Shown here: positions 1 through 64,000 of the stretch, in pieces | How positions within the stretch are numbered: position 1 is the first letter of the stretch | How the letters are laid out: each line of letters begins with the position of its first letter | Origin: Candidatus Saccharimonadota bacterium | GTDB lineage: Bacteria > Patescibacteriota > Saccharimonadia > Saccharimonadales > Saccharimonadaceae | Reading direction: 5' to 3' | Assembly: GCA_017432025.1 (NCBI GenBank) | Contig: JAFRJX010000008.1 | Location: 1-64,000, forward strand | DNA: 64,000 nt | Translations under genes and position numbers: made by a program | The notes under the pieces: model-generated | What the model saw: only the letters and a program-made list of their open reading frames with translations | Told to the model about the DNA's origin: nothing | Databases searched by the model: none

Positions 1-669
1 AGCCGTGGCTTCGAGAACCAACGTATCGTTAACGTATGTGCCGGCTGGAACTTCTGTATTAACCCTGGCACCTAGGACAATCGTGTAGTTTTTCGCAGTG
101 CTGTTGGCAGCAGAGGTGTGATCCAGAGTGCTACTAGAACTACCAGGTGAAGGGAGGAAGTTAGAGTTAGAGGAAGAGTTGTAGTAGTTTGGCTTGTAGC
201 CCCAACGGTTGTTGAGGGTGGTATTTCCTGCCGAACTAAACTGGGACTCCGAAACGGCAGAAGCAAGAGAGGTTAGGCTGCTGCTGCCGTTTATGAGAGT
301 CGTTCTAGTAGTACGGGCAGTTAGGGTATACCCGGAATAGTTATTCGTAGAAATATTGAATTGGATGCTGTTTGCATCCGTACTTTTGCCAAAGGTGCCG
401 CTGACGGTTGGGTTAATTGAAACGGTGGCAGTATCGGTGGCGGAGGTGAGCGTAAGGGTGCTTGGTTGAGTAGACTGAGATGTTGCTTCGGTTTCGGCAC
501 CGCCAAAATGAAGTGGAGTGATAAAAATTGAAAGGATTACGAATGAGAGAATACAGGCAGCAACAAAAGCAGCCCGGTATGACTCATATTTTTTGAGATA
601 AAAATAGCCAGTTTCACCAAAAAACTTCTCACGCACGGCGGTAATAAGACTTTTTTGAATAAATCCCAC
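1..669 (-). CDS. Secreted/anchored Ser-Thr-rich surface protein, C-terminus outside window
   Basis: The frame stays open from a GTG at 669 to the window edge (223 codons seen, no stop), so only the N-terminal part is visible. The product begins with a short basic segment, then one hydrophobic helix (about residues 25-42), and continues as a Ser/Thr/Asn-rich extracellular chain. Near residue 205 it has a beta-rich stretch containing VPAGTYVNDTLVLEATA, which resembles the end of pilin-like or WxL-like surface domains. The start is uncertain: an AGAGAGG Shine-Dalgarno-like sequence lies 12 nt upstream of the GTG and an in-frame TTG lies at 678. No enzymatic motif is seen. It is probably membrane-anchored and exposed on the cell surface; its function is unknown. 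Confidence 0.7.
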   Translation of the reverse strand, partial: MGFIQKSLITAVREKFFGETGYFYLKKYESYRAAFVAACILSFVILSIFITPLHFGGAETEATSQSTQPSTLTLTSATDTATVSINPTVSGTFGKSTDANSIQFNISTNNYSGYTLTARTTRTTLINGSSSLTSLASAVSESQFSSAGNTTLNNRWGYKPNYYNSSSNSNFLPSPGSSSSTLDHTSAANSTAKNYTIVLGARVNTEVPAGTYVNDTLVLEATA

Positions 670-696
670 TTTAACCAATAACCTCTCTTTAAAACA

Positions 697-702
697 ATTA
701 TA
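697..702 (-). promoter_or_regulatory. -10 box of the surface protein gene
   Basis: TATAAT on the minus strand, followed by a leader of about 20-25 nt that carries the AGAGAGG site. Confidence 0.5.
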
Positions 703-797
703 GCATAAGCGACAAAAATTTTAGCATAAAGAGTTAGGTTTTTTAGGTAATTTTATGGCTTTTTTACTCTGTAACTTGGTATTTTTTGATTTCTTGG

Positions 798-803
798 TAT
801 AAT
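798..803 (+). promoter_or_regulatory. Leaderless -10 box of rlmH
   Basis: TATAAT ends 6 nt before the ATG at 810, so transcription should begin at or next to the start codon. Confidence 0.7.
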
Positions 804-809
804 TATGGC

Positions 810-1241
810 ATGATAAAAATTATTGCAGGCGGAAAAAAGAACTCAGAATGGGTGCTTGAAGCGGTTTCGGAATACGAAAAAAGGATGCGAAAACCGTTTG
901 ATTTTGAGTGGTTTTTTATGGATGAAGAAAAGCTCGACAAATACTTAGCTGACTGGCCGTTTAGTGGGCGTGAATTCGTGATTTGCTGTGACGAACGTGG
1001 CGAAAATATATCATCACCCGAATTTTCAAAGAAGCTTTCAAATGCATTCATGAATGGTCGTGATGTAGTGATTCTAATTGGTGGCGCCTACGGCTTCTCC
1101 GGCGAAGTTAGAGAGAAATCTGATTTCGTATGGAGTTTTTCGAAGTTAGTATTCCCGCACAGAATCGCACGCGTGATGGTGGCAGAACAAATTTACCGCG
1201 CTTCGCAAATCGCGGTGGGTGGTCCTTACCACCATGAGTAA
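810..1241 (+). CDS. rlmH: 23S rRNA pseudouridine-1915 N3-methyltransferase RlmH
   Basis: RlmH methylates pseudouridine 1915 in helix 69 of 23S rRNA using S-adenosylmethionine. The 143-residue product has the family's usual short length and runs end to end as a SPOUT-fold protein. Family hallmarks are the FVICCDERG strand, the glycine-rich LIGGAYGFSGEV turn of the knotted SAM site, and the C-terminal LVFPHRIARVMVAEQIYRA segment ending in PYHHE. I chose the ATG at 810 rather than an upstream one at 786 because the protein family starts here and the -10 box sits just before it. It is a single gene followed by tsaD, which has its own promoter. Confidence 0.93.
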   Translation: MIKIIAGGKKNSEWVLEAVSEYEKRMRKPFDFEWFFMDEEKLDKYLADWPFSGREFVICCDERGENISSPEFSKKLSNAFMNGRDVVILIGGAYGFSGEVREKSDFVWSFSKLVFPHRIARVMVAEQIYRASQIAVGGPYHHE

Positions 1242-1256
1242 ATATTCATTTTGTGA

Positions 1257-1262
1257 TATAAT
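1257..1262 (+). promoter_or_regulatory. Leaderless -10 box of tsaD
   Basis: TATAAT, 6 nt before the ATG at 1269. Confidence 0.7.
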
Positions 1263-1268
1263 TAAGAT

Positions 1269-2384
1269 ATGAAAATTTTAGGAATTGAGACTAGTTGTGA
1301 TGAAACTGCGGCTGCCGTCGTGGAAAACGGAAGCAAAATTTTGTCGAATGTAGTGGTTTCGCAAATTGATATTTTTGCGGAATACGGGGGCGTGATTCCA
1401 GAGGTAGCGGCGAGATCACACCTTGAAGCGATGATGCCGGTGGTAAATAAGGCATTAAAAGATGCTTCGTGCTCTTGGGACGAGATTGACGCGATTGCGG
1501 TGACGCATGCGCCGGGGCTACTAGGCTCCCTTCTCATTGGGACGTTAACGGCGAGAACGATGGCGGTGCTACATGAGAAGCCGCTGTATGCGACGCATCA
1601 TTTGAAATCACATGTGTATGCAAACTGGCTCCAAAGGCCAAAAGATATAGAATCAGAGTTAGCGCTCCGGGGCGCTAGCCCAAGTCTTACTAACTCTGAT
1701 TCTACATCTTTTGTCCCGCAGTTTCCTTTGCTTGCCATGGTAATCTCTGGGGGACATACGCAGATTTTGTACATGCGGGGACATGATCAGTTTGAAATTA
1801 TTGGAACCACACACGATGATGCGGTTGGGGAGTGCTTTGACAAGGTGGCGAAGATTCTGGGTTTACCGTATCCGGGTGGACCATCGATTGCAAAAGAGGC
1901 GCTGAGGGGCGATGAAAACAGATACAAATTACCACACCCGCATGTTGAGGGCTTGGATTTTTCATTTTCTGGGTTAAAAACCGCAGTTTTAAGAGCCGTA
2001 CAAAAGGAACTTGGACTGCCAATTTCACACCCTAGCCACGATCTCAAGAATCATTTAACTGATGGGATGCGGGCGGATTTTGCGGCGAGTTTCCAAAAGA
2101 CGGCGATTGATATTTTGAATGAAAAAATCAAGATGGCTTTGCAGGAGCATCCAGAAATAAAGTCGATTGTGTTCGCGGGTGGCGTTTCGGCAAATCAGAA
2201 GCTACGCGAAGAGGCTAAGAAAGTTTTTGATAAGGAATATACGGTTTATTTCCCGGAGCCAAAATTCTCTGGCGACAATGGCGCAATGGTGGCTGCGGCG
2301 GCATTTTATGAGATACAGGCGGGCGTGAAACCAACCGACCCATACAAGCTCAACATCTATCCGAGAATATCTGTCGAATCATAG
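1269..2384 (+). CDS. tsaD: tRNA N6-threonylcarbamoyladenosine transferase TsaD
   Basis: TsaD transfers the threonylcarbamoyl group to A37 of ANN-reading tRNAs, working with TsaB and TsaE (not in this window). The 371-residue protein starts with the ASKHA signature LGIETSCDETAAAVV. It keeps the metal-binding histidines H111 and H115 (HLKSH) and the nucleotide-binding VISGGHTQ strand, and later FAGGVSANQ and a C-terminal GDNGAMVAAAA segment. An unusual insert covers about residues 123-150. Its DNA (1640-1712) is an inverted repeat with 23-bp arms, so an extra peptide of about 20 residues lies between two conserved blocks that are nearly adjacent in other bacteria. The reading frame is intact. 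Confidence 0.96.
   Translation: MKILGIETSCDETAAAVVENGSKILSNVVVSQIDIFAEYGGVIPEVAARSHLEAMMPVVNKALKDASCSWDEIDAIAVTHAPGLLGSLLIGTLTARTMAVLHEKPLYATHHLKSHVYANWLQRPKDIESELALRGASPSLTNSDSTSFVPQFPLLAMVISGGHTQILYMRGHDQFEIIGTTHDDAVGECFDKVAKILGLPYPGGPSIAKEALRGDENRYKLPHPHVEGLDFSFSGLKTAVLRAVQKELGLPISHPSHDLKNHLTDGMRADFAASFQKTAIDILNEKIKMALQEHPEIKSIVFAGGVSANQKLREEAKKVFDKEYTVYFPEPKFSGDNGAMVAAAAFYEIQAGVKPTDPYKLNIYPRISVES
1640..1712. repeat. In-frame palindromic insert in tsaD
   Basis: Arms 1640-1662 and 1690-1712 are inverted copies of each other with one mismatch in 23 positions. The 27-nt loop holds a smaller stem, TAGCGC with GCGCTA. The insert keeps the tsaD frame and encodes a polar Ser-rich peptide absent from typical TsaD. 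No typical coding constraint explains such long symmetry. Confidence 0.85.
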
Positions 2385-2393
2385 TTTTTATGT

Positions 2394-2399
2394 TAAAAT
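2394..2399 (+). promoter_or_regulatory. Leaderless -10-like box
   Basis: TAAAAT, 6 nt before the ATG at 2406. Confidence 0.55.
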
Positions 2400-2405
2400 G
2401 TTCTT

Positions 2406-3506
2406 ATGGAAGATGGGCATAAAGAAGAAGAAATTATTGAAACAAAAACCGAAAACACGGAAGAAACCGTGAAAGAAGCTGAACCAGTGAAGGAAGAAAC
2501 GCCGGAAACTGAGGAAGTCGAAGAGATAGAAAAAGCGATTATTAGCGAAGAGAAGCCGAAGAAAACCGGTGCTGGAAGCAAAATCATGGCAGCATTTTTC
2601 TTTGTGGCGACACTTGGACTTGGTGCATTCTTGATTTACCACTACATGACTTTTGATCATAATCCGAAGACGCCGGAGAAGAAAGATGAGCCGGTGGCAC
2701 AGCAAAAGGAGGAAAAGACCGAGAAGAAGGACGAGGATGGCAATACTATCACTTCCACAACAGTTACAAGTACGGTTGTTTCATCAGATGCTACAGATGA
2801 GGCGGTCCGAAAGGTGATAGGAGAACTATTCAAATTGGCTCGTAGTAAGGCGAGTGGTAGATATGAGACCATTTATGATACAAGTTCTACTTTAATTAAG
2901 CTTGATGAAGCGAAGGTGCTGCTACATGCTGAAAAATCCTATGGAATTGATGCTTTCTATAACGGTTCCTCTGATTTTACACTTAATAAAGAAATCCGTG
3001 AGGCTTTGATAAAGAAACTTGAGGAGCTTGATTTCGTTAAAAATACAGATATTAGTGGGCCGCATTATCTTGTCGGCGAAAACTATTACACTAATAGTGA
3101 CACTGGTATAACTTGCGAAATCCTCAATACCAATCCAACGACCGCCACTTGCGCTCATAAATCATGGATTTCAGCCAATACTGTGAAGATTGCAAATGAG
3201 CTAGCTGAAGCTTATAACAAAGTGATGGGAAAATATCCGATAACAATTGGTGCATATAACTATACGATTAAGGATAGCCCTGTTTCTCCTTATCAAATTC
3301 TTACTACTGCCGTGGATAATGCAGCTGGCCTCTTCTATAGGGTTAATAAGGAAGCTGGTTGGCAATTTTTCGAAGCTGCGCAGGATGCAGTTAATTGCAA
3401 GAAATTTGATGCAAAGGATACTAGGAACGCCTTCGCTGGTGAAGTCTGTTATGACGAGACAAAGAAAGACTATGCGACGGTTGAAGCTTGGAAAGAAGAC
3501 GAATAG
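2406..3506 (+). CDS. Membrane-anchored extracellular protein of unknown function
   Basis: I do not recognise this 366-residue protein. Its first 55 or so residues are very acidic (Glu-rich, repeated EE and ETEEVEE runs) and should be cytoplasmic. One hydrophobic helix follows (about residues 60-82, from KIMAAFFF to HYMTF), then a charged Lys/Glu linker and a Thr/Ser stretch. A globular outer domain of about 230 residues contains four or more cysteines that could form disulfides outside the cell. The type II topology is inferred from charge distribution. It stands alone between tsaD and a strong terminator. Its conservation can only be judged by database search. Confidence 0.8.
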   Translation: MEDGHKEEEIIETKTENTEETVKEAEPVKEETPETEEVEEIEKAIISEEKPKKTGAGSKIMAAFFFVATLGLGAFLIYHYMTFDHNPKTPEKKDEPVAQQKEEKTEKKDEDGNTITSTTVTSTVVSSDATDEAVRKVIGELFKLARSKASGRYETIYDTSSTLIKLDEAKVLLHAEKSYGIDAFYNGSSDFTLNKEIREALIKKLEELDFVKNTDISGPHYLVGENYYTNSDTGITCEILNTNPTTATCAHKSWISANTVKIANELAEAYNKVMGKYPITIGAYNYTIKDSPVSPYQILTTAVDNAAGLFYRVNKEAGWQFFEAAQDAVNCKKFDAKDTRNAFAGEVCYDETKKDYATVEAWKEDE

Positions 3507-3523
3507 TTAGTCTCTAAAAAGTT

Positions 3524-3549
3524 AAAACCCGCCGGTAAGGCGGGTTTTT
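3524..3549 (+). terminator. Rho-independent terminator
   Basis: AAAACCCGCC, loop GGTAA, GGCGGGTTTTT. It follows the 2406 gene and overlaps the end of the convergent 3548 gene, so it may serve both strands. Confidence 0.85.
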
Positions 3550-3928
3550 AATAGTACATGATTATTGTTCGGCAGGCGGCTTCGAGTTCTTCAAAATAGG
3601 CTTCGCAAGCTTCGGAGGTCATGAAATCATAGAGAGACGCTTTGTCGATGACATCGCTGACCTTGTCAGGCACTTCCACATCGAGTTCACGAAGGGTTTT
3701 TAAGTCCTGATGGAGGTCGGTGCGAATATTGCTGAATGATTCGAATCGCGTTTCTGGAATTTCATAATTCCCCGGTTCGGATGGGTAGGTGGCGAGAATG
3801 CAGAGCTTGAAACGACAAATGTCGCTTAGAAGCATGGAGAAAGCGCTTAATCTTCTCTGTTGTCTTCTTTCAAGCTCTTCGGCCTTCTCAATTGCTTTTT
3901 TACGGTCGAAAATGCGGATTTTTTTCAT
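3548..3928 (-). CDS. Small Glu/Arg-rich cytoplasmic protein, unknown
   Basis: I do not recognise this 126-residue soluble protein. It has a basic, probably helical start (DRKKAIEKAEELERRQQRR, coiled-coil-like), no signal peptide or membrane segment, and a C-terminal region with several Cys and aromatic residues. Unlike most genes here it has a real 5' leader of about 60 nt, with a TATAAT box near 3983-3988 and a GGGAG Shine-Dalgarno sequence before the ATG. Part of that leader is shared with the unknown gene at 13163-13825, which suggests common regulation. The frame is intact. Confidence 0.7.
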   Translation of the reverse strand: MKKIRIFDRKKAIEKAEELERRQQRRLSAFSMLLSDICRFKLCILATYPSEPGNYEIPETRFESFSNIRTDLHQDLKTLRELDVEVPDKVSDVIDKASLYDFMTSEACEAYFEELEAACRTIIMYY

Positions 3929-3939
3929 CTATATCACTC

Positions 3940-3990
3940 CCAAAATATGTTAAGGTGCCGAAAAATAATCAATTAACTTTATTATATCAC
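3940..3990 (-). promoter_or_regulatory. Promoter and 5' leader with shared motif
   Basis: On the minus strand a TATAAT box is followed by TTTTTCGGCACCTTAAC and ATATTTT, then GGGAG before the ATG. The leader of the 13163-13825 gene carries nearly the same core, TTTTTCTCGCACCTTAAT followed by ATTTTT. Confidence 0.5.
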
Positions 3991-4010
3991 ACTTTTGCTT
4001 AAATGTCAAT

Positions 4011-6131
4011 CTAGAAGAGCGGGGCGAACTCAAAGATTTCCCTAGTGAACGGAATAGTGAGGGCGCCAATCGCGATAGCGATGATTAGGAGAAGCAAGAG
4101 CCCACGGAATAGGTTGAGTGGACGAGAGATCTTGTAGACGAGGAAGAGACCAATCGTGAAGGTAATGATGGCGGACCAGGTGTTGAGCTGGCCACGGGAA
4201 AGGCCGTTGGAGTGGGCGAAGATAGAGAGTGCAATCATCGAGGCAGCAATGGTGAGGCCGGTCGGAACAGAGTAATGTTTAATGTTGTGAATGAAGCGGT
4301 TCTTGATGCGGGCGGTGTTTTTCTCGAGAGCGAGAACAAGGCCTGGGAAACCGATGCAGCAGAAGCTAATCAGAGTCATTTCGATAGGGATAAATGGGTA
4401 TTCGAACGGTAGGAAGACGAAGACAACAGCGAGAGTCGATGCGTAGACGGTTTTCGAGAGGAAGAGCGAGGTGGAGCGCTCGAGATTGTTGATGGATTGG
4501 CGGCCTTCGGCGATGATTGATGGGACGGCGCCGAAATCAGAATCAAGGAGGACGAGTTTAGAGGCGCGACGGGCAGCGTCGGAACCTTCGCCGATAGAGA
4601 TGGAACAGTCGGCTTCTTTCATGGCGAGGATGTCATTCACGCCATCACCGGTCATGGCGACGGTGAAGCCGGCTTCTTTAAAGGCTTTGATGAGAGCTTT
4701 TTTCTCGGCCGGTTTGACGCGAGTAAAAATGCTGTATTCCTGAACAAGTTTCTTAAAGTTCGGTTTGTCCAGAGTAGAGAGATCGACGCCACGCGTATCA
4801 ATAACACCGACGGTTTTTGCGATTTTGGTGACGGTTTCCAGATTGTCGCCGGAAATGATTTTAATGGCGACATCATTGTCGTAAAAGAACTTAATGATGT
4901 TATTCGCATCCTTCCTAATCTCGTCTTCAAGGCGGATGAAGCCGAGGAGGGTTTCCTTGCCTTTGATGCGCTTAATAACAGAGATAATACGGAAGGATTC
5001 GGCAATTTTTTGTTCTTCTTTGACCAGGGATTTGTCTTTTGTCATAAATTCGAGGGCACCCATCAAGAATTCGGTGTCTCTCTTTTTGATGCCGGAGTAT
5101 TTGCGGTCGGAAGAAAACGGGATGATATCGTAATCATCGTCTGTAGCTTTAAATTTGGCCGTTTTTAGGTACTTTTGGTGGAGAGCCCTGCTCGTAGCGT
5201 TATCGGCCGGAAGATGGCTTAAAATAAGCTCTAGCGCGTCTAGAAGCGCAGTTTCGGTGGCGCCTGGTGCGACAATGTGGTCTCTCACTGTCATTTTGCC
5301 GGTCGTAAGGGTGCCGGTTTTATCGAGGCAGATACAGTCGACACGGGCGAGTGTCTCAATCGAATAGAGGTCTTGGACGAGGACTTTTTGGCGCGAGAGG
5401 CGGATAGTTGCGAGGGCGAGGACGGATGAAGTCAAGAGGACGAGGCCTTCTGGGATCATAGTAATGAGGGCGGCAACAGTAGAGATAATAGCGGTTTCAT
5501 GGGTAGTGCCTGGAACGTTGAAGCGGGACCAGAGGAGGAGAGCACCGATTGGAATGAGGGTATAGGAAATGTATTTTACGATGTCATTCATGAGTTTAAA
5601 GAGCTTGGAATCGGCAGTTTTGATGACGTGGGCGGATTTTTCCAGTTTAGAGACGAGGTTCTCTTCACCGATGTGCTCGACTTTCGCGGTGCAGGTGCCA
5701 GAAACCACAAAACTACCAGAGATAAGTTGGTCGCCTGGGTGCTTGGTGATGTTGTCCTGCTCGCCGGTGATGAAGGACTCGTTGACTTCGACAATTCCCT
5801 CTTCGAGTACTGAATCAAACATGATTTGGTTGCCGAGTTTCAAGACAATTGTGTCGCCAACCTGGACTTCTTCAACTGGAGTTTTAACCTCTTTGCCGTT
5901 TTTCAGAACAATTGGTGGTTTATCAGAGATGAGGCGGAGTTTGTCCACCATGCGTTTGGCGCGAATCTCGTTCACGATGCCGATCATAGTATTGAGGAAG
6001 GCGATGTTGACAAACAACATGTTTTTGAAACTGCCAACAGAGGCGACCATGATGGCGAGAATCACGTTGACAAGATTAAACAACGTGAACGTGTGTTTCG
6101 CGATTATTTTCCAAACTGAGTTCTTCTGCAT
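4011..6131 (-). CDS. P-type cation-transporting ATPase, CtpE/Ca2+-like
   Basis: This is an ATP-driven cation pump of the inner membrane, 706 residues. The actuator domain carries FITGEQD in place of the common TGES. The PEGL motif in membrane helix 4 (PEGLVLLTSSVLALATIRLS) precedes the phosphorylated aspartate in CLDKTGTLT near residue 270. The hinge motif TGDGVNDILAMKEAD follows near residue 500, and about six helices end the protein. PEGL and the surrounding sequence resemble mycobacterial CtpE, which has been linked to Ca2+, so calcium is the best guess. The N-terminus starts later than in CtpE. It is a single gene with its own promoter. Confidence 0.9.
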   Translation of the reverse strand: MQKNSVWKIIAKHTFTLFNLVNVILAIMVASVGSFKNMLFVNIAFLNTMIGIVNEIRAKRMVDKLRLISDKPPIVLKNGKEVKTPVEEVQVGDTIVLKLGNQIMFDSVLEEGIVEVNESFITGEQDNITKHPGDQLISGSFVVSGTCTAKVEHIGEENLVSKLEKSAHVIKTADSKLFKLMNDIVKYISYTLIPIGALLLWSRFNVPGTTHETAIISTVAALITMIPEGLVLLTSSVLALATIRLSRQKVLVQDLYSIETLARVDCICLDKTGTLTTGKMTVRDHIVAPGATETALLDALELILSHLPADNATSRALHQKYLKTAKFKATDDDYDIIPFSSDRKYSGIKKRDTEFLMGALEFMTKDKSLVKEEQKIAESFRIISVIKRIKGKETLLGFIRLEDEIRKDANNIIKFFYDNDVAIKIISGDNLETVTKIAKTVGVIDTRGVDLSTLDKPNFKKLVQEYSIFTRVKPAEKKALIKAFKEAGFTVAMTGDGVNDILAMKEADCSISIGEGSDAARRASKLVLLDSDFGAVPSIIAEGRQSINNLERSTSLFLSKTVYASTLAVVFVFLPFEYPFIPIEMTLISFCCIGFPGLVLALEKNTARIKNRFIHNIKHYSVPTGLTIAASMIALSIFAHSNGLSRGQLNTWSAIITFTIGLFLVYKISRPLNLFRGLLLLLIIAIAIGALTIPFTREIFEFAPLF

Positions 6132-6137
6132 GTCTAA

Positions 6138-6143
6138 ATTATA
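6138..6143 (-). promoter_or_regulatory. Leaderless -10 box of the P-type ATPase gene
   Basis: TATAAT on the minus strand, 6 nt before the ATG at 6131. Confidence 0.7.
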
Positions 6144-6146
6144 GCA

Positions 6147-7379
6147 TTAATGGCGGATTTTCTTGGCAAGAGTGTAGGTTTTGCTAAGAGATAGTTCAAA
6201 GGAACCGATGAGTTCGACGACGTGGCCGCCGAAGCCTTTTTTGAATTCGTAAATGCCGTAGTCTTTGGAGTTTTCATCTGGAAGGCCGTTGATGCCATAG
6301 AAGTTGTAGATTTTGAAGTGGTTCGCGGCGGCGAACTTCAGCATGTGGTATTGGATCAAATATTGGGCGTTATAGTCACGCATGTATTTTTCGTCGGAAC
6401 CGGAGAAGAGATAGACGACCTCATCGCCGTAGGTCATGAACATGGCAGCAGAGAGAACCGTCCTGTCGCCGGAATTGTCCTCTTCGGACACGCTCGAGGC
6501 CGCTACTTCGTACGCCTCTGGCGAACGGCCAAGCTTATGGTCCTCAGAGGACCCTTCCGGCTCCTCGCTCCGTTCGCTCCCGTTGCCTGGAATGGTCTCG
6601 AAACTACCATTCTCGACCTTATCCTCCGAAAGCCCTCGCTCCATACCGACTTCGGAAACCACGGCTTCGGCGACCATGAATTTAACTTCGCCGCGGGCGT
6701 GGAAGAGGTCGTACATGGTTTCGTAGTAGCTTAATGGTTTATCGGTAAAGTGGCGGCGTTCAGAGGTGGATTCGGTGATTTTCTTGAATTTATCAAGTTC
6801 GTCTCGGCTGAGTTCCCTGATAGTGACGCCCATTTTTTCAGCTTTCCTAATATGGTTTCTGGTGTTTCGCTTAAAGCTCTCCATTAGTTCGGTTTCTGTT
6901 CGGTTTTCTATAGGGGTGACGAACAGATATTTCGGTTGGGAGGCGTTTTTCATCTCTTTAAAACCCTGCTTTTCGAGATTTTCGAGGGCTTTTTTATGGT
7001 TAAAGCCGCCTTCGACCGGCAGACCGTCGCGGTCGCGTTCAATCAGTTCATAATACGGGTCGATATGAAGTAGATAGCCGTTTTTCGATTTGATGTATGA
7101 TTTAAGATTATCAAAGAAGAAATCAACGAGTTTAGTGTTTTCGAGATCCATCAGTGGGCCACCTGGAGCATAGAAATAGAGCTTCTTCATGAAAGCCGGC
7201 TTCGAGACGAGCATCGAGGCTCCGAGAATCTCATCATCCTTTTTGACGGCGACATAGTGCGCAGTCCAGCCAGATTTACCTCTGAGCTCGGCAATTTCTG
7301 GGGTTTGCATGAAAGATTTATATGGACTTTGATTAGCAAAGGCGCGAAAATCTTCGGCGCTGATTTCTTCGAATTTCAT
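6147..7379 (-). CDS. FemAB/MurM-type aminoacyltransferase with palindromic insert
   Basis: FemAB-family enzymes add amino acids from aminoacyl-tRNA to the peptidoglycan stem peptide. The 410-residue product has the double GNAT-like fold, seen in WTAHYVAVKKDDEILGASMLV, FKRNTRNHIRKAEKMGV and, near the end, NFYGINGLPDENSKDYGIYEFKKGFGG (the last spread over about residues 370-396). About 65 extra acidic and Ser-rich residues (around 235-305) split the C-terminal GNAT domain; their DNA holds a palindromic element also found in valS. The start is the ATG at 7379 with its promoter; an in-frame ATG upstream is less likely. It sits 22 nt downstream of a second FemAB-like gene. Confidence 0.9.
   Translation of the reverse strand: MKFEEISAEDFRAFANQSPYKSFMQTPEIAELRGKSGWTAHYVAVKKDDEILGASMLVSKPAFMKKLYFYAPGGPLMDLENTKLVDFFFDNLKSYIKSKNGYLLHIDPYYELIERDRDGLPVEGGFNHKKALENLEKQGFKEMKNASQPKYLFVTPIENRTETELMESFKRNTRNHIRKAEKMGVTIRELSRDELDKFKKITESTSERRHFTDKPLSYYETMYDLFHARGEVKFMVAEAVVSEVGMERGLSEDKVENGSFETIPGNGSERSEEPEGSSEDHKLGRSPEAYEVAASSVSEEDNSGDRTVLSAAMFMTYGDEVVYLFSGSDEKYMRDYNAQYLIQYHMLKFAAANHFKIYNFYGINGLPDENSKDYGIYEFKKGFGGHVVELIGSFELSLSKTYTLAKKIRH
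6478..6553. repeat. Palindromic element inside the FemAB-like gene
   Basis: The plus strand reads CCTCTTCGGACACGCTCGAG, GGCCG, a 23-nt loop, then CGGCCAAGCTTATGG and TCCTCAGAGG. Outer CCTCT/AGAGG, middle GGAC/GTCC and inner GGCCG/CGGCC arms can pair. The valS element at 9943-9991 has the same ends with a 2-nt loop. On the coding strand both give SEDHKLGR and ASSVSEE. A smaller inverted repeat (GAATGGT/ACCATTC) lies nearby at about 6590-6612. Confidence 0.85.
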
Positions 7380-7385
7380 AATTTC

Positions 7386-7391
7386 ATTATA
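7386..7391 (-). promoter_or_regulatory. Leaderless -10 box
   Basis: TATAAT on the minus strand, 6 nt before the ATG at 7379, in the 22-nt gap between the two FemAB-like genes. Confidence 0.65.
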
Positions 7392-7401
7392 GCACAAGTG
7401 A

Positions 7402-8322
7402 TTAGCCAAGGTGGCGACGGACTTTGCGGAGAGTTTTATAGAGATTATATTTGGCTAGCTTCAAAACAATATCGTAGGTACCGGCATAGTCCACTTCGTA
7501 ACCGGCGAAGGTTTTCTTGAAATTGGTAAAGCCGGCCCACGGGTGGTTTTTCGGGGCGCCTTCAGGGGCAATTCCCCAGAAATCGAAGACTGTTTTGCCG
7601 TCTTTATAAGCGTCGAGGATCAGCTGAATGGTGAGGATACCGGTGGCATGGAGGCCACGGCCGGTGTCGGTTTGGGCGCCTTGGAGATTATATCTGGTGT
7701 CGTCGTAGTCAAAAACGAGACCAGCGGCAACGATTTCCTCTTTATTTGTCTCTGGATTCGTGTATTTGACAATGTAAAGAGTTGCGAAATCCTGCTTTAA
7801 TTCGGTGGCGAGATAGTGCTCGGAAAAGGTCTTGATTCCCTTCTCTTTAGCGAGAGCTTTTTGGAGATCTAACAGATAGTGAATGTCGCCAGGATCTTTA
7901 CTAGTTTCGATTTTTAGGCCATTTTTCTCATGATTCTTGTAATAACGAAGGAGACGCGATGGGAGGCGGGCTTTCAACTCGTCTTCGTTCCCTGTTAAAT
8001 CGAGTTTCCAGGTTTCTTTTGGACAGAGGTCGGTAGATTTCTTGGTGTTCTTTGGTTTAATCTTTATAAATTCGAGATTTTGCGGCTCGACACGGATAAA
8101 AATCAGATCTTTGTCGAGATTTTGTAATGAATTAATGGCGGATTTCAGACCGGATTTAGTCTCAGCGACCGGTCCATAAGGGAGGTATAGGTATTTCCCT
8201 ACTGGCGTAGTCTTTTCAATAGCTAAATAAGTAAAGTCATCTTGAGCCTCGTAATGTACGGTTTCTCCCAGATCATTCTGAAGATTCAACCATTCTCTAC
8301 TCTGCGTAATTGGTAATTTCAT
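7402..8322 (-). CDS. FemAB-family aminoacyltransferase
   Basis: This is a second, 306-residue member of the FemAB fold. Signs are SRLLRYYKNHEKNGLKIETS in the substrate-binding part, DIHYLLDLQKALAKEKGI, and the C-terminal FDFWGIAPEGAPKNHPWAGF followed by TNFKKTFAGYEV, which is the usual end of the second GNAT subdomain. It probably builds the interpeptide bridge of peptidoglycan together with the gene just downstream; which residue each adds cannot be read from sequence. It lacks the long insert seen in its neighbour. The ATG at 8322 has a -10 box 7 nt upstream. Confidence 0.9.
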   Translation of the reverse strand: MKLPITQSREWLNLQNDLGETVHYEAQDDFTYLAIEKTTPVGKYLYLPYGPVAETKSGLKSAINSLQNLDKDLIFIRVEPQNLEFIKIKPKNTKKSTDLCPKETWKLDLTGNEDELKARLPSRLLRYYKNHEKNGLKIETSKDPGDIHYLLDLQKALAKEKGIKTFSEHYLATELKQDFATLYIVKYTNPETNKEEIVAAGLVFDYDDTRYNLQGAQTDTGRGLHATGILTIQLILDAYKDGKTVFDFWGIAPEGAPKNHPWAGFTNFKKTFAGYEVDYAGTYDIVLKLAKYNLYKTLRKVRRHLG

Positions 8323-8329
8323 AATTCCG

Positions 8330-8335
8330 ATTATA
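8330..8335 (-). promoter_or_regulatory. Leaderless -10 box
   Basis: TATAAT on the minus strand, 7 nt before the ATG at 8322. Confidence 0.65.
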
Positions 8336-8362
8336 GCACAATCTTAAATGACGTGAATTTAA

Positions 8363-8548
8363 TTGACACATCATTCCCTTTATGTTTAAACATGCAGAAA
8401 TTCCGGCTTGATGTCCCAAAGTCGGTCAATTTCTCCCAACTGAACCCCACTCTCTTCAGTTGTTACTTCGATTTTAGCGGAAGCTTTTTCGTTTGTCAAG
8501 TCGGGATGCTAGCCGTATGGGTTGCTAGACATAAGGGAATTAGTGTGA
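8363..8548 (+). ncRNA. Candidate structured RNA or MITE-like palindrome
   Basis: No convincing gene fills 8323-8656, but a nested fold does. P1 pairs 8367-8385 with 8529-8547 (core ATTCCCTTTATGT with ACATAAGGGAAT). P2 pairs CCGGCTTGA (8403-8411) with TCAAGTCGG (8496-8504). P3 is CAACTGAA (8437-8444) with TTCAGTTG (8455-8462). P4 is CTAGC (8509-8513) with GCTAG (8524-8528). Together they form a compact multi-helix junction. I do not match it to RNase P, tmRNA, SRP or another known RNA. Strand is a guess; a small MITE is the alternative. Confidence 0.45.
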
Positions 8549-8644
8549 AAATTCTTATGATTTTTGTGCAAAAGGTTATGGATTTCGTGTGCAAAAATCT
8601 TGGCCTCGTGCGCGGACTGCAAAAGAGATTCTTTTAAGATGTGG

Positions 8645-8650
8645 TAAAAT
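8645..8650 (+). promoter_or_regulatory. Leaderless -10-like box
   Basis: TAAAAT, 6 nt before the ATG at 8657. Confidence 0.55.
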
Positions 8651-8656
8651 GTAGGT

Positions 8657-8869
8657 ATGGCATTTATCCGTAAATTCAAAACGACTTCCGGCGCAACCGG
8701 AGTGCAGGTATGCTACAAAGAACAGGGAAGGGTGGTCCGAACGGAGCACATTGGCTCGGCATCAACTGAGTCCGGTGTGGAAAAGCTGGTGATAAAGGCC
8801 CAGGCGCTGATCGATGAAGGGAAGAATCCGCTGTTTAATCTGGATAAATACAATAAGAAGAAAGGTTAG
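8657..8869 (+). CDS. Small protein resembling the N-terminus of an IS1634-type transposase
   Basis: The 70-residue product contains FIRKFKTTSGATGVQVCYKE and EHIGSASTESGVEKLVIKAQ. This pattern resembles the first 60 or so residues of IS1634-type transposases of Actinobacteria (FIR.....SGA.AVQ..., VEHVGSA.T..EL). The DDE catalytic domain that should follow is absent; the frame stops at 8869 and a different short gene begins 1 nt later. It could be a remnant of a host-derived insertion sequence or a small protein kept for another role, such as DNA binding. It has its own promoter and an intact frame, which favours expression. The family match is from memory of the motif. Confidence 0.6.
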   Translation: MAFIRKFKTTSGATGVQVCYKEQGRVVRTEHIGSASTESGVEKLVIKAQALIDEGKNPLFNLDKYNKKKG

Positions 8870-8870
8870 T

Positions 8871-9119
8871 ATGAAGATAAAGAAAGAGGTGGCGATTGGA
8901 ATTGCGATTGGTGCGATTGCAGCAGCCTGCTCGATTGCTAGCACAATTATTGCGGTGAATAACAGACCGCAAGAAGGGGATAATGGTGGATCGGGTGACA
9001 CAAGTGTGGAAAACTCTGATGATTCTTGTGGAGAGGGAACTTACAAGTCTTGTGGTGTGACGGCGAATGGGGAAGAGGTCTGCAGTTGCATCGAGGATCC
9101 AAGCAAAAAATCGGAATAA
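8871..9119 (+). CDS. Small anchored Cys-rich protein, unknown
   Basis: This 82-residue protein begins with a basic stretch and one hydrophobic segment (IGIAIGAIAAACSIASTIIAV), followed by an Asp/Gly/Ser-rich outer part with CSC and three more cysteines. The cysteine in the hydrophobic segment is not in a canonical lipobox, so a simple membrane anchor is more likely than a lipoprotein. The ATG at 8871 follows the stop of the upstream gene by 1 nt, with AAAGG just before it, so the two are translationally coupled. A longer frame starting at 8814 overlaps the upstream gene and is rejected. No function can be proposed. Confidence 0.65.
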   Translation: MKIKKEVAIGIAIGAIAAACSIASTIIAVNNRPQEGDNGGSGDTSVENSDDSCGEGTYKSCGVTANGEEVCSCIEDPSKKSE

Positions 9120-9120
9120 A

Positions 9121-9152
9121 AAAATCACCCCGGGTGACCGGGGGATTTTTTT
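9121..9152. terminator. Bidirectional terminator
   Basis: AATCACCCCGG, loop GTGA, CCGGGGGATT, with A-rich left and T-rich right flanks. It lies between the convergent 8871 gene and valS. Confidence 0.8.
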
Positions 9153-11832
9153 AGATGAGTTCTAATTCTTGTTTCATCCTCTTAATGAGGTTTTCTTTTT
9201 CGAAGATTAACTCTTTGGTTTCTTTCACGAGATGTTCTGGAGCGCGCTCGACGTAGCTTGGGTTTGCCATGCGGGCGTTCAAGGCATCAAGTTCGCGACC
9301 GACATTAAGAATCTTCTCAGTAAGGGCGGCTTTGTACTCTTTAATTACTTTCTCTGGAACGTCGAGGTAGAGCTCGTGGTTTGCCAGAGGTACACGGAGA
9401 CCTTTTGGCTGGCCATTATTCGAGTTAATCGTCGGAACCTTGGTGAGAGTGCGGATTAAGTTTGCATTATCCTCTACAAGTGAGTCTTCGCCGTACAACA
9501 GGCCATATTTTTTGGCGTTATTAGTGCCTGGAAGGGCCTGTAAGGTGGCTCTAACCTCCGACACGATAGTTCTTATGTTTTCAAACTGCTCGGCCGTTAT
9601 AGCGTCAAATTTAAAGTCGTTTGGCCAGTCCTGGATGATAATAAAGTCATCGGTCCAGCTGAGATTTTGCCAAATCGCCTCTGTTACGAATGGCGCAAAT
9701 GGATGAAGGGCGATGAGAATGGCTTCGAGAGTTTTCTTAAGTAATGGGATGTTCTTGTAAATTTTTTGGCTCTCGATAAACCAGTCGGCGTACTTGTCCC
9801 AGATAGTCTGATAGAGAGTCTCGACGGCTTCGGCGAAGCGGTAATTCTTCATGTCTTCGGCGACGTCGTTTAGGCAGGTGGTGAGCTCACGACAGATCCA
9901 GTCCTCACCCATGTGGTCCGTCGTATAATCGGCGTAATCGCTCTCTTCGGACACACTCGAGGCCGTTCGGCCGAGCTTATGGTCCTCAGAGGTCGGTTCT
10001 ATCTCCTCCTCATCAACCATAGATTGAATCAAGCGGGAGATATTCCAGAGTTTGTTGCAGAGGTTGCGGCCGGCGATGACCGAGTTTTCAGAGAAGGCTT
10101 GGTTCATGCCTGCGGAACGACCTCGGAGAATTCCAAGACGGAAGGCGTCGGAGCCATACTTAGCCACGAGATCCATTGGGTTAATCACGTTACCCTTGGA
10201 TTTGCTCATCTTCTTGCCATGAGCATCGAGAACGAGACCGTGGAGATAGACTTCTTTAAACGGTACTTCACCGGTGACATAGACGCCCATCATAATCATA
10301 CGGGCAACCCAGGCGAAGAGAATATCGGCGCCGGTTTCCATTACATCGAGCGGATAATACGGGTTGAACACACCTTCGGTCCAGTTCGTACAAACAATTG
10401 GCCAGTGGGCGCTAGAGAACCAGGTATCAAAGGTATCTTCGTCGCGGACATATTTGACGCCAGCACGCTCAATCTCTTTAAGATTCACACGGCGGTCGAA
10501 AATCCACTCTGGAGCGGCGGTCGCCTCGAGCGTCACTTTCTTAAACATCGGAATAGCAATACCCCAAGGAATCTGGCGGGAAATATTCCAGTCTTTGAGA
10601 TTCTCGAGGTAATTAATCAAAATGCGTTGCTTGCTCTCTGGGTAAAACTTGATTTCGCCGGCTTCGAGATGCTTAATCGCTTCGGCGGCGAGCTTTTTCA
10701 CATCGATAAACCATTGTTCCTTAAGGGTAGGCTCAATCGTCGTGCCACATTTGTAGCAGTGAGAAACAGAATGGACGATGCTTTTTTCACCACGGAGAAG
10801 GCCAGCTTCTTTTAGATCTTTCAGGACTTTTTTGCGGCATTCAGCGGTAGTGAGACCATCATAGGCTTCAGGAACGTTAATCATGGTGCCATTCTCGGCA
10901 ATCACCTGGATGCGCTCGAGATTGTGGCGGTTGCCGACTTCAAAGTCGTCGAAGTCGTGAGCTGGGGTAATTTTCACAGCACCGGTGCCGTATTCCATGT
11001 CGGCGTGTTCATCGGTAATAACCGGAATTTCGCGGTCGGTAAGAGGTAGGTGAACAGTTTTACCAACTAAATCTTTGTAACGCTTGTCTTCTGGGTTGAC
11101 GGCGACAGCAGTATCGCCAAAGAGCGTCTCTGGACGAGTAGTTGAAACGACGATTTCGCCACCATCATAGGTGTAGGCGATATCCCAGAGGGAACCCTTT
11201 TCGTCTTCGTGCTCGACTTCGATGTCGGCGAAGGCGGTTTGGTGCTTCGGACAGAAGTTCACGAGCTTTTCACCTCGGTAAATCAAGCCATCATTCCACA
11301 TTTTTTCAAAGGTGGTATAGACGCGGTCAACGACGTTTTCATCAAGGGTAAAAGTAAGATCGCCCCATGCACAGGAGGCGCCGAGAGCACGAACTTGGAG
11401 CTCCATGTTGCCACGCTGTTCGGCAACGAAGTTCCAGACGCGCGAGTAGAGTTCGTCACGATCAAATTCAAAGCGAGTATGACCTTCTTTCTCGAGGGCG
11501 CGTTCGTAAACGACCCAGGTTTCGAAACCGGCATGGTCAGCGCCAGGGATATACCAAGCACTCTGGCCTTTGAGACGGTGGAAACGGATGAGGGAATCCT
11601 CGAGGGCGATGGTCAAACCATGGCCGATGTGAAGATTGCCGTTGGCGTTTGGTGGTGGCATAACGATAGAGTAAACGTCGTCCTTATTGACCACTTTACG
11701 ATCATCTTCACCGTTGCCGTCGTTGTCGACGGGAAGGGTGGTGATGGTTGGTTGGAAAACGCCGGCAGCCTCCCACGCTGCATAAATGTCTGATTCAAAG
11801 TCCCCCGGTTCGTAACTACTCGCAAATTTCAT
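9151..11832 (-). CDS. valS: Valyl-tRNA synthetase with palindromic insert
   Basis: ValRS charges tRNA-Val and edits threonine. The 893-residue protein has the class I signature NANGNLHIGHGL near residue 55, the CP1 editing domain (TTRPETLFGDTAVAVNP), and KMSKSKGNV near residue 545. An anticodon-binding domain and a C-terminal coiled coil (LTEKILNVGRELDALNARM) follow. An insert of about 17 residues (around 613-630, SEDHKLGRTASSVSEE) lies in the link between the catalytic core and the anticodon-binding domain; its DNA is a palindromic element shared with the FemAB-like gene. The start is the ATG at 11832 with its -10 box, not one further upstream. Confidence 0.97.
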   Translation of the reverse strand: MKFASSYEPGDFESDIYAAWEAAGVFQPTITTLPVDNDGNGEDDRKVVNKDDVYSIVMPPPNANGNLHIGHGLTIALEDSLIRFHRLKGQSAWYIPGADHAGFETWVVYERALEKEGHTRFEFDRDELYSRVWNFVAEQRGNMELQVRALGASCAWGDLTFTLDENVVDRVYTTFEKMWNDGLIYRGEKLVNFCPKHQTAFADIEVEHEDEKGSLWDIAYTYDGGEIVVSTTRPETLFGDTAVAVNPEDKRYKDLVGKTVHLPLTDREIPVITDEHADMEYGTGAVKITPAHDFDDFEVGNRHNLERIQVIAENGTMINVPEAYDGLTTAECRKKVLKDLKEAGLLRGEKSIVHSVSHCYKCGTTIEPTLKEQWFIDVKKLAAEAIKHLEAGEIKFYPESKQRILINYLENLKDWNISRQIPWGIAIPMFKKVTLEATAAPEWIFDRRVNLKEIERAGVKYVRDEDTFDTWFSSAHWPIVCTNWTEGVFNPYYPLDVMETGADILFAWVARMIMMGVYVTGEVPFKEVYLHGLVLDAHGKKMSKSKGNVINPMDLVAKYGSDAFRLGILRGRSAGMNQAFSENSVIAGRNLCNKLWNISRLIQSMVDEEEIEPTSEDHKLGRTASSVSEESDYADYTTDHMGEDWICRELTTCLNDVAEDMKNYRFAEAVETLYQTIWDKYADWFIESQKIYKNIPLLKKTLEAILIALHPFAPFVTEAIWQNLSWTDDFIIIQDWPNDFKFDAITAEQFENIRTIVSEVRATLQALPGTNNAKKYGLLYGEDSLVEDNANLIRTLTKVPTINSNNGQPKGLRVPLANHELYLDVPEKVIKEYKAALTEKILNVGRELDALNARMANPSYVERAPEHLVKETKELIFEKENLIKRMKQELELI
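9943..9991. repeat. Palindromic element inside valS
   Basis: The plus strand starts CTCTTCGGACACACTCGAGG and continues CCGTTCGGCCGAGCTTATGG and TCCTCAGAG. CTCT/AGAG, GGAC/GTCC and GGCCG/CGGCC can pair, with a TC/TC mismatch between the first two stems, as in the intergenic hairpins at 13907, 17443 and 57768. The insert keeps the valS frame. Confidence 0.85.
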
Positions 11833-11838
11833 AAATTT

Positions 11839-11844
11839 ATCATA
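11839..11844 (-). promoter_or_regulatory. Leaderless -10 box of valS
   Basis: TATGAT on the minus strand, 6 nt before the ATG at 11832. Confidence 0.6.
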
Positions 11845-11981
11845 GCATAATTTATCAGATAATAAAAGAATAGGCGAAATCATATTTACAGATGTAAGTA
11901 TTGACTTATTCAGTAATCTGTGCTATAATAATAAAATGGCTTTGGCCAAAACTTATCATTTTGTCTTGGGAGGAAGTAAAA

Positions 11982-12227
11982 ATGGTCGATCATTATCTTT
12001 CAGCAGAAGCAAACGGTGCCGCTGGCGCCATCAATAAGGCGTGGATGCTCAACCGTGAGTGTCGCTACAATATCCTTTCTATCACGCACACTTTGGTCCC
12101 GCAGGCGGGTTCACTCGCCACACCGCATGCTCCGAACTATCGGAAACTCGAACTTGGTTATCGTATAACCGTCGATACTCTTCCTACGCTGTTTTCCGAT
12201 TTCATCCCTACAATTGTTGAGGCATAA
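11982..12227 (+). CDS. Small 81-residue protein, unknown
   Basis: The ATG at 11982 has an excellent Shine-Dalgarno sequence (GGGAGG, 8 nt upstream) and a TATAAT box at about 11923-11928, so this short gene has a leader of about 50 nt. Inside the leader a second ATG sits 6 nt from the -10 box and opens a 33-codon frame; this could be a leader peptide. The main product begins VDHYLSAEANGAAGAINKAW and is soluble, without membrane segments or known motifs. A strong terminator follows. I do not recognise the family. Confidence 0.6.
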   Translation: MVDHYLSAEANGAAGAINKAWMLNRECRYNILSITHTLVPQAGSLATPHAPNYRKLELGYRITVDTLPTLFSDFIPTIVEA

Positions 12228-12238
12228 GCCTTCAAAAT

Positions 12239-12264
12239 ACCCCGCAGAACCTGCGGGGTTTTTC
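12239..12264 (+). terminator. Rho-independent terminator
   Basis: ACCCCGCAG, loop AAC, CTGCGGGGTTTTT, between the 11982 gene and the convergent HIT gene. Confidence 0.85.
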
Positions 12265-12265
12265 T

Positions 12266-12643
12266 TTATTTTAATTCGAGTTTCTTTTGAATATCTTTAA
12301 ATTCGTCTTCAGTTAGTTCAACGTGGCGGTCTTGGTGCCAGGTCTTATCAAAGGGAAGAAGATGAACATGGGCGTGAGGAACGTCGGTACCAATCACTTT
12401 CCAGAGGGTGCGGGTGCCGAGGACTTTTTCCATGTGAACAGAGAGTTTTTTAACAGTGTTCATGAGGGCGGTATAATCTTCGTCGCTGAGTTCATAGATT
12501 TTGTCGACTTCGACCTTCGGAATGACGAGGGTGTGGCCTGGAGTTTCTGGGTTGATATCGAGAAAAGCCATAGTTTTCTCATCTTCATAAATCTTGTAGC
12601 ACGGAATCTCACCGTTCACGATTTTGGTAAAAATACTACTCAT
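12266..12643 (-). CDS. HIT-family nucleotide hydrolase
   Basis: HIT proteins hydrolyse or transfer nucleoside monophosphates (for example AMP-lysine or Ap4A type substrates). The 125-residue protein begins IFTKIVNGEIPCYKIYEDE, has the LDINPETPGHTLVIPK strand, and carries the catalytic triad HAHVHLLP near residue 94. The substrate cannot be told from sequence. Its start overlaps the end of the PAP2 gene by 8 nt, so the two are co-transcribed and probably translationally coupled. Confidence 0.93.
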   Translation of the reverse strand: MSSIFTKIVNGEIPCYKIYEDEKTMAFLDINPETPGHTLVIPKVEVDKIYELSDEDYTALMNTVKKLSVHMEKVLGTRTLWKVIGTDVPHAHVHLLPFDKTWHQDRHVELTEDEFKDIQKKLELK

Positions 12644-13118
12644 TTTTGATCCTTTGTTTAGTTACGAAATAATAGATAGCAGCAAAGATGGCGGCAAAGC
12701 CAAGACCACCGAGAACATCGGAAACCCAGTGCATATTGGCAAGGACGCGGCCGACCGAGACGAGGGCGATGAGCGCTGCCATGACAATGTAGAGGAAGAT
12801 GCGGATATAGATGTTTGCGATGTATTTTTTGAGATTGAGGGCAACAATAAAGAAAATTGTGGCGACAACCATGGTGTGGGTCGAAGGGAAGGATGGTTCG
12901 CCAGAGCCATTTGGGCGGGTATTCAATACAAAAACCTTATCAAAGAGGAAGTAGGTTAGCGCCATCAGTATAAAAGGCAGAATCGCCCAAAGGAGATTTT
13001 TGTCGATTTTCATAAAGGATTTGCGTTTAATCCATTGATAGAGGCCTAACCATACAAAAATCGAAAAGATTGCGATGGAGGCGATTAATATGACGTCAGT
13101 TGCTTTTTCCCATTCCAT
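12636..13118 (-). CDS. PAP2-family membrane phosphatase, BcrC-like
   Basis: This 160-residue protein has about five membrane helices and the three PAP2 motifs: KVFVLNTRP (KX6RP), PSFPSTH, and GRVLANMHWVSDVLGG (RX5HX3D, with G before R instead of S). Members with this size often recycle undecaprenyl diphosphate, the carrier for peptidoglycan and wall polymers, which fits the envelope genes in this window. A lipid phosphate phosphatase of other specificity is possible. It is the first gene of a two-gene unit with HIT. Confidence 0.9.
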   Translation of the reverse strand: MEWEKATDVILIASIAIFSIFVWLGLYQWIKRKSFMKIDKNLLWAILPFILMALTYFLFDKVFVLNTRPNGSGEPSFPSTHTMVVATIFFIVALNLKKYIANIYIRIFLYIVMAALIALVSVGRVLANMHWVSDVLGGLGFAAIFAAIYYFVTKQRIKNE

Positions 13119-13124
13119 TCCTTT

Positions 13125-13130
13125 ATTATA
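13125..13130 (-). promoter_or_regulatory. Leaderless -10 box of the PAP2-HIT unit
   Basis: TATAAT on the minus strand, 6 nt before the ATG at 13118. Confidence 0.7.
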
Positions 13131-13138
13131 GCATGAAA

Positions 13139-13159
13139 AAGCGGGACCTAGTCCCGCTT
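13139..13159 (-). terminator. Terminator hairpin
   Basis: AAGCGGGAC, loop CTA, GTCCCGCTT, with A/T runs on both sides. It lies downstream of the 13163 gene and directly behind the PAP2 promoter. Confidence 0.8.
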
Positions 13160-13162
13160 CTT

Positions 13163-13825
13163 TTACAGATTGACTTTGAATTCCAGATCCTCCTTTTCGG
13201 TGATTTTTTCATTGGCGATTTCCATGCACGGACTGAAAGTGTAGTACTTCTTAAAGAGAAGACCGGCATAAACATTGCGATTACTGTTGATACGGGCTTC
13301 GTGCTCTTTACGAAGTAGTTCAGCGAGAATTTTGGCATCGCTCCCCATATTGGGGTAGATTTCGTCCGTATATTCGGTTTCGCAGCGTCTAAAATAGGCG
13401 GCTTTTTCTTCGTCGGTGCCTTCAACGGCGAGGTGAAGAATTCGAAGAGGCTGATTGTCTTTTGGTTTCGCTTCTTCGTACTCATCCTTCATTTCGCCGA
13501 TTAGCATCAGAATACGCTCAATCAGCTTCAGAATGGTTTCAAAACCAGGGATATCCTCAATATCGGTATCAAGGATGAGAGGCGAGTCTGAAAGCAGGGC
13601 GGTACTGATTGCGCGAGCAACGTACTCGAGAACTTTAGCGTCCAGTTTTTCCTCGGTGTAATCACCACCTAGCTTCTTGATAAATTTCTTCTTCAAGGAA
13701 CCGTAGTGGACAACCATGGCATCGTTTCCGTCGTAGGCGACGCCAATCTTCTTGGCGAGATCATGTTTGTCTACCCATCTTTCACTGGTAAGAATCACAA
13801 TGCGCTCTCTTAATTCAAAGATCAT
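13163..13825 (-). CDS. Soluble 220-residue protein, unknown
   Basis: I do not recognise this protein. It is soluble and rich in Glu, Lys and Ile, with a likely small alpha/beta start (ERIVILTSERWVDKHDLAKK), a long helical middle (LKLIERILMLIGEMKDEYEE) and a polar C-terminal half. There is no P-loop, signal peptide or membrane helix. A nucleotide kinase-like fold crossed my mind because of the early beta strand, but no motif supports it. It has a leader with AAAGGGGG before the ATG and shares an upstream motif with the gene at 3548-3928. Confidence 0.7.
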   Translation of the reverse strand: MIFELRERIVILTSERWVDKHDLAKKIGVAYDGNDAMVVHYGSLKKKFIKKLGGDYTEEKLDAKVLEYVARAISTALLSDSPLILDTDIEDIPGFETILKLIERILMLIGEMKDEYEEAKPKDNQPLRILHLAVEGTDEEKAAYFRRCETEYTDEIYPNMGSDAKILAELLRKEHEARINSNRNVYAGLLFKKYYTFSPCMEIANEKITEKEDLEFKVNL

Positions 13826-13837
13826 TTTTATACCCCC

Positions 13838-13882
13838 TTTTGATCTGTAAAAATATTAAGGTGCGAGAAAAATTATACCATA
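13838..13882 (-). promoter_or_regulatory. Promoter and leader with shared motif
   Basis: On the minus strand a TATAAT box runs into TTTTTCTCGCACCTTAAT and ATTTTT, followed by AAAGGGGG. Compare the leader at 3940-3990. Confidence 0.5.
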
Positions 13883-13906
13883 AGTCGCCTCTGTTATCAA
13901 GAGATA

Positions 13907-13970
13907 AGAACAATTACGCTACTCTTCGGAGACGATTCGGAAAGTCTCCTCAGAGTTAGCGTAATTGTTC
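13907..13970. repeat. Intergenic palindromic element, copy A
   Basis: GAACAATTACGCTA pairs with TAGCGTAATTGTTC. Inside are CTCT/AGAG, a TC/TC internal loop, then GGAGAC/GTCTCC and the loop GATTCGGAAA. The full stem is about 26 bp with small bulges. It lies between the promoter of the 13163 gene and tRNA-Arg and has no coding role that I can see. Confidence 0.9.
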
Positions 13971-14033
13971 TCCTCGTTGGTCGTAAAAGCTCCTCAGAGT
14001 TAGCGTAATTGTTCTCCTCGTTGGTCGTAAAAG
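13946..14033. repeat. Two tandem 44-bp units (right arm of copy A duplicated)
   Basis: Positions 13946-13989 and 13990-14033 are two identical 44-bp copies. Each contains the right arm of the palindrome (TCCTCAGAGTTAGCG...) followed by TCCTCGTTGGTCGTAAAAG. The unit resembles the 43-bp unit at 57790-57905. Confidence 0.9.
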
Positions 14034-14093
14034 CCCCTAGAAATGTATTCAACAAACAAAAAAGGCCGAATGGCCTAATTTTTAAGCATAATT

Positions 14094-14170
14094 TGGTATG
14101 CCCGACAGGATTCGAACCTACGACCTTTTGCTCCGCAAGCAAACGCTCTATCCAGCTGAGCTACGGGCAC
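14094..14170 (-). tRNA. tRNA-Arg, anticodon GCG
   Basis: A cloverleaf folds on the minus strand: acceptor GTGCCCG/CGGGCAT, D-arm with GAGC, anticodon stem TTTGC/GCAAA around loop TTGCGGA, TTCGAAT T-loop, discriminator A and an encoded CCA. The anticodon GCG reads the Arg codon CGC. Most bacteria instead use ACG (edited to ICG) for the CGN box. Confidence 0.9.
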
Positions 14171-14183
14171 ACAAATTTTTGGT

Positions 14184-14272
14184 TCACTCGTGGACCTTTA
14201 GGGTCCTTAAGTGCATTGTGGATGTTAGTAACATCCACCTAGAAATTAAATGAGCATCACCCTTGCGAGTGA
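14184..14272. repeat. Nested hairpins between two tRNA genes
   Basis: TCACTCG (14184-14190) can pair with CGAGTGA (14266-14272) and encloses two hairpins: GGACC/GGGTCC and a perfect GTGGATGTTA/TAACATCCAC (14218-14238). No reading frame of note lies in 14171-14374. It could be a structured RNA, a terminator region, or a repeat; no further evidence is visible. Confidence 0.5.
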
Positions 14273-14374
14273 CGTCATAATTATACCATATTTTTTAGAT
14301 ATGTGAAGAACAATTTTCATAATTTTTTCACAGCGTGGTTGAGAAAACGGGGAAAATGTGATAAGATTGGACGT

Positions 14375-14464
14375 GGAAGCGTGGCCGAGTGGTTGAAGGC
14401 GCACGACTCGAAATCGTGTGGGGTCGCAAGACTCTCGAAGGTTCGAATCCTTTCGCTTCCGCCA
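14375..14464 (+). tRNA. tRNA-Ser, anticodon CGA
   Basis: Acceptor GGAAGCG/CGCTTCC, D-arm GGCCGAGTGG, anticodon stem CACGA/TCGTG around loop CTCGAAA, long variable arm typical of serine tRNA, TTCGAAT T-loop, discriminator G and encoded CCA. It reads UCG. A TAAGAT box lies shortly upstream. Confidence 0.95.
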
Positions 14465-14481
14465 TTTTTTTTGCGAAAAAA

Positions 14482-15591
14482 TTAAGATGCTGGCATGATT
14501 TTACCGGTTGAGTCGAGCTTGGCGTTAATACTCCAAGAGTTGATATCGTTAATAATCTGCTGTTTTTTGGCGCCCTCATCTAGGAGAATAGTTTGGCAAT
14601 TAGTCTGAAAAGCGGGGAGAATGTAGTATTCCATTTTGCCATCTTGATCCATTTTAACCTGAAACAGAGCGGTGTCGGTATCAACGTAGTTAAAGAGGAA
14701 ATTACCAAGGTTGTAGATGATTGGTTTGCCCTGATAAATCTCTACTCCTTGAAGATTGTGAGCATGATGTCCTACCACCATGGCTGCGCCGGCATCGATA
14801 TAGGCTCTGGCGCTATCCACCTGTGCTTGCTCAAGTTCGTGGGAATTTTCGCGCCCGAAGTGAATGACAGGGATAACAAAATCCACCTGGTTTTTTAGAT
14901 CCTTAATGAGATCAATCATCTCGGCTGGGTTATAGCACCAAAAAGTGCCGGGAGCTGTACTAGTGGCCTGTGGCGTCATCACGTTTTTTTCGGCCCTGGT
15001 GGCGGCAACAAAGGCAAACTTAAAATTGCCGATGGTGATGATATAAGGCTCTTTGGCTTCTTTTAGGTTTCGTCCAGCACCAATATGAGGAATTTTATAA
15101 CCATCAAAGGCGTCTAACATATCTAGAAAAGCGTCCTCACCGTAATCGTAAACGTGGTTGTTGGCAAGGTCGGCGAGATCTACCCCCATCTCTTGGTAGA
15201 TGGTAAGGCGTTCAGGTTTAGCGCGAAAAGTATACATTTTGCCCCGCAAAGGTGTTCCTCTGTTAGAAACGGTAAATTCGGAATTTACCACTAGAAAGTC
15301 GCTATTTTTCATGGTATTTAGCATGGTATCACCAAGAATTCCAGTGATGCCGCCGCGTTCGTCATATTTGGGAGCGATATGCCAGTTGTCGGCCAAGGAG
15401 ATGTCGCCAGTAAAGGTAATTGTATAGGTTCTTGGTTCGGGGATAGGTTCTTCTGGCAAACTGATAGGGTCGTCATCTTGGTTCTCCGGAGCCTCGACTG
15501 GACGATTGAAGAAAAAAAGTGAAGTGAAGGTCAGAGTCGCGGTCAAAACCATACCAAGAGCAACTAGTGAGGCGTTTTTGATTTTTCCCAT
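14482..15591 (-). CDS. CapA-family metallophosphatase-like protein
   Basis: The 369-residue protein has an N-terminal membrane anchor (about residues 7-30) and then a CapA domain (the family of the poly-gamma-glutamate synthesis protein CapA). Its metal-site motifs are TFTGDISLAD, VVNSEF, ADLANNHVYDYG, VIPVIHFGRENSHE, MVVGHHAHNLQG and NLGNFLFN. CapA proteins belong to the calcineurin-like phosphoesterase fold and take part in capsule or cell-surface polymer handling; the substrate here is not known. It acts outside the membrane. It is a single gene, convergent with the tRNA-Ser gene. Confidence 0.9.
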   Translation of the reverse strand: MGKIKNASLVALGMVLTATLTFTSLFFFNRPVEAPENQDDDPISLPEEPIPEPRTYTITFTGDISLADNWHIAPKYDERGGITGILGDTMLNTMKNSDFLVVNSEFTVSNRGTPLRGKMYTFRAKPERLTIYQEMGVDLADLANNHVYDYGEDAFLDMLDAFDGYKIPHIGAGRNLKEAKEPYIITIGNFKFAFVAATRAEKNVMTPQATSTAPGTFWCYNPAEMIDLIKDLKNQVDFVIPVIHFGRENSHELEQAQVDSARAYIDAGAAMVVGHHAHNLQGVEIYQGKPIIYNLGNFLFNYVDTDTALFQVKMDQDGKMEYYILPAFQTNCQTILLDEGAKKQQIINDINSWSINAKLDSTGKIMPAS

Positions 15592-15597
15592 ATTACC

Positions 15598-15603
15598 AGT
15601 ATA
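15598..15603 (-). promoter_or_regulatory. Leaderless -10 box of the CapA-like gene
   Basis: TATACT on the minus strand, 6 nt before the ATG at 15591. Confidence 0.6.
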
Positions 15604-15638
15604 GTATCATACATTTAAATAGGGGTAAACAGATGTGC

Positions 15639-15644
15639 TATAAT
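15639..15644 (+). promoter_or_regulatory. Leaderless -10 box of the RhuM-like gene
   Basis: TATAAT, 7 nt before the ATG at 15652. Confidence 0.65.
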
Positions 15645-15651
15645 CAGAATA

Positions 15652-16635
15652 ATGAGAGAAGATAAGAGAATCGAGATTTATAAAGGCTTAGAGGGGGAAG
15701 TGATTTTCGATATCGACGCTGAGGGTGAGACGATTTGGGCGACTCAGGACCAGATGGCAAAGATTTTTAGCGTGGATCGTACGGTAGTTTCGAGGCACAT
15801 TCGGAACATTTTTAAAGATGGCGAACTCGATGAAGCGCGAGTATGTGCAAAAAATGCACATACTGGACCGGATGGGAAGACTTACCAGGTGAAGATGTAT
15901 AATCTCGATGCGATTATTTCAGTTGGTTACAGAGTAAATTCGAAGAAAGCGACGAATTTTAGGATTTGGGCGACGAAGGTGCTCAAGAAATACGTCGTTT
16001 CTGGCGTGGTGGTGAATGAGAACCGCTTGGAAGCTTTAACAGAGAGAAATGAAGCGAAAAAACTCCACGACGTAGAAGAAATGATGGGGATTATCCGCCG
16101 GATTACAGCGCGAAATGAGCTGGGGGCCGGGGAAGCAAACGGCATTATCGAAGTAATCTCAAAATACGCGGGGAGTTTTGAGGCGCTGAAAGAGTACGAC
16201 AGTGGGCGGATTGATCTGAAATTTCTCAATAAAAAGCAGGCCGAGAGGGAATTAAGCGTAGAAATGTGTCTCACGGCGGTTGAGAAATTGAAACAAAATG
16301 TGAGTTCTACGGTAGAGTTCGGCGAGGAGGATGGTGACCGGTTTAAGAAGGGGGTCCAGAAGGTCTTTGACGAGGTAGGTGATAAAAGCGTACCAGAGAA
16401 AGCAACGGCGCTCCTATATTTTATCGTACACGAGAAACCATTTAAGGATGGAAACAAACAGATTGGAGCACTCTTATTTGTGCTGTATCTGACGCTCAAT
16501 AATCACCATTTATCGAAGGATGGTGAAACAAAGATCTCGGATAAGGCGCTCACAGCGATTACACTACTCATCGAAGAGAGTGAACCGAGCGAGAGAGAAC
16601 TAATCGTCGACCTCATTACGAAGCTACTTGAATAG
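15652..16635 (+). CDS. RhuM-family protein with degenerate Fic/Doc domain
   Basis: The N-terminal half is a RhuM domain: TIWATQDQMAKIFSVDRTVV, then SRHIRNIFKDGEL and YNLDAIISVGYRVNSKKATN with FRIWATKVLKKYV, a putative DNA-binding HTH. The C-terminal half is Fic/Doc-like (about residues 170-327). Its signature reads EKPFKDGNKQIGA where active enzymes have HPFxDGNKRxGA, so the catalytic histidine is Lys and the arginine is Gln. AMPylation or phosphorylation activity is therefore doubtful. RhuM proteins are known from pathogenicity islands and toxin-like loci. There is no antitoxin gene next to it. Confidence 0.88.
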   Translation: MREDKRIEIYKGLEGEVIFDIDAEGETIWATQDQMAKIFSVDRTVVSRHIRNIFKDGELDEARVCAKNAHTGPDGKTYQVKMYNLDAIISVGYRVNSKKATNFRIWATKVLKKYVVSGVVVNENRLEALTERNEAKKLHDVEEMMGIIRRITARNELGAGEANGIIEVISKYAGSFEALKEYDSGRIDLKFLNKKQAERELSVEMCLTAVEKLKQNVSSTVEFGEEDGDRFKKGVQKVFDEVGDKSVPEKATALLYFIVHEKPFKDGNKQIGALLFVLYLTLNNHHLSKDGETKISDKALTAITLLIEESEPSERELIVDLITKLLE

Positions 16636-16666
16636 GGTTAAGTTTTTTATTTTCAAGGAAAGGTGG

Positions 16667-16672
16667 TAGAAT
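16667..16672 (+). promoter_or_regulatory. Leaderless -10 box
   Basis: TAGAAT, 6 nt before the ATG at 16679. Confidence 0.55.
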
Positions 16673-16678
16673 AAAAAT

Positions 16679-17425
16679 ATGGAAGAAGCAGGGAAATCAC
16701 AGAGTAAAAATAAAAAAGGTGGCTTAAAAGCAAAAGCTCAGAAAATGAAAGCCGGAATACTAAAGTCATATTACGGCAATCCGATGAAGGATATGAAGCT
16801 GATTGCGATTACCGGTACGACAGGGAAAACTACCGTGGCATACTTTGTGCATGAGATTCTACGTGCAAACGGAGAACAGGTCGCCGTGCTCGCTTCCGAT
16901 CAGACTTTTAAGATGGGAATGCTTCATAAATTCTTAAGTGACGCTTGGAAAGCCGGTGCAAACTATGTGATTGTGACGGTACCAGCCGAAACGCTAAAAA
17001 ACAATGTCTTCCATGGACTCCCTGTATACATCGCTGCGATGACGAATTTTGTAACTGCTTCTCTTAAAGATATGTCGCCTGAGGATTATCTCGAGGATGA
17101 AAAGACCTTATTTGGTATGAAACCAGAAATCGTGGTACTAAATCACGATGACATCAATTTTGACACTTTCTCAGAATTCAAGGGCACCAAGGAAACCTGG
17201 GACTTTGGCCAGACTAGTTCGATTGTGAAGATTCTTAGCTCGAAGCTCTATCCAAAGGGAACTGAAACGACGCTTTCGATTAAGTCTGAGGTGGTGTCGA
17301 TGGCTTCATTCATCCCTGGAGAAACAGCAAGCTCGTATATGGCTTGCGCCACGGCAATTGCGAAAGCGATGGGGATTGAGAACGACAAAATCGTAGACGG
17401 CATCGCTGAATATTTACCTGAATAA
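16679..17425 (+). CDS. Mur-ligase-like protein, central domain only
   Basis: The 248-residue protein has a basic start and then the Mur-ligase ATP-binding motif ITGTTGKTTVAYFVHEIL near residue 45. MTNFVTASLKDMSPEDYLED follows, where MurE has TNLTHDHLDYH; the essential His is replaced. It ends with the inter-domain region (SSYMACATAIAKAMGI) and has no C-terminal substrate domain, and no N-terminal UDP-sugar-binding domain. Relative to the convergent MurE-like gene next door it is a truncated paralog. It might be a partner, a regulator or a decaying copy. The promoter and intact frame suggest it is expressed. Confidence 0.75.
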   Translation: MEEAGKSQSKNKKGGLKAKAQKMKAGILKSYYGNPMKDMKLIAITGTTGKTTVAYFVHEILRANGEQVAVLASDQTFKMGMLHKFLSDAWKAGANYVIVTVPAETLKNNVFHGLPVYIAAMTNFVTASLKDMSPEDYLEDEKTLFGMKPEIVVLNHDDINFDTFSEFKGTKETWDFGQTSSIVKILSSKLYPKGTETTLSIKSEVVSMASFIPGETASSYMACATAIAKAMGIENDKIVDGIAEYLPE

Positions 17426-17442
17426 TTTTTAATAATGAATAA

Positions 17443-17504
17443 AAATAACACTAACTCTTCGGAGACGGTTCGGAAAGTCTCCTCATAGTTAGTGTTATTT
17501 TTCT
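17443..17504. repeat. Intergenic palindromic element, copy B
   Basis: AAAAATAACACTAACT is inverted as AGTTAGTGTTATTTTT. Inside are a TC/TC-type internal loop, GGAGAC/GTCTCC and the loop GGTTCGGAAA. It lies between two convergent Mur-like genes and overlaps the end of the second, so it may also act as a terminator. The core matches copy A while the outer arms differ. Confidence 0.9.
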
Positions 17505-18748
17505 TTTGAGAGCTTCTTCAGGTATTTTTTCGCGACCTTGATGTCTTCGAAGTCGTGAGGACCGTCGGCGCGAAGGATGGTTTTTTCGTGGCCTTTGCCA
17601 AGAATTAAGACGATATCATCTTTTTTCGCGGTATTAATCGCGAGTTCGATAGCTTTTTCGCGGTCAAGTTCTTTAATGAGGTCCTTACCAAGGGTTTTCT
17701 TGGCTTTTTCAGCACCTTTAATAAAGCCTTCGGCAATCTTTTCGGGATCTTCGTCGCGAGAGTCATCTTCGGTGATAATCACAAAATCGGCATATTTACC
17801 AAGAATCATGCCTCTAATTGGTCGGGTGGATGGATCACGACGACCAGCACCACCATGGACGGCAATAATCTTGCCTTTATGACCTTTGACAGATTCAAAT
17901 ACTTTTTCGAGCGCATCTGGAGCATGAGCGTAGTCCACAATTACAGTGAATGGTTGACCTTCGTCGATTACATTCATACGGCCTTCAACGGATTCGAGTG
18001 ACTTAATACCTTCTTCAATCTGAGATTTTTTGAGACCGAGTTTTTCGCCAACGATGGCGGCTGCAAGGGAATTGTAGACATTAAATTCGCCAGGAATCTT
18101 GGTCTCTATTTTCATATCACCACACGAATATTTGACGCCAGTACTACTCAATTTAATGTTTTCTGCCTTTTTATCGCCATAATTTATACCATATGTGATA
18201 TATTTCTTCGTATGCATTGTGTAGAACTTAGTGGCGGCATCGTCGGCATTAAAGATTGAGAATTTGGCCTTCTTAAAGAGTTTACCTTTGGCATCACGGT
18301 ATTTAATGAAAGTGCGATGATAATCGAGATGATCGTGAGTGAGATTCGTAAAGACGGCAATTTCAACCGGGATGCCGAGAGTGCGGTGCTCGGCGAGAGC
18401 ATGGGAAGTGATTTCGAGAACGAGGTATTCGGCACCCTGCTTCTTGATCTCAGAAATGCGCTTGTTCAGGGTAAAGGCATCAACTGTAGTCATATGGCCT
18501 AGCTCTGGAGTAAGTTTATCGACACCCCAAGCAACAGTGGTCATGATGCCAGTTTTGTAGCCGGCTTTTTTAAGCATGTTCCAGATCATGAAACAGGTGG
18601 TAGTTTTACCGTTAGTACCAGTGACACCAATTACATGAAGTTTACGAGCTGGGCGACCATAACGAGTCGTAGCAACCACGGATTGCGCAAAATGATATGG
18701 TAGGACAGCGGTGTTGTAGAATGGTAATTTCTCGAGTTGTTTTTTCAT
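17495..18748 (-). CDS. murE: MurE-like UDP-N-acetylmuramyl-peptide ligase, short form
   Basis: MurE adds the third amino acid of the peptidoglycan stem peptide. The 417-residue protein has the ATP site IGVTGTNGKTTTCFM near residue 40, TNLTHDHLDYHRTF, EITSHAL, the GRMNVI junction and the C-terminal VDYAHAPDALEKV. In the position of the DNPR motif, which marks meso-diaminopimelate specificity, it has EDDSRDEDP. The Arg is kept but the rest is not, so the amino acid is uncertain. The N-terminal domain that binds UDP-MurNAc is almost missing. It is the last gene of an operon with a MacB-type transporter; its ATG follows the permease stop by 1 nt. Confidence 0.85.
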   Translation of the reverse strand: MKKQLEKLPFYNTAVLPYHFAQSVVATTRYGRPARKLHVIGVTGTNGKTTTCFMIWNMLKKAGYKTGIMTTVAWGVDKLTPELGHMTTVDAFTLNKRISEIKKQGAEYLVLEITSHALAEHRTLGIPVEIAVFTNLTHDHLDYHRTFIKYRDAKGKLFKKAKFSIFNADDAATKFYTMHTKKYITYGINYGDKKAENIKLSSTGVKYSCGDMKIETKIPGEFNVYNSLAAAIVGEKLGLKKSQIEEGIKSLESVEGRMNVIDEGQPFTVIVDYAHAPDALEKVFESVKGHKGKIIAVHGGAGRRDPSTRPIRGMILGKYADFVIITEDDSRDEDPEKIAEGFIKGAEKAKKTLGKDLIKELDREKAIELAINTAKKDDIVLILGKGHEKTILRADGPHDFEDIKVAKKYLKKLSKEK

Positions 18749-18749
18749 A

Positions 18750-19979
18750 CTACCTATAGTGCTTCAAAGAATCAATTGGGTTTTTACTAGCGGCCTTGAG
18801 GGCTGGATAGATACCAAAGATCACGCCTACTACTAGGGCAGTAAGGAAGGTGATTGCGATGATTTGCCAACTGACATATGGAGCAAATGGAGTGATTGAT
18901 GAAGCGAAGATGGCGAGAACATAACCCAGGATGATACCAAGGATTCCGCCAAGAACTGAGAGAATTAAAGCTTCAAACATGAATTGCATTAAGATATTAG
19001 TCGAAGAAGCACCAACCGCTTTCCTAATACCGATTTCGTGAGCACGCTCAGCAACAGATACAAGCATAATATTCATCACGCCAATACCGCCAACGACGAG
19101 GGAAATACCGGCGACAAGCGAAAGCATACCAGAGATAATATTAAGGAGTGAGCTAGCCGGATGAGAGATATTATCGCCATAGGCGACGGTGAAGTTGGTG
19201 TCACCAGATTTCTTATCAACTAGAGTATTTTTAATCTTCTTTGAAGTTTCATCGAGGTCGCTAGTCGTCGCGACTTTGACATTGATCTGTTGGACTTGGA
19301 GGGAACCAACAAGCTTCTCGAGGACTTTAATATCCATGATAAGGGCGCTGTCAAAATCGATGTTGTCGAAATTAATCGAGGCATCGTTGTTTTCCATAAC
19401 GCCAACCACGATAAATCTTTGACCGTGGAAGTTCAAGGTGCGACCAACCGGATTAGTGGTGTTATAGAGGTGAAGCGAAAGGCTTGGACCAATCACAACG
19501 GAGTTTTCACGATTTTTATCGTTGATGAAACCACCATAACGGAAGGTTTGTGGCTCAATAGTATTAAAATCGACGTTCGTACCAAGGATAATAGCGGAGT
19601 CAATGGTGTTTTCTTCGTCACTCAAAGTACTGTGAGTGATAGCAATCGGAGCGGCAGCAGTCACAGATTCAATCTCTTTAATTGCGTCGATATCAGAAAT
19701 GGCAAGATTGCTCTTTTGGAAGGAGTTGGCTGAGGTCAATTCTTCAACAATGGTAGTGATAGAGTCCTTCGTGGTAGATGGGCGCACCACGATAAGATCG
19801 GCGCCAATATCGGTGATTTCGTCGGAAATCAGTTTAGAAACGCTGCCAGTAAGGGAAAGAATCATAATGATGCTGGCAATACCAATAGCGATGCCAAGGC
19901 AGGTAAGGAAAGAACGGGTGCGATTCTCTTTAATAGAGGTGAGCGCAAGCCTTAAATGAGTACGAAATAGCATTGCCAT
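18750..19979 (-). CDS. MacB-type ABC transporter permease
   Basis: The 409-residue protein has one N-terminal helix (after LALTSIKENRTRSFLTCLGI), a large outer domain of the MacB periplasmic-core type (about residues 45-260), and three C-terminal helices with the FtsX-like EIGIRKAVGAS motif. Members move lipoproteins, peptides or small molecules, or act as mechanical signal carriers for wall enzymes. Its ATG overlaps the stop of the ATPase gene (TAATG-type coupling), and murE follows at once. Confidence 0.92.
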   Translation of the reverse strand: MAMLFRTHLRLALTSIKENRTRSFLTCLGIAIGIASIIMILSLTGSVSKLISDEITDIGADLIVVRPSTTKDSITTIVEELTSANSFQKSNLAISDIDAIKEIESVTAAAPIAITHSTLSDEENTIDSAIILGTNVDFNTIEPQTFRYGGFINDKNRENSVVIGPSLSLHLYNTTNPVGRTLNFHGQRFIVVGVMENNDASINFDNIDFDSALIMDIKVLEKLVGSLQVQQINVKVATTSDLDETSKKIKNTLVDKKSGDTNFTVAYGDNISHPASSLLNIISGMLSLVAGISLVVGGIGVMNIMLVSVAERAHEIGIRKAVGASSTNILMQFMFEALILSVLGGILGIILGYVLAIFASSITPFAPYVSWQIIAITFLTALVVGVIFGIYPALKAASKNPIDSLKHYR

Positions 19980-20758
19980 TAGTTTTTCCTCCCTTTATTT
20001 GATTTGCGGCTTCTTTTAGCTTTACCGCGAGTACGCTTAACTTCAATCTTTTGTGGAAGATTCTGGTCGGCAACAGTCTTAATATCAGTATTAATCTGAC
20101 CATCAAGCATGTTAATTACACGGGTAGCATAAACCGTAAGGGCAGGGTTATGCGTTACCATGATAATCGTGTTGCCTTCTTCATGGATGGATTTTAGCTC
20201 TTCCATGACGGCGATAGAGGCACGGGAGTCGAGGTTACCAGTAGGTTCATCCGCAAGGATGATTTCTGGGTCACTCACAATCGCACGGGCGATAGCAACG
20301 CGTTGTTGCTGGCCACCAGAGAGTTGAGATGGTAAGTAGTATTCACGCTCTTGTAAATGGAAGCGACGCAGAGTGTCGGAAGCATTCTTAAGTCTGACAG
20401 TACGAGGACGATTGATATAAACAAGCGGGAGTGCGACGTTCTCAAGAACGGAGAGATCTTGAATCAAATTATAGTTCTGGAAGATAAAGCCAATCTTTTT
20501 AGCGCGGAGACGAGCTTTTCTACGGGAGGAGATCCCGGCGACGTCTTCGCCATTTAAGATATATTCGCCACTAGTGGCACGGTCCAAAAGACCAATGATG
20601 TTTAATAATGTGGTCTTTCCGCAACCGGATGGACCCATAATCATAATGAATTCACCGCGTCTAATAGTGAGATCGAAATCTTTCAGAGCGAAAGATTCAG
20701 TGTCGCCATAGCCGTACCTCTTGGTGAGCCCTTTGATTTGAATGATTTCTTCGTTCAT
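19979..20758 (-). CDS. MacB/LolD-type ABC transporter ATP-binding protein
   Basis: The 259-residue ATPase has Walker [13 protein letters not shown], the signature [15 protein letters not shown], Walker [14 protein letters not shown] and the H-loop MVTHNPALT. It ends with an unusual basic tail ([20 protein letters not shown]). It energises the permease encoded just downstream. The start is the ATG at 20758, with an AAGGGA Shine-Dalgarno-like sequence; a longer frame reaches into the tRNA gene and is rejected. Confidence 0.95.
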
Positions 20759-20796
20759 TTTATCCCTTAATAAAATACTACACCTATTTTTAGGCA

Positions 20797-20886
20797 TGGC
20801 GGAAGCGAGAGGATTCGAACCTCCGGTACGGTTGCCCGCACACACGCTTTCCAAGCGTGCTCCTTAAACCACTCGGACACACTTCC
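20797..20886 (-). tRNA. tRNA-Ser, anticodon GGA
   Basis: Acceptor GGAAGTG/CGCTTCC with one G-U pair, D-arm GTCCGAGTGG, anticodon stem CACGC/GCGTG around loop TTGGAAA, long variable arm, TTCGAAT T-loop, discriminator G and encoded CCA. It reads UCC and UCU. Confidence 0.95.
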
Positions 20887-20928
20887 GTCTTTAAATTATC
20901 TTACCATGCTTTCATCTTAAAATAAAGA

Positions 20929-21639
20929 CTATTTTAAGTTAGAGAAATGGTCGTGAAGGGCAACTAAACCGCTACTAATACCAAACATAATGGCGCAGAC
21001 GAGCAGGAAAACAAATGGAATGATGTAATACTTCCCGCCAAAGGTGAGGCCATAGAAATCCGGCCAACACTGAATAATACAGACACAGATGATATATGGA
21101 GAAGCATAGATGACTGGTGGGAGGATGGCGAGAAGGCGAGGCTTTAATCCTACCTTTTCTTTAGGTTCAAGGAAGAAAATGTAGTTCACGGCAGCGAGAA
21201 TTGGATTCAAGAAGTGAAGAAAGAACATTTGTTCAAGAAGCATATCAAAATAATTCTTACCACCAACGGCACGCATTGGAGCAAGGAAGAAAATCACAAC
21301 AAGACAGGTAAGCATGCCGGAGCTTACAGCGACGAGATACCAGGTAGACATCGTTCTAGATAGTTCTTTTTTCGGGTGTTTAAGAGCGACAATCGCAGCA
21401 ATTAAAGTAATAATACCGAGAAAGATGTTACTAAGAATAGTAAACGAAACGACATGGTGCCAGTATTCAATTTTAACACCACCAAAGGTACCATCGACGA
21501 GTTGAAAAGCGCCAGCGGCAGCGCCACCATCGAGGCGGGCGGCACGAGAGCCAAAAATTAAAGTTGAAATGACGGCAATCACCATCGTAATAAAAATGAA
21601 TAAATTGATGCCGATAAATTTTTTACGCTTCTCGTTCAT
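20929..21639 (-). CDS. Multi-pass membrane protein, possibly Pr6Pr/AIG1-like
   Basis: This 236-residue protein has about six membrane helices and no soluble domain. SFTILSNIFLGI in helix 2 and MFFLHFLNPILAAVNY in helix 4 resemble the Thr and His positions of the Pr6Pr/FAR-17a (AIG1) family, whose animal members hydrolyse fatty-acid esters of hydroxy fatty acids. That link is tentative. There are no operon partners: tRNA-Ser lies downstream and the TrmA/RlmD-like gene ends just upstream. It has its own promoter. Confidence 0.75.
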   Translation of the reverse strand: MNEKRKKFIGINLFIFITMVIAVISTLIFGSRAARLDGGAAAGAFQLVDGTFGGVKIEYWHHVVSFTILSNIFLGIITLIAAIVALKHPKKELSRTMSTWYLVAVSSGMLTCLVVIFFLAPMRAVGGKNYFDMLLEQMFFLHFLNPILAAVNYIFFLEPKEKVGLKPRLLAILPPVIYASPYIICVCIIQCWPDFYGLTFGGKYYIIPFVFLLVCAIMFGISSGLVALHDHFSNLK

Positions 21640-21640
21640 A

Positions 21641-22792
21641 CTACAATGATAGCACAACTAAGTTTTCGATGTGTGGAGTGTGTGGGAAGAAATTAAAAGT
21701 TTTAATCTCTTTAATCTGATAGTGTTCTAGAAGTTTTTTAACATCGCGGGCCTCTGTAGCTGGATTACAAGATAAATAGATAATGCATTTTGGTTTAATT
21801 TCAAGCAGCTTATTGATTAACTGGTTGTCGCAGCCGGCGCGAGGAGGATCCAAAATTACAGTCATATCCGGTTCGATGTAACTCGTGACGTTTTCGGATT
21901 TATCGAGAACGGCGGTGACATTATTTAGATGTTCGGTATTGTTTAAGAGTTCACTATAAGCAGATTTATCAACTTCAACGAGGGTGAGATTTTTGTCTCT
22001 TGCGACGGAAAGGCCAATCGTGCCAACCCCAGAGTAGAGATCAAGAACTTTGTCGGTATAAATATGACTTTTGATAGCATTTAAGGCCATTTCGTAGACT
22101 GGGAGATTAATCTGGAAAAAACCGTTCGGGGAATAGGAGTAGGTGGTACCAAGAATCGTATCGGTGAGATTATTAAATTTTGGGTGGGGTTTGCCGTTTT
22201 CAAAAAGACCGCCAGAGACTTCGCCGTTTTGGTTACAGCGAAGAAGGAGTGATTGATATTTGCGGGCTTCTTCGTGGCGAGCATTTAGATCGTCAACGAT
22301 GGCTTTCGCTTTTTTAAAAAGCTCCGGGCGTTCGATTGAAGAATGGTTGATAATAAACTTACGATGCGAACCGCGGGCATGGAAAGCAAGCTCAATCTGA
22401 TTCGTTTCATTATTCCAAAAGAGGGAATATTCCATTTTATTACGGTAGAAATAATCTTGGCGGTCGGTAAAAATCTCGGGTTTTTCGATTTCGATCTGAT
22501 GTTCGCGGAATACTTCGACGACCAATTCTTGCTTTAACTCTAATTCGTAGTCGTAATCCATGATTTGCCAAGGGGAAGTCGAAAGAAAACAAGCATCTTT
22601 TGGCTCAACACGGTGGGTAGAAGGATTCTTAATTTCAGTGGCAATGGCATTGATATAGTGAGATTTATTTTTTGTAATCTCATAGTTCACAACAGTTTCG
22701 CCAGGTAAAGCATTCCAGAAAAAAATCTTCTTACCATCTGGAAGAGTGCCCAACGCTTCACCACCCGGAATGATTTTTTCTATCTGAATCAT
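21641..22792 (-). CDS. TrmA/RlmD-type RNA m5U methyltransferase
   Basis: The 383-residue enzyme methylates C5 of uridine in tRNA or rRNA. It starts with a TRAM-like segment (IIPGGEALGTLPDGKKIFFW) and has the SAM site KVLDLYSGVGTIGLSVA. The catalytic segment is VILDPPRAGCDNQL, followed by IIYLSCNPATEARDVKKL with the nucleophile Cys and the base Glu. The usual iron-sulfur cysteine cluster is not present, so the RNA target cannot be assigned. Its promoter overlaps that of the divergent gene at 22830. Confidence 0.9.
   Translation of the reverse strand: MIQIEKIIPGGEALGTLPDGKKIFFWNALPGETVVNYEITKNKSHYINAIATEIKNPSTHRVEPKDACFLSTSPWQIMDYDYELELKQELVVEVFREHQIEIEKPEIFTDRQDYFYRNKMEYSLFWNNETNQIELAFHARGSHRKFIINHSSIERPELFKKAKAIVDDLNARHEEARKYQSLLLRCNQNGEVSGGLFENGKPHPKFNNLTDTILGTTYSYSPNGFFQINLPVYEMALNAIKSHIYTDKVLDLYSGVGTIGLSVARDKNLTLVEVDKSAYSELLNNTEHLNNVTAVLDKSENVTSYIEPDMTVILDPPRAGCDNQLINKLLEIKPKCIIYLSCNPATEARDVKKLLEHYQIKEIKTFNFFPHTPHIENLVVLSL
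21646..21651 (-). promoter_or_regulatory. Leaderless -10 box
   Basis: TATCAT on the minus strand, 6 nt before the ATG at 21639. Confidence 0.5.
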
Positions 22793-22799
22793 GTTTTAT

Positions 22800-22805
22800 A
22801 TTATA
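22800..22805 (-). promoter_or_regulatory. Leaderless -10 box of the TrmA/RlmD-like gene
   Basis: TATAAT on the minus strand, 7 nt before the ATG at 22792; divergent from the box at 22818. Confidence 0.65.
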
Positions 22806-22817
22806 CCAGAAATATGT

Positions 22818-22823
22818 TATAAT
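22818..22823 (+). promoter_or_regulatory. Leaderless -10 box
   Basis: TATAAT, 6 nt before the ATG at 22830. Confidence 0.7.
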
Positions 22824-22829
22824 TTAGAT

Positions 22830-25049
22830 ATGTCTGCAGAAGATATCTTGAGGTCATCAGAAAATACTGCACTAGAGAACAACCAGTTTATTTCTAATGT
22901 GACTGGGAAAAGTGGTAGTAATTCGAAGAAAAAGAAGCGTGGTTTTGGCGCTTTACTCTTTTTAACCACAATTATTGCAGTATTCGTTGCATTCTTTAGC
23001 ACTGGAAATTTGATTCCTTCGGCAATCTCGGAAAGACTAATCGAGCAAACTGATGTCCAATACGCCGATGCAGTGGAAAGTAAATTACTTGTCTTCCAAC
23101 AGGCGATGTATGATGGCGACATGCCAGAGAACACGGCGAATAAACTAAAGGCACATGGTGCAACGCTGGGTTATGGTTCAGCAGAGAACTTTACTGAAGC
23201 AAATCGAGGTAGTGGTGCACTCAGTATTTTATTTGATAAAAAAGTGATTTCAGCGAGTGATATTATTACGGCCGTACATAATGATGCGAGACTCTATGAA
23301 GCTGTGAATAGTGCAACCTATTCAAGAGCAGCATATTACTACGACGATTCAGCCACAAATGTATTTAAGAAACTTGGCGCTTCTCGCAATATTTATAAAG
23401 ATGATGATACTTTTGAAGAAGCGATGGATAAGGCAATGGGGGAGGGAAGCAGTGTTAGTGTAAACAATGTGGGTTTGTTTGAAAAGCAAAGACAGAAACA
23501 AGACGGCACTACAGAAACGTATTATGAATACGGACAAGTTGGCGGTAGTGCTAGTTCGAGTGCAGCGGATAGTTTTGTAGAGTCAGTACGTAGCAAGAAT
23601 ACCGCCGAGAGTGGCACACAGGCAACACTAAACGCCGCTGGTGCAATTAATGTAGCCGATACAATGTCTAAGGAACAAAGATCAAGCTTATTCTTCCTTG
23701 CATTTATGGAAAATATTAGCAAGATGAAAGCAGGGCTTGGTAATGAAACTAAAATTAACGATGCGATGAATTATTTGTATCGTGAAGAAGAAACGGAAAT
23801 TATTGATGTAAAAACCGGTGAAACGAAGACCGAAAAAGGTAGCATGGTTGAAGCAAAGAGTTTATATTCAATTCTTGCCGGTGAAAAGATTGATGCTAAA
23901 GATGTAGAAAACTATTCTTCGGATCGCGTCTTGAAGACGGTAGCAAATCAGCTCGGAACGAGTGGTGGCGGTTCAGCAGTAACTGATACGGTGGTTTCAA
24001 AATCACGTGGTCTAAAGGCGGTGATTGGTAGATTTATTCAGTGGGGCGAGGAAGCGCTCGGTTCAGTACTTGGCAAAGTCACGCCAACGGTTGATAGTTC
24101 ACTGGTGAATAACTCATTTAGTACAGTGAAAGGTATTTATGGCGGCGAGATGCTCGCTGAAGGCGCTGTAAACGTGGGTAAGGAACTTGCTAAGCAGAGT
24201 GGTGCAACACCGGGTGATGCAAGCGCAGTAAAAACTTATGCAAAATTAAATAATAAGATTCTAGCACTCGATGCGGAAGTAGACCGCATGAATCGTAGCC
24301 CATTTGATATCACTTCAAAGAATACATTCCTTGGGTCACTGGTTTATAAATTCGCGATGGCAACGATGAAAAAGGGAACCTTACTCAACCAGTTTGGCTC
24401 ATTCTTAAAAGTAACAGCTAGCGCAGTGACATCACTACTTCCAGCGACTTTTGCAGATGATGAGAATAATTCATTCTTAACGAATTTTGGCGAGTGTGAG
24501 ACACTCGGTTCGATTGGTGCAGTTGGATCGGCCAGTTGCGCGATGGTCGCAACCTTTGATACATCAACACTTAATGATACCTTTAATGATGCTGGATTTG
24601 CGGCGTTTGTGAACGCTAATACATCAATTAATAGCTCCGGGGTGAGAACCATTAATGATGGTTCAGTACTAGCAGATTTTATTAAATACAATAATGAGAG
24701 AAGTACACCGGTGGGGAATACAGATGGTGGTATTCTTGATGCATTAAAAAATAATTCAAAGAAGGTTTCATTTATTTCGAACATCTTGCAAATGATTCTC
24801 AGATTCTTAAATGCTAACGAAAACGAGAAGAGAATTGCATCGGGTGCAGCCTTTATTACTTCGTCTTCAAACCAAGATTGGGAACAGTATAAGTATGCCC
24901 AAAGATATGTATCACTTGCACGTGCGACGGAAGCACTGAGGCGCTATGATGGTGATACGACCGCATTTACGAATGTAAAATACTTCGAGGGTTACGAAAA
25001 CCCAGTGATTGCTTACATCAATGAATACGTGATTGCGAAGAATCAATAA
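22830..25049 (+). CDS. Large anchored extracellular protein, unknown
   Basis: I do not recognise this 739-residue protein. After a polar, Ser/Asn-rich start and a KKKKR cluster it has one membrane helix (about residues 39-58), then a long outer region rich in Ala, Ser, Thr and Asn, mostly helical by its look. The few cysteines (FGECETL, SASCAM) lie near residues 555-575. The layout suggests a type II surface or secretion-apparatus component, with the bulk outside the cell. It stands alone; its end overlaps the convergent recF by 7 nt. Relation to the type IV secretion proteins at the window's right end is possible but not shown. Confidence 0.8.
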   Translation: MSAEDILRSSENTALENNQFISNVTGKSGSNSKKKKRGFGALLFLTTIIAVFVAFFSTGNLIPSAISERLIEQTDVQYADAVESKLLVFQQAMYDGDMPENTANKLKAHGATLGYGSAENFTEANRGSGALSILFDKKVISASDIITAVHNDARLYEAVNSATYSRAAYYYDDSATNVFKKLGASRNIYKDDDTFEEAMDKAMGEGSSVSVNNVGLFEKQRQKQDGTTETYYEYGQVGGSASSSAADSFVESVRSKNTAESGTQATLNAAGAINVADTMSKEQRSSLFFLAFMENISKMKAGLGNETKINDAMNYLYREEETEIIDVKTGETKTEKGSMVEAKSLYSILAGEKIDAKDVENYSSDRVLKTVANQLGTSGGGSAVTDTVVSKSRGLKAVIGRFIQWGEEALGSVLGKVTPTVDSSLVNNSFSTVKGIYGGEMLAEGAVNVGKELAKQSGATPGDASAVKTYAKLNNKILALDAEVDRMNRSPFDITSKNTFLGSLVYKFAMATMKKGTLLNQFGSFLKVTASAVTSLLPATFADDENNSFLTNFGECETLGSIGAVGSASCAMVATFDTSTLNDTFNDAGFAAFVNANTSINSSGVRTINDGSVLADFIKYNNERSTPVGNTDGGILDALKNNSKKVSFISNILQMILRFLNANENEKRIASGAAFITSSSNQDWEQYKYAQRYVSLARATEALRRYDGDTTAFTNVKYFEGYENPVIAYINEYVIAKNQ

Positions 25050-26050
25050 TCGAGTTTGATATTTTCGACACTAGTAAGAATGATTTGGTTGTCTTTGAAA
25101 TTTTTGACGAGGAATCGACGGCGAGTTTCATCAAGTTCAGAGAAAACATCGTCTAAAAGAATAATTGGTTTTTCATTTAAGAGATTAGTAATCATATTAG
25201 CTTCGATAAATTTAAGGGCTAGAATAACAGTCCGACCTTCACCACGAGAGGCGGAACCATCAGCAATCTTATCGTTGAAAATAAAGTCAAAATCATCACG
25301 ATGAACACCGAAACTAGTGTGGCCTAAGATAATATCTTTATTTAGATTGACTTCTAAAGTATTTAAATATTGATTCTCGGAATTATTCTTAACATCGGAT
25401 TTATAAGACAAAAGAATATCATCCTTTTTGTCGGCAATAGAATAATAAACGTCGCTGAGTTCCTGATTAATCCTGTTTACTAATTCTTCGCGAATACGGT
25501 GAATAATAGTGCCGTATTTAGCGAGAAGGATATTCCAGGAGAAAAGGGAGGCAGGAGAGAGGTTTTCATTCTTTAAGATTTCGTTACGTTGCTTCAAAGC
25601 CTTCTCGTATTTAGAGAGACTAGTATTATATTCTTCACTAATCTGCGAGAAGAAACGATCAAAATAGTCACGATGACGGGATGGTGAACCACCAATCAGA
25701 TTTAAGTCAGAAGGCAAGAAAAGAATGACGGGATATTTCTCGGCTTTTGGTAAGCGACGAGATTTTTTATCCGAGATAATAAAGGTTTTAGTACTACCAT
25801 CAAAAGTAGCAATACGTTTTTCGCCAGAGTCGGTGGTGAGTTCAATGCGATAAAATTCAGAGGTGCGATTTTTAATATCTGGATCTGAGGCGCGAAAACT
25901 TTTACCTCTAGTTAAAATATAGATAGCTTCTAGAACAGAGGTTTTACCGTAGCCATTTGGTCCCAAAATCAAAGTCGTATCTTTTTTACAATCTAATTCA
26001 TAACTAGATTGATTACGAAAATTAGTGAGACTTATTTTAGAAATGATCAT
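25043..26050 (-). CDS. recF: DNA repair/recombination ATPase RecF
   Basis: RecF loads RecA at gaps with RecO and RecR. The 335-residue protein has ISLTNFRNQSSYELD, Walker A LILGPNGYGKTSVLEAI near residue 30, the RecF-specific FLPSDLNLIGGSPSRHRDYFD block, and Walker B with the D-loop PIILLDDVFSELDETRRRFL near the C-terminus. Its ATG overlaps the end of dnaN by 4 nt, so dnaA-dnaN-recF run in one direction in the classical order next to the origin. Confidence 0.97.
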   Translation of the reverse strand: MIISKISLTNFRNQSSYELDCKKDTTLILGPNGYGKTSVLEAIYILTRGKSFRASDPDIKNRTSEFYRIELTTDSGEKRIATFDGSTKTFIISDKKSRRLPKAEKYPVILFLPSDLNLIGGSPSRHRDYFDRFFSQISEEYNTSLSKYEKALKQRNEILKNENLSPASLFSWNILLAKYGTIIHRIREELVNRINQELSDVYYSIADKKDDILLSYKSDVKNNSENQYLNTLEVNLNKDIILGHTSFGVHRDDFDFIFNDKIADGSASRGEGRTVILALKFIEANMITNLLNEKPIILLDDVFSELDETRRRFLVKNFKDNQIILTSVENIKLDY

Positions 26051-27147
26051 GAGTTCAAAGGCATAATAATATGAGTATAGGTGTTACTCTTTTTGTTACG
26101 CAGGACAACTGGTGAAATAGAATTAGAAAATTCAAAGACAATATCTTTCTCTTCGAGAGCATTCAAGGCGTCCGAAAGGAAGCGAGAGTTAAGATTAACT
26201 TTACCTTCGTTCTCGACTGTAGTTTCAATCTTAGAATCGTTTTCACCAAGTTCACTAGCGACGGATTTAATTGAGAAGATATCTGGTTTCTTGGCTTCAC
26301 AGACGATGGCACCATTAACACTCTTAGCAAAGAGAGCAGCAAGTTTAGTGACACGAATTAATTCTTCACGTGATAAGTCGAGTTTAATGTTGTTATCTTT
26401 TGGAATGAGACGGCGATAATCCGGGAAACTACCATCAATCAGTTTCGACATGATTTCAATCTCACCCATACGGAAGCGTACGAGATCTTCATTGAAGGCA
26501 ATCTCAATTTCTTCTATATCATCATTAATCGAGCGTAGAACTTCTTGAAGAGATGAGGCTGGCACAATCACACCAACTTCACTCTCGGCATTCTTAACTA
26601 AGATTTTTTCAGCAAGACGATAGCCATCCGTAGCGGCTACAGCTAAAGTCTTATCTTCCGTATTAAAATAGACACCGGTAAGGGCTGGGCGAGTCATGTC
26701 GTTTGAGGTTGCAACCATTACTTCGGAAATACCATTCTTGAACTCGTCGATACCCATCTTAAAGATGACGGCTTTCTTTTCTTCGATTTCCGGAAGTTCC
26801 GGGAAGTCATCAGCTGGAGAACCATTAATGGTGGATTTATATTTACCAGCCGCAATAGTAATTTTAGAATTCTTCTCCGAGATTTTAATCTTTTCACCAC
26901 GTGGAAGATTAGAAACAAATTCAGCGAGAAGTTTAGCTGGTACAGTAATCACACCATCCTTAGCATTAGAAACTGGAAGATAATCGACGATGGCCATATC
27001 GAGATTAGTGGTAACTAGAGAAACTTTATTATCGAGAACACGAATGAGAACGTTATTTAGAATTGGTAAGGTAACTCGACCAACGGCAATACGACTGACA
27101 TTGTTTAATGCTTTACTAAGTTTTTCTTGTGTGACTTCAATTTCCAT
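26047..27147 (-). CDS. dnaN: DNA polymerase III sliding clamp beta subunit
   Basis: The 366-residue beta clamp has three repeated clamp domains and normal length. Hallmarks include TLPILNNVLIRVLDNKVSL, the KIKISEKNSKITIAAGKY segment, RPALTGVYF, ATDGYRLAEK and the C-terminal THIIMPLNS. It encircles DNA and tethers the polymerase and other enzymes. AAAGGGG lies before its ATG, and the gene starts right after the origin-like segment between dnaA and dnaN. Confidence 0.97.
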   Translation of the reverse strand: MEIEVTQEKLSKALNNVSRIAVGRVTLPILNNVLIRVLDNKVSLVTTNLDMAIVDYLPVSNAKDGVITVPAKLLAEFVSNLPRGEKIKISEKNSKITIAAGKYKSTINGSPADDFPELPEIEEKKAVIFKMGIDEFKNGISEVMVATSNDMTRPALTGVYFNTEDKTLAVAATDGYRLAEKILVKNAESEVGVIVPASSLQEVLRSINDDIEEIEIAFNEDLVRFRMGEIEIMSKLIDGSFPDYRRLIPKDNNIKLDLSREELIRVTKLAALFAKSVNGAIVCEAKKPDIFSIKSVASELGENDSKIETTVENEGKVNLNSRFLSDALNALEEKDIVFEFSNSISPVVLRNKKSNTYTHIIMPLNS

Positions 27148-27159
27148 ACTAACCCCTTT

Positions 27160-27217
27160 CTTTTATTATTATATATTTAGTAGTTGTTGTAGTAGTTGCG
27201 GTGGAAAAGTGGAAAAG
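27160..27217. other. oriC: Probable origin unwinding element between dnaA and dnaN
   Basis: An AT-rich stretch (27160-27177) runs into seven consecutive triplets (27178-27198): TAG, TAG, TTG, TTG, TAG, TAG, TTG. A short CGG follows, then two tandem DnaA-box-like sites, GTGGAAAAG at 27201-27209 and 27209-27217. The order AT-rich, triplets, GC-rich, DnaA boxes matches the basal unwinding system known from Bacillus subtilis, where DnaA-trios read 3'-GAT-5'. The TTG triplets deviate from that consensus. The rest of 27218-27389 holds loose DnaA-box-like words and no gene. Confidence 0.6.
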
Positions 27218-27389
27218 ATTGGTTAAGAATAGGGAGAAACTTTCTGTTAATAAATAGTTGAAACTAGTCGTAAAAGTTTGTGTAAACGGCGAGTTTTCAA
27301 CTGATTTTTTTAACGGGCTGTTTTTTACACAAAGTTTTCCATTTTTAATGAACATAGTTTTGAGCAAAGTTTTAAACAAGTTTTGCACT

Positions 27390-28757
27390 TTAGCCATAAA
27401 TCTTCTCCTTGACGGCTTCGATCTTTTCGCGGAGGGAGAAGTCTAATTTAATATCTTGTTCAATCTTTTTTACGCCGTGCATCACAGTGGTGTGATTTTC
27501 GATACCGACTTCGGAAGCGATAATTGGAAAGCTGAGGTTTAATTCGTGGCGTAAGAGATACATAGCGACCTGACGAGCATTTTTGATATTGCTGACTCGA
27601 GTGCGGCTACAGAGCTCTTTTGGAGTGATATTAAACTCTTTAGCGACTTTCTCGACGATTTGTTTACTAGTTGGTTTCTTATATTTGGCGGGACGGTTGA
27701 TTTGAGTAGAGCCGCTATTAATAAGATCAAGTGGGGAAACGCCGCGAATCTCGGACATGACGAGAATTTTTTGAAATTCACCTTCGAGATCACGAATACT
27801 AGTATTAACGTTCTCAGCAATATATTCAATGGCTTCGTCTTCGATTTCGGCACCACGAAGGTCGGCTTTGGCACGCAAGATAGCACACTTGTCTTCTAAG
27901 GATGGGAGTTGGATGTCATAAGCACCAGACCAGGTTAGGCGACTAGCTAGTCTTTCATCAACGGTCTTAATCTGACTCGGTAAGCGATCCGAGGTGACGA
28001 TAATTTGTCTACCATTAAGATAGAGATCATTAAAGATATTAAAGAATTCCTCTTGGCTCTTTTCCTTATTCATCATCTGTTGGAAGTCATCAACAATAAG
28101 ACAATCTAGTTGGGAATATTTATTATAGAATTCCGTACCTTTATTTCTTCTAATAGAGTCAATCAATTCAGCATAGAAGTGATTGATTGGGATATATTTA
28201 ATCTTGAAAGTTGGATTATTTTTTTGGATGGCGTTACCAATAGCTTGAACAAGGTGAGTTTTACCGAGACCGGGGCCACCATAAAGGAAAAATGGGTTGA
28301 TACTTTTACCTGGGTTATCAATGATGTTTTTAGCAGCACCATAAGCGATCTCGTTGTATTTACCCGCAACGAAGGTTTCTAGGGTAAATTTATCACTGAG
28401 GCCATTACCTTCAATATTGTAGTTTTTCTTAGCGGCGTGAGTAAGACTGCTAATTGTTTGAATACCGGTATTATTAGATGCGGGAGTAACTTCGTGAGGT
28501 TTAACCTTTGGTTTGTTGGCGGATTTAACTTCGAATTTGATTTCTTTGACGTCGATATTGGACTTCTTAAGAGCATCAGCGATGATGGTGTAGTACTTAT
28601 CGCGGAGTTGTTTAATATAGAAGGTATTCTTAACGCCGATAGTAATGACTCCATCCTCATTGGAAAGAATAGAGGTATCAGAAAACCAGGTATTAAAAGA
28701 ACTGGGATTTATTTGTTGCTGAATCTTAGCCAGGGCATCATCCCACGCGTTATACAT
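27390..28757 (-). CDS. dnaA: Chromosomal replication initiator DnaA
   Basis: DnaA binds DnaA boxes and melts the origin. The 455-residue protein has domain I (AWDDALAKIQQQINPSSFNTW), a short linker, and an AAA+ domain with GGPGLGKTHLVQAIGN near residue 160 and LIVDDFQQM. The arginine-finger region reads LASRLTWSGAYDIQLPS. The C-terminal HTH domain carries the signature GIENHTTVMHGVKKIE. AAAGGAGG precedes the ATG, and a leader of about 20 nt follows a TATACT box. It is the first gene of the dnaA-dnaN-recF series. Confidence 0.98.
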   Translation of the reverse strand: MYNAWDDALAKIQQQINPSSFNTWFSDTSILSNEDGVITIGVKNTFYIKQLRDKYYTIIADALKKSNIDVKEIKFEVKSANKPKVKPHEVTPASNNTGIQTISSLTHAAKKNYNIEGNGLSDKFTLETFVAGKYNEIAYGAAKNIIDNPGKSINPFFLYGGPGLGKTHLVQAIGNAIQKNNPTFKIKYIPINHFYAELIDSIRRNKGTEFYNKYSQLDCLIVDDFQQMMNKEKSQEEFFNIFNDLYLNGRQIIVTSDRLPSQIKTVDERLASRLTWSGAYDIQLPSLEDKCAILRAKADLRGAEIEDEAIEYIAENVNTSIRDLEGEFQKILVMSEIRGVSPLDLINSGSTQINRPAKYKKPTSKQIVEKVAKEFNITPKELCSRTRVSNIKNARQVAMYLLRHELNLSFPIIASEVGIENHTTVMHGVKKIEQDIKLDFSLREKIEAVKEKIYG

Positions 28758-28980
28758 TTAAAACCTCCTTTCAGATAAGTATAGCATCAAAGAAAAAAGT
28801 TTTCCACAGTTTTAAGGGGTGAATTTTTATTGTGTAATATGGTTTTTGATTTATAGGGGTGAATAATATCAACAGGACTACTCAATCCCTAATTATCTTG
28901 TTGAAAACTCCTTGAAAATTGTGGAAAAGTGATGTATACTATAACAAATATTTGAGAAAAATTAAATTTTAAGGAATAAT
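28758..28980. other. oriC: dnaA upstream region with DnaA boxes (origin part)
   Basis: Two DnaA boxes differing from the consensus TTATCCACA at one position face each other: TTTTCCACA at 28800-28808 and TGTGGAAAA (the same box inverted) at 28920-28928. A weaker TGTTGAAAA lies at 28899-28907. AGGGGTGAAT occurs twice (about 28815 and 28855). The segment is AT-rich and gene-free. The two divergent promoters are TATACT at 28778-28783 (minus, dnaA) and TATACT at 28935-28940 (plus, rpmH). Confidence 0.65.
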
Positions 28981-29118
28981 ATGCCAAAACGTACTTATCA
29001 GCCACACAAGCGCCAACGCAAGGTTGAGCATGGCTTCATGAAGAGAAATGCTACTTCAAATGGCCGTAAGGTGCTTGCACGCCGCAGACTTAAAGGTCGC
29101 GCACGCTTAACTGCATAA
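28981..29118 (+). CDS. rpmH: 50S ribosomal protein L34
   Basis: This 45-residue protein starts [20 protein letters not shown] and ends in [12 protein letters not shown], the usual highly basic L34. AAGGAAT lies before the ATG. A terminator-like hairpin follows before rnpA. The rpmH-rnpA order upstream of dnaA is the common bacterial arrangement. Confidence 0.97.
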
Positions 29119-29120
29119 TC

Positions 29121-29146
29121 TAAGCCCCGGAAGGGGCTTATTTATT
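29121..29146 (+). terminator. Terminator between rpmH and rnpA
   Basis: TAAGCCCC, loop GGAA, GGGGCTTA, then TTTATT. rnpA then has its own -10 box. Confidence 0.75.
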
Positions 29147-29147
29147 A

Positions 29148-29153
29148 TATAAT
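29148..29153 (+). promoter_or_regulatory. Leaderless -10 box of rnpA
   Basis: TATAAT, 7 nt before the ATG at 29161. Confidence 0.65.
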
Positions 29154-29160
29154 TATATAT

Positions 29161-29517
29161 ATGTTGAATAAGAAGTATCGGTTTCATTCACGTGGTGGCG
29201 TGAGATATGTGTATCAGAAAGGTAAGACAGTTCGGACGCCGAAGATGTCTCTAGTTTTTGCACCTAACTCACGTGGTTTTACGAGGATGGCAGTAGTGGT
29301 ATCGAAGAAAGTGATGAAGACGGCGGTCGCGAGGAATCGGATTCGTCGTCGTGTATATGAGGTACTTAGAAAGAATCTTGATTTAATCCCGAAGGAAACT
29401 GATTATATTTTTGTAGTGTTCTCAAAAGATGTTATAGACATGCCTTTTAATGAGTTAGAAAAACTACTCGGGGAACTAGTCGCCGAGGCTAAGGTATGCT
29501 ATAATAAAGAGAATTAA
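29161..29517 (+). CDS. rnpA: Ribonuclease P protein component
   Basis: The 118-residue basic protein assists RNase P RNA in tRNA 5' processing. It has the RFHSRGGVRYVYQKGK start, MAVVVSKKVMKTAVARNRIR with the RNR signature, and the RRRVYEVLRKNLDLIP helix. The RNase P RNA gene is not in this window. yidC begins 13 nt downstream, so they form one transcript; the usual yidD between them is missing. Confidence 0.95.
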   Translation: MLNKKYRFHSRGGVRYVYQKGKTVRTPKMSLVFAPNSRGFTRMAVVVSKKVMKTAVARNRIRRRVYEVLRKNLDLIPKETDYIFVVFSKDVIDMPFNELEKLLGELVAEAKVCYNKEN

Positions 29518-29530
29518 TAAGGAATAGAGT

Positions 29531-30637
29531 GTGAAGAAAAAATACATTATCTGGACTTTGATTGTCGCATTTATTGCAGGTTCGATCGCACTGGGTGGTC
29601 CATTCAATTTAATTGACTTTATTGTCGTTAGGCCAATTGTAAATATTTTGTTCGTGATTTTTAACCTAGTACACGACTTTGGCCTGGCTATTATTATCTT
29701 TACGATTCTCGTAAAACTCTTGATGTGGCCGCTAACGAAGAGGCAACTAAAACAGACTAAATTAATGCGTAAGATTCAGCCAGAGTTGACGCAGATTCGT
29801 AAGAACTGTAATGGTAACAAACAACTCGAATCACTCCAGACGATGGATCTTTATAAGAGATATAACGTGAAGCCGTTTGCGTCACTCGCAACACTATTTA
29901 TTCAACTACCAATCTTTATTGCAATTTTCTCGGCGATTCGTGTGATTGCAACGCCACTCCCGATTGATAACCTTTCGAACCGTGCCTATGATATTGTGGC
30001 TTATGAAGGCTCAGAGATTAGAGCACTAGAAGATAAGCAAAAAGAATATTTAGATATTATTACGGACGGAAATAAGACAGACGAAGAGAAGAAAGCAGCA
30101 ACTTATGATTTCCACCCACAACTCTTTGGTGTGATTAATCTTGAAGCAAAGGCAAGTGATGTGTTAAGTCCAGCCACGTTTAGCTGGAGTGCAGTATTTA
30201 TGCTGGCATGTGCGATTCTCGCTGCGGTATCGCAATACTTTGCCACTAAGCAACAAATGCCAAACGACAATACTAAGAAGAATAAGAAGTTCCGTGAGCT
30301 GTTGAAGGAAGCTAAAGAAGGTAAGGAGATCGATGACTCTGATGTTTCCGGCATGGCAACGGGCCAGATGTCTAAGATGATGCCACTCATGATGTTCCTC
30401 ATTATGATTAATCTTCATGGTGCTTTGGCGTTCTACTATTTCCTCAGTAATATGATTACGATTCTTCAACAAAAGTTGATCCTTAATAAGATTAAGGATG
30501 ACATGGATGATGCGACGGATGCCGCAATTATGAAAGAATTCAAAAACCTTCAAGAAGGTAAGGTGGTCGAAAATAAAAAGACAGGAACAAAAATTACCAA
30601 AATCTCCGCTCGTGATATTAAAAAGAAAAGGAGATAA
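29531..30637 (+). CDS. yidC: Membrane protein insertase YidC
   Basis: The 368-residue protein starts with GTG and inserts membrane proteins. The short N-terminal helix is followed by a conserved insertase core: DFGLAIIIFTILVKLLMWPL, KIQPELTQIRKNC, and LATLFIQLPIFIAIFSAIR. The late helices (SWSAVFMLACAILAAVSQYF, MMPLMMFLIMINLHGALAFY) follow. There is no large outer P1 domain, as in Gram-positive YidC. The insertion of about 60 polar residues around 150-210 is longer than usual. A basic tail ends the protein. Confidence 0.95.
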   Translation: MKKKYIIWTLIVAFIAGSIALGGPFNLIDFIVVRPIVNILFVIFNLVHDFGLAIIIFTILVKLLMWPLTKRQLKQTKLMRKIQPELTQIRKNCNGNKQLESLQTMDLYKRYNVKPFASLATLFIQLPIFIAIFSAIRVIATPLPIDNLSNRAYDIVAYEGSEIRALEDKQKEYLDIITDGNKTDEEKKAATYDFHPQLFGVINLEAKASDVLSPATFSWSAVFMLACAILAAVSQYFATKQQMPNDNTKKNKKFRELLKEAKEGKEIDDSDVSGMATGQMSKMMPLMMFLIMINLHGALAFYYFLSNMITILQQKLILNKIKDDMDDATDAAIMKEFKNLQEGKVVENKKTGTKITKISARDIKKKRR

Positions 30638-30640
30638 TAA

Positions 30641-31105
30641 ATGAATAAAGACGAATCAATCAGATTTGCGGCGAAGTATCTGGAAGACCTGCTTAGCTTC
30701 TTTGGTATTAATGTGGCTGTTTCTTCGACAATTGATGACGAGGTGATTCAATTATCGGTGCCGTCTACTTCATTAAACTCATTATTAATCGGTCGTAACG
30801 CAGATAACCTACGGGCTTTGCAACATATTGTGTCGATGGCGCTCGTGACGCGCGAGGCTGAAGTAACGAGAGTTAACGTAGATGTTGCAAGCTACAAGCG
30901 TCAAAGGGCTGATCGCATTGCAGAAAAGGCAGAAGGTTGGATTCGTAAGGTTCGTGAGACTGGTAAACCAATGGAAATTAATCTCAACGCAGCAGATCGT
31001 AGAGTCGTGCATAAGTTAGCACAGGATTATTCGGATATCGATACACACTCGGAAGGGGAAGGACGAGAGAGAAAACTCATTATTAGCAAAATCGATGTCG
31101 ATTAA
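30641..31105 (+). CDS. jag: KH/R3H-domain RNA-binding protein (Jag/KhpB type)
   Basis: The 154-residue protein has a KH domain with LLIGRNADNLRALQHIVSMA in place of the GXXG loop helix pair, and an R3H-type end with LNAADRRVVHKLAQDY. The N-terminal Jag_N domain found in longer relatives is absent. In other bacteria it binds RNA and follows yidC, as here (3-nt gap). Function is otherwise unclear. Confidence 0.9.
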   Translation: MNKDESIRFAAKYLEDLLSFFGINVAVSSTIDDEVIQLSVPSTSLNSLLIGRNADNLRALQHIVSMALVTREAEVTRVNVDVASYKRQRADRIAEKAEGWIRKVRETGKPMEINLNAADRRVVHKLAQDYSDIDTHSEGEGRERKLIISKIDVD

Positions 31106-31222
31106 AAATACTATTTAATAGCTGGACTTTTCAGCTTGTAAAGAAATACAACACATAAAGTGTTGTATTTTTCACGCTGAAAAATCTGGTCTAAATCTCA
31201 TTATGCTATTAAATAGTATTTT
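31105..31222. repeat. Nested palindrome between convergent genes
   Basis: The perfect 18-bp outer arms, AAAATACTATTTAATAGC (31105-31122) and its inverse (31205-31222), enclose TTTTCAGC/GCTGAAAA, which encloses AAATACAACAC/GTGTTGTATTT with loop ATAAA. It lies between jag and the LCP gene and is too elaborate for a plain terminator. No reading frame fits. Confidence 0.85.
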
Positions 31223-31234
31223 CAATCTAAACTA

Positions 31235-33004
31235 TTATTCGGTTGGAGTTTCTTCTGGAGTTTCCTCCTCGGCTGGGGATGGGCCGAGAACGATAACAAA
31301 GGTGCAGGTCTTTGGTAAGCCTTCAGGCATTTCTTTGCCATGGATGAAGTCGATATCATAGAACTTCTCAAGTAAGCGTTTGGTGCCTGGTGCGATAGTG
31401 TTAGTGTAGTATAAAGTGTAATCTTTGTCATAAGTACCGGCAGTAGTGTTGTCGATAACATCTACTTTATATCCAGCTTCTTCGAGTCTTTCTTTTTCAG
31501 CAGCAGCTTTGCCAGCTTCACCAGAAGCATTGTAAATAGCAATACTGTAGTTCTCGTAGGCGCGAGGATCGTTGTTGAGATTTTTTGCAACGAATTCTTG
31601 AATAGCAGTGTAATATTCAGCGCCACCGCGTGGTAAGACATAGGAGATGCCATTAATTGAACCGGTGGTCATGTAGTCTGGCCAGAGGTTAAGTTGACGC
31701 ATACTGTCAAAATTGAACTCGAAGGTAAGGTGAGCAAGGGATTTGATTTCATCAAGTGAAAAGTTGGTACGAAGATTATCACCAAGTGTACTAGCGAGAC
31801 TTAAGAAATCAGTAATGGAAAGATCTTTTTCAAAGACTTTATTCTTGATAGCAATAAGAATCTTTTGTTGGGAAGCGCCACGGGAGAAGTCACCACCAGC
31901 AGTACCATGACGAGCACGGGAAAGACCAAGGGCTTGTTCGCCATTCAAATTGTATGGTACGCCGGCTTGGTAGGTGGCACCGGTCCAATAATAGTCGTTA
32001 ATGTCTTCATCGAGAGTGACGGTAATACCGCCAAGGATTTCGACAACATCAATAAGGGAAGCCCAGTTGACGTGGACAAAGTATTGGAAATCTACGCCAA
32101 GAACTTGACCAACTTCGGTCATTACGGCTTGGTTAGCGGCTTTTTCTTCTTCGATTGATGCTTGGCCGCTGCCACCATTACACCAATATACCTCATTAAT
32201 CTTGTCTGTAGCTGTACAGTGTTTAGTGCCTGTATATGAACCACGTTTCAAATCGCGTGGCAATGAAAGCATGGCGATATCACCAGTCTTTTGGTTCAGG
32301 CTAATCATCATGATAGAGTCGGTAAGTTGGGAGCCAGCGTGATGACCGCGACCTTCATCGCCGTCCATATTATAACCGCTGGTACCAATGGCGAGAATAT
32401 TGGTACGACCATTAGCGTCAGTTTTAAGATCGACATAGGTTGGCTCAATGTAACGAATAAGGTCCATAATGTTGCCTTGGCCGCCAGTGATTTTTGCAAT
32501 AATGTCATTACCCCAATAGACGCCCCAAATGATGAGACCACAAAGAGCTAAAACAATAATGAGAAGAGCAATTTTGATGCCTTTAATGAGTTTTGGATGC
32601 TTGCGATTAGCTTTCTTTTCGGCCTTTTTTTGCTTTTTGGCTTCTTTTTTCGCCTGCTTGCTAGCTTTTTTCTCAGCTTTCTTATCAGGAATTGTCACAT
32701 CTTCGGATTCTTTTAATTCGCCGGATTCGCTATCGATATCGAAAGCTTGAACTGGTTTCAAAAAGTCTTCGACAGTCTGTTTTGGTTCTTCAACTTCAAC
32801 GGTTTTAACCTTCTCTTCTTTAACTGGTTCAGAAACCTCTTTGACAGCAAGTTTCTTCACCGGTTTAGGTTTAACCGGAGCGGTTTTAGGTTTAGTAGTC
32901 GCAGTTTTCTTAACAGTGACAGTGGCACTGGATGTCTTCTTCGGCGCCACTTTTTTTGGAGCGTCGCGAAGAGTAAGCCCATCAATTGATTTATTCTCTT
33001 TCAT
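31235..33004 (-). CDS. LytR-CpsA-Psr (LCP) family wall-polymer ligase
   Basis: LCP enzymes attach wall glycopolymers from lipid carriers to peptidoglycan outside the membrane. The 589-residue protein has a 140-residue Lys/Ala-rich cytoplasmic part, a helix (about residues 142-165), and then the LCP domain. Its RTNILAIGTSGY, SQLTDSIMMISLNQKTGD, SLPRDLKRGSY and LGLSRARHGTAGGDFSRGAS blocks carry the key Asp and Arg residues. A LytR_C domain (SIAIYNASGEAGKAAAEKER) follows. It probably acts on the polymer encoded by the genes at 36-49 kb. Confidence 0.95.
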   Translation of the reverse strand: MKENKSIDGLTLRDAPKKVAPKKTSSATVTVKKTATTKPKTAPVKPKPVKKLAVKEVSEPVKEEKVKTVEVEEPKQTVEDFLKPVQAFDIDSESGELKESEDVTIPDKKAEKKASKQAKKEAKKQKKAEKKANRKHPKLIKGIKIALLIIVLALCGLIIWGVYWGNDIIAKITGGQGNIMDLIRYIEPTYVDLKTDANGRTNILAIGTSGYNMDGDEGRGHHAGSQLTDSIMMISLNQKTGDIAMLSLPRDLKRGSYTGTKHCTATDKINEVYWCNGGSGQASIEEEKAANQAVMTEVGQVLGVDFQYFVHVNWASLIDVVEILGGITVTLDEDINDYYWTGATYQAGVPYNLNGEQALGLSRARHGTAGGDFSRGASQQKILIAIKNKVFEKDLSITDFLSLASTLGDNLRTNFSLDEIKSLAHLTFEFNFDSMRQLNLWPDYMTTGSINGISYVLPRGGAEYYTAIQEFVAKNLNNDPRAYENYSIAIYNASGEAGKAAAEKERLEEAGYKVDVIDNTTAGTYDKDYTLYYTNTIAPGTKRLLEKFYDIDFIHGKEMPEGLPKTCTFVIVLGPSPAEEETPEETPTE

Positions 33005-33008
33005 TATT

Positions 33009-33018
33009 TATAATTATA
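33009..33018. promoter_or_regulatory. Shared palindromic promoter of lexA-like and LCP genes
   Basis: TATAATTATA is its own inverse, so both strands carry TATAAT here. On the plus strand it lies 6 nt before the lexA-like ATG at 33021; on the minus strand 8 nt before the LCP ATG at 33004. Confidence 0.65.
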
Positions 33019-33020
33019 TC

Positions 33021-33353
33021 ATGGTAGCCGTTAAATTGACGAAAAAACAATTAGCAGTTTTAGACTTTTTACGTGAATACACGGACGAAAAAGGCGTTTC
33101 ACCGTCTTATCGTGAAATAATGGCAGGACTTGGACTATCGAGCGTGTCGGCGGTGGCTGAACACATCGATAATTTAATTGAGAAAGGTGTGATTCAGAAG
33201 AATCCGGGCGAGGCAAGATCGCTTGAAATTTTAGATTATGAGCACAAAGAGACCGTTGAACTATTTAAAAGTAGATTAGAATTTGCGCCGGACGAAGATA
33301 AAGAAATTCTGTTGAAGGCTGCAGATATATTAGGGCTCGACCTCGAGTCGTAA
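33021..33353 (+). CDS. LexA-type DNA-binding protein without peptidase domain
   Basis: The 110-residue protein matches the LexA winged-helix domain: LTKKQLAVLDFLREYTDEKG, SPSYREIMAGLGLSSVSAVA, EHIDNLIEKGVIQKNPGEAR. The C-terminal S24 autoprotease domain, which lets RecA switch LexA off, is absent; it is replaced by a short acidic helical tail. The start is the ATG at 33021 with its promoter rather than one at 32841 inside the divergent gene. It may be a repressor that cannot self-cleave. LexA boxes were not identified. Confidence 0.88.
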   Translation: MVAVKLTKKQLAVLDFLREYTDEKGVSPSYREIMAGLGLSSVSAVAEHIDNLIEKGVIQKNPGEARSLEILDYEHKETVELFKSRLEFAPDEDKEILLKAADILGLDLES

Positions 33354-33404
33354 AGTTTACAAAAATAATCATAATTGTTATTATGTTATTAGGAGTATTT
33401 TCTG

Positions 33405-33959
33405 ATGGCAGCAAAAAGACGAACACGTAAAAGCAGAAAATGGATTTCAAGGTTGTTCTTTTTGCTTCTCATCGTCGCAGCGTGCGTACTTTGTTATTTC
33501 GTTTGGGATGCTTATTTTAGAGATAAAAGTCCAAAAGGAGATGATCCGAAGCCGAATGGATCTTCAGTCGAGACTAAGACTGACGATAAAAAAGAGGAAG
33601 AGGATAAAACCGAACAGACAGATGAAAAGGAAAAAGTGCCGCAGTATGATGGTGATGATCCGAATACGGCGCCTGGCTTAACTGGCGCAATTACTTATAC
33701 TGGAGTTTCGAATGGATATCTTAGAATTAGAGTGAATATCGATCAGTATCTCGCAAGTGGTAGCTGCAATGTAGTACTCACGCGTGGTGGCACGCAAATC
33801 TTTAGTGATTATGCAAATATCGTTTCTTCAGCATCAACGGCGACTTGTGAAGGATTTGATATTCCGATGACTAATCTAGGTTCTGGAAATACGCAAGTAA
33901 AAATCACATTTAGCTCGGGTGACCGCTCCGGCTCAGCCTCAACGGAGGTGGCACTATAA
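33405..33959 (+). CDS. Anchored extracellular protein, unknown
   Basis: The 184-residue protein has a basic start (KRRTRKSRKWISR), one membrane helix (about residues 17-36), an acidic Lys/Glu/Asp linker (to residue 85) and a small beta-rich outer domain with two cysteines. The domain repeats ITYTGVSNGYLRIRV-type strands, reminiscent of small Ig-like modules. Its stop overlaps the ATG of the next gene (TAATG), so it is co-produced with the lysozyme-like/ricin protein and may help anchor it. No known family is certain. AGGAG lies 9 nt upstream of the ATG. Confidence 0.75.
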   Translation: MAAKRRTRKSRKWISRLFFLLLIVAACVLCYFVWDAYFRDKSPKGDDPKPNGSSVETKTDDKKEEEDKTEQTDEKEKVPQYDGDDPNTAPGLTGAITYTGVSNGYLRIRVNIDQYLASGSCNVVLTRGGTQIFSDYANIVSSASTATCEGFDIPMTNLGSGNTQVKITFSSGDRSGSASTEVAL

Positions 33960-36565
33960 TGTACATCTCACAGTGCAAGAAAAATGAAGTGGGTAAGATG
34001 CGTGTGAGAAGGCGTGATATAAGAATCTGGTACTTAGCGCTTAGTGTGTTTGCAGCGGTGTTTTTATTTACATTCTTGTCACTGAACTTTGACAAGATTG
34101 ATACAGAAGTCAATGCAGCGAATTTATCAAATTTTGATCCTGGGTATATTATTTCGGATTACCAAATGGGAAATTACAATTCGATGACGGAAGCAGAGAT
34201 TCAGGCGTTTCTCACGATGAAAAATCCGTGCGACAATACAGACTATAATTATTATCTAAGATTATCAGCGAACACGAATTATAAATGGCACTGGGCAAAC
34301 GGTCATTTTGTTTGTCTCTCGGAAGAAAGATTTGGTGATGGCGAAGTAATTGGTTCGGGCGATACAGCGGCACATATTATTTGGCAGGCGGCGCAAGATT
34401 ATAGGATTAATCCGCAGGCTCTCATTGTACTACTTCAAAAGGAAACCGGTTTAATCACGGATCGAATTCCAAATAATGGCGATTATCGTAAGGCAACCGG
34501 TTATGGTTGTCCGGATACGGCACCATGCTCGGCACAGTATTATGGATTTAAGAATCAAATTAGAAAAGCAGCGGCATTATTTAGAACTGTGCTTGATGGC
34601 GGTTGGACGAACTATCCACTCGGCGAGAACTATATTCAATACAACCCGAATGCAGCTTGTGGTGGTTCGGTAGTAAATGTACGTTCGCTCGCAACTTCGG
34701 CACTTTATCGTTATACGCCATATCAGCCAAATGCTGGAGCACTTGCTGCCGGATATGGTACGGCATATTGTGGTGCGTATGGTAACCGAAACTTCTACCA
34801 CTACTTTGAAGATTGGTTTGGCGGAATTACTGATAATGGCATGGTTTATGATAGTAGAGATTACTCCGGCACATTCAATATATTATACGCAGGTAATCAC
34901 ACGAAAGCTGTAGGGGTGACGGAAGATAATTTAACAGTAAACGACTTTGATAAAACTGACGATACAGAAAAATGGGAGATCAAGAAATATAAGACTTATT
35001 ACACAATTAAGAACGTATCGACTGGCAAAGTGATTGGCGTGGATGATGTAAACTTTGAAAATAAAACAAATGTATCGCAAATTAATTCGGATAGTTCCTG
35101 CAGAGAAAAATGGAATTTTACGCGAAATGTAGATGGTTCGGTTACAATTCATAACGTGTGCGCACCAGAATATGTACTTGATCTTCAGAATGGTGAAACA
35201 AATGTACAAATTTATTCCAAGACGGAATTTGAGAATGATCACCAAAAGTGGGTGCTAGTGCCGACGACGGTTATCGAGATTGAAAATGGTACATATTATA
35301 TTCAGGCCGGCAAACACAATAAATATATGGGTGTGGCTGGGAATAGTATTGTGAGCGGTAGCAACGTACAGACCGATGTTTATCAAAAGACGGACGGTTC
35401 GAGACACTGGGTATTCACGAAAGTTGCGAACGAAAGTTATTACACGATTACGAATGGCGAAAGTGGATTAATGCTCGGTATGAAGAAAGACTCAGTCCAG
35501 AACAAGACCAATATTTTGCTATGCGGTTCGGAGGACGGATGCTTAGTAAACTGGTACATCGAGGAATATGATAGCAACAGTTATTATATTCGGAGTGCTT
35601 ATGACATTACTTATGTGTTTGATCTACAGAACGGTGATTCGAATGTCCAGATTTATGAAAAGAGAAGCAATAATGTGCATCAACAATGGTTTATTACGAA
35701 GGAAGTATCGCTTGAAGCGTATGCTGGAACTTACAATATTATATATGCCGGAAACCAGAATAAGACGCTCGGCATCGAAAATGATTCGAATGTAGCAGTG
35801 ATGACGACGAAGGGGAGTGATACGACGCAACAATGGAGGATTGAAATTGTAGAAGATTACTATGTATTTAGGAATGTAGGTACGAATAAGGTCATGGATG
35901 TGGCGGGTACGAGTTTAGCGAACAGAGCAAATGTACAACAGTTCGAATTAAATAAGTCCTGCGAACAAAGATTTAATGTTGAAAAGAATAAAGACGAAAC
36001 ACTTACGATTCACAATAAGTGTGATGAAAGATTTGTGCTAGATGTGCATAATGGTGTTTCGAATGTCCAGATTTATACGAAGACGAGTTATGAAAATGAT
36101 CATCAAAAGTGGGTGCTAAAGGAAGCCGATACGACGAATTACAGTGGTACATATCAGATTATGTATTCTGGTGACCACAGCAAGGCGCTCGCGATTGTAA
36201 ATAATTCAACGGAGAACTATGCGAATGCCTTGGTTGAGCCAATTAAGGAAAACTATATCGGACAACAATGGAAGATTGAAAAGGTCGATGATTTTTACAC
36301 GATTACGAATGTGGGAACAGGAAAACTTCTTGATGTGGAATATGGCCAGTTTAAGAATAAATCGAATGTGTGGCAATATGCCCTAAATAAAACCTGTGCT
36401 CAGAGATGGCATTTTACGAAGAATGTAAATGGCACAGTAACGATTCAGAATGCTTGTGCGCCAGAATTTGTGCTCGATGTACATAATGGTATTTCAAACG
36501 TCCAGATTTATACGAAGACGAGTTATGCAAATGACCACCAAGAGTGGCTCCTAAATGTGCTATAA
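33959..36565 (+). CDS. Secreted lysozyme-like domain with four ricin-type lectin repeats
   Basis: The 868-residue protein has a helix near residues 23-43 that serves as signal or anchor. The first domain (about residues 55-290) has ALIVLLQKETGLITD, ATGYGCPDTAPCSAQYYGFK and YRYTPYQPNAGALAAGYG. These are shared, as I recall, by secreted Actinobacteria proteins with a lysozyme-like fold; the Glu after QK is the possible acid. Four tandem beta-trefoil repeats follow (starting near residues 300, 440, 580 and 715), each with QxW-like ends and VLDxxNGxSNVQIY. They probably bind sugars. This could act on the host wall. Confidence 0.8.
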   Translation: MYISQCKKNEVGKMRVRRRDIRIWYLALSVFAAVFLFTFLSLNFDKIDTEVNAANLSNFDPGYIISDYQMGNYNSMTEAEIQAFLTMKNPCDNTDYNYYLRLSANTNYKWHWANGHFVCLSEERFGDGEVIGSGDTAAHIIWQAAQDYRINPQALIVLLQKETGLITDRIPNNGDYRKATGYGCPDTAPCSAQYYGFKNQIRKAAALFRTVLDGGWTNYPLGENYIQYNPNAACGGSVVNVRSLATSALYRYTPYQPNAGALAAGYGTAYCGAYGNRNFYHYFEDWFGGITDNGMVYDSRDYSGTFNILYAGNHTKAVGVTEDNLTVNDFDKTDDTEKWEIKKYKTYYTIKNVSTGKVIGVDDVNFENKTNVSQINSDSSCREKWNFTRNVDGSVTIHNVCAPEYVLDLQNGETNVQIYSKTEFENDHQKWVLVPTTVIEIENGTYYIQAGKHNKYMGVAGNSIVSGSNVQTDVYQKTDGSRHWVFTKVANESYYTITNGESGLMLGMKKDSVQNKTNILLCGSEDGCLVNWYIEEYDSNSYYIRSAYDITYVFDLQNGDSNVQIYEKRSNNVHQQWFITKEVSLEAYAGTYNIIYAGNQNKTLGIENDSNVAVMTTKGSDTTQQWRIEIVEDYYVFRNVGTNKVMDVAGTSLANRANVQQFELNKSCEQRFNVEKNKDETLTIHNKCDERFVLDVHNGVSNVQIYTKTSYENDHQKWVLKEADTTNYSGTYQIMYSGDHSKALAIVNNSTENYANALVEPIKENYIGQQWKIEKVDDFYTITNVGTGKLLDVEYGQFKNKSNVWQYALNKTCAQRWHFTKNVNGTVTIQNACAPEFVLDVHNGISNVQIYTKTSYANDHQEWLLNVL

Positions 36566-36566
36566 T
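36561..36566 (+). promoter_or_regulatory. -10 box of the glycerophosphotransferase gene
   Basis: TATAAT, 10 nt before the ATG at 36577, inside the last codons of the upstream gene. Confidence 0.5.
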
Positions 36567-36576
36567 TAGTACAGAG

Positions 36577-37764
36577 ATGGTACCGAAGAAAAAAATTGCT
36601 GTTCATATTCAGAGCGAAGTGCAGTTTTTTACGTTGGAACCGTTACTAAAAGAATTAAAGAAGCAACCATATTCCGTCGAGATTGTGACGGATATTTTTG
36701 AGAACAATGAAAGTGGCTACAAGGAGATGGCGGCGAGCGTGGTACAGCTAATTAAAAAAGCTGGCTACAATCCGAAGAGTCTAGATAGTTTTCCGGATAC
36801 GGTATTTGATGCATATTTAACACCTTATATCGACAACAAGGTGAAGTCGAAATGCTATTTAAAGTATGAATACGGAACACTAAACATTAAGCCAAATCTA
36901 ACTTATATTCCGGAAGTAATGCAGGAGTATCACGGTTTTCTCTGCCAGAGCACGATTACGAATGATATGTTGCAGGTTTATGGAAGAACATTCCCGGTAG
37001 ATAATCTAAGATTCTTCGGTAAGAAGAAAAAGGCGGTAAAAAGGGAAAAGCCACAGGTGTTATTCGCGCCAACTTATAATGATGTGGATACGGAAGATGA
37101 GTTGGTTGAGATTGTAAAGAACCTGAAAAAGAAATACTATGTGGTAGTAAAAGGGCACCATGGTACAGAATTCTTGAAGAAAAATGCTTCGAAGAAACAA
37201 GTGCTAGTAGACCTTGCAGATAAATATTACGGATCAGAAGCGAGCTTGTCAAATTTGATTCTGGAATCGGATGTGTGCCTATTTGGCAATTCATCGGCGA
37301 TTGGCGAGGCACTATATGCAGGTGTGCCGTGCGCAGTAGCGACTGGAGATTTGGATTGTTTTAAACTAGGTAATATTCATACAACGCAGTATTTATTTGT
37401 GAGAGACGGATACATTCCTTACGCGAAGACGGCGGCTGACGTGAATAAGGTAATCGAGGCGGCTTTGTCAAAGAAAATGGTTGAGAAACAAAAGGAACTG
37501 AGCCAAAAGATTTTCCCGAAGGAATACCGGACGGGCGTAAAAGGATACCTTGATGTAATTAATTATTTCCTATATGACGAAGTGGCACAAGATTATCTGA
37601 AACTCCATGATCAAAATATTGCAGAGAAGATGGACTTAAAAGCAGAACTTAGAAAAGCGAAAGCAAGAATTGATGCATTAGAAGATATTGAAAAGAGAAA
37701 ATTAAATAGAATTGTAGCTAAATTTTATAAATTAGAAGGGAAAATAAGACATGGGAAAAGTTAA
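36577..37764 (+). CDS. CDP-glycerol glycerophosphotransferase-like protein (TagB/TagF type)
   Basis: The 395-residue protein belongs to the family that joins glycerol phosphate to wall polymers. Visible are FAPTYNDVDTEDELVEIVKN, VVKGHHGTEFLKKNASKKQV, DLADKYYGSEASLSNLILES, and DVCLFGNSSAIGEALYAGVP, which form the nucleotide-sugar site. A helical C-terminus may contact the membrane. I start it at 36577 because the family begins with KKKIAVHIQSE. The gene for CDP-glycerol synthesis overlaps its end by 14 nt, which supports the substrate. Confidence 0.85.
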   Translation: MVPKKKIAVHIQSEVQFFTLEPLLKELKKQPYSVEIVTDIFENNESGYKEMAASVVQLIKKAGYNPKSLDSFPDTVFDAYLTPYIDNKVKSKCYLKYEYGTLNIKPNLTYIPEVMQEYHGFLCQSTITNDMLQVYGRTFPVDNLRFFGKKKKAVKREKPQVLFAPTYNDVDTEDELVEIVKNLKKKYYVVVKGHHGTEFLKKNASKKQVLVDLADKYYGSEASLSNLILESDVCLFGNSSAIGEALYAGVPCAVATGDLDCFKLGNIHTTQYLFVRDGYIPYAKTAADVNKVIEAALSKKMVEKQKELSQKIFPKEYRTGVKGYLDVINYFLYDEVAQDYLKLHDQNIAEKMDLKAELRKAKARIDALEDIEKRKLNRIVAKFYKLEGKIRHGKS

Positions 37765-38167
37765 AATTGGTTATCTCGGTGGATGTTGGGATTTGTTCCA
37801 TGTGGGACACTTAAACTATATTCGCGAGGCGAAGAAGCGCTGTGATTATTTAATTGTGGATGTGACGCCAGATGAAATCATGTTCAAGCAGAAGAATAAA
37901 CATCCGATTATTGGCGAGCAGAATCGCCTCGAAGTAGTGAGAGCGATTAAATATGTCGATAGGGCGGAACTATCCGGTGAGGGTAGAGATTTTGAAGCGC
38001 TCGAAAAATATGGTTACAATATCTTGTTTATCAGTGAAGATCATAAAGGTAAAGAATACTACAATAATCTTGAAAAAGAGATGAAAGAAAAAGGTGTTGA
38101 GGTGGTGTACATCCCTTACACGCAAGGAATTTCCTCAACACAGATTCGCGCTGATTTAGGTAAATAA
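37751..38167 (+). CDS. tagD: Glycerol-3-phosphate cytidylyltransferase-like enzyme (TagD)
   Basis: This 138-residue enzyme makes an activated alcohol such as CDP-glycerol from CTP. It has the cytidylyltransferase signatures GGCWDLFHVGHLNYIREAKK (HxGH) and ISSTQIR near the end. The length fits TagD. Pairing with the TagF-like gene supports a glycerol-phosphate-containing wall polymer, though other alcohols are possible. Confidence 0.9.
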   Translation: MGKVKIGYLGGCWDLFHVGHLNYIREAKKRCDYLIVDVTPDEIMFKQKNKHPIIGEQNRLEVVRAIKYVDRAELSGEGRDFEALEKYGYNILFISEDHKGKEYYNNLEKEMKEKGVEVVYIPYTQGISSTQIRADLGK

Positions 38168-39166
38168 TTATTTCTTAAGTTTTAGTTTCTTGAAGGTACG
38201 AGAAAAAGCGTTTTTGATGCCTTCATACTGGACGATTTGGAAGAAACGGATGAGTGGGTTTTTAGAGAAGATGGCTTCTTTTCCTTCATAGCTAATGTAT
38301 TTTTCTTCTGGAACATCTTCTTTTTCGTATTTTTTAATCTGTTCTTCACAGTAGGCGAGGGCTTCGTCATATGGAGTATTCTTGAGAAAATCGATAAGAC
38401 GATAGTAATAGACGTAGCTAGAACCGTTGAGCTTAACTTGACCTTTCTCGTCGATAGATTTAATCATTTTGAGCCAGAATTTGTTGCCTTCGGTTTTGAC
38501 GCGAGGATCAGTGTTGGTGGCTTGACCGGAGTGGTAGCGGGATTTAATGAGTATCTTTGGAATATGAACGAAGCGGTAGGTTTTGTTCATCTCGAACCAT
38601 TTGGCGTAATCCTGAGTACAGGCGAGTTTGGTATCGAGAAGACCATAAGTGTCCCAGGCGGCTTTTGGAATGAGAATGGAATTGCCGTTTAAGATACCGC
38701 GCATGAGAGCGTAGATTGGTTTTTCTTCGACTAAATCGTGATTAATAATCATTTCAGTAATGGTACGACCACGGAGATTGACGAGACGATAGTCGGAATA
38801 GGCGATAACTTTTTTACCGAGAAGGCCATGCTCTTTGAGGTAGTTGATTTCGGCTTCGACTTTGTTTTCGAAATACATATCATCGTGAGAGAGCCAAGAG
38901 AAGTATTCGCCTTTCATTTTTTCAACGCCGTAATTGATAGCGGAAGAGACGCCACCATTCTTTTTGTTGTAGTAACGAATTTTGTCGCCATAGCTTCTCG
39001 CGATTTTGTCGGTTTTGCCACCATCGGTGGAACCATCGTTTACAACAATAATTTCAACGTTTGGATAGGTTTGAGCGAGGGCGCTGTCGATGGCATCTTT
39101 CATGTAGTTGGCGCCGTTATAAACCGGAATCACAATTGAGACTAGAGGGAGAGTATCTTTTTTCAT
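38168..39166 (-). CDS. Family 2 glycosyltransferase
   Basis: The 332-residue protein has the GT-A start VSIVIPVYNGANYMKDAIDS, VNDGSTDGGKTDKIARSYGD, and SWLSHDDMYFENKVEAEINY with the DXD-like DD. It adds a sugar to the surface polymer; donor and acceptor are unknown. It is the last of five minus-strand genes that start at 43547, with 1 nt between it and the next. Confidence 0.92.
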   Translation of the reverse strand: MKKDTLPLVSIVIPVYNGANYMKDAIDSALAQTYPNVEIIVVNDGSTDGGKTDKIARSYGDKIRYYNKKNGGVSSAINYGVEKMKGEYFSWLSHDDMYFENKVEAEINYLKEHGLLGKKVIAYSDYRLVNLRGRTITEMIINHDLVEEKPIYALMRGILNGNSILIPKAAWDTYGLLDTKLACTQDYAKWFEMNKTYRFVHIPKILIKSRYHSGQATNTDPRVKTEGNKFWLKMIKSIDEKGQVKLNGSSYVYYYRLIDFLKNTPYDEALAYCEEQIKKYEKEDVPEEKYISYEGKEAIFSKNPLIRFFQIVQYEGIKNAFSRTFKKLKLKK

Positions 39167-39167
39167 C

Positions 39168-40565
39168 TTATTTTCTCACAAACTTTATAATTTTTTTAAC
39201 AATCTTTTTCGGGCTAATTTTTTTGCTCTGTTTTACTATTTTACTATACAATTCTTGATTATATGCATAAATTTTGGCTTGAACGGTGGTATTATTAAAA
39301 TCGAACTTTTCGTCTGGGAGTTTTCCGTCGAGGAATTTAGTTAGAGCATCGAGGTTTTTAGGAGCCGGATCTTCGGGAGAAGGTTTAGGCTTTCTTTTTG
39401 GAAGATTCTGGAAGAGTTTTTCATAGCTTGTGAAATATTTTTCTTCAGTGTAGTTTTTAAGGACGAATTTACGGCCGGTTTCACCACGAGTTTTACATTC
39501 TGCTGGATTATTTAAGAGATGTTCAATAGCTTTTTCGAGCTCTTTTGCATTTCTTTTAGTTGCGATGCCAATCGTGGGAGCGTTCACAGTATCTGGAAGA
39601 GCGGTGCCTTCAAAGACGATGACCGGTTTTTCACAGGACATCGCTTCGATCGCCATGAAGCCAAAACTTTCTTCGGTGGACGGAGCGAGAAACAGATCGG
39701 AAAGATTATAGACTTCGGCGAGCTCGGCTTCACTATTCAAGGTGCCAAGTTCAATGAGGCGAAACTTATTTTTAATTGAATCTAATAAACCTTTAACGCC
39801 GACTGTAACGATGGTGACGTCACGGTCGGTTTGAAGATTTTTTAGGGCTGACTCGATATAGTCGATGCCTTTAAATTCTTTTTGCGAGCGGCAGAAAATC
39901 ACGAAGGAATCGTCTGGAATCTGGTATTTCTTGCGATTGACCTTTTGCAGTTTAAAGACTTCAGTATCAATACCAAATGGGATGAGATGGACACGAAGGT
40001 TTTTGGTGGCATCAGATTTTTTGAAGAGATTCAACATAAATGGGGAATGAACGACGAAATCGGCATCGATGGAATTTAAGACGCGTTTACGCTGAGCATC
40101 GAGAGAAGTTTTATTCTGATCAGAATATTTAAAGACTTCGAGCATCGGGATATGTTCATCGGTGAGCCAGAAAGTGTCATGGATGTCGATGACAATGCTT
40201 TTATCCTTGATGCGAGTTAAGAATTCAATTGGGAGATGCATGTTGTGATACATGTGAAAATGGAGAAGATCGGCTGATTGATAAAGCGGATGATTAGTGA
40301 GCGCATCTTCGGTAACTGAAATCTGGTTCTTGATGGAAAGCTTTTCTTCGAGGGGTTCGATTTGCCAGTCAAAATTAGCAAGGTCATCGGAACTGAATAG
40401 TTCGACGACATCAGGATCTTTGCTATATTTGTGGTTGACTAAAAATTTCGCAGAGAAATCTTTGCTGCTGTGGTTGAAGTATTCCGTTAGGGAATAACCA
40501 TTAAAACGTCGGCCATAAATATCAACGTTATTTAGCTCGAGGACCCGTTTTGTCACTTCTTCCAA
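39168..40565 (-). CDS. Family 4 glycosyltransferase
   Basis: The 465-residue GT-B enzyme has IPFGIDTEVFKLQKVNRKKY, VIFCRSQKEFKGIDYIESAL, and the donor-binding block LFLAPSTEESFGFMAIEAMS followed by CEKPVIVFEG. A basic C-terminal tail (KIVKQSKKISPKKIVKKIIK) may hold it on the membrane. Its start overlaps the wecB-like gene by 13 nt. Confidence 0.9.
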   Translation of the reverse strand: MEEVTKRVLELNNVDIYGRRFNGYSLTEYFNHSSKDFSAKFLVNHKYSKDPDVVELFSSDDLANFDWQIEPLEEKLSIKNQISVTEDALTNHPLYQSADLLHFHMYHNMHLPIEFLTRIKDKSIVIDIHDTFWLTDEHIPMLEVFKYSDQNKTSLDAQRKRVLNSIDADFVVHSPFMLNLFKKSDATKNLRVHLIPFGIDTEVFKLQKVNRKKYQIPDDSFVIFCRSQKEFKGIDYIESALKNLQTDRDVTIVTVGVKGLLDSIKNKFRLIELGTLNSEAELAEVYNLSDLFLAPSTEESFGFMAIEAMSCEKPVIVFEGTALPDTVNAPTIGIATKRNAKELEKAIEHLLNNPAECKTRGETGRKFVLKNYTEEKYFTSYEKLFQNLPKRKPKPSPEDPAPKNLDALTKFLDGKLPDEKFDFNNTTVQAKIYAYNQELYSKIVKQSKKISPKKIVKKIIKFVRK

Positions 40566-41665
40566 GTCCTTTGATTCACGATCTTAGTGTAACTTTCGAT
40601 GATACGAAGGACTTTGTCGGAAACATTTGTGGCAGTATAGTCCGGAACGAGAATCTTGGAATTATCCGGCTGGGCCTTGGTAGCGATTTCGATAGCGGAG
40701 ACAAGGCCTTCAGCATCGATACCGCTTAAGACGATGGTGCCAGCGTCGAGACCTTCTGGGCGCTCGGTGGAAGTACGGACGGAAACGGCAGGGAAATGCA
40801 TGATGGAGGACTCTTCGGTAATGGTGCCACTATCAGACAAAACGCAAAAGGCGTTGAGCTGAAGAGCATTGTAATCAATGAAACCAAGTGGATCGAGATT
40901 CTTGATGAGCGGATTGAATTCAATATGTTCGGCATCAATGCGTTTGCGGGTACGTGGGTGAGTCGAGAAGATAACTGGGAGGTTGTACTTCTCGGCAACT
41001 TTATTCAAGGAATCACAAACCGTGTGGAAATTGTCTTTGATATCGAGATTCTCTTCACGGTGAAGGCTCACGATAAAGTATTTACCTTTTTCGACACCGA
41101 GGCGGCTACAAACATCGCAGGCGTCGATTTTGGATTTAAATTTGTCGAGGACTTCGGTCATTGGTGAACCGGTGACATAGACGCTGTCGTCACGCTTACC
41201 TTCGGCAATGAGATAACGACGAGCATTCTCGGAGTAGGATAGATTGATGTCGCTGACGTGATCGACGACGCGGCGGTTGATTTCTTCTGGAACGTTGAAG
41301 TCAAAACAGCGGTTGCCAGCTTCCATGTGGAAGATTGGGATTTTGAGACGCTTCGCGGAATAGGCGGAGAGACAGCTGTTGGTATCACCGAGAATTAGAA
41401 GCGCATCTGGCTTTTCTTGTTCCATGATGGCGTAGGTTTTAGCGATGATGTTGCCAACACTTTCGCCGAGATTGTCGCCGGCAGCGTTCAAATAATAGTC
41501 TGGATTTCGGAGATCCAAATCTTTAAAAAAGATTTCGTTTAGATTGTAGTCGTAGTTTTGGCCGGTATGGACTAAAACGACTTGATGGAACTGCTCCAAC
41601 TTTTTAATAACTTCGCTTAAGCGAATAATCTCGGGGCGAGTGCCGACGATGACCATGATTTTCAT
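40553..41665 (-). CDS. UDP-N-acetylglucosamine 2-epimerase family, CapG/FnlC-like
   Basis: The 370-residue epimerase has VIVGTRPEIIRLSEVIKKLE, LVHTGQNYDYNLNEIFFKDL, MEAGNRCFDFNVPEEINRRV, SLHREENLD and LSDSGTITEESS. In an operon with a CapE-like and a CapF-like gene it is best read as the last step to UDP-L-FucNAc (CapG/FnlC) rather than WecB making UDP-ManNAc; sequence alone cannot decide. Confidence 0.9.
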   Translation of the reverse strand: MKIMVIVGTRPEIIRLSEVIKKLEQFHQVVLVHTGQNYDYNLNEIFFKDLDLRNPDYYLNAAGDNLGESVGNIIAKTYAIMEQEKPDALLILGDTNSCLSAYSAKRLKIPIFHMEAGNRCFDFNVPEEINRRVVDHVSDINLSYSENARRYLIAEGKRDDSVYVTGSPMTEVLDKFKSKIDACDVCSRLGVEKGKYFIVSLHREENLDIKDNFHTVCDSLNKVAEKYNLPVIFSTHPRTRKRIDAEHIEFNPLIKNLDPLGFIDYNALQLNAFCVLSDSGTITEESSIMHFPAVSVRTSTERPEGLDAGTIVLSGIDAEGLVSAIEIATKAQPDNSKILVPDYTATNVSDKVLRIIESYTKIVNQRTWKK

Positions 41666-41666
41666 A

Positions 41667-42524
41667 TTATTTGTCCATCCTTTCTTTTAAATCCGTGTAT
41701 AAATCCGGGTGAGCGTCGACCCAGGCACGCATGTCTTTAACCATTTGTTCGTAGCTTGGAATCTTGAAGTCGTGGCTTTTATTAGTTCTAATTAAACTCT
41801 TGTCACTCTTTTTGGTGTCGTCATCGACAACTGTAATACCGAAGTGGAAATATTTTTCAAATAGACGGATAAGCTCGCTTTTCGCGATTTTTTCGTTATT
41901 TACGACGTGGTGGAAGCCGGTGATTTTTTCTTTCAAACCTTCTTCAATCACGCGGGCGAGCTCGACGGTAGTAACGCCAGTCCAAAAGACTTTGGAATAA
42001 CCTTTCACTTCGCCAGATTGTTTAGAGAACCAGTTAAATAAACCGATGCCGTTTGGATTGATATCTGGGCCAACAATGGATAGGCGGAGAGTCAAGGCGC
42101 GGTCGCTTTTTACTTCGCCCATGGCTTTAGAAATGCCGTAGAAACTAGTGGCATTTGGCACGGCGTCTTCGGTGTAATCACCATTTTCACCATCAAAGAC
42201 ACAATCGGTAGTGACGTGAACGAGCGTAAATTCGTACTTTTTGGCTAATTCATCTAAGTAGTTAGGGAGAAAACTATTTAAGAGAATGGCGAGAGCATGG
42301 TGCTTCTCGGCAGCTTCGTTTAAGATGCCAATGCAGTTTATGATGGCATCCGGATGAACGCGAGCAATAATACCTTCGATGCTGTAGACATTTTCATAGG
42401 CGTCGAAATAATAGTTATCGTTCGGATCGCGAGAAGTTTTGACAACTTCGTGGCCTTTTTCGGTGAGATAAGTCGTCACAACATGGCCGAGCATTCCGTC
42501 TGCGCCGAGAATCAATATTTTCAT
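41667..42524 (-). CDS. RmlD/CapF-like SDR reductase
   Basis: The 285-residue reductase has the NAD(P) motif ILGADGMLGHVVTTYL, VHVTTDCVFDGENGDYTED and the YGISKAMGE catalytic Tyr/Lys. It fits the 4-keto reductase step in UDP-L-FucNAc synthesis. CapF/FnlB of other bacteria carry an extra cupin domain; this protein stops before that. AAGGAGGG lies upstream of its ATG, and CapE ends 10 nt before. Confidence 0.88.
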   Translation of the reverse strand: MKILILGADGMLGHVVTTYLTEKGHEVVKTSRDPNDNYYFDAYENVYSIEGIIARVHPDAIINCIGILNEAAEKHHALAILLNSFLPNYLDELAKKYEFTLVHVTTDCVFDGENGDYTEDAVPNATSFYGISKAMGEVKSDRALTLRLSIVGPDINPNGIGLFNWFSKQSGEVKGYSKVFWTGVTTVELARVIEEGLKEKITGFHHVVNNEKIAKSELIRLFEKYFHFGITVVDDDTKKSDKSLIRTNKSHDFKIPSYEQMVKDMRAWVDAHPDLYTDLKERMDK

Positions 42525-42533
42525 GCACCCTCC

Positions 42534-43547
42534 TTATTTAAATAAATCAAGTTTTAGAAGTAACTTCTTCATACCTTCAACATCGAGACGTTCAGTGTTG
42601 TGAGAATGATAATCTTCGATAGTATCGAATTTAGTAGTGCCTTCAACTTCGTATTTCTGGTAGTTGAGATTACGCTTGTCGGCCTTGATACGGTAGTAAT
42701 TGCCACAGTCTTTAGCAGTAAGCATCTCTTCTTTAGTAACGAGAGTTTCATAAAGCTTTTCGCCATGACGGGTACCAATGTATTTAATTGGATGGCCAGG
42801 ATCCTTTAATTCGCAAACGGCTTTAGCAAGCGTATCGATGGTGGCAGCTGGAGCCTTTTGAACGAAGAGATCGCCTTGCTCACCATTTTCGAAAGCGTAG
42901 AGAACGAGGTCAACGGCGTCTTCCAACGTCATCATGAAACGAGTCATGTCTGGGTTGGTGATGGTAAGCGGAAGACCATGTGCAATTTGATCACAAAATA
43001 GAGGAATGACGCTACCACGGGAAGCCATGACGTTACCATAACGAGTACGGCAAATGATTGTGTCGCTGTTTTTGACTTCGCGACCTTTAGCGATGGCGAC
43101 TTTTTCCATCAGAGCTTTGCTCATACCCATCGCGTTGATTGGGTAAGCAGCTTTGTCGGTCGAGAGAACGACGACGCGTTTAACTTTGTGGTTAATGGCA
43201 GCTTCGAGAACATTTTCGGTACCAAGGACGTTGGTCTTAACGGCTTGGATAGGGAAGAATTCACAAGATGGAACTTGTTTTAAAGCTGCAGCGTGGAAGA
43301 CAAAGTCAACACCGTCCATGGCGTCATCGACGCTACGATAGTCGCGGACATCACCAATGAAGAATTTGATTTTGTCATTCTTATATTTGATGCGCATATC
43401 TTCTTGTTTCTTTTCGTCACGAGAGAAGATGCGAATTTCTTTGAGCTCGATATCATCTTTCAGAAAACGATCGAGTACTTTGTTGCCAAAAGAACCGGTA
43501 CCGCCGGTAATCAGCAAAATTTTATCCTTAAATAACTCCCTTTTCAT
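42534..43547 (-). CDS. capE: UDP-sugar dehydratase/epimerase, CapE/FnlA-like
   Basis: The 337-residue SDR has ILLITGGTGSFGNKVLDRFL, HAAALKQVPSCEFFPIQAVK and STDKAAYPINAMGMSKALME. The usual Tyr of YxxxK is Met, exactly as known in CapE. This supports the 4,6-dehydratase and epimerase steps from UDP-GlcNAc toward UDP-L-FucNAc. I start it at 43547 because of the leaderless box and the family start; the longer frame begins in the upstream gene's region. It leads the five-gene operon. Confidence 0.92.
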   Translation of the reverse strand: MKRELFKDKILLITGGTGSFGNKVLDRFLKDDIELKEIRIFSRDEKKQEDMRIKYKNDKIKFFIGDVRDYRSVDDAMDGVDFVFHAAALKQVPSCEFFPIQAVKTNVLGTENVLEAAINHKVKRVVVLSTDKAAYPINAMGMSKALMEKVAIAKGREVKNSDTIICRTRYGNVMASRGSVIPLFCDQIAHGLPLTITNPDMTRFMMTLEDAVDLVLYAFENGEQGDLFVQKAPAATIDTLAKAVCELKDPGHPIKYIGTRHGEKLYETLVTKEEMLTAKDCGNYYRIKADKRNLNYQKYEVEGTTKFDTIEDYHSHNTERLDVEGMKKLLLKLDLFK

Positions 43548-43554
43548 GCTGTTA

Positions 43555-43560
43555 ATTATA
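43555..43560 (-). promoter_or_regulatory. Leaderless -10 box of the capE operon
   Basis: TATAAT on the minus strand, 7 nt before the ATG at 43547. Confidence 0.65.
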
Positions 43561-43572
43561 GCATGATTAACC

Positions 43573-44694
43573 CTAATAAACAATCTTATGCCACTCTTTT
43601 TGTATCTGTTCTTGGTCGTAACTATCAATGGTCTTGTTGATGGCTTTTTGGAAGCTTTGGAGCTTATTTTTATCGTTTAATAATTCGATGATTTTAGCTG
43701 CCATTTGATCAGTATTGGCATTTGGAATAAGAACACCGACGTCGTTTTTTATCTGAGCGCGGGCGCCAGAGGCGCGGGCGAAAGCGATGCAAGGAAGACC
43801 ATAACTCATGGCTTCAGCGAGAACGAGGCCGAAGGCTTCAGTAATGGAGGTCATCACGAAGAGAGAACTGTCATAGTAATATTTTTCGATTTCTTTTTGC
43901 GTGAGGAAGCCAGGCAAAGAAATGACTTTTTCAAGACCGAGAGTTTTCACTTTTTCGCGAACGGACGGAAGGGTGACGCCATCGCCGATGATGGTGAGAT
44001 GGGTATCCTTATCTTTTTCGTGGACTTTTGCCATGATGTCGACGAGAGTTTCGAAATCTTTTTCAGGGACGAAACGGCCAACCGAAATAAGGTTCTTATT
44101 TTTTAAATCAGACTTCTTGGTTGGGATAGCATCGAGTGGATTATTGATCTGAATACATTTTACTGCGGTTAGTTTTTCGTAGTCTTTTTTCAGTTCGTCG
44201 GTCGCAACGACAAGGTAGTTAAAACCTTTGATAGAGTCCATCAACTCTTCGATGTAGTGTTGACTATTCTGATGATAGTTATGATCGGTGGCGATTTTTA
44301 CAGCGTCGCTAGCATAGAACTTACTAACGAGGCAATTGTACTCGGCGCGGTCGGTAATAATGAAATCGGTTTTAAGATTCTTGAAAAATTCATCAAAGAC
44401 TTTATCTTTCGTATCGTAGATTTCTTTACGACGGGCGATTTCCTTTGGAATTTTATGCCACTTAAAAGAGGTGATGAGATTTTTCATTGAAACTTCGGCC
44501 GGCTGAACGGGAGTTAGGAACGTAGTTTTAACTTTTGGACTAACCGGAAAAGCGAGTTTATCTTCGGCTTTACCATAGTTTGAAACGAGCTCGACTTCAA
44601 AATCGGAAGCGAACATATTCGCCAGAGTCGTAACGAAGCGTTCAATACCACCAGGTGTTTTTAACTGCATGGTGATAATGGTGACTTTTTTCAT
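43573..44694 (-). CDS. Family 4 glycosyltransferase
   Basis: The 373-residue GT-B enzyme starts VTIITMQLKTPGGIERFVTT and has ISVGRFVPEKDFETLVDIMA and the donor-site block LFVMTSITEAFGLVLAEAMS. It overlaps the exporter ATPase gene by 4 nt, so it belongs to the permease-ATPase-GT operon and probably acts on the exported polymer. Confidence 0.92.
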   Translation of the reverse strand: MKKVTIITMQLKTPGGIERFVTTLANMFASDFEVELVSNYGKAEDKLAFPVSPKVKTTFLTPVQPAEVSMKNLITSFKWHKIPKEIARRKEIYDTKDKVFDEFFKNLKTDFIITDRAEYNCLVSKFYASDAVKIATDHNYHQNSQHYIEELMDSIKGFNYLVVATDELKKDYEKLTAVKCIQINNPLDAIPTKKSDLKNKNLISVGRFVPEKDFETLVDIMAKVHEKDKDTHLTIIGDGVTLPSVREKVKTLGLEKVISLPGFLTQKEIEKYYYDSSLFVMTSITEAFGLVLAEAMSYGLPCIAFARASGARAQIKNDVGVLIPNANTDQMAAKIIELLNDKNKLQSFQKAINKTIDSYDQEQIQKEWHKIVY

Positions 44695-45476
44695 TTCTTG
44701 ATACCAAGCATTTCGGTGTAAGCGTCGGCGACTTTATTTGGATCGCCATCCATGACGATTTTACCTTGTTCAATTAAGATGGCACGATCGCAAAATTCGC
44801 GGACGTTTTCCATGGAGTGAGTGACGAGAATAACAGTTTGCTTGTTTTCGTGGAGTGATTTGAAATAATCATTACATTTTTTCTGGAAGGCAGCATCACC
44901 AACGGCGAGGACTTCATCGAGGAGAAGGATGTCACCACGGGCACGAATTGCAATTGAGAAAGCGAGACGAACTTGCATACCAGAAGAATAATTCTTTAAT
45001 TTTTGGTCTTGGAATTGCTCGAGTTCGGCGAATTTCCAGATGTCATCATACATGGCGTCCATCTCGGCATTGGAGAAGCCGAGCAGAGCGCCATTTAGAT
45101 AGACGTTTTCACGACCAGTGAGTTCGTAGTTGAAGCCAACACCAAGTTCGATAAACGGAATTAAAGTGCCATTAATCACGATTTCGCCTGCTTGTGGATA
45201 GTAAATACCAGCGAGGATTTTGAGCAAGGTAGATTTACCGGAGCCGTTACGGCCGACGATGCCGACAAATTCGCCTTTTTTAATATCGAAATCAAGACCA
45301 CGAAGGACTTTTTGTTCTTTGTAACCTTTAATGCCACGGAGACGATTGAAGATAGCTTGTTTTAGGCCGAAAGATTGTTCGGTTGGAAGACGGAAGCTTT
45401 TCTTCAGGTTTTTAACTTCGATAGCGATGCCGTTATCGAGTTCAACTTCTGTACGAGTACCGAGTTTACGTCTCAT
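44691..45476 (-). CDS. Polysaccharide/teichoic acid ABC exporter ATPase (Wzt/TagH type)
   Basis: The 261-residue ATPase has Walker A GIVGRNGSGKSTLLKILAG, the YSSGMQVRLAFSIA signature and DILLLDEVLAVGDAAFQKKC typical of polymer exporters. It lacks the C-terminal carbohydrate-binding domain of some Wzt proteins. It works with the permease whose gene overlaps its start by one nt. Confidence 0.95.
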   Translation of the reverse strand: MRRKLGTRTEVELDNGIAIEVKNLKKSFRLPTEQSFGLKQAIFNRLRGIKGYKEQKVLRGLDFDIKKGEFVGIVGRNGSGKSTLLKILAGIYYPQAGEIVINGTLIPFIELGVGFNYELTGRENVYLNGALLGFSNAEMDAMYDDIWKFAELEQFQDQKLKNYSSGMQVRLAFSIAIRARGDILLLDEVLAVGDAAFQKKCNDYFKSLHENKQTVILVTHSMENVREFCDRAILIEQGKIVMDGDPNKVADAYTEMLGIKK

Positions 45477-46285
45477 TAGACCTCCTCCGCAAAGAATTTA
45501 GATTTATGACGGAAGGTAAGAGCGCCAGCGATGAGAATTACAACGACGATGACAAGTGGAACGATGGCGTACGGAAGACCGACGAAATTCCAAGTGGTAA
45601 CGGTTTCTGGGGTGATGAGATTGAAACGAACATCTTGAATGCATTGGGCGATTGGATTTAAAAGAATAATCTTAGCAGCGAGGGTACTGGTACCGGCGAC
45701 CATTTGAATTGGATAGATAATTGGCACAGCATAGAATAAAGCTTGCACTAAGACATCCCAAATCGAAGTGATATCACGGTATTTAACATTGATGGCACCA
45801 AGCAAGAAGGCGATGCCAAGAGAGAGAAGATAAAGCTCGAGAATAATTGGGATAACGAGGAACCAAGACCAGCTTGGGGCGACGCCATTAATGAGCGCAA
45901 AAATCACGACTACGATCAAGTTGATGCCGAGATTGATGAGGGCGGTAAGCTGAGAGGAAACGACAACGATGTATTTTGGAAAACTGATTTTACGAAGGAG
46001 TTCACCGCGAGCGATGATAGCTTGGATGCCTTGGGAAGTGCATTCAGTAAAGAAGCTCCAAAGGGTGGTACCACAGAGAAGATAAACTGGATAATGCGGA
46101 ATGTCGTTACCAATCTTTAAGAGTTTAGAAAACACGATATAGAGAATTGCGAACATCATGAGCGGGCGAAGGAGTGCCCATAAATAACCCAGAACCGAAC
46201 CCTGATAACGGAGTTTAAAATCCGTTTTGGTGAGTTCCTTAAGAAGAATCCGATTTTTGCGATTCAAAACACGAGGGATTTTCAT
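45476..46285 (-). CDS. Polysaccharide/teichoic acid ABC exporter permease (Wzm/TagG type)
   Basis: The 269-residue protein has six membrane helices of the ABC-2 type, starting with RNRILLKELTKTDFKLRYQG, SVLGYLWALLRPLMMF, and with INVKYRDITSIWDVLVQALF in the middle. With the ATPase it flips a lipid-linked glycan to the outside. It is the first gene of this operon; its upstream box TAGAAT lies about 10 nt away. Confidence 0.95.
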   Translation of the reverse strand: MKIPRVLNRKNRILLKELTKTDFKLRYQGSVLGYLWALLRPLMMFAILYIVFSKLLKIGNDIPHYPVYLLCGTTLWSFFTECTSQGIQAIIARGELLRKISFPKYIVVVSSQLTALINLGINLIVVVIFALINGVAPSWSWFLVIPIILELYLLSLGIAFLLGAINVKYRDITSIWDVLVQALFYAVPIIYPIQMVAGTSTLAAKIILLNPIAQCIQDVRFNLITPETVTTWNFVGLPYAIVPLVIVVVILIAGALTFRHKSKFFAEEV

Positions 46286-46308
46286 ATATAGTATTATTCT
46301 ATCATATT

Positions 46309-47130
46309 TTACTGTTTAGCGCGACGTTTCGAGCGGATGTAGGATACGCGCCACCGAGCGCGGACAGTGTGAAGCCAAAACTTTTCTATCATGGTTGGTC
46401 GTGGGCCGAGCCAAGTTTTCAGATCTTGATATTGCCTCTGCCAGTTTTCCCATTTAGTGGCAGCGCTTCTAATGGTGCTTGTCTCGGTACCAAAATTATA
46501 GATGTAGAGAGCCTCTAAAACGAAACGAGGTTCGCCGTCTGCGAGATTTAGATAATCAAGGACGAACTTAGTGTCTTCGGCAAAATTTAAGGATTCGTCG
46601 AAATGGCATTCCTTGGCGAATTTCGCTTGATAGAGTTTGTTGACAGAGGAATACATGCGGCCATCGATGGCGAGCAGATAGAGGATGTAGGTTTTTTTCG
46701 TTTCATTTTTCTTGCGACTCCTAAGTGGCTTAATATAAACATCTTCGGCAGTTTTAGTGCGAAGGCGTTTGTAATGGACGCCACAAACAGAGAGGGAAGT
46801 ATTGTTGTCGTAGGCATGTAAGAGCTTTTCGTAATAATCCGGCTTAATAAAATCGTCGCTATCGATGAAACTGACATAATCGCCGGTCACGGATTTTAGG
46901 CCATGGTTTCTCGCGGCGGATTGGCCGGCATTTTTTTGGTGAATAACTTTAATGCGTTTGTCTTTTTTAGTATAAGTATCTGCAATTTTACCAGATTCAT
47001 CGGTGGAACCATCGTCAACTAAGATAATTTCAAGCTCTTTGTGAGTTTGATTTACGATCGAATCAAGACAATTTTCTAAATATTTAGCAGTGTTATAAAT
47101 CGGGACGATGACAGAAATCTTGGAACTCAT
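46309..47130 (-). CDS. Family 2 glycosyltransferase
   Basis: The 273-residue enzyme has KISVIVPIYNTAKYLENCLD, ILVDDGSTDESGKIADTYTK and the DXD-like YVSFIDSDDFIKPDYYEKLL, with a basic C-terminus. Its start overlaps the GtrA gene by 4 nt. The specific sugar is unknown. Confidence 0.93.
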   Translation of the reverse strand: MSSKISVIVPIYNTAKYLENCLDSIVNQTHKELEIILVDDGSTDESGKIADTYTKKDKRIKVIHQKNAGQSAARNHGLKSVTGDYVSFIDSDDFIKPDYYEKLLHAYDNNTSLSVCGVHYKRLRTKTAEDVYIKPLRSRKKNETKKTYILYLLAIDGRMYSSVNKLYQAKFAKECHFDESLNFAEDTKFVLDYLNLADGEPRFVLEALYIYNFGTETSTIRSAATKWENWQRQYQDLKTWLGPRPTMIEKFWLHTVRARWRVSYIRSKRRAKQ

Positions 47131-47618
47131 TTTTTCTTGGTATCCTTTTTCGCGGTGGTTTTCTTAGCCGGAGTTTTTTCTTTACCAAAGACGAGGCGAT
47201 CATAGAAGAGGAAGTTGAGAGTTAGGGTAATTAGTGTTACGAAAATGAAAATTGTGGTGCTCTCGACAAATTCATAAGTAAACGAAAAGCCCATGCCGAA
47301 GGAAATGCTGTAGAGGAAATTATGAATTGGTGTGTTGAATTTGAAGAGCCAAGTGAAGAACGGCGCAATCGCAAAAGCGGTGATGGCATTCCAGATAAAG
47401 AACATGATGATGCCGTGGTTGGTTGGCTTGCGCTCCTTCCAGGTAATGTTGGAGTGGAGGATGAATGCAAGGATGGTCGCAAAGATGTAGGATATGCCAC
47501 TGCAGAGCCAGAGTAAATCATTATTATTAAAAATAACGTGAACTAGAAAAGTATAAAAAAGATATTGAGTGATAGTGAGAATAATACCCACAATAACAAA
47601 TTTAAGTCCGCGATTCAT
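47127..47618 (-). CDS. GtrA-family membrane protein
   Basis: The 163-residue protein has four helices and the GtrA pattern RGLKFVIVGIILTITQYLFY, NITWKERK. GtrA proteins are thought to flip undecaprenyl-linked sugars. It has a Lys-rich tail and leads a two-gene unit with the glycosyltransferase. A TATAAT box lies 6 nt upstream of its ATG. Confidence 0.9.
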   Translation of the reverse strand: MNRGLKFVIVGIILTITQYLFYTFLVHVIFNNNDLLWLCSGISYIFATILAFILHSNITWKERKPTNHGIIMFFIWNAITAFAIAPFFTWLFKFNTPIHNFLYSISFGMGFSFTYEFVESTTIFIFVTLITLTLNFLFYDRLVFGKEKTPAKKTTAKKDTKKK

Positions 47619-47624
47619 GCAATT

Positions 47625-47630
47625 ATTATA
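47625..47630 (-). promoter_or_regulatory. Leaderless -10 box of the GtrA unit
   Basis: TATAAT on the minus strand, 6 nt before the ATG at 47618; divergent from the box at 47651. Confidence 0.65.
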
Positions 47631-47650
47631 ACATTTAGCGAATTAAATTG

Positions 47651-47656
47651 TATAAT
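47651..47656 (+). promoter_or_regulatory. -10 box of the GtrII-like gene
   Basis: TATAAT, 7 nt before an ATG at 47664 and 22 nt before the ATG at 47679 that has AAGGAGG. Both starts are possible. Confidence 0.6.
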
Positions 47657-47678
47657 TCAGCATATGAAGGAGGTAAAA

Positions 47679-49151
47679 ATGAAGAAGTATTATGAGGTGT
47701 TGAGACCGTTTCTGAAACCTTTTTTAATTGTGTTTTTAATTTATGGTTTTTCGATGTTGTCAGTATGGCGGAGCGGTGCGTCCTTTATTGATGATAGAGG
47801 AAGAGCAATTTTTGGTTATGCGTGGACATCGGATTTTAATCGATATTCGTCGACGGCTTTTGGGCTTTTAATGAATGCGAATGACCGGTTGCTTGATATA
47901 TCACCTTGGTCGCAGATTCTTGCGATGATGATTCTAGCTGCCACGAGTGTGATAATCACTTATATCCTTTGTGATAAGAAGATTAAATATTTGCCACTCG
48001 TATTAACGGCGTTTGTGGGGTTAACGCCACTTGCAATTGAATGTTGGATGTATAAATTTGATGCGCCTTGCATTGCACTTTCGGTGCTAGTGTCAGTGAT
48101 ACCGATATTATGGTGGCCGAAAGAGATTAATAAAAAATCAGTAACGAAATTTGGTGTGGTGACGGTGATTTCAATGCTTGTGATGTGGACAACTTATCAA
48201 GCGTCGAGTGGAATACTTCCAGTTTTATGTGTATATATGGCGACGAAAGATTATTTAAAAGGGGAAAACTGCCGGGATATTATTAAAAAATTAGCTCTTT
48301 CAGTGGTATTTTGCGTAATTCCAGCGCTTCTATTCAAGTTTTGTTTACCAGAACCAGAGAAAAGTTATCGGAATAATGAGATGATTTCACTAGCGGAACT
48401 AGTGCCGGGGATTTGGAATAATTTTGTGGCACATCTTACACTAATGGTACAGAGTCTAAACATCTGGCAGAAGATTTTGGCAGTCTTATCGTTCGGCGGA
48501 ATGTTGATTCTAGTGATTAAAAATTATAAGAAAAAAAGTTTAGTACTATTGTTAGCCTTCTTGGTGGCAGTACCACTATCGATTGGAGCATATTTGTTGT
48601 TAAAGAATCCACCACTAACACCAAGATCATTGGTAGGGATTGGAATAGCATTTGTGCCGGTAATGATAATTGCAACAAAAAATATAGGTAAAATCTTCGA
48701 TTATTTCTGTGTTGGTCCAAGTTTAGTTTTGTTATACTCGTTTATTATGTTTGTACTAGCATTTGGGAATGGGCTAGCCGACCAGGAAAGGTGGGCGAAT
48801 TTTAGAGTGGAAGATTTAATCGGTGGATTATCAAAACTATACCCGGATAAAGAAGAAGTATCTAGAAGGATAATACAGATAGATGGTGATATTGGAATGA
48901 GTAAGGTGATGCAACATGTGGCCGATGAATATCCAGCAGCGAGAAAACTCGTAACTATTCAAGAGACTGGGCTTAGCCGAGCATCTTGGGGGTTAACGAA
49001 GATTAGAAGTTATTATAATCGAGAACAGTCTTTTGAAGAAAATGAAGCCTTTGATGCTCATTGCGGTCCTGAAGTGAATAAAGTGATGAGAAACACTTAT
49101 TATTATACCGTGAGGGATAATGGCGAGTATATCTGCGTGGACTTGAAATAG
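47679..49151 (+). CDS. GtrII-like membrane glucosyltransferase
   Basis: The 490-residue protein has about ten or eleven membrane helices. Its early outer loop SGASFIDDRGRAIFGYAWTS is followed by DFNRYSSTAFGLLM, which fits the GtrII group of GT-C enzymes that add glucose to surface polymers from a lipid carrier. The C-terminal part (after LADQERWANFRVEDLIGG) is soluble and outside. I prefer the ATG at 47679 for its Shine-Dalgarno sequence; 47664 is 5 codons longer. Confidence 0.82.
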   Translation: MKKYYEVLRPFLKPFLIVFLIYGFSMLSVWRSGASFIDDRGRAIFGYAWTSDFNRYSSTAFGLLMNANDRLLDISPWSQILAMMILAATSVIITYILCDKKIKYLPLVLTAFVGLTPLAIECWMYKFDAPCIALSVLVSVIPILWWPKEINKKSVTKFGVVTVISMLVMWTTYQASSGILPVLCVYMATKDYLKGENCRDIIKKLALSVVFCVIPALLFKFCLPEPEKSYRNNEMISLAELVPGIWNNFVAHLTLMVQSLNIWQKILAVLSFGGMLILVIKNYKKKSLVLLLAFLVAVPLSIGAYLLLKNPPLTPRSLVGIGIAFVPVMIIATKNIGKIFDYFCVGPSLVLLYSFIMFVLAFGNGLADQERWANFRVEDLIGGLSKLYPDKEEVSRRIIQIDGDIGMSKVMQHVADEYPAARKLVTIQETGLSRASWGLTKIRSYYNREQSFEENEAFDAHCGPEVNKVMRNTYYYTVRDNGEYICVDLK

Positions 49152-49182
49152 GCCTTACTCTAGACAAAACGCAAGTTTTTTG

Positions 49183-49188
49183 GTATAA
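49183..49188 (+). promoter_or_regulatory. -10 box of uvrA
   Basis: TATAAT, followed by a leader of about 20 nt with AGGGGAT before the ATG at 49216. Confidence 0.55.
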
Positions 49189-49215
49189 TAACTGATTAGT
49201 TTGATTAGGGGATGT

Positions 49216-52137
49216 ATGGAAGATTATAAGAATGAGGCATTAGAGGGGGAGATTTTTAGCAATGATAATGCCATACGCGTAAGAGGCGCGAGACAAAACA
49301 ATTTACATGATCTCGATGTGGATATTCCAAGAGATAAACTGGTGATTATCACGGGTTTGTCTGGTTCGGGTAAGTCGAGTTTAGCTTTTGATACGATTTA
49401 TGCAGAAGGACAGAGACGTTATGTCGAATCTTTGTCGTCTTATGCGAGGATGTTCCTTGGTATCATGGATAAACCGGATGTAGACTCAATTACAGGGCTT
49501 AGCCCAGCAATTTCGATTGATCAGAAATCAACCTCAAGGAACCCACGTTCAACTGTAGCAACGGTGACGGAAGTGTATGATTATTTGCGTCTCTTGTTTG
49601 CGCGTGTGGGTGTGCCACATTGTCCAGTTTGTCACAAAGAAGTGTCGAGAAGGACGGTGGATGACATCGTTAATGAAGTAATGAAGTTGCCGCTCGGGGC
49701 AAAACTCATGTTGCTTGCACCAATCGTGTCTTCGAAGAAGGGTGAGTTTCAACACATTCCGGAGCAATTCTCGGCGCGGGGATTCTCAAGAGCGAGAGTG
49801 GACGGAATAATTTATGCGTTAGATGAATTTCCAGAATTAAATAAAAACGAACGTCACGATATTGAAATTGTGGTGGATAGATTTGTACTGAGCCCTGAGC
49901 AACAGACGAGAATTTCGGGTTCGATTGAACAGGCACTTGAACTGGGCCAGGGAATTATTAAGCTTCTTAAGATTACGGATACCTCTACGGCGGTGGGAGA
50001 GAATCGTATTACGTCCGAGAATACAGAAGTATTAACTTATTCGCAGCGCTATGCTTGTCCGGATCATCCGGATGAACTAATCCCGGAACTTAGCCCGAGA
50101 CTATTCTCATTTAATGCACCGGAAGGCGCTTGTCCTACTTGTACTGGGTTAGGTTCTAGGATGGAAGTTGACCCAGGATTAGTCTTAAATGACAACCTCA
50201 CGATTGCAGAAGGCGGGATTCGCCCGTTTAACCGCGTGCAGCAAGATTCGTGGTGGCTCAAGAGATTGATGCAAGTTGGTATAAAACACGGATTTAATAT
50301 CTATACGCCGATTGGTGAGTTATCTGATGAAGTGAAACACATCATTCTTTACGGCACGGGCGATGAAAAGTATGAGATGAGAATTACGGGTTCCGGTAGA
50401 TTTGCCGATGGTACGAAGTATGAGACGACTTATGAAGGCGTGATTCCAACGCTCGAGCGCCGTTATAATGATCCGAAGATTTCGGAGTTTATGAAACATG
50501 ATATTGAAAGATTCATGCGGGTGAGAGAATGCCAGACTTGTCATGGGGCAAGGTTAAAACCAGCCGTGCTGGCTGTAACAGTGCATGATTTAAATATTGT
50601 AGATATGTGCAACCTAGATGTTGATGCGACACTTGAAGTTCTAAATCAAGATTTAGGATTTACGGAATCCGAAGAATTAATTGCAAAGCCAATTCTAAAG
50701 GAGATTCGTGAACGTGTGAAATTTATGCAGGATGTGGGGCTTGGCTATCTTGAGCTTGGCCGAGCAGCAAACACTTTGTCTGGTGGTGAAGCACAGAGAA
50801 TTAGGCTCGCCACGCAGATTGGTTCAGGACTTCAAGGGGTGCTTTATGTCCTCGATGAGCCGTCGATTGGTTTGCACCAGAGAGATAATAATAAGTTGAT
50901 TGCAACATTGAAACACTTACGTGATTTAAAGAATACAGTCTTAGTGGTGGAACACGATGAAGATACGATGTGGTCATCGGATTATATTATTGATATTGGT
51001 CCAGGCGCGGGCGTGAATGGTGGTAGGTTGGTAGCGGCGGGCACGCCAGAAGAAGTCGCGAAGAATCCAAATTCAATTACGGGCAAATATTTGTCTGGTG
51101 AGCTCACAATTCCGGTACCGAAGAAACGTCGTAAAGTTCGCGCTGGTCATGAACTTGTGGTAGTGGGCGCTAGGGAAAATAATCTTAAAAATATCGATGC
51201 GCATTTCCCACTGGGTGTGATGACGGTTGTATCGGGGGTGTCTGGTTCAGGTAAATCAACACTCGTAAATACTATCTTAGCCAATGAATTACTGGCAAGA
51301 CTGCACCGTGCACAAACAGTTTCTGGTACGCACGAAAAGATTGAAGGAATTGAAAAGATTAACAAGGTGATTGTAATTGATCAGTCGCCGATTGGCAGAA
51401 CGCCGCGTTCGAACCCAGCGACCTATACAGGTGTGTTTAATCAGATTCGTGAATTATATGCTTCGCAACCAGAGGCAGAAGTCCGCGGTTACAAAGCTGG
51501 TAGGTTCTCGTTCAACGTGAAGGGTGGTAGATGTGAGCATTGTCAAGGTGATGGCGTGAATAAGATCGAAATGCATTTTTTGCCGGATGTGTATGTAACT
51601 TGTCCGGCTTGTCATGGCAAACGCTATAATCACGAAGCACTCGAGATTAAATACAAGGGAAAAGATATTTCAGAAGTTCTCGATATGACAATCGATGAAG
51701 CGGTGGAATTCTTCAAAAATATTCCGTCGATTGCGCCGAAACTCCGCACGATTCAGGAAGTGGGCTTAGGTTACATCAGACTTGGCCAGCCAGCCACGAC
51801 TTTCTCGGGTGGTGAAGCACAACGTATTAAACTCGCAACCGAACTTTCACGCCGTTCGACAGGTAAGACGCTTTACATCTTGGATGAGCCAACTACTGGT
51901 CTGCATACGGATGATGTAAAGAGACTACTTACGATTCTCAATAAACTCGTGGATGGTGGTAACTCGATGATTATTATTGAACACAACTTACACGTAATTA
52001 AGAGTGCCGACTGGGTGATTGATATGGGTCCAGAGGGTGGCTTGAAGGGCGGTGAGATTTGTGCTGAAGGTACGCCAGAGGATCTCGCGAAGTCCGCAAA
52101 GACTCCAACTGGTGAGTATCTCAAAAAAATGTTATAA
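49216..52137 (+). CDS. uvrA: Excinuclease ABC subunit A
   Basis: UvrA finds bulky DNA lesions and loads UvrB. The 973-residue protein has two ABC units (TGLSGSGKSSLAFDTIYAEG near residue 45; VSGVSGSGKSTLVNTILANE near 675), zinc sites (CPVCHKEV, CPTCTGLG, CEHCQGDG...CPACHGKR), and the two LSGGEAQRI/FSGGEAQRI signatures. The ATG at 49216 is preferred over a TTG at 49201. ackA follows within 20 nt. Confidence 0.98.
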   Translation: MEDYKNEALEGEIFSNDNAIRVRGARQNNLHDLDVDIPRDKLVIITGLSGSGKSSLAFDTIYAEGQRRYVESLSSYARMFLGIMDKPDVDSITGLSPAISIDQKSTSRNPRSTVATVTEVYDYLRLLFARVGVPHCPVCHKEVSRRTVDDIVNEVMKLPLGAKLMLLAPIVSSKKGEFQHIPEQFSARGFSRARVDGIIYALDEFPELNKNERHDIEIVVDRFVLSPEQQTRISGSIEQALELGQGIIKLLKITDTSTAVGENRITSENTEVLTYSQRYACPDHPDELIPELSPRLFSFNAPEGACPTCTGLGSRMEVDPGLVLNDNLTIAEGGIRPFNRVQQDSWWLKRLMQVGIKHGFNIYTPIGELSDEVKHIILYGTGDEKYEMRITGSGRFADGTKYETTYEGVIPTLERRYNDPKISEFMKHDIERFMRVRECQTCHGARLKPAVLAVTVHDLNIVDMCNLDVDATLEVLNQDLGFTESEELIAKPILKEIRERVKFMQDVGLGYLELGRAANTLSGGEAQRIRLATQIGSGLQGVLYVLDEPSIGLHQRDNNKLIATLKHLRDLKNTVLVVEHDEDTMWSSDYIIDIGPGAGVNGGRLVAAGTPEEVAKNPNSITGKYLSGELTIPVPKKRRKVRAGHELVVVGARENNLKNIDAHFPLGVMTVVSGVSGSGKSTLVNTILANELLARLHRAQTVSGTHEKIEGIEKINKVIVIDQSPIGRTPRSNPATYTGVFNQIRELYASQPEAEVRGYKAGRFSFNVKGGRCEHCQGDGVNKIEMHFLPDVYVTCPACHGKRYNHEALEIKYKGKDISEVLDMTIDEAVEFFKNIPSIAPKLRTIQEVGLGYIRLGQPATTFSGGEAQRIKLATELSRRSTGKTLYILDEPTTGLHTDDVKRLLTILNKLVDGGNSMIIIEHNLHVIKSADWVIDMGPEGGLKGGEICAEGTPEDLAKSAKTPTGEYLKKML

Positions 52138-52155
52138 TTGTCTAAAGGAGAAATA

Positions 52156-53355
52156 ATGGCAACAAATATCACTAAAATTTTTCTAGTTTTGAATTCCGGT
52201 TCTAGTTCGGAGAAATTCTCACTTTATGAAGGGCAAGACGAAGTTTGTTCGCTTTACTTTGAAGGTGTAGAAATTGATGGTAAGAAGAAGTTTATCTGCA
52301 CGGTTTCAAAGGCCGATGGTTCAGAAGAAAAAGTGAATAAAACTTGGGATTCACTCAACGACGCATTTAAGGAAGCGAAGGCAATCTTTGAGAAGGAAGG
52401 ATTCATTAATGAATCACATCCACTCGATGGTATTTTGGTGAGGACGCCAGCGGCTGGTACTTATTTCTCAAAGCATCACATTGTAACTGAAGAAACGTTT
52501 GACGAACTTGAGAAAGCGAAGCTTACTTATCCATTACACGTGCCTGGCGCAATCCGGGGCGTAAAGAATGCACAGGAAGCATTTCCAGGAATTCCAGTTA
52601 TGACGATGAGCGATTCAGAAGCACTCACCCGTGATTCACGTCGTGATGCTGAGTATGCGTTGCCAAAAGAAATTATTGAAGAGTTTGATCTTGGCCGTTG
52701 GGGTGCACATGGTTCATCTTATGGCTATGTAATGGGCAAGGTTAAAGAACTTGGCATTCTTGAAAAGAAGATGGTGATTTGTCATCTTGGTTCTGGTTGT
52801 TCGGTAACTGGTTTTATTGATGGCGAACCGGCTTATACTTCAATGGGCGAAACACCACTGGAAGGTTTGATGTCCTCAACTCGTACTGGCTCGATTGACC
52901 CAACCGTGGGGGCACTGCTTGGTGAAAAACTGGGTGCCGCGGAGGCAATTAAGGTGATGAACAAAGTGTCTGGTCTCGTGGCACTGGCTGGCTCTTCGGA
53001 TATGCGTGAGATTATTTCTGGTCTTGAAGAAGGCGAAGAGAACGCAACGAAAGCCTACAACATGTTTATTGATGGTGTGGCTGGCAAGATTGGTGAATTT
53101 GCAGCCAAGATGGGCGGCATTGATGCAATTGTCTTTACAGCGACGATTGGCGAACGTTCGATTCCAGTACGTAATTCGATTATTACAAAGCTTGAATTCA
53201 TGGGCTTTAAGATTAAACAAGATGCGAAGCTTGATAAATCGAAGGGTTATGTAAACGTGGCGGAAGAAGGTTCGAAGCCAATCTATGTAATTCCGACCAA
53301 CGAAGCGGCCTACATGATTACTAAAGCTAGCGAGCTTGTTGACGCAATTAAGTAA
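52156..53355 (+). CDS. ackA: Acetate kinase
   Basis: AckA makes ATP from acetyl phosphate, a common energy step in fermentative CPR bacteria. The 399-residue protein has LVLNSGSSSEKFSLYE (with Glu where Lys is frequent), the VCHLGSGCSVTGFIDGE phosphate site, and AVTFTATIGERS-like end block IVFTATIGERSIPVRNSI. AAAGGAG lies before the ATG at 52156. The gene follows uvrA closely. Confidence 0.95.
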   Translation: MATNITKIFLVLNSGSSSEKFSLYEGQDEVCSLYFEGVEIDGKKKFICTVSKADGSEEKVNKTWDSLNDAFKEAKAIFEKEGFINESHPLDGILVRTPAAGTYFSKHHIVTEETFDELEKAKLTYPLHVPGAIRGVKNAQEAFPGIPVMTMSDSEALTRDSRRDAEYALPKEIIEEFDLGRWGAHGSSYGYVMGKVKELGILEKKMVICHLGSGCSVTGFIDGEPAYTSMGETPLEGLMSSTRTGSIDPTVGALLGEKLGAAEAIKVMNKVSGLVALAGSSDMREIISGLEEGEENATKAYNMFIDGVAGKIGEFAAKMGGIDAIVFTATIGERSIPVRNSIITKLEFMGFKIKQDAKLDKSKGYVNVAEEGSKPIYVIPTNEAAYMITKASELVDAIK

Positions 53356-53356
53356 A

Positions 53357-53932
53357 ATGGCTTTTAGAAACGATCAAGTATCGGAATTAGAAACGAATAA
53401 AATTCTGGAGCTGGCTAGAAAGTGTCTAGGCAGCTCTGGTGATTTCGTGGAGCTAGGTTGTTATAAAGGCGATACATCGCTTCTACTCGCGGAAATCTTA
53501 CAGGGAAGTGACCATATATTATATATATATGATTCTTTTGAAGGATTACCGGAGAAAACCGAAAAGGATCAGTCGGCGCTCGGTGAGGATTTTAAAGCTA
53601 AGGAATTATTTGTAACTAAAAGGGAAGTAAAGGAGAGATTCTTACGAGCGGGCTATAAACTTCCAGTAATCAAAAAGGCTTGGTTTAACGAGTTAGAGGG
53701 CCAGGATTTACCAGATAAAATTGCTTTCGCATTTCTAGATGGGGATTTTTATGAGTCAATTAGAGATTCTCTGAAACTAATTGATAAAAAGATGACGAAA
53801 AATGGAATCATTGTGATACATGATTATTTAAATCCGGCGCTTCCGGGGGTAAAAAGGGCCGTGGATGAATGGTTAACAAATAAACAGGTAAAGACAGAAA
53901 CTTTCCAGAGTATGATAATCATCAATGATTAG
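53357..53932 (+). CDS. TylF-type SAM-dependent methyltransferase
   Basis: The 191-residue protein has the SAM site FVELGCYKGDTSLLLAEILQ, ILYIYDSFEGLPEKTEKDQS and AFLDGDFYESIRDSLKLIDK, the pattern of TylF-like O-methyltransferases that use a metal ion. Its target, perhaps a sugar of the surface glycan, is inferred only from context. It starts 1 nt after the ackA stop. Confidence 0.82.
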   Translation: MAFRNDQVSELETNKILELARKCLGSSGDFVELGCYKGDTSLLLAEILQGSDHILYIYDSFEGLPEKTEKDQSALGEDFKAKELFVTKREVKERFLRAGYKLPVIKKAWFNELEGQDLPDKIAFAFLDGDFYESIRDSLKLIDKKMTKNGIIVIHDYLNPALPGVKRAVDEWLTNKQVKTETFQSMIIIND

Positions 53933-54494
53933 GTGTGGGATAACGGAGAAGAGGTTAAAGAATGCCCGTTTTAGAAAAACTGAAGAAACGATCCTAAGGG
54001 TCTTTTTTGAAGGGGAATGTAGGTGTATTTGCAGACTGGCCAAGAGAGCTGGGGTGCATCGGACGACAGTTTATTTTCATCATCATAGAGTAGCGGCGAT
54101 TCCGACTGATTATCAGCACTATATATTATATATGTATAAAAGGACGCTGAAACGGCTGATTAGTGGTGGGGATGGGAAGATTGAAACGGCATTTGAGATT
54201 TTATTAATCTTTATGATGCAGAATAAGAAGTTGTTTAAGGTGGCGCTTTATTTAGGTGACACGACAGTATATCGAAAAATGGTTTGGATGTTAAGGCCGC
54301 TAATTGAAAAAGCGATGGGGCTCCCGAAGAATTCGAAACGGATGTTTAATGTTTATACGGGCGAGATAGTGGAACTAATGGATGAATGGGGTAAAAAGGA
54401 CTATTCGGAAGAGGAAATGAAAACAGTTTTAAAGAATATTTTATATCTAACGAAGTCGCTCCGAACACGTCTTGCGCCGATTATGGAAAATTAG
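53925..54494 (+). CDS. TetR-like transcriptional regulator
   Basis: The 189-residue protein has an HTH (AKRAGVHRTTVYFHHHRVAA) and a helical C-terminal part, the TetR layout. Its stop codon lies inside the CIRCE operator of groESL. It overlaps the methyltransferase gene by 8 nt. I see no HrcA features, so it is not the CIRCE repressor. Ligand and targets are unknown. Confidence 0.72.
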   Translation: MIRCGITEKRLKNARFRKTEETILRVFFEGECRCICRLAKRAGVHRTTVYFHHHRVAAIPTDYQHYILYMYKRTLKRLISGGDGKIETAFEILLIFMMQNKKLFKVALYLGDTTVYRKMVWMLRPLIEKAMGLPKNSKRMFNVYTGEIVELMDEWGKKDYSEEEMKTVLKNILYLTKSLRTRLAPIMEN

Positions 54495-54517
54495 CACTCA
54501 ATGCTTTACAGTGCTAA
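54491..54517 (+). promoter_or_regulatory. CIRCE operator of groESL
   Basis: TTAGCACTC, 9-nt spacer, CAGTGCTAA: the consensus GAGTGCTAA arm has one change. It lies just before the -10 box TATAAT at 54527-54532, where HrcA bound to it would block transcription. hrcA is not in the window. Confidence 0.9.
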
Positions 54518-54558
54518 TTTTTGTGCTATAATAGGGGTAGAAAAAGGAGATAAAAGGC

Positions 54559-54807
54559 ATGAAACCATTAAAAGACAGAATCGTGGCCGTGGTAGAAAAG
54601 CCACTCGAAACGACTAAATCTGGAATCTTACTTGGTGAAGCAAAAGAAAAACCAGCATATGTGGTGGTAGAGTCAGTCGGTCCGGAAGTTAAAGATGTGA
54701 AAAAAGGTGACAAGATTATCTGTAAAGACTATTCAACGACGGAAATTAAAATGGACGGGAAGGAATACATCATCGTTAAAGAAGAAGATGTACTGGCCAC
54801 GTTGTAG
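54559..54807 (+). CDS. groES: Co-chaperonin GroES
   Basis: The 82-residue co-chaperonin starts MKPLKDRIVAVVEKPLETT and has the mobile loop TKSGILLGEAKEKP and KKGDKIICKDYS. It is shorter than typical GroES by about 10 residues. It caps the GroEL chamber. AAAGGAG lies before the ATG; groEL follows 14 nt after. Confidence 0.96.
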   Translation: MKPLKDRIVAVVEKPLETTKSGILLGEAKEKPAYVVVESVGPEVKDVKKGDKIICKDYSTTEIKMDGKEYIIVKEEDVLATL

Positions 54808-54821
54808 GAAAGGGAGTAAAA

Positions 54822-56438
54822 ATGGCAAAAAAGATCTATTACGAAGCAGAAGCTCGCGAAAAAGTATTATCGGGTGCGAAGCAATTATATGATGCAGTTA
54901 AGGTGACATTTGGTCCGAAGGGCAAGAATGTCATTATTGAAAAGGAATACGGTGCACCAGTGATTACGCATGATGGCGTAACGGTGGCAGAAGCCGTGGA
55001 ACTACCAAACAAGGATGAAAAACTCGGTGAAGCCGTGGGTGCGAAGCTCATCAAGACCGCAGCACAGAAACTCAACAAAGTGGCGGGTGATGGTACCACA
55101 ACTGTGACAGTTTTAACGTACAACATTTTGAATGAAGCGAATAAATTAATTGCTGCTGGCATGAATCCAATGGAACTCCGCCGTGGCATCGAAAAAGCCG
55201 GTGCGGAAATCGTGGCCGGAATCGAAAAGTCTGCTGAGCAAATTGAAGGTGATTCAAAGAAGGTCGCAGAGGTCGCCACGATCTCAGCCGGTGATGAAAC
55301 GATTGGTAAACTAATTGCCGAAGTGATTTCAAAGATTGGTAAGGATGGCGTGGTAACAGTGGAAGCCGGTCAAGGCCTCGAGATGGAACAGGAAATCGTC
55401 GAAGGCTTTAGCTATGACAAGGGCTATGCATCGGCGTTCTTCGTGACGGATGTAAATCGCCAAGAAGCGACTTTTGACAAACCACTCGTACTCGTGACGG
55501 ATAGGAAGATTTCCGCTGCGAACGATATTTTGCCACTGCTGGAAAAGTGTGCACAAGCCGGACGTAAGGATCTCGTGATTATTGCCGAGGAAGTCAGCGG
55601 TGAAGCGTTGTCGCTACTCGTGCTGAACAAACTCAAAGGTGTGTTTAACTCGCTAGTATTAAAGGCGCCAGCCTTTGGCGATAGACGTAAAGAAATCATG
55701 GAAGATATCGCGATTCTAACGGATGCAACGGTGGTATCGGCAGACAAGGGTTTGAAACTCGAAGAGGTGGGGCTTGAAGTGCTTGGCTCAGCCGCTAAGG
55801 TAATCGCGACGAAGGATGAAACGACAATTATTAAGGGCGCCGGTGATCAAAAGGAAGTCGCAAAGAGAATTGCTTTGATTCACTCACAAGCTGAAATGGC
55901 TCGCTCGGACTATGAACGCGAAGAATTTGAGAAGCGCGCAGCGGCACTGTCTGGCAAGGTGGCAGTGATTAAGGTTGGTGGTGCAACCGAAACCGAAATT
56001 GATGAAAAGAAATTCCGCGTGGATGATGCAGTGGCAGCCACGAAAGCCGCTCTGGCTGAGGGAATCGTGACTGGTGGTGGTGTGACGCTTGTGAATCTTG
56101 CGTCCAAGCTTTCCGAAGAAGATGCAGGTCACAGAATCGTGAAGAATGCGCTCAAGACTCCATTTATTCATATTGTGGAAAATGCTGGTCTTAATGCACA
56201 GGCTCTGCTTCACGAAGTGGAAAAGTCCACGAAGGAAGGCTATGGTGTTAATGTGATGGCTCCAGAAAAAGGCCTAATTGACCTCAAGAAAGCCGGTGTG
56301 ATTGATCCAGCAAAGGTAACGAAGGAAGCCGTGAAGAATGCAACTTCAATTGCCGCAACGGCAATTACGATGGGTGCATTAATTGTGGAAATCCCGGAAG
56401 AAAAACCAGCCGCTCCGGACATGGGCGGAATGTATTAA
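54822..56438 (+). CDS. groEL: Chaperonin GroEL
   Basis: The 538-residue chaperonin folds proteins with ATP and GroES. Marks are AVKVTFGPKGKNVIIEKEYG, DGTTTVTVLTYNIL, and the C-terminal PDMGGMY, a shortened form of the GGM repeat tail. It is expressed with groES from the CIRCE-controlled promoter. Confidence 0.98.
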   Translation: MAKKIYYEAEAREKVLSGAKQLYDAVKVTFGPKGKNVIIEKEYGAPVITHDGVTVAEAVELPNKDEKLGEAVGAKLIKTAAQKLNKVAGDGTTTVTVLTYNILNEANKLIAAGMNPMELRRGIEKAGAEIVAGIEKSAEQIEGDSKKVAEVATISAGDETIGKLIAEVISKIGKDGVVTVEAGQGLEMEQEIVEGFSYDKGYASAFFVTDVNRQEATFDKPLVLVTDRKISAANDILPLLEKCAQAGRKDLVIIAEEVSGEALSLLVLNKLKGVFNSLVLKAPAFGDRRKEIMEDIAILTDATVVSADKGLKLEEVGLEVLGSAAKVIATKDETTIIKGAGDQKEVAKRIALIHSQAEMARSDYEREEFEKRAAALSGKVAVIKVGGATETEIDEKKFRVDDAVAATKAALAEGIVTGGGVTLVNLASKLSEEDAGHRIVKNALKTPFIHIVENAGLNAQALLHEVEKSTKEGYGVNVMAPEKGLIDLKKAGVIDPAKVTKEAVKNATSIAATAITMGALIVEIPEEKPAAPDMGGMY

Positions 56439-56466
56439 AAAATAGCCCCTTCGGGGGCTATTTTTT
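56439..56466 (+). terminator. Rho-independent terminator of groESL
   Basis: AAAATAGCCCC, loop TTCG, GGGGCTATTTTTT, directly after groEL and before the convergent 56475 gene. Confidence 0.9.
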
Positions 56467-56474
56467 AAATGCAA

Positions 56475-57089
56475 TTACATTTTGTCGATTGATTCGACGA
56501 GATAGAGCAAAGCTTCAGCACGCTCAGTATCATCAGCAATTTCTTTAGCAGCAAGATAAGCTGGTTCAAGCACGGTGTAATCGTGCAAGTCATCAAAGAT
56601 GTTGCGATAGAAATTGAATTTCTGAGATGGATTCATGTTGAGATGATCAACGAGTGGAATCAAATCGCGGAGAGCGGCCTGCTTTACTTGACGAGTATCA
56701 AGACCTTGGGCGACAGGTGCTGGCTCAAAGGCTGGCATAACTGGAGTAGGAGCTGGTTCAAAGGCTGGCATAATTGGCTCTGGTGCTGGGGCTGGGGCTG
56801 GGGCTGGAACTTCGAGGCTTGGAATCGCAATCTCTTCGATCGGGGCAATTGGCTCTGGGGCAGGAGCAACCATCTCGACCGTCGGGGCTGGAGCAACTGG
56901 TGCTGGTTCTGGAGCAGGAAATGGTCCAATAGCTTCGGCGAGTTCGCCAGTATCACCTTCTGGTACTGAAGAAGGAGCTGCGACCGGGTCAGAAAAAACC
57001 GGGTCTTGGTTAGTCGTATTTGCGATGTCGTCGATTGCTTTTTGCAGATCGTTGTCTGCAGGTTGATTTTGGTCCATTATTTTGCCCAC
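56475..57089 (-). CDS. Pro/Ala-rich acidic protein, unknown
   Basis: The 204-residue protein begins with a polar region, has a long Pro-Ala-Glu tract with repeated PAPEP-type units (about residues 40-130), and ends in a helical domain (LIPLVDHLNMNPSQKFNFYR and onward). No signal or membrane segment is seen. The GTG start at 57089 has a TATAAT box 6 nt upstream, the same spacing as other leaderless genes, so I keep it over the ATG four codons later. Function is unknown. Confidence 0.72.
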   Translation of the reverse strand: MGKIMDQNQPADNDLQKAIDDIANTTNQDPVFSDPVAAPSSVPEGDTGELAEAIGPFPAPEPAPVAPAPTVEMVAPAPEPIAPIEEIAIPSLEVPAPAPAPAPEPIMPAFEPAPTPVMPAFEPAPVAQGLDTRQVKQAALRDLIPLVDHLNMNPSQKFNFYRNIFDDLHDYTVLEPAYLAAKEIADDTERAEALLYLVESIDKM

Positions 57090-57095
57090 CTTTAC

Positions 57096-57101
57096 ATTAT
57101 A
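57096..57101 (-). promoter_or_regulatory. Leaderless -10 box before a GTG start
   Basis: TATAAT on the minus strand, 6 nt before the GTG at 57089. Confidence 0.6.
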
Positions 57102-57128
57102 CTTATGATTAATTTTAGCACAGATTTT

Positions 57129-57596
57129 TTATATACGCAAGAAATTTACGATTTTATCTAGGAAATCCAGCTTTACTTCTTCCATTGGCAAGTGATTGCC
57201 GAGCATATCAACAATCTCTTCGCCGCTACCTTTCGGGAAATAAACTTTCACACTGAGACCAAGACGTTTCTTTGGGATGAGGATGGCAGAGTAGTGATTG
57301 CCTTCTTTTAAAATGCCAAAAGCGCGGAAGTTTTCGTAAGGATGATTGATATTGCCTTCGGTAAGGCCTTTATTATCGAGCTTGTATTTAATTTTGCGCG
57401 GCGGACGAAGTGAGAAAACAAGAATAGTGATAACAATCACAATGACGAGGGCAAGGAAAGTCCAGCCACGATAGATAATTGCAACAGTTGAAAGACCACC
57501 GGCAACTAAAAATAGTCCAATATACCAGAGAACATTGTGATCTTTCACAATGTATTCTTCGGCTTCCCAAGAGACCGGTTGCAATGTCTTAACCAT
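57129..57596 (-). CDS. Small membrane protein with two helices, unknown
   Basis: The 155-residue protein starts with VSWEAEEYIVKDHNVLWYIG, has two adjacent helices (about residues 24-62) and a C-terminal beta-rich domain of about 90 residues (RKIKYKLDNKGLTEGNINHP) that may be PH-like. It is near the pilin/VirB6-like genes and might belong to that system, but no shared motif shows this. It has its own promoter. Confidence 0.75.
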   Translation of the reverse strand: MVKTLQPVSWEAEEYIVKDHNVLWYIGLFLVAGGLSTVAIIYRGWTFLALVIVIVITILVFSLRPPRKIKYKLDNKGLTEGNINHPYENFRAFGILKEGNHYSAILIPKKRLGLSVKVYFPKGSGEEIVDMLGNHLPMEEVKLDFLDKIVNFLRI

Positions 57597-57602
57597 AAGG
57601 TG

Positions 57603-57608
57603 ATTATA
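57603..57608 (-). promoter_or_regulatory. Leaderless -10 box
   Basis: TATAAT on the minus strand, 6 nt before the ATG at 57596. Confidence 0.65.
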
Positions 57609-57653
57609 GCATGTTTTACAAAAAAGTGCTAAATGTGATAGAATAGCTTAGAT

Positions 57654-57746
57654 GGAGGGTTACCCAAGTGGCTGAAGGGGACGGTTTGCTAAATCGTTAG
57701 GCTGGGGCAACCTGGCGCGGGAGTTCGAATCTCCCACCCTCCGCCA
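57654..57746 (+). tRNA. tRNA-Ser, anticodon GCT
   Basis: Acceptor GGAGGGT/ACCCTCC, D-arm CCCAAGTGG, anticodon stem ACGGT/ATCGT with a G-U pair around loop TTGCTAA, long variable arm, TTCGAAT T-loop, discriminator G and encoded CCA. It reads AGC and AGU. A TAGAAT box lies a few nt upstream. Confidence 0.95.
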
Positions 57747-57765
57747 AGCTTTTCTAGATAATAAT

Positions 57766-57819
57766 AACACTAGTTTTTCGAAGACAGTTCGGAAAGTCTT
57801 CTCAAAACTAGTGTTATTT
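57766..57819. repeat. Intergenic palindromic element, copy C
   Basis: AATAACACTAGTTTT is inverted as AAAACTAGTGTTATT. Between them are the TC/TC internal loop and GAAGAC/GTCTTC around AGTTCGGAAA. Compared with copies A and B both stem strands changed together (GGAGAC to GAAGAC, GTCTCC to GTCTTC). Confidence 0.9.
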
Positions 57820-57905
57820 TTATCTTGGAAGTCGGAAAGTGTCCTCGGAACTAGTGTTATTTTTATCTTGGAAGTCGGAAAGTCTTCTCAAAACTAGTGT
57901 TATTT
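57790..57905. repeat. 43-bp tandem units (right arm of copy C repeated)
   Basis: The word CGGAAAGT recurs at 57790, 57833 and 57876, a fixed 43-bp period. Each unit holds the right arm (TCTTCTCAAAACTAGTG or a diverged form) plus TTATTTTTATCTTGGAAGTC. The middle unit has GTCCTCGGAACTAGTG. The units touch, without spacers, so this is not a CRISPR array. Confidence 0.9.
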
Positions 57906-57944
57906 TTATTCTAATGCATACTTGTCGAAGATTGGTATATGTGG

Positions 57945-57950
57945 TATAAT
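57945..57950 (+). promoter_or_regulatory. Leaderless -10 box
   Basis: TATAAT, 6 nt before the ATG at 57957. Confidence 0.7.
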
Positions 57951-57956
57951 AAGGGT

Positions 57957-58385
57957 ATGAAAAGTATTGCTAAAGTTTTATTATCGTTTGTAATCTGTGC
58001 GTTTGTGGCGCTGACTGGTTTTTCTAGCATCGCTTCAGCATCTACCATGACTTCGCTGCGTGAGGGTGCAGAGGCAGCCCGTTGTACCGGCTGTCCAAGT
58101 GATCTTTTTGGTGATACTGGCGTGTTTAAGCAAGTAACGAATACGATTCTTTACATTGTAGGTATTATTGCCGTGATTATGCTCATCATCGGTGGTATTA
58201 AATACGTGGTATCTGGTGGCGACGCGAAGAAAGTGACCGATGCGAAAAACACAGTGCTTTATGCGATCATTGGTCTTATTGTTTGTTTTCTCGCATTTGC
58301 AATCGTGAATTTCGTGATTTCGTCACTTCCAGCCGGAACTACCGATACGACTGGCGCGTTAATCCAAACTGCTAGTTGCAAGTAA
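57957..58385 (+). CDS. T4SS pilin-like (VirB2-type) secreted protein
   Basis: The 142-residue protein has a signal peptide (MKSIAKVLLSFVICAFVALT to ASA, about residues 1-30), a polar Cys-containing part, and two helices linked by the turn GGIKYVVSGGDAKKVTDAKN, with YAIIGLIVCFLAFAIVNFVI as the second. This matches the CPR T4SS-pilin family, VirB2-like. Its 3' end overlaps comF by 27 bp. Confidence 0.85.
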   Translation: MKSIAKVLLSFVICAFVALTGFSSIASASTMTSLREGAEAARCTGCPSDLFGDTGVFKQVTNTILYIVGIIAVIMLIIGGIKYVVSGGDAKKVTDAKNTVLYAIIGLIVCFLAFAIVNFVISSLPAGTTDTTGALIQTASCK

Positions 58386-59048
58386 AGTTACAATGATTCT
58401 TTTAGCTCCGGCCTCCCGGAGCTTTTTGATGGCGGCGTTCATACTGGCACCGGTGGTCCAGACGTCGTCAAAAAGAATGTAGGTGGTGTTTGGATCGATT
58501 ATAGATTTTGGATTAATGGCGAAGGCGTGGTCAGCTTGAGCGAGACGGGTTGCGCGATCGGAGCCGACTTGGGTAGTGTTAGCGGTACGGACGAAGAGAC
58601 GTTTCGTTTTCAGATGTTTATTCTTGGCAATACGCTTAGCAATGAAATAAGTGTGATCGAAACCGCGTTCACGGATGTGGCTAGTGGAAGTCGGAAGAGG
58701 AACAATGACGGAACTATTAGGAAAGTCTGGCAAGTGTTCACATAGGAGTCCAGCGAGGGTGGCACCAATAGCACGGGTAGATTGGTATTTGAAATCGTGA
58801 ATCAGAATTGAGAGAACATCTTCGCGTTTGCCAAGGCAGTAGCATTCCGGAAAGTCGTGGCAATGGTCGCATTTTCCGGACGACTTTTGGCATTTACAAA
58901 TCGGGCAAATGTTAAAAAAGTAAGCGCTTATGTATTTTTTACAACGGCTGCAAAGAACCTCACCCGTACGCCCACAACCCCGACAGGTGTGGGGTGCAAG
59001 CCAGTCGAGAGGATTAAAAATTGTTGTATTTTTTACATTTAAGAGCAT
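58359..59048 (-). CDS. ComF-family phosphoribosyltransferase-like protein
   Basis: The 229-residue protein has zinc-binding Cys pairs (TCRGCGRTGEVLCSRCKKYI, CPICKCQKSSGKCDHC) and the PRPP-binding motif TYILFDDVWTTGASMNAAIK. ComF proteins aid uptake of DNA in naturally competent bacteria; in CPR it may help scavenge host DNA. A TAAAAT box is about 9 nt upstream of the ATG. Confidence 0.93.
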   Translation of the reverse strand: MLLNVKNTTIFNPLDWLAPHTCRGCGRTGEVLCSRCKKYISAYFFNICPICKCQKSSGKCDHCHDFPECYCLGKREDVLSILIHDFKYQSTRAIGATLAGLLCEHLPDFPNSSVIVPLPTSTSHIRERGFDHTYFIAKRIAKNKHLKTKRLFVRTANTTQVGSDRATRLAQADHAFAINPKSIIDPNTTYILFDDVWTTGASMNAAIKKLREAGAKRIIVTLLATSSLD

Positions 59049-59111
59049 ATTCTCTTGATTTTACTGCATTCTTGCTTTATAATAAAGCATAACAATATAA
59101 GTGGAGGAAAT

Positions 59112-59624
59112 ATGGCTCGTACAAACAGTGACGATTTGCTGATGGAGGATGATCTCGCCGCTGCTTTTTTGGGAGGAGATGATGAAACTACTCCTGCCAA
59201 AGAAGAACCAGCTGGAGATGTCGAGGAAACTCCTCAAGAAGAGGGCAGCGAACCAGTCGAAGATGATGGTGGGTGGGGGGATACCGACGATTTTCCGGGA
59301 CAACTCGCTGTAGATGTCTACGAAACCGCCGACAAATTAGTAGTTAAAGCACGCACCGCTGGCATTTCGAAGTCAGATCTTGATGTCAGTATTTCCGATA
59401 ATATCTTGACGATTTCCGGTGTTCTTTCTGGTGGCGAAGATGAACAAACTACTCGTTGGCATATCCAAGAATGTTATTGGGGTGAGTTTTCGAGGACGAT
59501 TGCTTTGCCAGTTCCAGTTCGCGAGGATGAGAACAGTGTAAGAGCAGAGCTCAAAGATGGTGTTCTCACAATTACTTTTGACAAAGAGAAGAGTGAGGAA
59601 CCAAAGAAAATCACGGTTCAGTAA
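59112..59624 (+). CDS. Small heat shock protein (Hsp20/alpha-crystallin)
   Basis: The 170-residue protein has a long acidic N-terminal arm (about residues 1-60) and then an alpha-crystallin domain: QLAVDVYETADKLVVKARTA, ILTISGVLSGG, ECYWGEFSRTIALPVPV, AELKDGVLTITFDKE. It holds unfolded proteins. I start at 59112, which has GGAGG upstream, not at an earlier ATG-less frame. Confidence 0.93.
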   Translation: MARTNSDDLLMEDDLAAAFLGGDDETTPAKEEPAGDVEETPQEEGSEPVEDDGGWGDTDDFPGQLAVDVYETADKLVVKARTAGISKSDLDVSISDNILTISGVLSGGEDEQTTRWHIQECYWGEFSRTIALPVPVREDENSVRAELKDGVLTITFDKEKSEEPKKITVQ

Positions 59625-59632
59625 TTGAATTT

Positions 59633-59663
59633 AAAAAGGCGTCTCCTCGCGGGACGCTTTTTT
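59633..59663 (+). terminator. Terminator of hsp20
   Basis: AAAAAGGCGTC, loop, GGGACGCTTTTTT, just after the stop codon. Confidence 0.75.
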
Positions 59664-59676
59664 GTTTTTGGATAAA

Positions 59677-59702
59677 AAATATCTCCCCGAAGGGAGATAT
59701 TT
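59677..59702. terminator. Bidirectional terminator
   Basis: AAATATCTCCC, loop CGAA, GGGAGATATTT, between hsp20 and the convergent pilin gene. Confidence 0.85.
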
Positions 59703-59713
59703 TGAATAACTAA

Positions 59714-60010
59714 TTAGGCGCCACCACCGATGATGTTGCCAATCACGAAGTTTACGATCGCGAAGGAAAGAGCAACAATCACGAGACCAATCACACCGTA
59801 GAGGATGGTGTCCTTAGCTTTCTTGACTTTGCCGGCATCACCAGATGAGGTCATGTAACCAACACCACCGATAATGATGACAATCACAGCTACGATACCG
59901 AGAACAGCGATAACTGCATTAAGAATGTCAATGATTTTGGTATCGAGGTCGCCGCCTTCGTCACCGACCGTATTGATAGTTGCGGCTACTGTTGAGATTA
60001 GTTGATTCAT
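59714..60010 (-). CDS. T4SS pilin-like protein
   Basis: The 98-residue protein has two helices around GGVGYMTSSGDAGKVKKAKD, followed by YGVIGLVIVALSFAIVNFVI. This is the same T4SS-pilin pattern as at 57957, without the long signal peptide. AAGGAT precedes its ATG. It may be one of several pilin variants of the secretion apparatus. Confidence 0.85.
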   Translation of the reverse strand: MNQLISTVAATINTVGDEGGDLDTKIIDILNAVIAVLGIVAVIVIIIGGVGYMTSSGDAGKVKKAKDTILYGVIGLVIVALSFAIVNFVIGNIIGGGA

Positions 60011-60072
60011 TTTAATCCTTTTATTAATTTAATTTAATAATACAATTATATTTTTAAAAAATCAATAACGTT

Positions 60073-60363
60073 TTAACTACCATTACCGAGAATGTTGATA
60101 ATGACGAAGTTGACGATGGCGAAAGCAAGTGCACAAATCACGAGACCAATCACACCGTAAAGGATGGTATCCTTAGCTTTTTTGACTTTGCCTGGGTCGC
60201 CGGTTGAAGTCATGTAATTGACGCCACCAATGATGATGACGATTACGGCGATAATGCCGAGAACGCCAACGACGACGTTAATGATTTGAATGATTCTTTC
60301 AGTGAGGTTGTCGTCGCCTGGTAATGGCTCGACTCCGTCTGCAATTATTCTTAATAAATCCAT
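60073..60363 (-). CDS. T4SS pilin-like protein
   Basis: The 96-residue protein has two helices around GGVNYMTSTGDPGKVKKAKD, then YGVIGLVICALAFAIVNFVI. It is a close paralog of the 59714 gene. AAAGGATA lies before its ATG. The gene lies between two other pilin-like genes on the same strand, with gaps of 62 and 33 nt. Confidence 0.85.
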   Translation of the reverse strand: MDLLRIIADGVEPLPGDDNLTERIIQIINVVVGVLGIIAVIVIIIGGVNYMTSTGDPGKVKKAKDTILYGVIGLVICALAFAIVNFVIINILGNGS

Positions 60364-60396
60364 TAGATATCCTTTCTTGATTAGATTTTATAACGC

Positions 60397-61122
60397 TTAT
60401 TCTTTAATTGCAATAATTGATGAGTTTGGTAGGCTCGAATTGCCTCCTTTTTGGCCGTTGGCCAATCTAGTAATTACGAAGTTGGTGATGACAAATGATA
60501 ACGCGACGATAATGAGACCGATGATAGCGTAGAGGATTGTCTTCTTGGCTTTTTGGACTTTACTTGGATCGCCAGCAGAGGTCATGTAACCGAAGCCACC
60601 AACGACAATAAAGATGGCGCAGACGACACCGGAAACACCAATGACCCAGTTGATGGCGTGCATGACAACGGCCATTTCACCACCGGCACCGACTTGAGTT
60701 TTGGTACCCATAGCGGAAAGGATAGCGCCAAAGATGGTTTTAGCGAGAGCGACGATGAGAAGCCCAATGATGGCGCGAGTAATAGTTTTCTTACCAGCCA
60801 TGGTTTTAGCAGGATCGCCGGATGACATCATGTAAAGATAGCCGCCGTAGATGATGAAACCGAGGGCGACGTAACCAACGATAGTGACGCCGGCATCGCC
60901 AACGTTCATGATGATTTTTTCGATGTTGGTCTTAATATTGCTTTCAACATTCCAGTCGCCGAGACCACAGTTCCAAGAATTCATGCCGAGGAAGGTATTA
61001 CAGTTGCCGGCAGGTTGAGAGTTCACGGCGTAGGTTTGATTAGTGGTAAGCGATGTGATAAGTGTGAATGCCGCGACGATCATGAGACAGGCGACGACAA
61101 GTTTTTCGATTATTTTTTTCAT
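60397..61122 (-). CDS. Tandem T4SS pilin-like protein (two domains)
   Basis: The 241-residue protein has a signal peptide (MKKIIEKLVVACLMIVAAFT to YAV) and two pilin-like units in tandem: GGYLYMMSSGDPAKTMAGKK with AIIGLLIVALAKTIFGAIL, and GGFGYMTSAGDPSKVQKAKK with YAIIGLIIVALSFVITNFVI. The second unit is like the single-domain proteins; the first is more distant. It could link or cap a pilus. Its promoter lies in the gap to the VirB6-like gene (61123-61278). Confidence 0.85.
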   Translation of the reverse strand: MKKIIEKLVVACLMIVAAFTLITSLTTNQTYAVNSQPAGNCNTFLGMNSWNCGLGDWNVESNIKTNIEKIIMNVGDAGVTIVGYVALGFIIYGGYLYMMSSGDPAKTMAGKKTITRAIIGLLIVALAKTIFGAILSAMGTKTQVGAGGEMAVVMHAINWVIGVSGVVCAIFIVVGGFGYMTSAGDPSKVQKAKKTILYAIIGLIIVALSFVITNFVITRLANGQKGGNSSLPNSSIIAIKE

Positions 61123-61215
61123 TTAAAAATCCATTTATTAGCTTAGCTTTATCATAGCATATTTTTTTAAAAACGACAAAGGAAGACGTAAGCGTTGTAA
61201 TCTCTGTTAAATACC

Positions 61216-61244
61216 TTGACAAAAAAGCTTATGTGTGCTATAAT
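61216..61244 (+). promoter_or_regulatory. Consensus promoter of the VirB6-like gene
   Basis: TTGACA at 61216-61221, a 17-nt spacer, and TATAAT at 61239-61244. The exact consensus on both boxes suggests strong expression. A leader of about 27 nt with GGGAGG then precedes the ATG. Confidence 0.8.
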
Positions 61245-61278
61245 TATAGCACCCCTCAAAACAGGGAGGAAAATTCTG

Positions 61279-64000
61279 ATGATATTCAAGAAGAACTCAA
61301 CAAATCGTCTGAGAAAAGCCATTTTGGGCTGTCTTTTTGGTATCTTGGCCCTGTTTGGGCTAACAATGCTGATGCCGGGAACAACGGCAAATGCGACAGC
61401 GGTACACGAAAAGCCATCGTTTATCACTGTGGCAACTAACCCGGTAACCACTCTGGCGACAGCGTCAAATACACAGAATAATCAGAATAACTCCCAAAAT
61501 ACAAACAATGCAAATAACAATAATAACAACAACAATCAGCAAAAAGGCGTGACCTGCGAAGAGAGCCTTGGGGCACTCGGATGGCTAGTCTGTCCAACGA
61601 CTGGTAAGCTATCTGAGGCGATCGACTGGATTTACGGAAAAATCGAGAATATTTTGCAGATTAACCCGGTAGAAGTGAAGGACGGGGCGCCGATTTACGA
61701 GATTTGGAAATACATACGCGGATTTACGAACATTATATTCATCATCTTCTTTATGATAGTGGTGATTTCGCAGATTACTGGGTATGGGATTTCGAATTAT
61801 GGGATCAAGAAGGTACTACCGAAGCTGATTGTGACGGCAATTCTCATCAACCTTAGCTTTATCATCTGTTCGCTGGCGGTGGATGTGTCGAATATCGTGG
61901 GTAGTAGCCTGCGCGGGCTATTCACATCGATTGAACAGTCGACGGCGGGATCGATTACGGCAGGTACATTTTCTGGCACTTCGATGGCGCAACTATATGG
62001 TGCACTGGCTGGTGGTTCGGTGATTGCGGTAGGTGCAGCGGTGATTGCCTTTGAAACTGGTACGATCTGGATGTTAATTCCGGTGGTGCTCGGTGGTATC
62101 GTGGCGGTGGTGGCCGGTCTTATTACAATCTCGATGCGTCAGGCAGTGGTGGCACTCCTCATTATGATTTCACCGATGGCATTTGTGGCGAATATGTTGC
62201 CGAACACGGAACAGTATTTTGCTAAATGGAAGAATCTGTTCATAAAGATGTTGGTGTTTTACCCGATGTTCTCACTGTTATTCGGTGCATCGAACCTCGC
62301 GGGTTGGGCAATTATTACGAATGCGCAAGACGGATTTAGTTTACTGCTCGGTATCGCGGTGCAAATATTCCCACTCTTCTTCTCAGTGTCACTGATGAAG
62401 ATGTCTGGTACGTTCCTCTCGACGGTCAACAGCAAGATTCGCGGTCTTGCTTCAAAACCACTCGCGGCCAACCGCAGTTGGGCAGATTCGCATCGCGAAT
62501 TGCAGAGGCAGAGGACGCTAGCAAGGAGAAATGTTTACACGCCATCGGCAGCATTGATGCAGTTTATGTCGAATCGAAAGATTGCTCGTGAAGAGGAAAC
62601 TAAAGAGCATGCAGCAACAACGAGAAATCGTGCACTGGCATATGTGGCGAATAGCCATTACAAGAAGGATGGTTCGCCGACGAAGGAAGGTGAGCGTGCA
62701 TACGCTGAGCAGGCACAGAATCTCGAGTACTCACGCGATATCATGCATCATCAGAACCAGATGAATAAGGGTATGGGTTACCTTGCGAAGGAAGGTACGG
62801 CGCAGAGAGCACGTCTCGATAAGCTTGATCAACAGACGGTTGAGGCAGCTGATCTTCTCAAGGCCGAGTCAGCCCGTGGCGAGAAGATTGCTTACGAAAA
62901 TGCCGTGGGTTATCACAAGCGTATGGAAGCTGCGGTGAATGCGCATATGGACGAAACGGCCGGCTTCACAACAGATGCAAGTGGCAACCGTGTACTAAAG
63001 AAAGACTACAAGAGTCAGTTTGCTTCAGATGCAGACCGTCAGTCGGCACTCGACCGTTATAATGCCGTGGCGAAGGTCATGGAGGGCAATGTCAACGATG
63101 TTCAATTCGTGGCCGCCAACGCAGCGCTTTCATATGATACGCAACGTAAGGTGATTGAGAATAAGATGCAGAAGTACTTTGAACTTGCTCCACCAACAGT
63201 GGTGAATGTTCAGAGACTTTCGGAGATGACGAAGGCGGCCGATGCACCAGACAATATCGATATGATTTTGCCAGGTCTACGCGTACTCAACCAGCGTGGC
63301 GATACGGACCTTGTACGTGAGCAACTGGTGAATGTTTTGAACCAGGGCGTGGATCTAGGCTCACACGCATCGCAATCGCTTGCCAGCTTCCTCATGTTTG
63401 AAGTGAAGGATGCAGACCCATGGATGCGCCGCTTCGGTAAGTATATTAACCTTGAGACGGCCCGTGTTTATAACAAGAACGAGCGCCAGGAAATGAAGGT
63501 GACTTACGATGAATATGTGAAAGGTTATCACATTGAGCCGGATGGTTCGACGATGTACGCCAAGAAGGGTATGCGCGAGCTCATGGAAGGTACGCCACTT
63601 GATGGTATTGAACGTACGGCACTCGATAACTTTGACATGAGTATTCGTGAAGCTTACACAACGAATGGTGTATTAGATTTCGATGGTTATCTCGCGAAGA
63701 GGAAGGAAATTGAAAAATCATTTGAACCGTCATTTATTTCGGCAAGCCTTAAGTATCTATCTGGTAGCGAACAGCTCGTCGCAGCCGTGAAGGCAAAGAC
63801 TGGCTATGCACCAAAGCAGAAGGCGGATGGTACTTACGAGATGCTCCCAGTTTGGGAGACGGATAAGGCGTTTGCTGGACACGAAAAGGAAATGAAGGAT
63901 TACTTCGAGAAGAAGACTTTGAATTACATCACTGACCAGACACCAACGCAGATTCTTGGTCTCCGTTCAGACTACAAGGATGCTTTGATTGAACATTTTG
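61279..64000 (+). CDS. VirB6/TrbL-like T4SS membrane protein, C-terminus outside window
   Basis: 907 codons are seen with no stop. The product has a signal-like helix (about residues 15-35), an Asn/Gln-rich linker, and then about six helices (IWKYIRGFTNIIFIIFFMIV, PKLIVTAILINLSFIICSLA, and more to about residue 400). A very long polar region without helices follows to the window edge. This is the VirB6-like layout of CPR T4SS-like systems. GGGAGG precedes the ATG. With the pilin-like genes it probably forms a contact or secretion apparatus. Confidence 0.82.
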   Translation, partial: MIFKKNSTNRLRKAILGCLFGILALFGLTMLMPGTTANATAVHEKPSFITVATNPVTTLATASNTQNNQNNSQNTNNANNNNNNNNQQKGVTCEESLGALGWLVCPTTGKLSEAIDWIYGKIENILQINPVEVKDGAPIYEIWKYIRGFTNIIFIIFFMIVVISQITGYGISNYGIKKVLPKLIVTAILINLSFIICSLAVDVSNIVGSSLRGLFTSIEQSTAGSITAGTFSGTSMAQLYGALAGGSVIAVGAAVIAFETGTIWMLIPVVLGGIVAVVAGLITISMRQAVVALLIMISPMAFVANMLPNTEQYFAKWKNLFIKMLVFYPMFSLLFGASNLAGWAIITNAQDGFSLLLGIAVQIFPLFFSVSLMKMSGTFLSTVNSKIRGLASKPLAANRSWADSHRELQRQRTLARRNVYTPSAALMQFMSNRKIAREEETKEHAATTRNRALAYVANSHYKKDGSPTKEGERAYAEQAQNLEYSRDIMHHQNQMNKGMGYLAKEGTAQRARLDKLDQQTVEAADLLKAESARGEKIAYENAVGYHKRMEAAVNAHMDETAGFTTDASGNRVLKKDYKSQFASDADRQSALDRYNAVAKVMEGNVNDVQFVAANAALSYDTQRKVIENKMQKYFELAPPTVVNVQRLSEMTKAADAPDNIDMILPGLRVLNQRGDTDLVREQLVNVLNQGVDLGSHASQSLASFLMFEVKDADPWMRRFGKYINLETARVYNKNERQEMKVTYDEYVKGYHIEPDGSTMYAKKGMRELMEGTPLDGIERTALDNFDMSIREAYTTNGVLDFDGYLAKRKEIEKSFEPSFISASLKYLSGSEQLVAAVKAKTGYAPKQKADGTYEMLPVWETDKAFAGHEKEMKDYFEKKTLNYITDQTPTQILGLRSDYKDALIEHF

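Follow-up and report, generated by a model that had tools for sequence, protein, structure and literature searches.

A hairpin element with a constant tip lies in frame in unrelated housekeeping genes of gut Saccharibacteria and also occurs in Bifidobacterium

Introduction

How does one palindromic DNA sequence come to lie in frame within the genes of two unrelated proteins? The question was raised by a 64-kb stretch of Saccharibacterial DNA (the window, i.e., the whole stretch that was analyzed), which is contig 6 of a genome of 858,689 bp in 8 contigs. An initial annotation proposed that a FemAB-like gene and valS, which encodes ValRS, carry a single palindromic element that adds the peptides SEDHKLGR and ASSVSEE to both proteins, and it likened this element to those of Rickettsia. 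Protein-coding palindromes have until now been regarded as a Rickettsia speciality. Rickettsia palindromic elements (RPEs) are palindromes located both in frame within genes and in intergenic DNA (Ogata et al. 2000, 2002, as summarized in PMC10969869).

Results

Copies of the element in the window and its genome

The following features of the window were considered.

6147..7409, minus strand: FemAB-family gene, host of an in-frame copy (Pfam PF02388, E 1.1e-95)
6470..6559, minus strand: femAB copy of the element; hairpin with arms CGGAA/TTCCG and TCCTCT/AGAGGA and a TC/TC internal loop
9151..11883, minus strand: valS, 910 aa, host of an in-frame copy (profile match)
9943..9991, minus strand: valS copy of the element; 35-nt tip at 9950-9984, TTC/TCA shoulders, short arms
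1636..1716, plus strand: in-frame hairpin in tsaD with another tip; arms of 27 nt, 93% complementary
13906..13975, plus strand: intergenic hairpin with TTCGG/CCTCA shoulders and another tip, GACGATTCGGAAAGTC; related in shape only
17438..17505, plus strand: intergenic hairpin with the tip type of 13906..13975 and TTCGG/CCTCA shoulders
57751..57830, plus strand: intergenic hairpin with the tip type of 13906..13975; 3' half duplicated twice at 43-bp spacing

CTCTTCGGACACNCTCGAGGCCG occurred exactly twice in the window (6480-6502 and 9943-9965), as did CGGCCNAGCTTATGGTCCTCAGAG (6526-6549 and 9968-9991), and neither was matched in 100 dinucleotide-preserving shuffles. Read on the minus strand, both copies encoded SEDHKLGR...ASSVSEE in frame, in agreement with the proposal of one element that contributes both peptides to both proteins. 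The tip of the femAB copy spanned 6486-6543, with 21 extra bases in its apical loop, and the copy was located where alignment to solved FemA-like structures is poor. The valS copy encoded SEDHKLGRTASSVSEE and fell in the stretch that separates the match to the catalytic domain (last residue 586) from that to the anticodon-binding domain (first residue 661).

In the genome of the window, we found a hairpin family with a conserved 35-nt tip, GACACACTCAAGGCCGTTCGGCCAAGCTTAYGGTC, borne on a self-complementary stem. Its six copies were located in valS, femAB, gyrA, a TIGR01177-like methyltransferase gene and two intergenic hairpins. The initial annotation had also tentatively assigned the window's intergenic hairpins to the same family on account of their ends. 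These three hairpins (13922, 17454 and 57770) do share the TTCGG/CCTCA shoulders, but their tip differs and they are not members, which makes the proposed link only partly correct; the two true intergenic copies lie outside the window, at C1:29694 and C4:19883. At the loop of the tsaD hairpin, relatives hold other palindromes, including one of the 35-nt-tip family in G010.

The core of the element reads GGAC-ACACTCAAGGCC-GTTC-GGCCAAGCTTAYG-GTCC and measured 37 nt in 42 of the 43 Saccharibacteria copies that could be anchored automatically, to which this count is restricted. Most Saccharibacteria copies have a TC/TC internal loop around the core and then outer arms, which vary from copy to copy and are self-complementary inside each copy. 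The arm score exceeded the 99th percentile of arms paired across different copies in 44 of 46 copies from the window's own genome and same-genus genomes. By inspection, a few copies had common arms (L049, L051 and L052 of G030; L006 and L007 of G000), indicating that arms can travel together with the tip. A variant tip (GACCGTAAAGACTTGGCCAGAGCGGCC..) was found in both Saccharibacteria and Bifidobacterium. Saccharibacteria also possess a second palindrome family, CCYGTNNMGACRGGSGCGA, which was not found in 12 Bifidobacterium genomes.

In-frame copies and empty orthologous sites

The family was much larger than initially described, comprising 102 distinct Saccharibacteria copies in addition to those of Bifidobacterium. 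More than half of the former (58/102) lay within ORFs of 150 aa or longer and kept their reading frame. The tip is stop-free in four of the six frames; the copies in ORFs were distributed over these four phases as 25, 18, 11 and 4, and none used the two stop-bearing phases. Genic copies occurred in both orientations. Besides ValRS and FemAB, the hosts were GyrA, TsaD, LigA, QueA, ArgS, GatB, ribosomal protein S17, AlaS, PyrG, an RlmD-like methyltransferase, TypA, TatD, PcrA, TlyA, PrmC, IleS and LeuS, each named by its best HMM match (a few under the curated cut-off). The in-frame hairpin occupies approximately 20 unrelated housekeeping proteins of gut Saccharibacteria. Restriction of the peptide to a single protein family would have refuted the initial annotation, but 17 families other than FemAB and ValRS carry copies.

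An ancestral insert would likewise have spoken against the initial annotation, but the insert in ValRS is not ancestral: in most same-genus proteins, those of the close relative G020 and about 10 others, the loop at this position is short. In the ValRS of G020 (89% identical), VDESDAEYPEDYTT stands opposite VDEEEIEPTSEDHKLGRTASSVSEESDYADYTT of the window, and the net insertion amounts to approximately 57 nt. Several other relatives hold different long hairpins in this loop. Empty orthologous sites were found for valS, tsaD, ligA, queA, pcrA/uvrD, tlyA, ileS and the methyltransferase gene, and the net insertions, judged by inspection to be about 25-30 residues, fit a unit of 87-90 nt. In tsaD, ligA, queA, pcrA/uvrD, tlyA and ileS, too, orthologues either lacked the insert or had other palindromes at that loop. 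The ligA genes of G018 and G010 had nearly identical outer arms with different tips, and the methyltransferase gene of G009 had the arms without the tip. We considered whether the arms generally arise by inverted duplication of sequence flanking the target; ligA gives hints of it (G003 holds right-flank sequence without a hairpin), but both arms are new in queA, and the idea was rejected.

Taxonomic range and copies in Bifidobacterium

Genomes of the same genus carried between 0 and 6 copies; 16 of the 35 others had a match at E <0.001, with no more than 6 matches each, and 7 genomes that were at least 96% complete had none. The genomes searched from the order's other families, 24 in number, gave no convincing match. 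We then scanned 84,980 species genomes with a degenerate tip pattern of approximately 20.5 specified bases, for which about 0.2 chance matches were expected by estimate. At least 117 stretches were returned, and all 80 matches listed among them belonged to Candidatus Saccharibacteria, Bifidobacterium or a Bifidobacteriaceae MAG. None of 197 other genomes sampled evenly across the class contained the element. Carriage by phages or plasmids was rejected because neither IMG/VR nor PLSDB contained a match to the element; the lone 'phage' match, MT837054.1, resembles a Bifidobacteriaceae chromosome contig.

The Bifidobacterium copy is an 87-nt unit consisting of a 26-bp stem and a 35-nt tip, GACACACTCAAGGCCGTTCGGCCAAGCYTACGGTC (98% to consensus), and is mostly intergenic. 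Twelve Bifidobacterium genomes carried 2-25 copies apiece, with arms mostly of 26 bp. The edge of the stem was sharp, with pairing in 27/38 copies at position 26 and in 7/38 at position 27, and the outer ends were weakly conserved (CC|G ... C|TC). A rough gene call placed 49 copies between co-directional genes, 22 between convergent genes and 4 between divergent genes, and some copies formed oppositely oriented pairs. In B. santillanense, one copy was in frame, by inspection, in the linker joining two ABC ATPase domains.

Simple bin contamination is excluded because the insertions sit inside Saccharibacterial genes. Bifidobacterium belongs to the phylum on which Saccharibacteria live, and the tip common to both suggests a mobile element exchanged between them, although the direction of transfer is undetermined. 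Cultured Saccharibacteria are naturally competent epibionts that grow on Actinobacteria (PMC10633639), which provides a possible route for exchange with bifidobacterial DNA.

Evolution of the stem and the tip

In 30 aligned Bifidobacterium copies, 96.3% of cells paired and both sides had changed in 317 cells; the covariation score was 0.817, compared with 0.078-0.124 for slid structures. RNA families usually retain many G-U pairs, whereas G-U accounted for just 11 of the 870 stem cells here. Sense-strand mismatches numbered 28 G-U and 29 A-C in Saccharibacteria and 37 G-U and 57 A-C in Bifidobacterium (p 0.049). As there was no G-U excess in Saccharibacteria, RNA-level selection on pairing was rejected for that lineage.

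Where orthologous Bifidobacterium copies had flanks approximately 89-96% identical, their arms could be as little as 37-62% identical, all self-complementary, with tips identical at 34-35 of 35 positions. For example, the L287/L313 arms were 62% identical, with 9 doubly changed pairs and tips that agreed at 34 of 35 positions, and the L292/L391 arms were 37% identical, with 13 such pairs and tips that agreed at all 35. In ligA of four Saccharibacteria, the tip differed at 1-3 of 37 positions, and the gene was 71-73% identical. Taken together, these comparisons indicate that the stem changes in concert while the tip is held. However, the ligA arms change no faster than the gene, which leaves Bifidobacterium as the only clear case of rapid arm turnover. 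Even there, arms were mostly kept in close pairs (callitrichos and rousetti), and some of the 'orthologous' copies may have inserted independently at a common site. Copies were discovered by their tips and decayed tips escape; thus, tip conservation is partly a matter of ascertainment, although the orthologous pairs still argue for a real constraint.

Variable yet mirrored stems, few G-U pairs and a near-constant tip suggest copying of arms at the DNA level by template switching, not RNA selection; the copying step itself is inferred. Homogenization of inverted-repeat arms by template switching is a known process (PMC8604942, PMC7202029) that likewise matches arms without RNA selection, but the published cases concern static repeats in yeast and E. 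coli, whereas the present element is mobile in our proposal.

Discussion

We favor a mobile, non-autonomous palindromic DNA element of 87 nt (29 codons), with a 35-nt tip (GAC..GTC) and a stem of approximately 26 bp, and assign this reading a probability of about 0.7. Dispersal, absence at orthologous sites in many relatives, in-frame as well as intergenic copies, and presence in both Saccharibacteria and Bifidobacterium are observations; against the reading stands that neither a mobilizing enzyme nor a target-site duplication was identified. We infer that the element, as DNA, would extrude a hairpin or cruciform and that template switching during replication would copy one arm onto the other, with a stem that drifts fast and stays mirrored. 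The tip may be kept for recognition by a trans-acting enzyme, unidentified and not a Y1/RAYT transposase. In coding regions, the survivors would be frame-keeping insertions in tolerant loops or linkers, presumably aided by a unit length that is a multiple of three and by a tip without stops in four of the six frames. The element may pass between Saccharibacteria and bifidobacterial hosts, e.g., through Saccharibacterial natural competence. Somewhat short of even odds, in our judgment, is the wider proposal of a hairpin that moves between an epibiont and its host phylum, in which the tip alone is heritable, the stem is rewritten by template switching or made anew at each insertion, and loops of core proteins are diversified.

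The element could instead be a functional hairpin of the host cell, namely an RNA or DNA protein-binding site or a 3'-end element, with a recognized tip, a stem selected for pairing and genic copies as by-products. The constraint on the tip within orthologous loci, the very strong stem covariation and the avoidance of divergent promoter regions in Bifidobacterium (4 divergent vs 22 convergent by the rough gene call) would all fit, and the slight excess of A-C over G-T there (57 vs 37, p 0.049) would suit RNA from the opposite strand. We nevertheless regard this explanation as unlikely: G-U cells are very rare and are balanced by A-C in Saccharibacteria, the covariance models of Rfam 15 include no family matching the element, copies lie within coding genes in both orientations, and a single genus holds 0-6 copies per genome, with seven nearly complete genomes (at least 96%) lacking any match.

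Known DNA uptake sequences are about 10-12 nt long and present in hundreds of copies. With only 0-25 copies here and none in some same-genus genomes, we doubt strongly that the hairpins tag DNA for epibiont-host exchange, even though the matches listed are limited to Saccharibacteria and the Bifidobacterium lineage and cultured Saccharibacteria are naturally competent and have Actinobacteria as hosts (PMC10633639). The location of the hairpin inside coding sequence recalls translational bypassing elements, which the ribosome skips, as in Magnusiomyces mitochondria; this deserves very little credence because ORF copies occur in stop-free phases only, which a skipped insert would not need. Least credible are low-complexity loops that arose by chance or convergence in the FemAB-like protein and ValRS. 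Both inserts do lie in variable, acidic loops, but DNA-level identity refutes this account, as do the zero shuffle matches and a 35-nt tip that recurs in two phyla and four reading phases.

A mobile palindromic element invites comparison with known systems. RPEs are likewise short dispersed palindromes of several families per genome, in frame in unrelated housekeeping proteins and also intergenic, with orthologues that lack the insert. The present element shares three of these features: it is a palindrome dispersed in frame in unrelated genes, it has intergenic copies, and it is absent from the corresponding gene in relatives. It differs in phylum, sequence and length (approximately 87 nt against about 150 bp for RPEs), and in its conserved tip, copy-specific stem, four phases and two phyla. 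No Rickettsia genome was among the matches listed from the scan of 84,980 genomes, and RPE sequences themselves were not compared. The likeness drawn by the initial annotation is therefore an apt analogy for behavior, and kinship is not shown.

REP/REPIN-RAYT systems (PMC3116915) are also short dispersed hairpins at gene ends, sometimes in oppositely oriented pairs as in Bifidobacterium; the present element, however, inserts in genes and conserves its tip instead of its stem. A Y1 transposase (TnpA_REP, PF01797) was detected in none of 15 genomes, five of them without the element, with 5 of 14 controls positive, and a RAYT origin was rejected on this basis. Miniature inverted-repeat elements (MITEs; ERIC, BOX and Correia-type) are similarly small, non-autonomous, palindromic and sometimes coding. 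The outer ends of the palindrome are only weakly conserved, the variable stem provides no conserved terminal inverted repeats, target duplication is unresolved, and no parent transposon was found (only Y1 was sought). In fungal mitochondria, double-hairpin elements invade compact genomes, although we know of no in-frame series across housekeeping genes for mitochondrial hairpin elements of either fungi or sponges. The repetitive hairpin elements of sponge mitochondria (PMC2800124) resemble ours in the same respect, as hairpins that invade compact genomes, but these mitochondrial elements belong to another system.

In the literature searched, we found neither the tip sequence nor an account of comparable elements from Saccharibacteria or Bifidobacterium. 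What is new here is that the setting is Patescibacterial, that Bifidobacterium shares the element and that an unchanging tip sits on a stem that varies yet stays mirrored. Coding palindromes are now known from Patescibacteria, in proteins such as aminoacyl-tRNA synthetases, DNA ligase, gyrase and ribosomal protein S17. The presence of the element in Bifidobacterium is a sign, at the level of DNA, that Saccharibacteria and a genus of candidate hosts exchange material, and it could help to identify the hosts of uncultured gut Saccharibacteria, whose true hosts are undetermined. In addition, the mirrored, fast-changing stems provide a natural system in which to examine whether template switching copies arms in bacteria.

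Hairpins in Saccharibacteria

Three intergenic hairpins of the window share the tip GACNNTTCGGAAAGTC, and the 3' half was tandemly duplicated (43/44-bp) in two of the three. Another hairpin lies in frame in tsaD, with a tip that differs from that of the element.

Window 1636-1716: in-frame hairpin in tsaD
Window 13906-14030: intergenic hairpin, tip GACNNTTCGGAAAGTC
Window 17438-17505: intergenic hairpin, tip GACNNTTCGGAAAGTC
Window 57751-57918: intergenic hairpin, tip GACNNTTCGGAAAGTC

The tsaD hairpin falls in the YANWL..FPLLAL loop of TsaD, where varied palindromes were observed in many relatives. We also found a second, larger in-frame palindrome family with the branched tip CCYGTNNMGACRGGSGCGA and at most 11 copies in any one Saccharibacteria genome; none was found in the 12 Bifidobacterium genomes searched for it.

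Loci L059, L060, L061, L066, L098 and L115: second family, in valS and tsaD loops
Genome G000, C3:65734: second family

Hairpins in Bifidobacterium and in MT837054.1

In Bifidobacterium, copies of the element's hairpin were paired in opposite orientation with ~130-270 bp spacing (loci L394, L399, L410, L442 and L445), resembling REPIN-like doublets. The element's hairpin lies immediately beyond the TrxB-like ORF in MT837054.1 (L383); this record was deposited as a bacteriophage, and its TrxB-like, MurJ-like and protein-kinase-like ORFs make it look like a piece of Bifidobacteriaceae chromosome.

Further loci in G009 and G030

In a methyltransferase gene, genome G009 (locus L184) has the palindrome CTTGAAAAAA..TTTTTTTCAAG where G000 holds the full element; this palindrome may be either a pre-insertion hairpin or a remnant. 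In genome G030, the outer arms of three copies (L049, L051 and L052) are the same (GGTGATA..TTTTGCGGAC), which points to recent spread in which the arms were included.
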